In this document: positions 1 through 34,737 of the stretch, in pieces
How positions within the stretch are numbered: the first letter of the stretch is position 1
Layout of the letters: every line of letters starts with the position of its first letter
DNA from: Minisyncoccota bacterium
GTDB taxonomy: Bacteria > Patescibacteriota > Minisyncoccia > Phycocordibacterales > JAGLOS01
Assembly (NCBI GenBank): GCA_023137615.1
Contig: JAGLOS010000005.1
Location: forward strand, 1-34,737
Direction of reading: 5' to 3'
Length of the DNA: 34,737 nt
Made by a program: the position numbers and the translations under genes
The notes under the pieces: generated by a model
The model's input: only the letters and a program-made list of their open reading frames with translations
What the model was told of the DNA's origin: nothing
Database searches by the model: none

Positions 1-1167
1 ATGTCATTATTTATTCTTGGATTCGCTGTTTCGGTAAAACTAAACGCTCTTTTTATACTTGCCTCGATCTTGTTGTGCATATTATATATGGTCCCGTATA
101 AAAAATGGCATATTTCCGCACAACAAAAGACAAAAGTGCTTTTTGTAGGAATTCTTTGCTTTATGACACCTCTACTTATGTGGTCATGGTATGCAATAGA
201 CACTGGTGGAATTTACAAAATAACAAAATACACAAATATTATTTCAAGTCATAATGAGACCTCGCTCGCTCTCGACAAAGATCAATTCCAAAAATTCGGT
301 ATTGATATCGCAACCTGCCCTTTTAACGGAGAAATAGAAGATAATAACCGTTTTATTAAAAAACCACTCTCTTTCAACAACTTTCTTCTTGTTCCGTGGC
401 AGATCACAATGAACGAAAGAGGATTTTCACGTTTATATGTAACTGAAATAGGATTTATTTTTCTTATTACCGGTATACTTTTTCTTTTTTCTCTTGTACG
501 TTTATCATATTCAAAAAAGAGGACGCTTGTGAAAGACAAAAAAATTATTCCTTTTGTCATCATTACAACAACATACTGGATTTTATGGCTTTTGTTTGGA
601 AGAAATATTATATGGTACGGTTATTCAGGGTTTGTTTTTTTATGCATTATGATTCCGCTTGTGTTTCTGTATAACTCAAAAAATAAACTTTTTAAAATAA
701 TACTGTATGCCGCCATAGCTATTAACATACTCATCATGTTGACCATCCGAACGGCACATTTTGCACATCCATACACTCTTATTTATGTTGCAGAAAATAT
801 TGATCATTATGTGGACAAATTTGAGCCCATAACCACAATCCTTAATTCATCAGAAGATACCTTTGCGTATCTCATCGAAGGAGAAATGTTGTATTACATA
901 AAAGACAACCACGAGCGTGTGATAAAAGATCACTACCTTGACCTGTTTACCTGTCTCGATAGCAAAAAAGACGACGTTGAAATATTGCAACACTTACAAA
1001 CTCTTAATATCGATTATGTGGTATATAACAATCAAATCTCCAGTGTAGGAAACAATCCTACAGGCATGCGACGCAAAGAAATAGTTCGTTTTCTTCTTTT
1101 TGCACAAAAAAATCTCAAACAAGAATTAATTACGGACGATTTCTTTCTCTTTTCTGTTCCTAAGTGA
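1..1167 (+). CDS. Multi-pass membrane protein, GT-C/GT39 (PMT-like) glycosyltransferase-like, C-terminal part; probably 5'-truncated by the window edge
   Basis: Many hydrophobic segments with an early 'GFAVSVKLNALFILASILL' stretch typical of GT39-like proteins; the ORF is open at base 1. Confidence 0.6.
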   Translation: MSLFILGFAVSVKLNALFILASILLCILYMVPYKKWHISAQQKTKVLFVGILCFMTPLLMWSWYAIDTGGIYKITKYTNIISSHNETSLALDKDQFQKFGIDIATCPFNGEIEDNNRFIKKPLSFNNFLLVPWQITMNERGFSRLYVTEIGFIFLITGILFLFSLVRLSYSKKRTLVKDKKIIPFVIITTTYWILWLLFGRNIIWYGYSGFVFLCIMIPLVFLYNSKNKLFKIILYAAIAINILIMLTIRTAHFAHPYTLIYVAENIDHYVDKFEPITTILNSSEDTFAYLIEGEMLYYIKDNHERVIKDHYLDLFTCLDSKKDDVEILQHLQTLNIDYVVYNNQISSVGNNPTGMRRKEIVRFLLFAQKNLKQELITDDFFLFSVPK

Positions 1168-1245
1168 CACACTCGACTTGAGCATTTGATATAAGTAAAA
1201 AATAAATTACCGCAAAACGCTCTTTCGCGCTACAATACAACATAT

Positions 1246-3429
1246 ATGCAGAAAATAACCCCCCAAATACTAATAATAAACCATTTCCAACTTAATCCGT
1301 CTCAAAAAAGGGCTTTAGGGAAACTTCATTTACATACACTGCAAGACCTTGTATATCATTTTCCACACCGATACAGTGACATTGGAAAAATTCGGAAAAT
1401 AAGCACGCTCAAAGGAGGCGAATCAGCCACCATATACGGAACCATCTCCAAGATAAAAACACGAAAAGCATTCCGCACCAAGATGCCCATGGCAGAAGGT
1501 ACTGTCGAGGATGGTACCGGAAAAATAAAAGTAGTGTGGTTCAATCAAGCATATATAGCCAAAATGTTCCCTGAAGGTTCAATGGTTATGCTTCAAGGAA
1601 AGATCACTGATGGGAAAAACGGATTTACTCTCGCAAATCCCGAAATTGAAAGAACCAAAGACATGCCGATAGATGCCAGCGACACGCTTTTTATGAAAGA
1701 TAAAGAAATGTTCGGCATACCTGTATACCCGGAAAGTAGAGGGATCACGTCGAGATGGTTCCACTACAATATCCAGAAAATTCTTGCCTTGGGTATTCTC
1801 GATGAACTTGAAGATCCTATTCCGAAAAATATCCTCAAAAAATACAACCTCCCCTCCCTCAAAACTGCACTTATCTGGATCCACGGACCCAAAAAAGAGT
1901 CTGACGCGCAAGCAGCGCGCAAGCGCTTTGCTTTCGAAGAAATTTTCTACATCCAACTCTCACGACAAAGATCCAAGAAAGAATATGAAAAGAATAATTC
2001 ATACGCGATCGATATATCACAGGATAAATTAAATGAATTCATAGACAGATTCCCTTTCACCTTGACGAGCAGTCAACAAAACGCGACTAAAATGATAATA
2101 AAAGATCTCTCAAAAGAAAAGCCAATGCTCCGGCTGCTTGAGGGTGATGTGGGGTCAGGAAAAACCGCGGTTGCGGCCGCCACAAGTTTTGCGGTCATTT
2201 CCTCGTATCCTAAAGGCAAACCGGTGGATAAATTACAGGTAGCATATATGGCGCCAACGGAAATTTTAGCTAAACAACTCTATGAATCATTCATTCAATA
2301 TTTTTCACACTTACCCGTGCAAGTCGGTCTTATTACCTCTTCCGGCTGTAAAAAATTTCCCTCAAAAGTAAACCCTGAAGAGCCAACAGATATTTCCCGC
2401 TCCCAGCTGCTTAAATGGGTTGCAAACGGTGAGATCGATATTATGGTGGGCACCCATTCGCTTATTCAAAAAACCGTACAATTCAAACACCTCGCATATG
2501 TGATCATTGACGAACAACACCGCTTTGGCACAACTCAACGCGCAAAACTTGTACAAAAAGAAGGTCATTCGCCACACTTTCTTTCAATGACCGCGACCCC
2601 AATACCGCGTACTCTTGCTCTCACTATTTACGGCGACTTGGATCTCACGTTGCTTGATGAAATGCCCCACGGCAGAAAGCCCGTTACCACTGAGATCGTT
2701 CTACCGAGTAAACGCGAAGAAACTTATGGGAAAGTGCAAGAAGAGCTAGCACGAGGAAAGCAAGTATACGTGATCTGTCCGCGCATAGATGAACCGGACC
2801 CCGACAAAGAACTTGCTCTTATTGTAAAATCGGTCAAAGAAGAAGCTGTGCGCTTAAAGAAAAATATCTTCCCGAAATATAATATTGAAATACTTCATGG
2901 TAAAATGCCTGCAAAATCACTTACGGTAAGCAAGAAAAGCAAGGAGTCTGTTATGCGCGATTTTGAAGAACACAAAATTGATATCCTTGTAGCCACATCT
3001 GTCGTTGAGGTTGGCGTTAACATTCCCAATGCAACAACTATTATTATTGAAGGTGCTGAGCGTTTCGGACTCTCCCAGCTTCATCAGCTCCGCGGACGTG
3101 TCCTGCGAAGCGAAGACCAAGCGTATTGTTACATCTTCGCTGATACAAAAACAAAGAAAACTCTCGACCGTCTCAAAGCACTGAAGACTGCCAAAAACGG
3201 TTTTGAACTCTCCGAGCTTGATCTGCAACTGCGCGGAGCCGGTGAGCTCGCAGGCAAAAAACAATGGGGTATCTCCGACATCGGTATGGAAGCCATCAAA
3301 AATATAAAAATGGTGGAAGCAGCGCGAAGCGAAGCAACACAAATTCTGGAAAAAGACCACGACCTAAAAGATCATCCACTTATTTCCGCGCGCATAGCAA
3401 AATTCGCAATTCCGATTCATTTTGAATAA
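1246..3429 (+). CDS. recG: ATP-dependent DNA helicase RecG
   Basis: OB-fold wedge region; Walker A 'LLEGDVGSGKTAVA', 'IDEQHRFG', 'TATPIPRTLALTIYGDLD', 'GRVLRS', C-terminal RecG layout. Confidence 0.96.
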   Translation: MQKITPQILIINHFQLNPSQKRALGKLHLHTLQDLVYHFPHRYSDIGKIRKISTLKGGESATIYGTISKIKTRKAFRTKMPMAEGTVEDGTGKIKVVWFNQAYIAKMFPEGSMVMLQGKITDGKNGFTLANPEIERTKDMPIDASDTLFMKDKEMFGIPVYPESRGITSRWFHYNIQKILALGILDELEDPIPKNILKKYNLPSLKTALIWIHGPKKESDAQAARKRFAFEEIFYIQLSRQRSKKEYEKNNSYAIDISQDKLNEFIDRFPFTLTSSQQNATKMIIKDLSKEKPMLRLLEGDVGSGKTAVAAATSFAVISSYPKGKPVDKLQVAYMAPTEILAKQLYESFIQYFSHLPVQVGLITSSGCKKFPSKVNPEEPTDISRSQLLKWVANGEIDIMVGTHSLIQKTVQFKHLAYVIIDEQHRFGTTQRAKLVQKEGHSPHFLSMTATPIPRTLALTIYGDLDLTLLDEMPHGRKPVTTEIVLPSKREETYGKVQEELARGKQVYVICPRIDEPDPDKELALIVKSVKEEAVRLKKNIFPKYNIEILHGKMPAKSLTVSKKSKESVMRDFEEHKIDILVATSVVEVGVNIPNATTIIIEGAERFGLSQLHQLRGRVLRSEDQAYCYIFADTKTKKTLDRLKALKTAKNGFELSELDLQLRGAGELAGKKQWGISDIGMEAIKNIKMVEAARSEATQILEKDHDLKDHPLISARIAKFAIPIHFE

Positions 3430-3433
3430 TTTT

Positions 3434-3584
3434 CAATCAAAAAGAATTCTCTATAGCTCTGTTGTGGGGGGCAGCGTATAATGTGCTACAAAGTTTAAGC
3501 GCTCTCTCCTTACGTCAAGATGACAAACTTTGTGTTGGGGTGATTTTGAAAATATTATCACTACAGCCCTGCTGCGAGGTAATT
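3434..3584. repeat. Dispersed intergenic repeat, copy A (AATCAAAAAGAATTC ... CTGCTGCGAGGTRATT)
   Basis: Both ends match the reverse complement of 30531-30743: 'AATCAAAAAGAATTC' followed by AGCTYTGYTG, and 'CTGCTGCGAGGTRATT'. Confidence 0.55.
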
Positions 3585-3598
3585 TATTTAAAAAGAAA

Positions 3599-4564
3599 TT
3601 ACTTTTTAGAATCAGACTTCTTCTCTTTTTCTAATTTTTCCGCCTCCTCTTTTTCTTCTTCTTCCTTTTTCTTTTTGTTGAAAAAATCAAGTACAATTTC
3701 CACTGTAGTGTTTTTTAGTTTCTTTTCGAGATCAAAATTATATCTGGACATAACATATCGGATCTTCCACTTTACGGTATCTTTTTCTATTGATTCGACG
3801 TTGATGGTAATATTATCCTTGCTCGCAATTACATCACGAAACTTTCGCGACATCCTAGAGATAATACGCCTTTGCAGTTCCTTATAATATTGCAATTGGT
3901 CTTTATTGAGAACAACATCCACAAACACATTCTTGACCGTGCTTTTGCTATAATTTATTACCTCACGAGTAGTAACTAGATTATTAGGAATATATATAGT
4001 ATCTTTTGTGTCGGTCAAAAGCTGAATATGCGTAAAAGTCAGATCTTTGATCCTGCCCTTATGGTTTCCGATCTTAACGTACTCGCGCAGTTTAAACTTT
4101 CCGGAAAACATAATATTAACACCGTTGATAAAATTAGTGATATATTCTCGAAAAGAAATAGCAAGAAAAGCAGTCATGATGGTCAAAGACATCAAAAGTT
4201 CTTTTATATCAATAAATAAAATATCAATTGCGGCGAGAACAAAAATGAGTCGGAAGAAAAAAGATGATAACTGGTTAATGCCGATGGTAAAATTGTCAAT
4301 ATAGTCTTGTGGGCGCTTGTTTTGCTTTCTATAAATAAAAACAATAAACAGAGAAACAACAGCAAACGAAATATTGAGCGCGAAATATATAACAACAAGG
4401 TTTATGATCTCCGTAAAAAATTTTATCGGAGTAAAAAGATCAACATACACGCGAGAGGCATATATTGAAAGGACGAGAAGTGCAACTCTCACATAAATAC
4501 CGCCGGAGTACGACGGTCTAAGTGTTGTAATAAAATTAATAAATTTGTCTTTTGCCATGATCAT
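3599..4564 (-). CDS. MscS-family mechanosensitive ion channel
   Basis: N-terminal TM helices, then MscS core 'LREYVKIGNHKGRIKDLTFTHIQLLTDTKDTIYIPNNLVTTREVINYS'; charged Lys/Glu C-terminal tail. Start could also be 4558. Confidence 0.85.
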   Translation of the reverse strand: MIMAKDKFINFITTLRPSYSGGIYVRVALLVLSIYASRVYVDLFTPIKFFTEIINLVVIYFALNISFAVVSLFIVFIYRKQNKRPQDYIDNFTIGINQLSSFFFRLIFVLAAIDILFIDIKELLMSLTIMTAFLAISFREYITNFINGVNIMFSGKFKLREYVKIGNHKGRIKDLTFTHIQLLTDTKDTIYIPNNLVTTREVINYSKSTVKNVFVDVVLNKDQLQYYKELQRRIISRMSRKFRDVIASKDNITINVESIEKDTVKWKIRYVMSRYNFDLEKKLKNTTVEIVLDFFNKKKKEEEEKEEAEKLEKEKKSDSKK

Positions 4565-4659
4565 TAAGAGTATGTTTGGTTGAAAATAGATATCTATATA
4601 TTACATACATGCTCAAAATTAGACAAAAGGTTACAAAATAAAAGCACCTCGTCTTGTAT

Positions 4660-4745
4660 TATTTCCTTACAGGAACTGTCCACCTTTTGGATATTTTGTT
4701 TCGTTGCACTCACAAAATAATCCCAAAAGGTCTTACGAAGCTCCA
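4660..4745. repeat. Dispersed repeat copy 1 (CTTACAGGAACTGT...CTCANAAAATAA...GAAGC)
   Basis: 'CTTACAGGAACTGTCCACCTTTTGG..TTTCGTTGCACTCACAAAATAA..ACGAAGCTCC' parallels 8655-8742; also contains an imperfect inverted repeat CCTTTTGG-ATATTTTGT / ACAAAATAATCCCAAAAGG. Confidence 0.6.
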
Positions 4746-4760
4746 AGTATTCGCTTCTCA

Positions 4761-4779
4761 CCTGGGACCACCAAGATAT
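4761..4779 (-). pseudogene. tRNA-derived fragment: anticodon-loop to T-stem half
   Basis: Minus strand ATATCTTGGTGGTCCCAGG is identical to positions of the intact tRNA at 4917-4990 and then diverges. Confidence 0.6.
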
Positions 4780-4831
4780 ACTTTGTATAAATTCATCGTT
4801 CGGGTGAACAAAAAATACGCCTTACTATTTG

Positions 4832-4870
4832 TGCGCCTGCCTGGACTCGAACCAGGGACCACCAAGATAT
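4832..4870 (-). pseudogene. tRNA-derived 3' half (anticodon loop, T arm, acceptor 3' strand)
   Basis: Minus strand TATATCTTGGTGGTCCCTGGTTCGAGTCCAGGCAGGCGCA; T stem CCTGG/CCAGG is compensatory to CCAGG/CCTGG in the intact gene; no 5' half upstream. Confidence 0.6.
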
Positions 4871-4916
4871 ATTCAGAGAATATAATTCCATCACTCGCAG
4901 AAATTGCAAATCTGAG

Positions 4917-4990
4917 TCCGCCCTCCAGGACTCGAACCTGGGACCACCAAGATATAAGCTTGGAGCTCTAACCAACTGAGCTAAGGGCGG
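4917..4990 (-). tRNA. tRNA-Ile(UAU)
   Basis: Minus strand CCGCCCTTAGCTCAGTTGGTTAGAGCTCCAAGCTTATATCTTGGTGGTCCCAGGTTCGAGTCCTGGAGGGCGGA folds as a cloverleaf: acceptor CCGCCCT/AGGGCGG, D stem GCTC/GAGC, anticodon stem CCAAG/CTTGG, loop CTTATAT (anticodon TAT at 4954-4956), T stem CCAGG/CCTGG. CCA not encoded. Confidence 0.85.
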
Positions 4991-5026
4991 ACTCATATTT
5001 TCAATTTACTACTCGTTTGAAATTAA

Positions 5027-5081
5027 AAGCTTGGAGCTCCCTGCCTACCGGCAGGCAGGTAACCAACTGCGCTAAGGGCGG
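5027..5081 (-). pseudogene. tRNA-derived 5' half interrupted by a 20-bp palindrome
   Basis: Minus strand CCGCCCTTAGCGCAGTTGGTTA-[CCTGCCTGCCGGTAGGCAGG]-GAGCTCCAAGCTT; matches the intact tRNA 5' half apart from the insertion and one D-stem change; stops at the anticodon loop. Confidence 0.65.
5040..5059. repeat. 20-bp palindromic element CCTGCCTACCGGCAGGCAGG
   Basis: Near-perfect palindrome; exact insertion relative to the intact tRNA copy. Confidence 0.7.
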
Positions 5082-5139
5082 TATGGTGGTTATACTACTA
5101 AAAAACCATCTTTTCCGCAATGAAAAAAGAATGCGTCAA

Positions 5140-5436
5140 TTATCCCGCAAACCACATGATCTGATCAAAATCATCTTCCTCTGCGGCTTCATTTCTTTTT
5201 TCATACCCACACTCTTCGCAACGATGAGTAATGATATATTTATCTCCCTTTTTTTCCACATCCACCGGTCGCATCATTGCTCCACATTCGCTCGCGCGAT
5301 CCCCGGGGTGTATATCCACATGTTTGCTCCACAAACATTGCGGGCAATGGTTGGTATACCCATTGCCGGAAACTTGCGCGCCGCAATGTTCGCAAACAAA
5401 ATCTTCTTCCTTACGGATAAATTTTTTTGATTGCAT
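5140..5436 (-). CDS. RNHCP-domain zinc-ribbon protein
   Basis: 'FVCEHCGAQVSGNGYTNHCPQCLWSKHVDIHPGDRASECGAMMRPV' plus a second CxxC pair; start set at internal Met (MQSKKFIRKEEDF). Confidence 0.8.
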   Translation of the reverse strand: MQSKKFIRKEEDFVCEHCGAQVSGNGYTNHCPQCLWSKHVDIHPGDRASECGAMMRPVDVEKKGDKYIITHRCEECGYEKRNEAAEEDDFDQIMWFAG

Positions 5437-5513
5437 ATTAGATCGTAAATAGGTAAATATCAAAGGCAGTCCTTGGTATTCACACAAAGCCCTTTTTGTT
5501 TTGAATAAACTTT

Positions 5514-7544
5514 TTATTCTTGAACTTCATCCTCTTTTTGATGTTTTCCCTCCTCAACAATTTCTTTGGCTATTGTTTTTACCATATCTTCCTCCTCTTT
5601 TTTCTTCGGAGTAATGCCATTTGCTATCAAAATTTTCTCAAAATCTTCTCGCTCAAGCGTTTCGACACGTATCAGTTCTTTGGAAATGACCTCAAACGCT
5701 TTTTTGTGCTCAGTAAGAATCTCTTCCGCCTTATTCTTTGCTTCCTCGATCATTCTCGACACCTCCTTGTCAATTCGCGTTGACATCGTCTCAGAAAAGC
5801 TCTCTTCGAAAGAACCTCCCATACCGGGCAAAACCCTGCTCGGGCTACTCTCATACGCCACCGGACCAATCTCATCTGACATACCATAACGAGTCACCAT
5901 ATTTCGGGCAAGTGCGGTCGCTACCTGCAGATCATGTGAAGGACCTGTTGTAATATCATTAAAGACCATCTGTTCTGCCACATATCCACCAAGCGATACA
6001 GCTAATTCATCAAGAAACTCTTTTTTAGACTGCAAACACTTCTCTTGGAGTGGGAGCTTGAGTGTGTACCCACCCGCTGCTCCTCGTGAGATGATCGTTA
6101 CTTTGTGAACCGGATCCGCATGTGGAAGTACAGACGACACAAGAGCATGACCTGCTTCGTGGTATGCCGTAATCTTCTTTTCTTTTTTTGAAAGCAAATG
6201 ACTCTTTCTCTCGGGTCCCAACATCACCTTCTCGATCGATCGAATAAAGTCAAACTGACTCACTTTCTTTCTGTCTTCTCTGGCTGCCAAGATTGCCGCT
6301 TCGTTCATAAGCGAAGCAAGATCAGCTCCCGAAAAACCGGGGGTCCTTTCGGCAATAACTCGTAAATTAACATCTTCAGTAAGGGGTTTCTTTTGTATAT
6401 TGATCTTTAGGATCGCTTCTCTGTCGTTGATATCAGGCAGATCAAGCATAACTCGTCTATCAAACCGTCCGGGCCTAAGCAATGCGGGGTCAAGAACATC
6501 AGGACGATTGGTTGCCGCCAGAATAATAACTTTTTCATTTGGCTCAAAGCCATCCATCTCAACCAATATTTGATTAAGTGTCTGCTCGCGTTCATCGTTG
6601 CCTCCGCCAACACCCGAGCCGCGCACTCGTCCCACTGCGTCAATTTCATCTATGAAGATGATTGCGGGCGACGCTTTCTTTGCCATCTTGAAAAGGTCAC
6701 GCACGCGGCTTGCTCCCACACCAACAAACATCTCCACAAATTCCGAACCGGAAATAATAAAGAACGGCACACTGGCTTCACCTGCAACGGCTCGCGCCAT
6801 GAGCGTCTTTCCCGTACCGGGCGCACCCACCAACATTATTCCTTTTGGTATTCGCGCACCAATATCCAAAAACTTTTTAGGATTCTTTAAGAAATCAACG
6901 ACCTCGTGCAACTCTTCTTTTGCTTCTTTGTTACCGGCTACATCTTTAAATGTTACTCGTTGATTTTTGTCATTCGGGTCAATTATACGCGCTTTTGACT
7001 GTCCAAAAGAGAACGCTTGCATTCCTCCTGAACCTTTCACTTGTCGTGAAATGAACCAGAAGAAAAATACCAAAAAGAGGATTGGGATCAAAAACGGCGC
7101 CAAGTTAAGCAACCAATAGCCAAGCCCTGTTGGGTTTTTAACATCCAAGTCTACCGTCGCAAAGATCTCCGGGGTTACACCATAATTTACCAGTGTCTCA
7201 GAAAGTGATGCTTCAACTTCTTTCTTCGATTTTTTTATTATCGGTTCAGTATCTTCCGTAGCATCCTCCGGCAACAGATATTCGATCTTAAGACTATCAC
7301 CTTCTACTTCGATCTTTACCACTTCACCCGCCACAATATCTTGTGCAAGCTGTGAAACTGCGATCTCTTCAATCTCTTTTTTGTTCTCAACAAACACTGA
7401 ATACAGAGTCGCGATCACCAAAAAAACGAAAATGACTGTTAAAATATTGTTAAAAAATGATTTGTTTGAACCTTTTTTAGGTTCTTTTCCCTTAGGACCG
7501 GGCGTGTTTTTGTCTTTTTCATCAAATATTTGCATGGTGCTCAT
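5514..7544 (-). CDS. ftsH: ATP-dependent zinc metalloprotease FtsH
   Basis: N-terminal TMs, AAA+ Walker A '[18 protein letters not shown]', SRH '[21 protein letters not shown]', protease 'HEAGH'. Confidence 0.97.
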
Positions 7545-7630
7545 TATACATTAAAATTTAAGAATTAAAAGACTTTAAATATCAAAAATAACAAGACAGT
7601 CCAGCGTTATTGTGGTATAAATTGGTGTAC

Positions 7631-8080
7631 ATGAGTAAGTATTTATACAACAAAAAAGCAACCTTCAACTACGAAATTGTTGACACCTTATCTGCCGGCA
7701 TTCAATTGCACGGCTTTGAAGTTAAATCGATCAAAACTTCAAAAGGAGGTTCGTTGGAAGGGTCACATGTCATAATAAGAAATGGTGAGGCATTTTTGGT
7801 GGGCGCACATATTCCAGATTATCAAATGGGAAACACGCCAGCAGGGTATAACTCCAGACGGGAACGCAAGCTTTTGCTTACCAAAAAAGAGCTTGAGAGA
7901 ATACTCGAAACAGAACATTCAAGTGGGTTGACAGTAGTACCCCTTTCATTGTATAGTAAAGGCAGGTACATCAAGGCAGACATTGCAATTGCGCGCGGAA
8001 AAAAGAAATACGACAAGCGCGAAACAATTAAAAAACGAGATTCACAACGTGAACTCGCACGTGAATTTAAAACACGGTAA
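7631..8080 (+). CDS. smpB: SsrA-binding protein SmpB
   Basis: 'YNKKATFNYEIVDTLSAGIQLHGFEVKSIKTSKGGSLEGSHVIIRNGEAFLVGAHIPDYQ' and C-terminal 'YDKRETIKKRDSQRELARE'; ATG at 7631 preferred over 7610. Confidence 0.96.
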   Translation: MSKYLYNKKATFNYEIVDTLSAGIQLHGFEVKSIKTSKGGSLEGSHVIIRNGEAFLVGAHIPDYQMGNTPAGYNSRRERKLLLTKKELERILETEHSSGLTVVPLSLYSKGRYIKADIAIARGKKKYDKRETIKKRDSQRELAREFKTR

Positions 8081-8110
8081 GCCCTTTAAAAAAAGACCGG
8101 TCACTCGCAA

Positions 8111-8141
8111 GCAGTATTGATCAACTTACGCTCAATACTGC
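8111..8141 (+). promoter_or_regulatory. 10-bp perfect hairpin between smpB and tmRNA
   Basis: GCAGTATTGA / TCAATACTGC with an 11-nt loop, ending 2 nt before the tmRNA 5' end. Confidence 0.5.
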
Positions 8142-8143
8142 TT

Positions 8144-8545
8144 GGGGATGATCGGCCTAGATAGTTGAGATTTCTTTGTTTTGTGCAAAGTCGAGCAAGT
8201 TACCATATAACTCGTAAATAGGTATTGGTAAAACTTAAGTGCTAAATCACTTAAAACTGCAATTCTTTCACCTTTTCAGGCAAAAGACCTTGCAATGGCT
8301 GTAGCGTAACCGCTCGCCTCACCCAATCTTCTGATGTCTGATAACGGAGTACGGGTGTTATATTTTTCAGGCTCGAGCGCTGCAATTCCGCAATGCAGAC
8401 TTTAAATGTAGCGGATCGATTGAATATGGTTTTGTTTGTTTAATACATATTTAATTTAAATTGCGAAAGCAAATGAAACAAACTATACTTTGTAGACTCA
8501 ATCCAAAACCTCATCTACACGCGAGTTCGATTCTCGCCATCTCCA
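8144..8545 (+). ncRNA. ssrA: Transfer-messenger RNA (tmRNA, ssrA)
   Basis: 5' GGGGATG pairs with 3' CATCTCC; tRNA-like 3' end 'GCGAGTTCGATTCTCGCCATCTCCA'; tag ORF GCA..TAA at 8259-8309 (AILSPFQAKDLAMAVA*); follows smpB; terminator downstream. Confidence 0.9.
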
Positions 8546-8556
8546 CAAAAAACATT

Positions 8557-8579
8557 AGCGCTCGAAAGAGCGCTTTTTG
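8557..8579 (+). terminator. Rho-independent terminator of tmRNA
   Basis: AGCGCTC-GAAA-GAGCGCT followed by TTTTTG. Confidence 0.85.
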
Positions 8580-8654
8580 TTTTTCCAGTGGAGTTTTAAT
8601 AGACTTTGCTCGAACTTACTTCGAGTCAAAGACCGACTAACCGTCCGCGCCGGC

Positions 8655-8742
8655 AGAACTCCTTACAGGAACTGTACGCCTTGTGCCTTTTTTCTTTCGC
8701 TTCGCTCATAAAATAACTAACAAAGTTTTGCGGAAGCCCCTT
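8655..8742. repeat. Dispersed repeat copy 2
   Basis: 'CCTTACAGGAACTGTACGCCTT..TTTCGCTTCGCTCATAAAATAACT..GCGGAAGCCCC' matches 4660-4745. Confidence 0.6.
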
Positions 8743-8837
8743 TGCGGTATTAGTGTTTTTACGTCCGACAAAAATAATTTTTCTTTTTTTCAGACTATGA
8801 TTATATTTTAAATTGTTTTTACCCACATCTTATCCAC

Positions 8838-9656
8838 CTACGGCAAACTCTCACATGCTTCCCCGTCACCATCGCGATCTAAACGATGAATATCATTACT
8901 TACTCCCCCACAAAATTCATATACCTCTTGTGCTTCTGCGTGAGTTGAGAAATTACCACAATTATATGCGTTAAAACTACATACATACTCACCTGTATCA
9001 ATAACCACAACTTCCTCAACAGACTCGAGAGTAACTTCTACTATTTGAGTCTCCTCAGATTCGTCACAAACCCCAGCAGCCCACAGACCTTTTTCAGCAC
9101 TCCGTGCAAACAGCTCCGCCTCTTTAAATTCAGCTTGGTATTTATATGGAGTATTATATGTATACTCATACGCGTATCCCTCCTCTATCATGTACTCGTT
9201 GAAAAACAAACCGTCTTCAAGATATACATAAGCAAGCAGTCGATCATATTTATCTAGTTCACCTTGCGTTGAGTCTTGTTCAATTCTTACAGACTTCCCA
9301 GTAAGTAATTCTTTCGCTTTGTTTGATGCCTCCACACCAAAACACTCAACCGGTTTGCGAGGATCAACGGTCTCCGGTGTATCAATTCCAATAAGACGCA
9401 AAGTTACCTTTTTACCATTCATATTTACAGCAAGGGTATCCCCGTCAACAACTTTTATTACAGCGTAATATGTTTCTTGGTCTTCATGGTTTTCTTCATC
9501 TTTTTTCTCTAGAGAAGCTGCTGCTATCCCTGACAAATTAGAATTCACTTCAAAAGTATTTTGTTCTATAGGATCTGCAAGACCAATAACGAAAAGAAAT
9601 ACAAAAAAACCACCAATTCCATAGAGAACTTTTTTCACATTAGAGGAAAACTTCAT
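8838..9656 (-). CDS. Membrane-anchored thermonuclease (SNase domain) with C-terminal Excalibur domain
   Basis: N-terminal TM; 'VKVVDGDTLAVNMNGKKVTLRLIGIDTPE'; C-terminal 'CSFNAYNCGNFSTHAEAQEVYEFCGG..HRLDRDGDGEACE'. Confidence 0.9.
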   Translation of the reverse strand: MKFSSNVKKVLYGIGGFFVFLFVIGLADPIEQNTFEVNSNLSGIAAASLEKKDEENHEDQETYYAVIKVVDGDTLAVNMNGKKVTLRLIGIDTPETVDPRKPVECFGVEASNKAKELLTGKSVRIEQDSTQGELDKYDRLLAYVYLEDGLFFNEYMIEEGYAYEYTYNTPYKYQAEFKEAELFARSAEKGLWAAGVCDESEETQIVEVTLESVEEVVVIDTGEYVCSFNAYNCGNFSTHAEAQEVYEFCGGVSNDIHRLDRDGDGEACESLP

Positions 9657-9670
9657 TCTTGAATTATATC

Positions 9671-9697
9671 AAAAAAACCGGCTCCCGCCGGTTTTTT
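9671..9697. terminator. Rho-independent terminator, bidirectional-looking
   Basis: AAAAAAACCGGC-TCCC-GCCGGTTTTTT downstream of the DEAD-box gene stop. Confidence 0.8.
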
Positions 9698-9717
9698 CTT
9701 TCCATTTTAAATTATCC

Positions 9718-11025
9718 TTACCCCACAAACGTCAATGCCTTTCCTGACTTTTCTCCTCGACCTGTTCGACCGATGCGGTGAACGTAATCATCATACGATT
9801 CAGGGAGATCATAATTGATCACATGTGTTACATTGTTGATGTCCAGTCCTCGAGCCGCAACATCCGTTGCGATAAGCGCGGTTACTTCCCCATCCTTGAA
9901 ACGCTTCAATGCCCGTTGTCTTTGTCCATGAGATTTATTGCCATGAATAGATTCCGTTTTTATGTTTTGTCTGTTTAACGATTTTGACAATTTCTCTACA
10001 CCGTGTTTTGTTCGTCCAAAAACCATAACTCTTGAAAAATCCTTTTGTATCAAATGCTCGACAAGGATATCAATTTTGTCGCGACCGTTAATACGGACTA
10101 CGTCCTGATCAATGTTCTTGGATGTATCTTGTGTTTTTACCGACACCTTTACAGGGTCATTCAAGAAGTCTGAAACGATCGCTTCAATCTCTCTCGGCAT
10201 CGTCGCTGAGAAACATAGAGTATGACGTTTCTTTGGTACACTCTCCAATATGAAACGCATATCATTGACGAACCCCATGTCAAGCATACGATCTGCTTCG
10301 TCAAGCACTACCGATTGCACACCTCCCAGTTTAAGCTTTCCTCTTTTTATAAGGTCGATCACTCGCCCCGGAGTTCCTATAACAATGTGATTATAATTCT
10401 TGAGTTTTCGTATTTGAGGTGTGATCGGAGTACCTCCGACACATACAACGGAAGCAAGATTCATCCCTCTTGAAAAAGTACGGAACTCTTCTTCGATCTG
10501 CAATGCAAGTTCACGAGTCGGTGTTAGTACAAGGATTTGTCCCGCTTTATTTGCATATACACCGTGAATGAGCGGAATAAGAAATGCCGCGGTTTTCCCT
10601 GTACCTGTGTTTGCAAGTCCTACAACATCTTTTCCTTCGAGAATACATGGAATTACTTCATCCTGAATGGCAGTTGGTTTTGTATATCCTTTACGTTCCA
10701 GATTTTTCTTTATGGAAATATCAACAGCAAAATCTGCAAAAGAGTGCTTCGGTACAAAAGGAGCTTCTTCAACAAATGTAGCTTTGTTGATGAAAGAATT
10801 GATGTTATACGAAGGTTGTTTTCGTCTATTGTTGTTACCACCTCTTGACCCACCTCTAAAAGACTTTCTTCCTGATGCTCGAGAAAAACCGCCGCTTCCC
10901 TGTGGTTTACTTCCCCCGCGTTTCTTGGTTCGTTTTGCTCTGCGAGAGACAGATGAGCTGTTCGTACGAGACGAACCTGAACCGGAAGCACTTCTGCGCT
11001 TCGATGTAAATGATTTTTTATTCAT
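9718..11025 (-). CDS. DEAD-box ATP-dependent RNA helicase (RhlE-like) with basic Ser/Arg/Gly-rich N-terminal extension
   Basis: 'TGTGKTAAFLIPL', 'PTRELALQI', 'VLDEADRMLDMGF', 'SATMP', 'ATDVAARGLDI', 'HRIGRTGR'. Confidence 0.95.
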   Translation of the reverse strand: MNKKSFTSKRRSASGSGSSRTNSSSVSRRAKRTKKRGGSKPQGSGGFSRASGRKSFRGGSRGGNNNRRKQPSYNINSFINKATFVEEAPFVPKHSFADFAVDISIKKNLERKGYTKPTAIQDEVIPCILEGKDVVGLANTGTGKTAAFLIPLIHGVYANKAGQILVLTPTRELALQIEEEFRTFSRGMNLASVVCVGGTPITPQIRKLKNYNHIVIGTPGRVIDLIKRGKLKLGGVQSVVLDEADRMLDMGFVNDMRFILESVPKKRHTLCFSATMPREIEAIVSDFLNDPVKVSVKTQDTSKNIDQDVVRINGRDKIDILVEHLIQKDFSRVMVFGRTKHGVEKLSKSLNRQNIKTESIHGNKSHGQRQRALKRFKDGEVTALIATDVAARGLDINNVTHVINYDLPESYDDYVHRIGRTGRGEKSGKALTFVG

Positions 11026-11225
11026 ATATAATTAACCACGACAATGCGTGGCGATAAGTATTAAGACCTCGCTAAAGAGGTCTATAGAGTATGTATTACA
11101 TGCTCTGTTCTACAAGAGATTGACATCTTCAATTAGGTTTACACATACTGCCACATAAACTAAAAAAAGTCAACCTTCTGTATCCGCAAGGTCGGACCTT
11201 GCGAAACCACATTGTTAAAGACCAA

Positions 11226-11262
11226 ACAAAAAACCCCGAATTGTCGGGGTTTTTTGTTTGTA
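11226..11262. terminator. Bidirectional Rho-independent terminator
   Basis: AAAAAACCCCGA-ATTG-TCGGGGTTTTTT. Confidence 0.8.
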
Positions 11263-11275
11263 TATTTTTCTATTT

Positions 11276-11557
11276 TTACTGTTTTGTATCCCCTACCACA
11301 TCCTCATCAGAAACTTCTTCGTCGTCTGTTTCGTCAGCAACAACTTCTTCTGTTGCTTCTTCGTCGAGACCTTCTTCAGCTTCAACACCGTCAACTCCTT
11401 CAACAGAGTCTTCGGTTCCTGCAGCTGTTTCGTCTGTTGCTCCTGTTGTTGTGTCATTGTCAACAGGCATATTCTCTGCAGAATCATTACCTCCCAAGAG
11501 GAAATATCCTCCAATAAGAACAACGATCAAAACAACGATAATACTGGTTTTATTCAT
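11276..11557 (-). CDS. Small single-TM protein with long acidic tail
   Basis: N-terminal TM 'SIIVVLIVVLIGGYFLLGG' then a Glu/Asp/Thr-rich tail; terminator directly downstream. Confidence 0.6.
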   Translation of the reverse strand: MNKTSIIVVLIVVLIGGYFLLGGNDSAENMPVDNDTTTGATDETAAGTEDSVEGVDGVEAEEGLDEEATEEVVADETDDEEVSDEDVVGDTKQ

Positions 11558-11949
11558 ACTCTAAATTATTATTAAACTTTATAATCAACTCGTGGATACC
11601 CAATAAATGATATACACTCTCATAAAATACCATACTCTGTACAGAAGCGCCAGTGGAACAATATCCACACCTTATTTTTCTCCATTCTTTTGAGGTTTGT
11701 GCGGCAGATCTTTCGGAGTCATATCATTTAGCAATGTTCTGAGTACTTTTGTCTGGATCTCTCGACATATACTACATTGTACACAATGTTCAAACATGGC
11801 AGTCGTCTCTGACAGTCACATTTTCTGTGTCTTCTCTTCTCCTATTAAATTTTTATGTTCTTTTACAATATATAGCGTATTACGACATGTCTTTTGGTCA
11901 ACCGTGCCACTTATCTACACGATACAAGCATGATATAATTGCTCATAAC

Positions 11950-12924
11950 ATGGAAGAACAAAAAAAGAGACCCCTTACATACTTTCTCCCCTTTATCGCA
12001 CTTTGGACCATACCGGTTTTGGTCATTGTTCTCGGATATTTCATATATGACGGATACCAGTATAAAAAAGAACAAGCTGTCCACTATATCGCACTTGAAG
12101 AAAAATTTGAAGCTCAATTGCTTTTGCAGTCACAGCTTCTTGCAAGCTCCACCAAAGCATTGAGCGATTCGATCGGTATAATTGAAGAAAACCTTTCTCT
12201 TACCAAAAGCGAAAGCTTGGCACTTTCTAATGCGCTGGAAGATGCGCTTAACGCGGAAAAACAAAAACTCGCCTCTCTTCAGAAAGAAACTGCAAATTTA
12301 GGCGGCGCTGTCGGGGACTTGGAAAAGCTTAGTGAAATAGACTCGGAGCTTCTTATGAAATATTCAAAGGTGTTTTTCCTCAATGAACACTATGTTCCAT
12401 CGAGTCTCTCAGAAATACTTAATAAATATCTCTATAGCGAACGAGAAACAAAATATTTTCACACCGGTGCGTTACCCCATCTTACCCAAATGATCGATGA
12501 CGCGCTCACACAAGGCAAAGTACTCTATGTAAGGTCAGCTTATCGCTCATTCAACGAACAAGATAATCTAAAAAGTCATTACACTGTTACATATGGAGAA
12601 AACACTGCTAACACTTTCTCAGCAGACCAAGGATATTCTGAACACCAGCTCGGTACCGCTGTTGATCTGATAACAACAGGATTTGAAGGAATACTTACAG
12701 AAGATTTTGATACTACCGATGAATATGTTTGGTTAAAAAACAATGCTCATAATTATGGATTTACGCTATCTTATCCCAAAACCAACGGATATTATGTATA
12801 TGAACCATGGCACTGGCGTTTTGTTGGTGTCGCTCTGGCAACAAAACTACATAATGAGAATATAAATTTCTACGACATGGACCAACGAATCATAGACGAA
12901 TATCTGATATCTATTTTTGACTAA
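11950..12924 (+). CDS. D-alanyl-D-alanine carboxypeptidase, VanY/M15 family
   Basis: 'YVRSAYRSFNEQ', 'SEHQLGTAVDL', 'EPWHWRFVG'; TM and coiled-coil N-terminus; ATG at 11950 preferred over the ORF start at 11749. Confidence 0.88.
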   Translation: MEEQKKRPLTYFLPFIALWTIPVLVIVLGYFIYDGYQYKKEQAVHYIALEEKFEAQLLLQSQLLASSTKALSDSIGIIEENLSLTKSESLALSNALEDALNAEKQKLASLQKETANLGGAVGDLEKLSEIDSELLMKYSKVFFLNEHYVPSSLSEILNKYLYSERETKYFHTGALPHLTQMIDDALTQGKVLYVRSAYRSFNEQDNLKSHYTVTYGENTANTFSADQGYSEHQLGTAVDLITTGFEGILTEDFDTTDEYVWLKNNAHNYGFTLSYPKTNGYYVYEPWHWRFVGVALATKLHNENINFYDMDQRIIDEYLISIFD

Positions 12925-13010
12925 CTCTTTTCAAAAAGTTAAAAAAGACACAATCACGTATAACTGAACGACCTTGCCAAAATACCATATACATGGCATA
13001 ATGGCGCAAC

Positions 13011-14291
13011 ATGAAAAACTACTCCTACAAATACGACTGTATCGTCATCGGTGGCGGTCCATCAGGTATGATAGCAGCCGGACGAGCGGCAGAGCTTGGC
13101 GCCCATGTTTTACTTTTGGAAAAGAACAAACAGCTTGGTAAAAAGCTGCTTCTTACCGGAGGAGGACGATGCAACATCACCAATGCAATATTTGACGTAC
13201 GGGAATTCCTCAACTGCTTTCCTCAATCCAAAGAATTTCTCTTCTCCCCTTTTTCTAAATTTTCTGTCAAAGATACCTTTGATTTTTTTGAAAAACGAGG
13301 GCTTCCTTTAATTACTGAAGCGCAAAAACGAGTATTTCCAAAAACCGAAGACTCAAAAGACGTACTCCAAGTGCTCGAAAATTACATGAAACAAGGGAGA
13401 GTCGAAGTACGACGCAATATTAAAGTAACCTCTTTTAGAAAAAATGATAATGGCGCTATTGTGTCTATTAGAACCTCAAACGACGAAGAGATCCCCGCAC
13501 GCAACTTTATTCTTGCCACGGGAGGCAATGCAGCTCCAGAGACGGGTTCCACCGGCGACGGTCTTGAATTTCTTGAAAAACTTGATCACACCATAAGTAA
13601 ACCAAATCCAAATATCGTACCACTCAGATCTGACACAAAATGGGTGCATGCACTATCCGGTACAACGCTCTCGTTTATGACCATTCGTTTCAAACAAAAA
13701 GACAAAACGAGGGTCAAAAAAACCGGCAAAGTTCTCTTTACTCACTTCGGTCTTTCAGGACCACTTATCCTTAATTCCGCATATGAGGTCAAAAAGCTTC
13801 TTGAAAAAGGCAAAGTGGAAGCATCGATCGACATGTTCCCGGACACGGAAGAAAATGAACTTGATCGCAGGGTGTGGCGACTTTTTGAAAAGAACAAAAA
13901 CAAACAACTGAAAAATATTTTGCACGAAATACTCCAGAAGAATCTTGCTGAAGAATTTTTAAAATTTCCTGATATTGTGACACCGGATCGAGAAGTAAAC
14001 TCGATCACTAAAGTTGAGCGCAAAGCGCTCGTAAAGAAAATGAAGAATATGACATTGTCCATTATCGGCACAATGGGTTTTGACAGAGCTGTCATCACAG
14101 ATGGTGGAGTAATACTTGAGGAAGTAGCTTTTAAAAACATGAGTTCAAAGATCCACCCAAACCTCTACTTACTTGGAGACATTTTAAATATCAACCGCCC
14201 TTCCGGAGGATTCTCTCTTCAAATGTGCTGGACCACGGGCTGGGTAGCCGGAACAGACATTGGAGAAAAAAGCGCAGCAAAACACTCGTAA
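13011..14291 (+). CDS. NAD(P)/FAD-dependent oxidoreductase, HI0933/YhiN family
   Basis: 'CIVIGGGPSGMIAAGRAAELGAHVLLLEKNKQLGKKLLLTGGGRCNITN'; C-terminal 'GGFSLQMCWTTGWVAG'. Confidence 0.93.
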   Translation: MKNYSYKYDCIVIGGGPSGMIAAGRAAELGAHVLLLEKNKQLGKKLLLTGGGRCNITNAIFDVREFLNCFPQSKEFLFSPFSKFSVKDTFDFFEKRGLPLITEAQKRVFPKTEDSKDVLQVLENYMKQGRVEVRRNIKVTSFRKNDNGAIVSIRTSNDEEIPARNFILATGGNAAPETGSTGDGLEFLEKLDHTISKPNPNIVPLRSDTKWVHALSGTTLSFMTIRFKQKDKTRVKKTGKVLFTHFGLSGPLILNSAYEVKKLLEKGKVEASIDMFPDTEENELDRRVWRLFEKNKNKQLKNILHEILQKNLAEEFLKFPDIVTPDREVNSITKVERKALVKKMKNMTLSIIGTMGFDRAVITDGGVILEEVAFKNMSSKIHPNLYLLGDILNINRPSGGFSLQMCWTTGWVAGTDIGEKSAAKHS

Positions 14292-14392
14292 CAAAAAACG
14301 CGGAGACAACACCTCCCAAGTCTTTGTATGCACAGATACATATTATTCTACGGTCGACCACTTCGACTAAAGCATGATACAATAAATGTATT

Positions 14393-15313
14393 GTGAAAAA
14401 AGAAAATGGAAAATTTTCTTCTTTTTTAAGAAAAGCGATGTGGGTATTTGCCGGCATGTTCAGTGCAACATTATTTGTAGTGATTATCGGATACGGTGGA
14501 TATGCACTTGTCGACAACATCCCTTTGTTATGGTTGTACCTCATCCCCGTTATTCTGGGAATGTTACTATATCTCATAAGTTTTGGGATATTCAAAAAAC
14601 TTAGTCGCGTGGAGAAAGTTAAAAGCGAGTTCCTTACTGTTGCCGCCCACAACCTTCGCACACCACTGACGAAGATACAGTGGCTAGTTTCAGATGTTTC
14701 CGGAAAAATACAAGACCAGGAAACACTCATTCGTTTTAAAGAAATACAAAACTCATTAAAAGATCTCACCCAGATCGTAAACAGATTTTTAGAGATCTCT
14801 GAAGCGGGACAAACATCCGTTTACTTTAGTTATGCCTTTGAGACACAACATATTGAGTACGTGGTCTTGCAAGCAGTTTCAACACATAAGGTTGGGATCG
14901 AGCAAAAGAATCTGGCACTCACCACTCGCATTCGAGAGGGTCTCCCGGCTGTTCTTGCAGATAAAGAGCGCATACAACTTGTAATAAATATTCTTGTAGA
15001 AAATGCTATTATGTACAACGAACAAAATGGCTCAATAGACATCGAACTCTACGAAGAAAAAGGAGACATGATCACTTGCTCAATAAAGAGCACCGGGATC
15101 GGTATCGCGAAAGAAAATCTTCCAAAAATGTTTACCAAATTCTACAGAACTCAAGAAGCAATATCAAAAAATACCGACAGTATCGGGCTTGGGCTCTCTC
15201 TTGCAAAAGAGATTATTAAAAAACACGGCGGGAAGATACACGTTGAATCCGATGGAAAAGGGCTTGGCGCTCGATTCTGGTTTACCTTGCCCGTGGCACG
15301 AGAGAAAAAATAG
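14393..15313 (+). CDS. Sensor histidine kinase with two N-terminal TMs and no evident sensor domain
   Basis: HisKA 'VAAHNLRTPLTKIQW'; HATPase 'GLGLSLAKEIIKKHGGKIHVES'; GTG start. Confidence 0.88.
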   Translation: MKKENGKFSSFLRKAMWVFAGMFSATLFVVIIGYGGYALVDNIPLLWLYLIPVILGMLLYLISFGIFKKLSRVEKVKSEFLTVAAHNLRTPLTKIQWLVSDVSGKIQDQETLIRFKEIQNSLKDLTQIVNRFLEISEAGQTSVYFSYAFETQHIEYVVLQAVSTHKVGIEQKNLALTTRIREGLPAVLADKERIQLVINILVENAIMYNEQNGSIDIELYEEKGDMITCSIKSTGIGIAKENLPKMFTKFYRTQEAISKNTDSIGLGLSLAKEIIKKHGGKIHVESDGKGLGARFWFTLPVAREKK

Positions 15314-15379
15314 GATTACCTTTTAATTGACCCATTAAAACCCCTCCAAAGGACCGGTGTTTTGTTGGATAATAAGTGC

Positions 15380-15409
15380 TTGACAAATAGGTATTTACTG
15401 TGGTATAAT
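15380..15409 (+). promoter_or_regulatory. Sigma70-type promoter
   Basis: TTGACA (15380-15385), 18-bp spacer, TATAAT (15404-15409), upstream of the 69-aa ORF. Confidence 0.75.
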
Positions 15410-15457
15410 TAAAAAAGATTAAGTTGTTTGTTATTATTAATATTTTAAATAAAAAAT

Positions 15458-15667
15458 ATGATAAAAAATATTTTTATAGGCATTTTCTGTTTCTTGCTCG
15501 TCTTCCTCATGATATTCATGCTGGCAGAGGCATATGAAAAAGAGGAATGCGGAAGGATTTTTAGCCAACTGCAAGACAAGCAGAAAGATCCTTCATTATA
15601 TCCCGGTTTTCATCTTACTCCCCACATCAAATCGATGTGTCCTGAGATAGAGCACCAGCTCCAATAA
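15458..15667 (+). CDS. Small single-TM protein with two conserved-looking Cys in the mature part
   Basis: ATG ORF after a strong promoter and before a terminator; 'EECGRIFSQLQ...FHLTPHIKSMCPEIEHQL'. Confidence 0.65.
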   Translation: MIKNIFIGIFCFLLVFLMIFMLAEAYEKEECGRIFSQLQDKQKDPSLYPGFHLTPHIKSMCPEIEHQLQ

Positions 15668-15686
15668 ATCCTCTCAACCGAGAGGT

Positions 15687-15709
15687 AACCCCGCAATAGC
15701 GGGGTTTTT
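15687..15709 (+). terminator. Rho-independent terminator
   Basis: AACCCCGC-AATA-GCGGGGTTTTTC. Confidence 0.85.
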
Positions 15710-15787
15710 CTTTATCTTGAGTTTTAAAATCCTTGACTTTTCCGTATTTTTGAACTATTATTTTGTACACATCCGCTATAAAGCGGT

Positions 15788-15816
15788 TTTGGTTTTGTAT
15801 AAAATACAAAACCAAA
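15788..15816 (+). promoter_or_regulatory. Leader hairpin upstream of infC
   Basis: 13-bp perfect stem TTTGGTTTTGTAT-AAA-ATACAAAACCAAA just upstream of infC; no T-run. Confidence 0.6.
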
Positions 15817-15828
15817 TAAGAATACAAC

Positions 15829-16356
15829 ATTTTGAAACAAGAGAGACTGCGTATAAATAATCAAATAAAGTCAGCGGAATTGCGTGTTCTTGACGATGAA
15901 GGCGGTAATCTGGGTGTTATTACCTCCAGAGAAGCTCTTAAAATAGCGCAAGATCGCGGACTTGACCTTATTGAGATTTCCCCTGCCGCGCGACCACCGG
16001 TTGCAAAAATAACGGATTATGGTAAATTTCAGTACGAGCAAAAGAAAAAAGCCAAGGCGGCTAAGGCAAATACGAAGATAACCGAAACTAAGGTTGTCCA
16101 AGTCAAGATCGGCACAGGAGAACACGATCTCAACCTCAAGGCAAATAACGTTTCAAAATGGCTCAAAGAAGGTCATCGGGTAAAAATAGACTTATATTTG
16201 GTTGGTCGAGCAAAATATTCTGACGAATCTTTCAAGAAAGAGCGTTTGGAGAGAATATTAAAGCTCATCTCTGAAGAATATAAGGTGGCAGACGAGCCAA
16301 AGAGGAGCCCAAAAGGATTCACAGTGGTTATCGAAAAAGTACACGGTAAAAAATAA
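15829..16356 (+). CDS. infC: Translation initiation factor IF-3 (ATT at 15829 or TTG at 15832 as start)
   Basis: 'RINNQIKSAELRVLDDEGGNLGVITSREALKIAQDRGLDLIEISPAARPPVAKITDYGKFQYEQKKK'; followed by rpmI and rplT. Confidence 0.95.
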   Translation: MLKQERLRINNQIKSAELRVLDDEGGNLGVITSREALKIAQDRGLDLIEISPAARPPVAKITDYGKFQYEQKKKAKAAKANTKITETKVVQVKIGTGEHDLNLKANNVSKWLKEGHRVKIDLYLVGRAKYSDESFKKERLERILKLISEEYKVADEPKRSPKGFTVVIEKVHGKK

Positions 16357-16361
16357 TTTGT

Positions 16362-16547
16362 ATGAAAACAAACAAATCACTTACAAAAAGAATAAAAATC
16401 ACCAAGAACGGAAAAATGCTTACCCGGACTCCGGGAGGCAATCATTTTAATGCAAAAGAAAGCCGTCTAAAACAATTAAAACGAAAACGAGGTCAGAAAA
16501 TTACCATGAGCAATAAAGTTCGTGGACGTTTTATGCCGGGAGTATAA
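16362..16547 (+). CDS. rpmI: 50S ribosomal protein L35
   Basis: 'MKTNKSLTKRIKITKNGKMLTRTPGGNHFNAKES'; infC-rpmI-rplT context. Confidence 0.93.
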   Translation: MKTNKSLTKRIKITKNGKMLTRTPGGNHFNAKESRLKQLKRKRGQKITMSNKVRGRFMPGV

Positions 16548-16581
16548 AAACTTACAAACTTATCAATTTATAAACTGACGT

Positions 16582-16926
16582 ATGACACGAGTAAAGAGAG
16601 GAACAATTTCATTAAAACGACGCAGAGAAGTGCTTAAAAAGGTAAAAGGATACCGACACGGCAGAAGCACAAAAGAACGTCAGGCAATAGAGGCAATTTA
16701 TCATGCCGGCAATCATGCTTTCGCACACCGAAAGAAAAAAAAGAATGATTTTCGACGTTTGTGGCAAGTTCAAATCAGCGCCGCAGTAAAAGAGTTGGGT
16801 TTCTCCTACAGTAGATTCATTGATGCTTTGAACAAAAAAGATATTGGCATCAACCGAAAAATGCTTGCCAACTTGGCGGAAAACAACAAAAAGACCTTCG
16901 AAAATATCGTTGCAAAAGTAAAATAG
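16582..16926 (+). CDS. rplT: 50S ribosomal protein L20
   Basis: 'MTRVKRGTISLKRRREVLKKVKGYRHGRS...FRRLWQVQISAAVKELGFSYSRFI'. Confidence 0.96.
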   Translation: MTRVKRGTISLKRRREVLKKVKGYRHGRSTKERQAIEAIYHAGNHAFAHRKKKKNDFRRLWQVQISAAVKELGFSYSRFIDALNKKDIGINRKMLANLAENNKKTFENIVAKVK

Positions 16927-16956
16927 AAAAATCTCTTTTACAGTAAAAAACAGTTT

Positions 16957-16986
16957 AACAAAACCCGCTTTACAGCGGGTTTTGTT
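16957..16986. terminator. Shared convergent terminator (rplT / udg)
   Basis: AACAAAACCCGCT-TTAC-AGCGGGTTTTGTTT between convergent genes. Confidence 0.8.
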
Positions 16987-17572
16987 TTAGTTCTAATTTT
17001 TTCAAAACTCTTGGGATCTTTTTGAAATCCTCCATAAGCACCTCCCGCATTCCTCCGTTGTATAAAGCTGCCGCAGGATGATAGAGAGGGAAAATATCAA
17101 AATGTCGACCGCTCTTTGGACTTGTCAGTTTGAAGAGTTTGCCATGATCTTGCGAGATACGCCTATCTTGCGGAAGAAAACGATACATCGCATGCCGTCC
17201 AAGCGTAATAATGATCTTTGGGTCTATGAGTTCTAATTGCTTCCAAAGATAATTTGTGGTGCATGTCTGTACCTCATCGGGCAATGGGTCGCGATTGTTC
17301 GGCGGACGACATTTTACCACATTGGTAATAAACACATCTTCTCGTTTCATTTTGATCTCAGCAAGCATCTCTGCCAAAAATTTCCCAGCAGCACCGACAA
17401 ATGGCTCACCCACCTTATCCTCTTTAGCACCAGGACCTTCTCCTATAAACACGATGTCTGCATCAAAATTCCCCGCGCCAGGGACCGCATATGTTCTCCC
17501 TTTTGCAAGCGGGCAGAGTTTGCATGCTTTGATCGCCTCTTCTATCTTTGTCAATTCTTCTTTTTTAGCCAT
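16970..17572 (-). CDS. Uracil-DNA glycosylase, family 4 (Fe-S)
   Basis: 'CKLCPLAKGRTYAVPGAGNFDADIVFIGEGPGAKEDKVGEPFVGAAGKFL', 'NVVKCRPPNNRDP', 'LYHPAAALYNG'. Confidence 0.93.
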   Translation of the reverse strand: MAKKEELTKIEEAIKACKLCPLAKGRTYAVPGAGNFDADIVFIGEGPGAKEDKVGEPFVGAAGKFLAEMLAEIKMKREDVFITNVVKCRPPNNRDPLPDEVQTCTTNYLWKQLELIDPKIIITLGRHAMYRFLPQDRRISQDHGKLFKLTSPKSGRHFDIFPLYHPAAALYNGGMREVLMEDFKKIPRVLKKLELKQNPL

Positions 17573-17574
17573 AA

Positions 17575-18963
17575 TTAGAATAATAGATCCAGACTATCCC
17601 CATCACGCACAGAGGATGCATTAATATCCAGATAGTCACGCAATTTTTGCGAAAGAAATAATGAGGAACGCGGTTCACCAAGTACTACAAATACTTTTCG
17701 CAATTCATCGCTTTCTGCCAACTGCGCTACAAAATCGAGAAGATCATCAGATTGTTTGTGCGCCGAATATCCGTGCACCGTAGCAACCTTTGCGCGTACA
17801 GTTACATTATGATCATTTATCTCCACTTTCTTTTCTCCATCTTGAAGTTTTCTCCCAAGTGTTTCCGCTGCCTGATATCCAACCAAAAGAAGCATATTCT
17901 TCGGATCAGACAGATACCGTTTTGCATGATGTGAAATTCGTCCACCATTCATCATCCCGGACCCTGCCATAATTATCTTTGGCCCATCCACACCGGCAAT
18001 GGCTTTTGACATTTCAACACTTTCAGTAAACCTCAACATGGGAAAATGGAAGATATCATCTCCACCGGCAATAATGTCAAGAGTTTTATTATTGAAATAG
18101 TCTTGATAGCGTTTGTAGATATCTGTCACTTTGATCGCAAGCGGCGAATCAAGAAAAACAGGGACCAGTGGTATCTCTTTATTTTCCACCAAATGATTAA
18201 GTTCAAAAAGCATCTCTTGGGTACGCTCAATAGAAAACACCGGGATCATAAGTGTTCCGCTCTTTTTAACGGTCTCAAGTATTGCCTGGCGTACGATCTG
18301 GCGACGAACTTCTTTATCTTCATGATTCCTGTCACCATAGACACTTTCCATCACCAAACACGATATATCTTGCGGAATTTCAGTTTCGTGCAAAAGAGGC
18401 GCCGGAGTATTACCCAGATCACCCGTGAAAAGGATCTTTTTTTTATTGTATGTTATCTCAACCATTGCGGACCCCAGAATATGTCCGGCATCATAAAATG
18501 TAACCACCGTATCATCATCAAGAGCAATACCTTCATGATATTCTTTCGTGCGCCATAATTTCATGATCTTGCGCACGTCTTCCTCTTCATATGGAGGAAG
18601 CATCCCATGCTCTCTTGCTTGCCTTGAAAGCACTCGAATACTGTCTTCCAACATAAGCTCCGTAATATCCTTTGTCGGTGGAGTTGAATAAATTATCCCT
18701 CTGAAACCCTCTTGAACCAGCTTGGGAATTCGACCGATATGATCAAGGTGTGCATGGGTCACAAATAATACATCGATCTCTTTAGGGTCAAATAAAAAAG
18801 GATCGTCATTTTTATCTTCATTGATCCTCTCACCCTGGAAAAGACCGCAGTCCACGAGAATATTCTTTTGCTCTGTTTCAAATAAAAAATTTGATCCTGT
18901 CGGACCCATCGCGCCACCACAAAAGGTAAGCATTGCCTGTTTTTGATCTTGCTCTATCATCAT
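17575..18963 (-). CDS. MBL-fold / beta-CASP RNA metallohydrolase
   Basis: 'THAHLDHIGRIPKL', 'YDAGHILGSAMVEI', 'GSGMMNGGRISHHAKRYLSDPKNMLLLVGYQAAETLGRKL', 'VHGYSAHKQSDDLLDF'. Confidence 0.93.
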   Translation of the reverse strand: MMIEQDQKQAMLTFCGGAMGPTGSNFLFETEQKNILVDCGLFQGERINEDKNDDPFLFDPKEIDVLFVTHAHLDHIGRIPKLVQEGFRGIIYSTPPTKDITELMLEDSIRVLSRQAREHGMLPPYEEEDVRKIMKLWRTKEYHEGIALDDDTVVTFYDAGHILGSAMVEITYNKKKILFTGDLGNTPAPLLHETEIPQDISCLVMESVYGDRNHEDKEVRRQIVRQAILETVKKSGTLMIPVFSIERTQEMLFELNHLVENKEIPLVPVFLDSPLAIKVTDIYKRYQDYFNNKTLDIIAGGDDIFHFPMLRFTESVEMSKAIAGVDGPKIIMAGSGMMNGGRISHHAKRYLSDPKNMLLLVGYQAAETLGRKLQDGEKKVEINDHNVTVRAKVATVHGYSAHKQSDDLLDFVAQLAESDELRKVFVVLGEPRSSLFLSQKLRDYLDINASSVRDGDSLDLLF

Positions 18964-19379
18964 TCTTTTTTATGACTGTTTCCTGTAATAAACATAAACG
19001 TAGCGAGTGTACCTCCTACCGCATCAAAAAAGAGGTCGCTTAATGTATCCAGTGCATCATATCGATCAGTTTTGTCAGCTATTATATCCATACCAAACTC
19101 ATATATCTCCCATACACTTCCCAATACAAGAGCGCTTGTAAGTGCAAGCAGCCATACATATCCCTTTTTTCTGTGTTCATCGGATATTTTTTTGTAAAAA
19201 CCGGATAAATAGTACAACCACAGGGCACTGAGTCCGAGCCAAAATCCTCCCAGAAAATGCATCGGAATATCAAGCCAAGGAAGCTCCCAATACAAAAAAT
19301 TCTTCAGTGCAAATGCATTGATCCAGAATACCGTAACAAAAATAACGCATAAAAAAAGAAATATCCATTTTCTTTTCAT
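18960..19379 (-). CDS. DUF2238/VanZ-like integral membrane protein
   Basis: Multi-TM, 'WLDIPMHFLGGFWLGL' and 'WEIYEFGMD..DALDTLSDLFFDAVGG'; overlaps the MBL gene by 4 bp. Confidence 0.65.
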   Translation of the reverse strand: MKRKWIFLFLCVIFVTVFWINAFALKNFLYWELPWLDIPMHFLGGFWLGLSALWLYYLSGFYKKISDEHRKKGYVWLLALTSALVLGSVWEIYEFGMDIIADKTDRYDALDTLSDLFFDAVGGTLATFMFITGNSHKKE

Positions 19380-19429
19380 ATGCGTATTATAACATGGAAC
19401 GTAAGACTAGTTGTTAGTTTGCTTCCACA

Positions 19430-19453
19430 CAAAAACCCGCTTGCGCGAGTTTC
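19430..19453 (-). terminator. Rho-independent terminator of the candidate ncRNA
   Basis: Minus strand AAACTCGC-GCAA-GCGGGTTTTTGTG. Confidence 0.7.
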
Positions 19454-19587
19454 TATGTAAGGGTTATTGAGGATTGCTCTCTTGTGTTTTAAAACAAGGG
19501 GGTTATCTCAGTACCGCACCACGATGCGATAAACATCTAGATTTCCCAAAAACAATCTATAGACAAAGACAATTCTCAAATAACCCT
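19430..19587 (-). ncRNA. Candidate novel structured ncRNA (~158 nt)
   Basis: Minus strand RNA starting AGGGUUAUUUGAGAAUUG pairs with CAAUCCUCAAUAACCCU (19460-19476 / 19570-19587; about 17 bp, one bulge, one GU); internal hairpins; promoter upstream, terminator downstream; no ORF. Confidence 0.65.
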
Positions 19588-19593
19588 ATCTTT

Positions 19594-19622
19594 AGTATAG
19601 TCCCAATTTAAAATCTAATCAA
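19594..19622 (-). promoter_or_regulatory. Sigma70-type promoter of the candidate ncRNA
   Basis: Minus strand TTGATT (19622-19617), 17-bp spacer, TATACT (19599-19594); predicted +1 at 19587. Confidence 0.65.
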
Positions 19623-19678
19623 TAGTCGATAATATACTTACATAAAGCCACTTTTTACATATACAAATTTTCAAAAAA

Positions 19679-19700
19679 GAAAACGCGCAAGCGCGTTTTC
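19679..19700. terminator. Terminator downstream of ndk
   Basis: GAAAACGCGC-AA-GCGCGTTTTC; same stem as at 23881-23905. Confidence 0.7.
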
Positions 19701-19744
19701 TCCTAAAACCTAATTTCTAAGACCTAATACCTAATTCCTAATTC

Positions 19745-20353
19745 CTATTCAAGTATGCCGTCAAGATTCACATCATAGAGGATCTGCTCTGCGATAAGAC
19801 GGTAATCAAGAATCTCGTCTTTATCAAACCAAATGTCTATCTCTTTTTTTGCTTCCTCAATTTCCCCCGAGGCATGAATAAGATTTCTGATAGATCTGCT
19901 GTCTGTATCAGCAAGTTGATACGAATCAAGAGTATAATCTCCTCGAATAGTACCTATATCACTTGAAAGTGGTTCTGTTCCTCCGGTAATTTTTCTGATC
20001 AGATCAATGGCATTACTACCACTCCAAACCATAGCAATAACCGGACCCGACGACATATATTTTGCGTTTGCTTCTAAAATAGCAACCCCGTTATCACGAT
20101 AAGTTTTAAATGGTGATTTTTTCCCTTTTTTCTTGTAAGCGGCAGATGCTTTTCTACCAACTTCCTCAAGCCATTCTTCTCCTCCTACCATATAATGTTC
20201 TGTCGCTTTTTCCGGAGTTGGAATAATCATTTTAAGAGCAATCATCTTGAGTCCAACACGTTCATAACGCTTGATAATTTCTCCAATAAGTGTCCTTTGA
20301 ATTCCATCCGGCTTGATAATAACCAGTGTTCTTTCTTTTTGTATTTGAGTCAT
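19745..20353 (-). CDS. ndk: Nucleoside diphosphate kinase with insertions (202 aa)
   Basis: 'TLVIIKPDGIQRTLIGEIIKRYE', 'GTIRGDY', 'NLIHASGEIEEAKKEIDIWF'. Confidence 0.88.
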   Translation of the reverse strand: MTQIQKERTLVIIKPDGIQRTLIGEIIKRYERVGLKMIALKMIIPTPEKATEHYMVGGEEWLEEVGRKASAAYKKKGKKSPFKTYRDNGVAILEANAKYMSSGPVIAMVWSGSNAIDLIRKITGGTEPLSSDIGTIRGDYTLDSYQLADTDSRSIRNLIHASGEIEEAKKEIDIWFDKDEILDYRLIAEQILYDVNLDGILE

Positions 20354-20482
20354 GTCTATAAAATTTTAATTAGTAATCTTTGGTATAATAAACACGTTAA
20401 ACACCAAAGTGATCATAACCATATAATATGCGCACATCATATCACAAGAGGCTTTATATTAAAAGATGGTGCCAGACACAAA

Positions 20483-23400
20483 TTAGAGCTTTTCTCTGTA
20501 GAGGTCTTTTGACTTTTCTTCTTCTTGAGTTGTCGGATCCTTTATCTCTTGTGTAACAGGGTCTCGTTTTGATGCAACATCGGTCTGTAGATACAAAGAA
20601 GCTGCAAGCGGATCAACATTTTGTTTTTTATCTTTTACAATATCCTCACTCCCTGAATTCTTCTTAGGCGATTGAGACCCTTTATCACCCGTCATGTCTT
20701 GAGATGTATGCTCATCAAACCCATATTTTGGAATATCCACACCTGGACTTACGCTAGATACTTGTGGTGAGTCTCCCGCCTCTGCAAACGGGTCAGTATG
20801 AACCGGCATGCGGATCTTAGGCGATGCTATCAGCTGTGTTTGTTGAGAAGAAAGTATGGTCTGCTTCTGTTGTTGCACTGTAGAAATATCTTGCTTTGGA
20901 ATGATTGCATTTTTAGAGCCGGTCTGTGTTACTGCCGACGATACAGGTGTTGTCGGTTGTTGTGTTTGCTTCGGCTCTACCATTGCAGGACGTCTCGATA
21001 CGGTCGATACGGAAGTGCCTGTCTTTTGCACGCTATGTCGTGTATTTATTTTTGGCGATGCTGTAGTATATGCATATTTTTTTGCAACAATCTCGTCCAC
21101 CTCTTTTCTGTCACGTCCATATGTTTGTCGAGATAACTCTTTTATCTTTTGCCCAATCTCCGGAGAACCCACCATCGGCGCTTGCGTTTCAATATTGAAT
21201 GGTTTTGACGGAAAACCGTTTACAAGCATTTTCACATATGCATTTCTATTTGGGATCTTCATAATATCTGTCGCAGAAAATGTTGGCAAAAATTGGCTCT
21301 CGACAAATTCCGCATCTTCCGCACCAATACGAAATGCCGCCATTGATCCCACATTCCCAAACACCGAATCGCGTATCTCTTCATCGAGTTGTGCAATAAA
21401 TTGATGAGCGATCGTAAGACCGAGACGATATTTTCGTGCCTCTGAAAGAATGGCGGAGATCGAATCGGTTGTTACATTCTGAAATTCGTCGATATAAAGA
21501 TAGAATTCCGCAGGAGCGCTCTCTTTTGCATCAACCCGGGAAAGTGCCGACATGAATATCTTTCCAACCAGAATAAGACCAATAAGATGAGAATTTATCT
21601 CACCCAAACGACCTTTTGCAAGATTGACCAAGAGAACCTTCCGGTTGTCCATAATATCTCTAAAATTGAACGAGGAATGTTCCTGAGCAACGATCGGACG
21701 CATTATGTCATTCGAGAGAAACACATCAAATTTATTCGTAATATACGGCACCATATTTGCCAGAGATGCTTCTCCCCCAGCTTTTGCGGCAATCTCCCGC
21801 CAAAACTGTACTACGATCGGATTTGTACATCGAGATAACTTCAATTCTCGAAATTTTTGATCAGCAAGCACGCGCGAAACATCCAAAAGAGTATTACCGC
21901 TTTCCGGATCTTCTATCACAAGTGACGTGGCATTTCGGAAATATTGTTCAAACATGGGTCCGCCGGCCACTTTCATATCAAAGAGTTTATTAAAGATCGA
22001 AAGCATCTCATTGATGACAAATGACTTTTGTTCCGGATGCGTCACATCATATTCCAACATGTTAAGACCCATCGGACGCTCAACATCACCCGGATCAAAG
22101 TAAATAACATCTTTCATCCTATGCTCTGGGATCGTATTTAGAATATCCTCAATATCAGTACCGTGTGGATCAATATAACATACACCTTCACCATTATTTA
22201 TATCCTGCATGATCATGTTCTTCAAGAGCGTGGTTTTTCCGGTACCTGTCTGACCAATACAATAGAAATGACGCAATCTGTCTTCCGGTGCAATATAAAC
22301 ATTTTTCTCCGCACCGCGATACGTATTTGTTCCCAGAAAGACCCCTCGCGCCTCCATCTCGACAGGAGCGACAGCTGAAACTATTTTAGACTGTTTCAAT
22401 TGAGAAGACGAGGTATCCATCACCGGAAAATGAAACATTGTGGTCATCTCTTTAAGATTGAGCCGCATTGCATATTTCTCCATATACAACCGGAACGAAA
22501 AATCATGGAGGAGTTTTTCCAACCCGTCACCACTTACTCTTCGAAAGCTAATACTATTTGCCGGCTCATTTGCAAATTGATGAAAAGCGGATTCAAGATC
22601 AGTAAGTATCTCATCTGCACGCTCCGCAGTCGCCGCAGATCCGATGATCCGAATATTTGCATTTACAATAGGTGATGATATTTTTTCTGTGATCGCATCT
22701 ACTTCCTCTTGGTCTACAGTGGTAAGTTCTTTTTCTTTTCTCTCTTTTCTTTGCTCTTTGCTCTCTGCACCCAATACCAATTCTTTCGCGACACTAGCAA
22801 CCTCGCGCGCGACCCTTACCGCAGACCCCTCAAGCGCTCGATTAAGCGACGTCCCCTTTTTCACATCTTTAAGTACTTCCTGATATTTTCTATTTATTTC
22901 ATCTCGGACAGGAGCAATAATGAGCTGAATAGCAGCGCCCTCTCCTTCTTTTTTGAGTTTTGAAAATACCCCGAGAAGCACATTTACCGGATCCTGCTCA
23001 AATTCCTCAAACGTCTTAAGCGGCAAGGCCGCCGACTTGGTTAATTTAGCAACAGAACCAACGGAAAAACCTTCTTTGTTGAATGGATTATAGTCATTTT
23101 TGCGTTGCGTTATCTGTGCATCGGGAAAAGTCGATGCAAGCTGTTTTTCAAAAAGAGATATTTTTGTATTTGGCACGGCAACATAAAAGACCACATCTTC
23201 TTTTGTGTTTGAGAGTGCGATCTCAAGAGTAAAATACCCCTGCAAACGATGCCTCTCTCGGATCGAGAGCATGCCGCTATAGAACTGTTCCATTGTGGTA
23301 ACCAACTGCGAAAACCCTTGTTCCACATCAACAATATCAGGTAGTGTTACTTCAAAAAGAGTCATATGAAGCGCTTTAAAAAGTGGTGTTCCTTCCTTGA

Positions 23401-23812
23401 GCCCGCGGACATCCATGCCATCTGCCAAATACTGTACCAAAAGCCGATGAAAATCATCTTCGGTGTAAGGATCGTCCATCTTTTTGATCACATCAAGGGT
23501 GTTCTTAACCCCTTTCTCAACCAATATTTCAAGAAGTTCATTGGTCTTGCCTTCTTGTTGCCGCATCAATTTTTTTGAAGCGTTGTCTATTTCCTTTTTA
23601 TCCATTTGCAGTTGCGGATCAAGCACATGGTCAGTGGGTGTTTCCTTATATGCAGATAATTCCTGTGATGCGATCCGCTCTTTTTCCTGTTGAGAAGGTT
23701 TCGTCACACCAAGCCGCTCTTGCAGCTGCGCGATACGCTCTTGCAACATATCAAGTTCTTCGCTCGGTGTTTGCGCCCGCGCAGATGTTTCAATACTATT
23801 ATTGAATTGCAT
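20483..23812 (-). CDS. TraG/TraD/VirB4-like AAA ATPase (CPR-type conjugative-transfer family protein)
   Basis: Walker A 'FYCIGQTGTGKTTLLKNMIMQD', 'CYIDPHGTDIEDIL', Walker B 'FYLYIDEFQNVTTDSISAILSEARKYRLGLTIAHQFIAQL'; Gln/Ser/Thr-rich C-terminus. Confidence 0.88.
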   Translation of the reverse strand: MQFNNSIETSARAQTPSEELDMLQERIAQLQERLGVTKPSQQEKERIASQELSAYKETPTDHVLDPQLQMDKKEIDNASKKLMRQQEGKTNELLEILVEKGVKNTLDVIKKMDDPYTEDDFHRLLVQYLADGMDVRGLKEGTPLFKALHMTLFEVTLPDIVDVEQGFSQLVTTMEQFYSGMLSIRERHRLQGYFTLEIALSNTKEDVVFYVAVPNTKISLFEKQLASTFPDAQITQRKNDYNPFNKEGFSVGSVAKLTKSAALPLKTFEEFEQDPVNVLLGVFSKLKKEGEGAAIQLIIAPVRDEINRKYQEVLKDVKKGTSLNRALEGSAVRVAREVASVAKELVLGAESKEQRKERKEKELTTVDQEEVDAITEKISSPIVNANIRIIGSAATAERADEILTDLESAFHQFANEPANSISFRRVSGDGLEKLLHDFSFRLYMEKYAMRLNLKEMTTMFHFPVMDTSSSQLKQSKIVSAVAPVEMEARGVFLGTNTYRGAEKNVYIAPEDRLRHFYCIGQTGTGKTTLLKNMIMQDINNGEGVCYIDPHGTDIEDILNTIPEHRMKDVIYFDPGDVERPMGLNMLEYDVTHPEQKSFVINEMLSIFNKLFDMKVAGGPMFEQYFRNATSLVIEDPESGNTLLDVSRVLADQKFRELKLSRCTNPIVVQFWREIAAKAGGEASLANMVPYITNKFDVFLSNDIMRPIVAQEHSSFNFRDIMDNRKVLLVNLAKGRLGEINSHLIGLILVGKIFMSALSRVDAKESAPAEFYLYIDEFQNVTTDSISAILSEARKYRLGLTIAHQFIAQLDEEIRDSVFGNVGSMAAFRIGAEDAEFVESQFLPTFSATDIMKIPNRNAYVKMLVNGFPSKPFNIETQAPMVGSPEIGQKIKELSRQTYGRDRKEVDEIVAKKYAYTTASPKINTRHSVQKTGTSVSTVSRRPAMVEPKQTQQPTTPVSSAVTQTGSKNAIIPKQDISTVQQQKQTILSSQQTQLIASPKIRMPVHTDPFAEAGDSPQVSSVSPGVDIPKYGFDEHTSQDMTGDKGSQSPKKNSGSEDIVKDKKQNVDPLAASLYLQTDVASKRDPVTQEIKDPTTQEEEKSKDLYREKL

Positions 23813-23880
23813 ATTTTTATTATACCCGATAATAAACGCACACCAAAATGATAAATTAAGTGTTAGCTTATAGGTTTTAG

Positions 23881-23905
23881 AGAAAACGCGCTTGCGCGCG
23901 TTTTC
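23881..23905. terminator. Terminator downstream of the 740-aa cohesin gene
   Basis: GAAAACGCGC-TTGC-GCGCGTTTTC. Confidence 0.7.
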
Positions 23906-23943
23906 CTCATGATTCTTGATTCATTATTCATTGTTCTATGTCG

Positions 23944-26166
23944 TTATCCTTTGTTTACATAAAGATTCTTCAGTACAACACCCTCTCTCAATTTTGTTGC
24001 TTTTGTTTGATACTTCTTTGAATATGAGCCATCCGGCTGTTTTACTTCAACGGTGAAATAGTATTCCCCGGGCGGAGTTAGAAGATAGAACTGTCCAAGA
24101 TCATCCGCTACCACCGTCTTTACAAGAGCATCGTTGCCCGCCAAATATGCTTTTACCACCGCGAACGGCACGACCTCTTTTGCGATCGACCTCATAACTT
24201 GTGTAATAGGATGTGACACTTTCCAAAATGTCTGGAAAATAAGAATACCAGCGTAAATACCAAATATCACAAAATTAAGAGTTGTCGGCTGATACCATAG
24301 AATATAGGTCGACAAAACAAATCCCGCAAAGAAAATTATATTTGAAATAAATGAGACAACATGCTTTTTTCTTCGGGAACGCAGACGGAAAAGCCCTTGT
24401 TCTTTCTTGGCAAATTCATTCCAATCAAAATCGACGGGGTCAAGTGGAATATTGTAGCGTATTAACCCTTTATCAGAATCAGTTACTTCTATCGGCTCGC
24501 CAAAGTATAAATTATCATAAAACTCATCCATCTTTCTGCCACGGAGACGCTCAGAAGGAAAAACATAATGAGTTTTGTTTGCCTCAATAACATATTGCCC
24601 GGGCGCGACGAGAAAACCATATCGCCCATCAAGATCAGTAATAGCAACGCCTTTTTGTTCTCCCGCGGATGAAATAACCACATATGCCGGATCAAGCGGT
24701 CGTTTAGTGACTGAATCATAAACCACCCCCCACGGCTCACCTCTTCGTCGTCTAAAGAAACTCGAAACAAATGAAATAAATCGCAATAGAAGGAACCATA
24801 GATCAGTAAATCCAGCTGCATTTGAAGCAAGTACCAAAACCTGTCCCAACCCGACACCAAATCCGGCATATGATACCACAGAAACGATCTCCGGAGTCAC
24901 GACTTCCGGTAGAGGTATTTCCGGCTTTTCATCCACTCTGTCTTTATTTTCTATCATGATCTCTCCTACTCCGATCGGATCGAACGGTGTCAACACGAAC
25001 ACTTCACGTAGAGAAACCTCATTTCCTGCACGATCGTATGCTTTTACAACAAACACATGTTTTCCGGCGCGCATCTTTGAGACATGAAACACATGCGAAC
25101 CATCGTCTCTCCATATTACTGGTTCTTCTCCATCAATAGCGATCTCGAAGTAGTCAATACCCGAAGGTATATCCTGCACATCAAAGACAAAGTCGGTCGA
25201 GAAAGTTCCCAACTTGCCATCTGTCACAATTCTTTTCATTTTGATCCTAGACGGAGCCTGTGTGTCGATCTGCACCCTATAATGGGACACCACACCCCAA
25301 CCCGCAGAGTTCTTCAACTGCACATGTATGTACCGTATTCCATCATCAATGCTTATTTCCTTTTCATCTATCACCGAATATTCTTTGTCCGGCTCTCCCA
25401 GAGGATCTTGTGACGCCGACACTCGAACAGCTTCAATATCAGTCGTCACCGACCACTTCATCATAACGATCTTATTCCTATACCACGCGTTTTGGTCGGA
25501 ATGCGTTGGTGATAACAATACCGGAGCGCTAGGGACAACTCCTCCGGAGCCGGAAGAAGTATCACCATCTCCACTTTGGTCATCGCCATCTTGACCACCA
25601 TCGTCTTGGTCATCGTCACCCTGATCGTCATCGTCTTGGTTATCGTCGGGTGGGACATATTCTTCTTCATATATTGTTATTGTACTTCCCACAGTGCCTC
25701 CGAGAATACTTGTCCCAAGACCATCATTTGCCAATATCTCTGCTGATGAAAAATTCAATTGTGCAACACCCGCAGCAGCCGCTTTGAGATTAATCGTTAG
25801 GATCTTACCGTTGCTGCCGGTAAACCCCGGATTTGGAACAATGCCCTCAAATGTTACATAACTATTTGAAAATGTCGGATTTTTTATCCAAAAAGGAATG
25901 ATAGCGCCTGTTTGAGAAATAGAAATCACACGAACGAGATTATTTGGAAATACGAATACTCCGGACACCGCATTCATTGCTTGATCCTCACTTGACACAT
26001 ATACTCGAGCACTAAAAATATCACCAACTGTCTGTGTACTTGAAGAGGGAGAAATAAAAAGCGTAGCCGCCAACACAGGAAGCGAAACCAAAAATGCCAC
26101 ACTAACGCTCAAAAGCAAAAAGTATTTTTTGTATTTATATGCCGTTATGTTTTTGAATGACCACAT
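23944..26166 (-). CDS. Cohesin-domain membrane protein with Asp-rich linker, Ig-like domain, TMs and two carboxypeptidase-regulatory-like domains
   Basis: 'LFISPSSSTQTVGDIFSARVYVSSEDQAMNAVSGVFVFPNNLVRVISIS...GKILTINLKAAAAGVAQLNFSSAEILANDGLG'; 'WGVVYDSVTKRPLDPAYVVI..GVAITDLDGRYGFLVAPGQYVIEANKTHY'. Confidence 0.8.
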   Translation of the reverse strand: MWSFKNITAYKYKKYFLLLSVSVAFLVSLPVLAATLFISPSSSTQTVGDIFSARVYVSSEDQAMNAVSGVFVFPNNLVRVISISQTGAIIPFWIKNPTFSNSYVTFEGIVPNPGFTGSNGKILTINLKAAAAGVAQLNFSSAEILANDGLGTSILGGTVGSTITIYEEEYVPPDDNQDDDDQGDDDQDDGGQDGDDQSGDGDTSSGSGGVVPSAPVLLSPTHSDQNAWYRNKIVMMKWSVTTDIEAVRVSASQDPLGEPDKEYSVIDEKEISIDDGIRYIHVQLKNSAGWGVVSHYRVQIDTQAPSRIKMKRIVTDGKLGTFSTDFVFDVQDIPSGIDYFEIAIDGEEPVIWRDDGSHVFHVSKMRAGKHVFVVKAYDRAGNEVSLREVFVLTPFDPIGVGEIMIENKDRVDEKPEIPLPEVVTPEIVSVVSYAGFGVGLGQVLVLASNAAGFTDLWFLLLRFISFVSSFFRRRRGEPWGVVYDSVTKRPLDPAYVVISSAGEQKGVAITDLDGRYGFLVAPGQYVIEANKTHYVFPSERLRGRKMDEFYDNLYFGEPIEVTDSDKGLIRYNIPLDPVDFDWNEFAKKEQGLFRLRSRRKKHVVSFISNIIFFAGFVLSTYILWYQPTTLNFVIFGIYAGILIFQTFWKVSHPITQVMRSIAKEVVPFAVVKAYLAGNDALVKTVVADDLGQFYLLTPPGEYYFTVEVKQPDGSYSKKYQTKATKLREGVVLKNLYVNKG

Positions 26167-27053
26167 CCCCGTTTTTTATACATTCGTACACTTATGATCA
26201 AAAGTATACTAAATACTATACTCAATAGGATACCACGAGTTAGTATTGTATCATACCATGCCAATCCAAGATGTGCCGGAACAATCTCTATGCGAACATT
26301 ACCCGCGTTATCAAATGCAACTACAGTGACATCTTGATCAAATCTTTGGTTCTTCAATAAATACGGGCTCTCTGCAACGATGTAATCTGTGCCCCTTTCT
26401 TTTACTTCATAGTGATGAACCCCGGAATTTTTATCCTGCGTATCAAAGACAATATAGTACTTTCCAGTAAGAAAATTATCCGGTTTTCGAATCACGATCG
26501 GTGTAAACGACTCCGGTGGTACTTTATCACCCCAATCAACCTCTTTCTGTCCAATCCCTTCTCCCTCGGTAACTTCAATATTCATATCCCTGACAATAAG
26601 TGACGCTTCAGTACCAATACCATCGTGTAACAAAACTATGGAATCTCTGTTGACCTGTACCCAGCCATCACCGATCTTTGTTGCCTCAAACACTATGCTT
26701 AAAATTTTTCCGGGTCTATTTCCTTTCCAATGAGAACTTATTTCTCCACTATATCCTCCGGGGACGATACCTGCATAAACAATGCTATCTCCTTTTTGTA
26801 TCGGCTTTTGCATCCACAGTTGAATAAGAGAGTTTCCATAACGAATCTGTCGTACTATCAAATTTTGTGAAAATGATACGCTTCCTTCAAGCGCATTAAC
26901 AACATCTTCCTCTGCGTCAAGCATAAGCGAAACTTCAATGATATCCCCCACCCTCATCGAAGAGTGGTCCGCATCCAAATACAATTCAGCCGCGCCAACA
27001 AAAAATGGTGCGGCAAATAAAAATATTATTATACTTGTAATTTTTGGTATCAT
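26145..27053 (-). CDS. Cohesin-domain protein with signal peptide and C-terminal TM
   Basis: 'LYLDADHSSMRVGDIIEVSLMLDAEEDVVNALEGSVSFSQNLIV..GKILSIVFEATKIGDGWVQVNRDSIVLLHDGIGTEA'; overlaps the next gene by 22 bp. Confidence 0.8.
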   Translation of the reverse strand: MIPKITSIIIFLFAAPFFVGAAELYLDADHSSMRVGDIIEVSLMLDAEEDVVNALEGSVSFSQNLIVRQIRYGNSLIQLWMQKPIQKGDSIVYAGIVPGGYSGEISSHWKGNRPGKILSIVFEATKIGDGWVQVNRDSIVLLHDGIGTEASLIVRDMNIEVTEGEGIGQKEVDWGDKVPPESFTPIVIRKPDNFLTGKYYIVFDTQDKNSGVHHYEVKERGTDYIVAESPYLLKNQRFDQDVTVVAFDNAGNVRIEIVPAHLGLAWYDTILTRGILLSIVFSILLIISVRMYKKRGCGHSKT

Positions 27054-27085
27054 GTTTTATCTTTTTGTCTTAACTTACAGACCCC

Positions 27086-27114
27086 GGATAAGATTTGCTT
27101 AACAAATTTTATCC
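27086..27114. promoter_or_regulatory. Intercistronic hairpin in the surface gene cluster
   Basis: GGATAAGATTTG-CTTAA-CAAATTTTATCC, 12 bp with one GU, no T-run. Confidence 0.5.
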
Positions 27115-27147
27115 CTACAGGCTCACAGCTACAAGCTATCAACTATT

Positions 27148-28080
27148 TTATCCCGTCCAATAATACGCCATTAAACTAAAGTCCACCAGATCAACAACCC
27201 CATCTCCATTCAGACGCTCCCGCTCAACTGTGATAAAAGCACTATTGAGTGTTCTGTCGTACCAATATGCCGCAATTGAAAAATCAACAATATTTACGAT
27301 ACCATCATAATTTACATCTCCGATAAGAAAGGGCTCTTCTTCAACAATCGTTTCTTCACCCACAACAAACGTATATACATCGCTATATGGACTTTCGATC
27401 CCAACACCTATCATTTTTACTCTCAAAAAATGCTCACCAAGATCAAGATCTGTAGTATTTAGAGAATATTCATAAAGTCCATTTGTTACCGTATCTATCG
27501 TCGTTGAAGAAGTACCATTGATCTCTATTACAATGTCCCTATCCTCTTTGGTCTGCCCATAGAAAACAATACTGTCTCCCTGTTTTACTTCGAGCAGATC
27601 CGTTGTAACGGTCGGCGGTATCACAATACCACTTATTGTCGTCCGTGCATGACCAATAACATCAACCGAATACGTTACCATACTCGACAGGGTACCATAG
27701 TCATCTTGTGCATATAAAGAAAAAGAATATGTACCCCCGGATAGCCCGCCAATCACTGTCGAAAAATTTGACCCAGCGACAGCATTTATTCCACTTAGAT
27801 ATTGTGAATCCTTAAGTATTGTTATCGGACTAAACGGATATCCGAAACCAGAAAACACCACCTCTGTCGGAGGGAGAATAATAGGTTCACCTCCACCGCC
27901 CGGTGGCGGATCGTCTTCCGGATACAACACATTTGCAGTTATGGTCAGTGTTGTCGTGCCACTTATCGTTGCGGCAAAAGCCACCCCTTGCCCTGAAAGA
28001 TTCATTAAAATTATCAAGAAAAAAACTGCTGTAAAAAAATACGTTTTAAATTGACACATAAAAGCTGAAAATATTACCAA
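27148..28080 (-). CDS. Secreted protein with C-terminal type-I-like dockerin
   Basis: Signal peptide; Ig-like modules; C-terminal repeat 'GDVNYDGIVNIVDFSIAAYW' / 'ERLNGDGVVDLVDFSLMAYYWTG'. Confidence 0.85.
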   Translation of the reverse strand: MVIFSAFMCQFKTYFFTAVFFLIILMNLSGQGVAFAATISGTTTLTITANVLYPEDDPPPGGGGEPIILPPTEVVFSGFGYPFSPITILKDSQYLSGINAVAGSNFSTVIGGLSGGTYSFSLYAQDDYGTLSSMVTYSVDVIGHARTTISGIVIPPTVTTDLLEVKQGDSIVFYGQTKEDRDIVIEINGTSSTTIDTVTNGLYEYSLNTTDLDLGEHFLRVKMIGVGIESPYSDVYTFVVGEETIVEEEPFLIGDVNYDGIVNIVDFSIAAYWYDRTLNSAFITVERERLNGDGVVDLVDFSLMAYYWTG

Positions 28081-28092
28081 CTCCCAACTTCT

Positions 28093-29172
28093 TTACTCTG
28101 TGTTCTTTAACTGTACGTCGACATTGGCTTTTTGAGCTTGTCGGATGATCATTTGGTTATACCCCTTCAAAAGACGCAGAACCAACAATCCCCCCAACAC
28201 AACAAGAGTAAGAAGTTGCCATGGTACAACAAAAAAGGTAAAGCCGGCCGCACTCATAAGCTCTTCCCCTGCTCCATAAGTAAGTTCCAATTCTGTACGA
28301 TACATTCCAAAGGCAAAATGTTTTGCCTGGTAGATCGCCGTAGAAAAGAATCCTTTTGGTGGCTCAAGACGTCCATCCGGATCCTCATCATTGTCATCCA
28401 CACCATTCCAGTGTATTGAGTATTTTCGTACGCTTTGAGGAAGAATATTTCCTTTTTGAGGATTCGCATCCAACACACTCGTAGTGATACCAAAAGTATT
28501 TTTTATCGTAATAATTCCTTCCGGTTTTATACGATCACCTCCGCTGTTTTGAAAACGATATACAAAATCAATCGGCAGAGTAGTAAAGAATTTTTTTGTT
28601 GTGAGGGCTCCTCCCGCACCCGCTAGTACTCCCGCCCCCGTATCAAACTTTTGTCCAACCGTTTCGAATGCAATAATACCGCCCCCTTCTTCAATATCAC
28701 CATTGACTCGCAAGAGAATGATCACACCGATCTTTGCCCCGATAGAAACTTGTTTTTCAGAATCCTCTGCGACATTTGGATTCGTTGTGCCCCAAAAAAT
28801 AGCGGCGAAATGTCCCCCCGGATCAGCGCCGTGTGGGATCGTAATAGAATAATCAAGTTTGATCGTCTCGCCCGGCTTTATGGTGATCTGTTTCGCAGAA
28901 TCAATCCATGTTGCTAAACCTTCTTGCGCTTCAACGAAATTTGGTGTACCCGTCTCCCCCTGCGCTTCAAAATTCTCAAATGAGGAATAAAAAGTTTTTT
29001 CGGTGTCTTGTTCGTTTACAATAATATATGTTCCTTTTAGCATTTGTCCGGGATTACCATTTATCTCGATCCGAGCGGGAGCAATCGTCAAAGCTGACGC
29101 GACCAAAAAAGGAGCAAAAAACAGCGCTCCGCTCAACAACGCCGTTATAATCTTTTTTCTGTACATAGACAT
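28093..29172 (-). CDS. DUF916/WxLIP-like membrane protein
   Basis: Signal peptide; 'LTIAPARIEINGNPGQMLKGTYIIVNEQDTEKTFYSSFENF...ITIKPGETIKLDYSITIPHGADPGGHFAAIFWGT'; C-terminal TM. ORF is open to 29211; start chosen at MSMYRKK. Confidence 0.65.
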   Translation of the reverse strand: MSMYRKKIITALLSGALFFAPFLVASALTIAPARIEINGNPGQMLKGTYIIVNEQDTEKTFYSSFENFEAQGETGTPNFVEAQEGLATWIDSAKQITIKPGETIKLDYSITIPHGADPGGHFAAIFWGTTNPNVAEDSEKQVSIGAKIGVIILLRVNGDIEEGGGIIAFETVGQKFDTGAGVLAGAGGALTTKKFFTTLPIDFVYRFQNSGGDRIKPEGIITIKNTFGITTSVLDANPQKGNILPQSVRKYSIHWNGVDDNDEDPDGRLEPPKGFFSTAIYQAKHFAFGMYRTELELTYGAGEELMSAAGFTFFVVPWQLLTLVVLGGLLVLRLLKGYNQMIIRQAQKANVDVQLKNTE

Positions 29173-29281
29173 AATAATTTTTATCATCAGGATATCCAAT
29201 AGACTGCCCATTTGACTGTCTAAACACTATATTCAAGCATTACTGTGATAATACTCGAATATAGCACTTTATGCAACCAAA

Positions 29282-30352
29282 TTAGTAATTTGCCGTTGCA
29301 ACATAAGTAAGAGCCGCTGTATATGATCCTGCCTCAGTATCTGACGCAATGTTTGCGGCATAATACACAGTATAAGTAGTAGTATCTGACGCGCCACTTG
29401 CGATTGAAACAGTACTTGCCGAACTGACACCATCATATCCATAATGGTAAGCATGACTATATGTAGGATCAACAGTGATACCGGAACCGCCCGAATCACT
29501 CACGCGAATACCGAATTGTTCGCCTCCTGTTGACGTAGCGGCAGCAGTATCTCCAATCACTGTAATATCATATGCTCCAACATTAAGAGTATTTCCCTCA
29601 ACAGTTAAGGTGTATCCTCCTGTGGCATTTGTTCCGACACCGATAGTGTGTGCGGATGTTTGGTCGTTATTACCACCACCTGTTGTCGCATATCGTGTGG
29701 CGGAAACACTCAAATTACCAAAGGCAACATCTGTCTCTGAAATACTGAATGTGATCGACTGTGGCACCTCGGCAGTAAGCTGGACTTGGTCATCTGTTAA
29801 TACCTTAATGGTGGTTGTACCTGTGTCTGCAAACGTACCGGCAACAGCTATTGTATAATCACCTGCTCCAGGGTTGGTTATCTGATTGTTAGACGCACCG
29901 CCTGTCGCATTTTCACCTATCTGGATCTGCATACATGTTCCGGCTGTCACTCCCCACGATGAGGCATCTGTCGGTGCGGTAAGGGTCATTATCTGACTGG
30001 AGGTAGACACTCCCCATGTCCCTGCTGCCGCACTTGCAGCAACCGTCACATCCGCGAACGTTGGAGACGTACAATCTGTGGTACTGGTAGCGATATCAAT
30101 ATCACCAAATGCAATGACCCCCAGATCAAAAGTCTGAAAAGTAATAGTGATGGTCTCGGAGTTGTCCTGAATACCTGTTGTCGCCAAAAACTGGATCGTA
30201 TGGTCTGCAAGTGTACTTGCTTTAATAGTTGACAGAGAATCCGAAATAGGTGTTATAGATGCCGCAATGGAAATTGACGGTATGAGAATAAATATACTCG
30301 TCAATATCACACTAACGATCTTTTTTGTTTTTATTAAAGCCACTTTTTTCAT
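29282..30352 (-). CDS. Secreted Thr/Ser-rich surface protein with C-terminal WxL-like domain
   Basis: Signal peptide; C-terminal 'GGYTLTVEGNTL..EQFGIRVSDSGGSG..GSYTAALTYVATANY*' homologous to the C-terminus of the RCC1 protein. Confidence 0.8.
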   Translation of the reverse strand: MKKVALIKTKKIVSVILTSIFILIPSISIAASITPISDSLSTIKASTLADHTIQFLATTGIQDNSETITITFQTFDLGVIAFGDIDIATSTTDCTSPTFADVTVAASAAAGTWGVSTSSQIMTLTAPTDASSWGVTAGTCMQIQIGENATGGASNNQITNPGAGDYTIAVAGTFADTGTTTIKVLTDDQVQLTAEVPQSITFSISETDVAFGNLSVSATRYATTGGGNNDQTSAHTIGVGTNATGGYTLTVEGNTLNVGAYDITVIGDTAAATSTGGEQFGIRVSDSGGSGITVDPTYSHAYHYGYDGVSSASTVSIASGASDTTTYTVYYAANIASDTEAGSYTAALTYVATANY

Positions 30353-30530
30353 AATAATATTGTTCTAAATATTAATAACCGATAATAATACCGCATCGCA
30401 TTCTCGCGTCAGAAGAAATTACAATATTACTTATTATTATACGATACATCCAAAATATCTGCGCAAGAAGTTATCCACATTTGTTAGTTTGTAGTTGGTA
30501 GCAAAATTTGTTTTGCAAATCTTCTAATGA

Positions 30531-30743
30531 ATCACCTCGCAGCAGAACCGCGAGGTATCAGTAACAATTCCACACTCTCAAACAAATACAATTTATATCA
30601 TTGTCGTCATTGCGAGCCGCAGGCGAAGCAATCCATGGTATTGTAGTTATACTCTGGATTGCTTCGCCTGCGGCTCGCAATGACGATAGTGAGACTTTGT
30701 TGTGCATCACCCAGCAGCAAAGCTGCGGGGAATTCTTTTTGAT
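30531..30743. repeat. Dispersed intergenic repeat, copy B (inverted relative to copy A)
   Basis: Matches 3434-3584 at both ends; carries the 30604-30686 palindrome internally. Confidence 0.55.
30604..30686. repeat. Long palindromic element: 32-bp perfect stem, 19-nt loop
   Basis: TCGTCATTGCGAGCCGCAGGCGAAGCAATCCA (30604-30635) and its exact reverse complement (30655-30686). Confidence 0.95.
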
Positions 30744-30780
30744 TAAAAACTACAAACTACAAACTAACCATACAACTAAC

Positions 30781-33700
30781 TCAAAAATTCGCCGTAATAA
30801 CATAAGTAATAGTCGCGGTGTAATCCCCGTCATCGGTATTGGCTATTGCATTAGTGATATAGTAGAGAGAGTAAGTCGTGTCTTCAGAAGTACCTGAAGT
30901 GGAAGCGATCTCGGAAGAGACTGAAGCTGTTGCTCCGTAAGCATAACTGTCCGGTCCGTTGTATGGTGATGAAACAGAGCCCGAACCTCCGCTTGAGGTA
31001 ATGCGAAGTCCGAACTGTTCAACATCTACTGACGATGACGCCCAAGTACCACCTATGGCAGAGATGGTGTCTACTCCTGAAGTAAGGGTGTCTCCTCTGA
31101 CCGTGATGGTGTATCCGCTGCTTGCTGTGGTAGATGCTGAGAGTGTGTGTGACACTACTTCATCCGGGTCTCCTTGTGCTGTCGATGATGCAAAGCGCGG
31201 AGTACCTGAGACAAGTGTTCCAAAGTAGCTTTGCGAGGTTGAGATGGAGAAAGAGAGAGAATCGCTTCCTCCAATTGTAAATGACTGAGTGGCAGACCAA
31301 TCCCCATAAGTATTTGTTCCACCTGGGTCTAACCCCCTCACTCGCCAGTAGTATGTACCACTTGCGAGTGCATCGCTTGGCTGCACATCATAGTCTGCTT
31401 TTTCTGCTGAAGTGAACGGGTCTGTGTCTGTACTAGACGCTGTGTTGGCGAAACCCGCGTCGGTGCCTGATAGTTTGTCGAGGAGAGATACACTTGTGAC
31501 CTCTATTTCAATCCTTCCAACATGAGTATTATTTCCACCTGAGTCTGGCTTAAATAGAGAAGTGTTTAAGTCATTTACTTTTTGCCATGTCCATCCACCG
31601 GAAGGAGCCGAGACAACGACATACTCAGACCATGCTGGGGTTGTTGTTGTATCGTGCGCAGACCAATTGACAAGAGTCTCGACGCCTGAAGAGATACCAA
31701 AACCAACACCATCCGTAGCCCCTGCTGTTTCTGTATAAGCATAAACTCTTGCTCGTACTAATGTAATTTCCAAACCAGTCGTTGGTGCATTTGTTCCATC
31801 AAAATTTAATCTATTATCACCAATATCTTCTAGCGTTGAAGTATAAGCAGTAGTAGCAGTATCGCCATCAGCAACATTAGCATCATCCGTCCAAACTTCT
31901 TGTTGATCATAAGGATTATCATCAGATGCATCAAAATAGTAAGTATCAACATCACTATTATCAAAAGTATCGACCGTATCAATCTGAATGTTATACCGGA
32001 CATCATCAGTATCGGGGTCTGTACCCGTAAACTCGAGAGTAGGTGTTGTGTCTGTACCAAAATCCTCCAAGTCTGCTGTATTTAATACCACTGTCGTCGT
32101 TGCGTTACCAAAATCCCAGTGGGTGTTACCTGTTCCGTCGAGCGACGTTCCGTCATTTGCCAATATCTCATTTCCTCCGCTTGCGTCAGAGTCTTGAGGG
32201 TTTGTGTTGAGTACTGACTGAGTGCCTGTGACAAAGAGTTTCCAAGCTGTTGATGCTATTGATGAGCGTAGTTGTACTCTTGTGTTTGTGGCACCGCCAT
32301 CGAGATAGAAGTTTACGAATGAGTATCCTTTGCTTTCTTGGAAGCGTATCTTTGTGCTTGCTGTTTGCGCTCTGAAGTTGGTGCTTGATGCAGCCGATGT
32401 GAATATGACTGATGGTGATGTTACAGGGTCGCTTCCTGAGGAGTTGGTGATCTTTAGTGTGTAGAAAGCGTTTGCTCCTGTCATTGCTCCTCCGAGTGTT
32501 TGTTGAGAGGTTCCGTCAAAGGTGGTGGTACCGGAGTTTGCTGTGAAAGTTCCTGAGTTTGTGTAGTTTCCTGCGATGGTGAGGTCGTTTGTGTCAGATG
32601 CTTGATATGTGGAACTTGTAGCAATGGTGAATACTCCTCCAACATCTACCGTAGCATCTGTTGTGTTTGCTGTGAGAGTTATTGCGTTGGTTCCGTCTCC
32701 GATGGTTATGTCGTTTGTTATTGCTATTGTACCTGTTGCAATGGTGTAAGTTGGGCTTCCCGATGTTGGCAGGAATGAAAGATTGTAGTATGTGGTTGTT
32801 GCGATGTTTGTTGTGCTTGACGCTGTGTACTTGAAGTGTGAAGTAGATGCTGTGAAAGTACCGTCTATGACAAATGGTGTTCCTGATCCTGTGAGGAACC
32901 AGTCCTTTGTGGCAGCATCGAGGATGTGATTTTCTTTGATAGTGAGATTGCGTGAGATAGTGGTTAAGCCGGTGCCTGCTGCTGTGGTAGTGCTTGTTGT
33001 GTGAGCATTTCCAAAAACCAAGTGAGTAAAACTCCATGGGTTGTCTCCTCCAAATGTTCCTGTGTCGTTTAGTGTGAAGAATGGTTTTGCAATATCGCTT
33101 GTGTCTTCGTTGGACATTCCGCGTAGGGTGTGGACGGGGGTGAGGCGATCTGTGGCGGTTTGGTTGTCGCCGAGGCGACCACTATATGCATCCCCCCAAC
33201 AATATGCGTTGCCGGAGTTGGAAATGGCGCAGGCATGAAGAGTTCCCGCACTAATGTTTTGCATGTTGATAAGATATGTACCGTCGGTGTCAGCTCCGGT
33301 TGCAGCTCCGTCGTGGACTTTTACGGGAGTGAGGCGGTCGGTGGTGGTTGAATTGTCGCCGAGGCGACCATGTTCAGATTCACCCCAACAATATGTACTT
33401 GATGCGTTGGAGACAGTGCAGGTGTACTTATATTCTGCACTTATGCTTTTCATATTGATCAGATATGTTCCGTCAGTGTCGGCGCCTGTTGCCGCGCCGT
33501 CGTGGACGCGGATGGGAGTGTGACGGTCTGTAGTGGTTGAATTGTCGCCGAGTTGACCGTATCCGACATCACCCCAACAATATGTACTTGATGCGTTGGA
33601 GATAGCGCAGGTGTGATATCTTCCCGCACTGATCTCTTTCATGTTGATGAGATACTCTCCATCGGTGTCGGCAGCAACTGCCGCGCCGTCGTGGACGCGG

Positions 33701-34737
33701 ATGGGAGTGAGGCGGTCGTCACCGTTTTGATCATCGCCGAGTTGACCACATGCGACATCACCCCAACAATATGTACTTGATGCGTTGGAGATAGCGCAGG
33801 TGTAATTATATCCTGCACTTATGCTTTTCATATTGATCAGATACTCTCCGTCGGTGTCGGCATCTTGTGTATTACCATCGGTGCCGTCGTGGACGCGGAT
33901 TGGGGTAAGACGGTCGTCGCCTGTTTGGTTGTCGCCGAGGCGACCATTATATGCATCCCCCCAACAATATACGTTGCCGGAGTTGGAAATGGCGCACGTA
34001 TGAGCTTCTCCCGCACTGATCTCTTTCATATTGATCAGATATGTACCATCGGTGTCGGCAGCAACTGCCGCGCCGTCGTGGACGCGGATGGGAGTGAGGC
34101 GGTCTGTAGTGGTTGAATTGTCGCCGAGTTGACCATACGAGTCACGCCCCCAACAGTATGTATTGCCGGAGTTAGAGAGAGCACAAACGTACCACTTTCC
34201 CGCAGTAATTTGCTTTATATTGATCAGATATGTACCGTCGGTATCTTCTGCAACCGCTGCGCCGTCGTGGACACGGATGGGAGTGAGGCGGTCGGTAGTA
34301 GCTTGGTTGTCGCCGAGTTGACCAGACGAATCGCTCCCCCAACAATACACATTGCCAATATTAGAAAGAACGCAGGAATTATTATCCCCATTGATAATTT
34401 GCTTTATATTCGTCAAATTCACTCCGTCAAACTCGCTTGAGACCGCCGCACCGTCTTCCACTCTCTGGGGAGTGGTCTGATCTCCGACGGTATCGCCGTT
34501 GCCTAATTGACCGTAATAATCATATCCCCAGCAATAAGAGTTTCCGGAGTTTGAGACGGCGCAGGTGTACATGTCGGAGTAATTACCTCCAGCACTGATG
34601 CTTTTGATGTTAATTAAGTTTATGCCGTCAGTGTCTTCTGCTGCTGTATCGTCTCCCTTTAAAACCCTGTCCGGGACTGTTTGGTCGGCTGTTGGTGCGC
34701 CGTTGCCTAATTCGCCGTCACCATCATCTCCCCAGCA
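30781..34737 (-). CDS. Giant secreted RCC1-repeat protein with FN3-like and C-terminal WxL-like domains; N-terminus beyond the right edge
   Basis: Seven or more copies of 'GQLGDNxTTDRLTPIRVHDGAAVAADTDGTYLINMKxISAGxxHTCAISNSGNxYCWG'; reading frame stays open from the ATG at 34572 to the window end (TGC TGG GGA GAT = CWGD). Confidence 0.9.
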   Translation of the reverse strand, partial: CWGDDGDGELGNGAPTADQTVPDRVLKGDDTAAEDTDGINLINIKSISAGGNYSDMYTCAVSNSGNSYCWGYDYYGQLGNGDTVGDQTTPQRVEDGAAVSSEFDGVNLTNIKQIINGDNNSCVLSNIGNVYCWGSDSSGQLGDNQATTDRLTPIRVHDGAAVAEDTDGTYLINIKQITAGKWYVCALSNSGNTYCWGRDSYGQLGDNSTTTDRLTPIRVHDGAAVAADTDGTYLINMKEISAGEAHTCAISNSGNVYCWGDAYNGRLGDNQTGDDRLTPIRVHDGTDGNTQDADTDGEYLINMKSISAGYNYTCAISNASSTYCWGDVACGQLGDDQNGDDRLTPIRVHDGAAVAADTDGEYLINMKEISAGRYHTCAISNASSTYCWGDVGYGQLGDNSTTTDRHTPIRVHDGAATGADTDGTYLINMKSISAEYKYTCTVSNASSTYCWGESEHGRLGDNSTTTDRLTPVKVHDGAATGADTDGTYLINMQNISAGTLHACAISNSGNAYCWGDAYSGRLGDNQTATDRLTPVHTLRGMSNEDTSDIAKPFFTLNDTGTFGGDNPWSFTHLVFGNAHTTSTTTAAGTGLTTISRNLTIKENHILDAATKDWFLTGSGTPFVIDGTFTASTSHFKYTASSTTNIATTTYYNLSFLPTSGSPTYTIATGTIAITNDITIGDGTNAITLTANTTDATVDVGGVFTIATSSTYQASDTNDLTIAGNYTNSGTFTANSGTTTFDGTSQQTLGGAMTGANAFYTLKITNSSGSDPVTSPSVIFTSAASSTNFRAQTASTKIRFQESKGYSFVNFYLDGGATNTRVQLRSSIASTAWKLFVTGTQSVLNTNPQDSDASGGNEILANDGTSLDGTGNTHWDFGNATTTVVLNTADLEDFGTDTTPTLEFTGTDPDTDDVRYNIQIDTVDTFDNSDVDTYYFDASDDNPYDQQEVWTDDANVADGDTATTAYTSTLEDIGDNRLNFDGTNAPTTGLEITLVRARVYAYTETAGATDGVGFGISSGVETLVNWSAHDTTTTPAWSEYVVVSAPSGGWTWQKVNDLNTSLFKPDSGGNNTHVGRIEIEVTSVSLLDKLSGTDAGFANTASSTDTDPFTSAEKADYDVQPSDALASGTYYWRVRGLDPGGTNTYGDWSATQSFTIGGSDSLSFSISTSQSYFGTLVSGTPRFASSTAQGDPDEVVSHTLSASTTASSGYTITVRGDTLTSGVDTISAIGGTWASSSVDVEQFGLRITSSGGSGSVSSPYNGPDSYAYGATASVSSEIASTSGTSEDTTYSLYYITNAIANTDDGDYTATITYVITANF
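33100..34737 (-). repeat. In-gene tandem repeat, 189-bp period, encoding 63-aa RCC1 blades
   Basis: 'CGTCGTGGAC' at 33309, 33498, 33687, 33885, 34074 and 34263: spacings 189, 189, 198, 189, 189. Confidence 0.9.

Follow-up and report, generated by a model that had tools for sequence, protein, structure and literature searches.

WxL-interacting proteins (WxLIPs) hold surface proteins on gut bacteria. In the literature searched, WxL/WxLIP gene clusters are described for Gram-positive bacteria, and one structure shows the E. faecium WxLIP bound to WxL (PDB 9i25). For CPR bacteria, NCBIfam holds a domain model, CPR_Pam_pilin_C (NF058581), which carries the label 'Pam pilus system pilin subunit'. 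No description of Pam pili was found in the literature searched, so the statements on pili made here rest on the name of the NCBI model and on the anatomy of the locus. In Southlakia, epibiotic growth is reported to require a set of genes that includes one for a dockerin protein (PMC10633639), and no literature was found on a module of dockerin and membrane-bound cohesin-like genes in CPR.

Here we describe a locus that may bear on how CPR bacteria grip their hosts. The window, that is, the whole stretch of DNA analysed, is one entire contig of 34737 bp from a 768-kb genome, and the named relatives at the locus are Parcubacteria/Paceibacterota-type MAGs. With moderate confidence, we read the block 23944-34737 as an operon that encodes a fibre on the cell surface, a 'Pam'-type pilus of CPR, and we combine this reading with a proposed mechanistic model that comprises a tip, a shaft, a base and a WxLIP-like partner.

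Organization of the locus

Six consecutive genes run on the minus strand from 34737 to 23944, encoding in turn an RCC1-propeller protein and proteins of 356, 359 or 372, 310, 302 and 740 aa (Table 1). Since the contig ends at 34737, the RCC1 gene is truncated at its 5' end and the N-terminus of the protein is missing from the sequence. The WxLIP-like ORF encodes 372 aa when started at 29211 and 359 aa when started at 29172, a plausible alternative that was used in an earlier, sequence-only reading of this DNA. The minus-strand gene order given there is borne out by the sequence, and the three last genes of the operon, further downstream, had been left out.

Outside the block, the region just downstream (20483-23812) encodes a protein of 1109 aa with Walker-type ATPase motifs, which resembles the type IV secretion ATPases of CPR and gave no match in a Pfam search at 1e-5. 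Similar genes lie near other such operons (L033, L076, L072). A VanY-type D-alanyl-D-alanine carboxypeptidase is encoded at 11749-12924 (Pfam E 2.6e-33).

Table 1. Features of the locus, in window coordinates.
Feature	Position	Strand	Basis
RCC1-propeller protein, at least 1318 aa, proposed tip adhesin	30781..34737	(-)	Pfam RCC1-like E 1e-98; CPR_Pam_pilin_C
Pam pilin C-terminal domain of RCC1 protein, ~159 aa	30784..31260	(-)	NCBIfam match; alignment with 356-aa protein
Proposed shaft pilin of 356 aa, with a beta domain at the N-terminus, a donor-type strand and a Pam pilin domain at the C-terminus	29282..30352	(-)	NCBIfam; alignments; AlphaFold2 pLDDT 74
Proposed donor strand DDQVQLTAEV, residues 187-196 of 356-aa protein	29765..29794	(-)	Conservation; low pLDDT; likeness to dockerin N-terminus
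WxLIP-like (DUF916-like) protein with a signal peptide, a pair of Ig-like domains and a TM helix at the C-terminus	28093..29211	(-)	Foldseek; Pfam via relatives
TM helix of WxLIP-like protein, ~residues 331-353	28153..28221	(-)	Helix in model; hydrophobic run
Dockerin protein, 310 aa, proposed pilus base subunit	27148..28080	(-)	Pfam Dockerin_1 near cut-off; L030 orthologue over cut-off
Cohesin-like protein, 302 aa, C-terminal TM helix, proposed dockerin receptor in membrane	26145..27053	(-)	Weak Pfam Cohesin match of L033 orthologue
Second cohesin-like protein, 740 aa, Ig/OmpL47-like, TM	23944..26166	(-)	Cohesin-like N-terminus, cohesin-TM family profile E 2.2e-28; weak OmpL47-type match

The shared C-terminal domain

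The RCC1 and 356-aa proteins share a C-terminal domain, as the sequence-only reading had noticed: the two copies are 43% identical over 160 aa (BLASTP E 1e-32), a similarity that cannot be put down to chance. All the motifs quoted in that reading are found in both proteins. They read YFGTL, SGYTITV, EQFGLRITSSGGSG and DGDYTATITYVITANF, followed by the stop codon, in the RCC1 protein, and AFGNL, GGYTLTV, EQFGIRVSDSGGSG and AGSYTAALTYVATANY, again followed by the stop, in the 356-aa protein. Both domains belong to CPR_Pam_pilin_C, with scores of 67.2 bits for the RCC1 protein and 67.9 bits (E 1e-18) for the 356-aa protein against a cut-off of 55. The domain is patchily distributed, occurring in 15 of 239 genomes of the class at E <= 1e-5 and in none of 14 control genomes. 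In minimal pilins of 191 aa, it makes up nearly the entire mature protein.

The PamT equivalog (NF058579) scores at best 24.5 bits in the window's own genome against a cut-off of 240, and this model may be too narrow for the class. The NCBIfam numbers adjacent to the Pam models, NF058580 and NF058582, designate unrelated families. Sequence searches of the PDB with the 356-aa protein, the WxLIP-like protein or their alignments gave no match, and Foldseek with the full pilin model (pTM 0.51, domain packing uncertain) gave only weak MSCRAMM and pilin matches.

Three proteins (L022:6798-7574, L085:2241-3008, L087:6737-7507) carry a recurrent N-terminal motif of the type STNYxLxSDSxNxGG...GExxTGxSxSxxYxLxAGYQ ahead of pilin-like C-domains, and the similarity of the first of them to the NCBI PamT model covers the N-terminal part of that model. 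At L037:6835-7938, in a record with the label Bacteroidetes, a pilin C-terminus is fused in frame with a polyprenyl synthetase (Pfam E 4.7e-68); this fusion is probably an artefact of assembly, binning or frame, and the C-terminus alone of that ORF was used.

Relationship to WxL domains

The sequence-only reading took the shared domain for a divergent WxL domain in which TYVxTAN replaces the second WxL motif. Assignment to the WxL family does not hold up in the family search, as Pfam WxL (PF13731) matches none of 11 pilins at E<=10 and nothing in the window's own genome. The two W-x-L motifs are absent: the corresponding positions read Y-T-I or Y-T-L and I/L-T-Y-V, and both tryptophans are missing. 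WxL is not among the top 50 folds retrieved by Foldseek for the full pilin model (pTM 0.51). What survives of the proposal is a possible distant kinship, weakly supported through CPR intermediates, in which Y-x-I/V corresponds to the first W-x-L and LTYVxT to the second.

These intermediates come from the class itself. In three of its genomes, Pfam WxL matches proteins whose genes directly precede a WxLIP gene scoring 54-59 bits, far over the cut-off (L082:6670-9179, L081:7335-9916, L080:6014-7960); the WxLIP protein of L082 additionally has LysM and LytR_C domains. When the iterated pilin profile is widened with intermediate neighbours, four WxL-like CPR proteins, encoded by two genomes that belong to a single family, rank above every decoy, with E-values of 1.4e-5, 8.5e-4, 3.1e-3 and 0.2 in a small database. 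The best alignment places the pilin SGYTVTV on SGWSLDV and AGSYTTTLTY on EGEYKTVLTF, so that Y-x-I/V falls on W-x-L. In a shuffle control, the four real scores were reached 0, 0, 2 and 8 times per 1000. A second group of WxL-like neighbours gives no such profile match, and a local hhalign comparison of the pilin and CPR WxL profiles returns a probability of 8-22%. These alignments weakly support a possible distant kinship of the Pam pilin and WxL domains, and the locus pairs a WxLIP-like partner with a Pam pilin whose roots are possibly WxL-like.

The WxLIP-like partner

The product of 28093-29211 is related to DUF916/WxLIP, as the sequence-only reading had proposed, and has a C-terminal TM helix: fold, a transitive Pfam match, architecture and conserved pairing all agree. 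The protein opens with a stretch that resembles a signal peptide; two Ig-like beta domains follow, and the AlphaFold2 model (pLDDT 72) shows residues 331-371 as a helix at the C-terminus. Searched with Foldseek against 350,542 PDB chains, this model (pLDDT 72) retrieves E. faecium WxLIP (9i1y, 9i25) at ranks 1-3, with E 1.1e-11 and a TM-score of 0.53 on the target; the chaperone-usher chaperones CsuC, CfaA and Caf1M, which also have two Ig domains, are among the next matches at 1e-8 to 1e-7. A Pfam scan of the window protein gives a weak fn3-like match only and no match to WxLIP_PGBD (formerly DUF916). Among nine aligned family members, six match WxLIP_PGBD below the cut-off (best E 3.8e-5), and a relative in L087, which is 33% identical to the window protein (BLASTP E 6e-61), passes it with 27.7 vs 27.3 bits. 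For the second domain, DUF3324/WxLIP_HBD, no Pfam match exceeds the cut-off in the 239 genomes, and one weak match is found at the expected position (G174, E 6.9e-4). With 359 or 372 aa and a C-terminal TM helix, the protein has the architecture of WxLIPs (320-380 aa, C-terminal TM). NCBIfam is without a model for this partner.

The pairing with pilins is conserved. A search for co-occurrence across related genomes, as suggested in the sequence-only reading, found the WxLIP-like family in 47 of the 239 genomes and the pilin domain in 15, and both in 13, against 2.9 expected (Fisher p 1e-8). In those 13, the WxLIP-like gene is mostly directly next to the pilin; in the two other pilin genomes, the pilin is close to a contig end. 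From the opposite direction, the gene immediately upstream matches the pilin profile (E <= 0.006) at 23 of 30 sampled WxLIP-like loci, many of these pilins being missed by the NCBI model. At strong Pam loci such as G171, two WxLIP-like genes stand directly downstream. The complete order tip, pilin, WxLIP-like, dockerin, cohesin-TM, cohesin-TM is kept in L030, L032, L035, L036 and L038, and partial or variant versions occur in L023, L026, L031, L033 and L074.

The dockerin and cohesin-like genes

The dockerin protein has a TTTLTITANV strand after its signal peptide, followed by Ig-like domains and a C-terminal dockerin, whose two Ca-loop repeats, DVNYDGIVNIVD and LNGDGVVDLVD, precede a YYWTG end. 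It scores 22.7 bits with Pfam Dockerin_1 against a cut-off of 22.9, and its L030 orthologue reaches 26.8. For the 302-aa protein, the L033 orthologue scores 22.9 bits with Pfam Cohesin against a cut-off of 24.1 (E 1e-4), and the window protein is below the cut-off. The 740-aa gene is conserved as the final gene of the operon.

Across the class, the dockerin family is found in 80 of 239 genomes and the cohesin-TM family in 79, with both in 72; the two genes usually lie side by side, and genes for very large secreted proteins often precede them. A dockerin gene lies <=3.5 kb from a WxLIP-like gene, on the same strand, in 23 genomes. The module also occurs in many genomes at loci without a close WxLIP-like relative. 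Conversely, pilin/WxLIP-like loci such as G276 and G171 are without an adjacent dockerin-cohesin set, which suggests that the dockerin-cohesin anchor is optional.

A model for fibre assembly

A strand of the form DDQVxxTATV is near-invariant ahead of the pilin C-domain, with V190, A194 and V196 standing out as near-invariant in the pilin alignment. In the isolated AlphaFold2 model of the 356-aa protein, residues 188-193 have pLDDT <50, meaning that the strand is disordered in the monomer, and in the minimal 191-aa pilins it forms the mature N-terminus. A strand profile, made from pilins picked by eye, matches all the scored pilins, the N-terminus of 8/13 dockerin proteins at p <= 0.05 (the other 5 lie above this value) and 0/10 tips; no donor-type strand was detected preceding the Pam domain of the RCC1 protein. 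The tip thus has the domain without the strand, the shaft protein has both, and the dockerin protein has the strand without the domain. From this distribution we infer a logic of donor-strand polymerisation with a dockerin base.

In this model, the RCC1 propeller would sit at the tip and bind the host, and the C-terminal Pam domain of the protein would link it to the fibre. Repeated copies of the 356-aa protein would make up the shaft, the C-terminal domain of each copy being completed by the DDQVxxTATV strand of the next. As the dockerin protein has the strand but no Pam domain, it would close the base of the fibre. Ca2+-dependent binding between dockerin and cohesin may fix this base to the two cohesin-like TM proteins and so to the membrane. 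In the case of the WxLIP-like protein, the model proposes a membrane-tethered partner that binds and stabilises the secreted pilin domains, as in the WxLIP-WxL pair, acting either as an assembly chaperone or as an anchor.

Other readings of the same genes have to be weighed. The locus could encode a divergent WxL/WxLIP wall complex, as the sequence-only reading supposed, in which peptidoglycan binding by the C-domain keeps the RCC1 adhesin, together with a small partner, on the wall and no polymer forms. The fold and pairing of the WxLIP-like protein suit such a complex, as does the combination of a large and a small protein with a single WxLIP, which matches the Firmicutes cluster (PMC10599100). 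CPR WxL proteins do adjoin WxLIP genes above the cut-off, and the iterated pilin profile reaches them (best E 1.4e-5, with 0 to 8 of 1000 shuffles equalling the real scores). However, PF13731 matches 0/11 pilins, the domain falls in a named pilin family, direct profile-profile probability is 8-22%, WxL stays outside the top 50 folds and both tryptophans are missing, which makes a wall complex rather unlikely. A little less doubtful, and still only tentative, is the idea that the WxLIP-like protein, instead of serving as a chaperone, anchors the fibre itself in the membrane, the dockerin protein being an unrelated adhesin that shares the operon. WxLIP-like genes do stand beside pilins without a neighbouring dockerin gene (G171, G276), dockerin-cohesin modules are found with other partners, and the Southlakia dockerin protein SEML1_0315 is discussed as a possible glycan binder (PMC10633639). 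Against this, dockerin proteins have the pilin-type strand and sometimes, as in L033 and L074, a pilin-type N-terminal domain, and they adjoin a WxLIP-like gene in 23 genomes. It is improbable that these are ordinary secreted beta-sandwich adhesins whose C-terminal likeness is a mere common sorting or secretion signal. Sorting domains too can be shared C-terminal domains with a conserved last strand, but the present domain is almost the whole mature protein in the 191-aa members and is paired with a WxLIP-like gene.

Returning to the fibre model, a broader view can be put forward speculatively. Pam pilins and WxL domains might share one ancestral family, each with a WxLIP-type partner, so that the WxL complex of Firmicutes and the CPR pilus would be two outcomes of one strand-complementation system; here, the dockerin base would be clamped by membrane cohesins, a non-covalent, calcium-dependent plug in place of a sortase or usher.

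Through this locus, a CPR pilin family that was named only recently is connected with a partner of known structure, the WxLIP. The unannotated neighbour thereby gains a role that can be tested, and the locus also suggests that dockerin and cohesins form the base. As a dockerin gene is reported to be essential in Southlakia (PMC10633639), the idea of an anchor is testable in a CPR organism with genetics. The WxLIP-like part hints at how such presumed host-gripping fibres are constructed and anchored in ultrasmall bacteria.

Comparison with known systems

With cellulosomal dockerin-cohesin pairs, the locus shares neighbouring genes for type I-like dockerin repeats and for cohesin-like domains; there are no cellulases here, however, the proposed receptor is a small TM protein, and the genes adjoin a proposed pilus locus. 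Chaperone-usher pili (CsuC, CfaA, Caf1M) also have a two-Ig partner by fold, and both would arrange tip, shaft and base by donor-strand logic. Their partner differs from the present one, which is tethered to the membrane by a C-terminal helix; no usher is seen, and the propeller tip and dockerin base are different. The WxL/WxLIP clusters of Firmicutes (PMC10599100) have a two-Ig and TM partner of like length and the same fold beside a long and a short partner protein, whereas the present locus is without W-x-L motifs, PF13731 or a Pfam-recognised DUF3324 (HBD) and has dockerin-cohesin genes in addition. In the CPR Pam pilus system, finally, the likeness lies in the C-domains, both over the NF058581 cut-off, in secreted subunits that end in TYVxTANF/Y, and in an occurrence confined to CPR among the genomes searched; the locus differs in that the PamT cut-off is not reached and that an RCC1 tip, a dockerin and a pair of cohesin-like proteins are present in addition.
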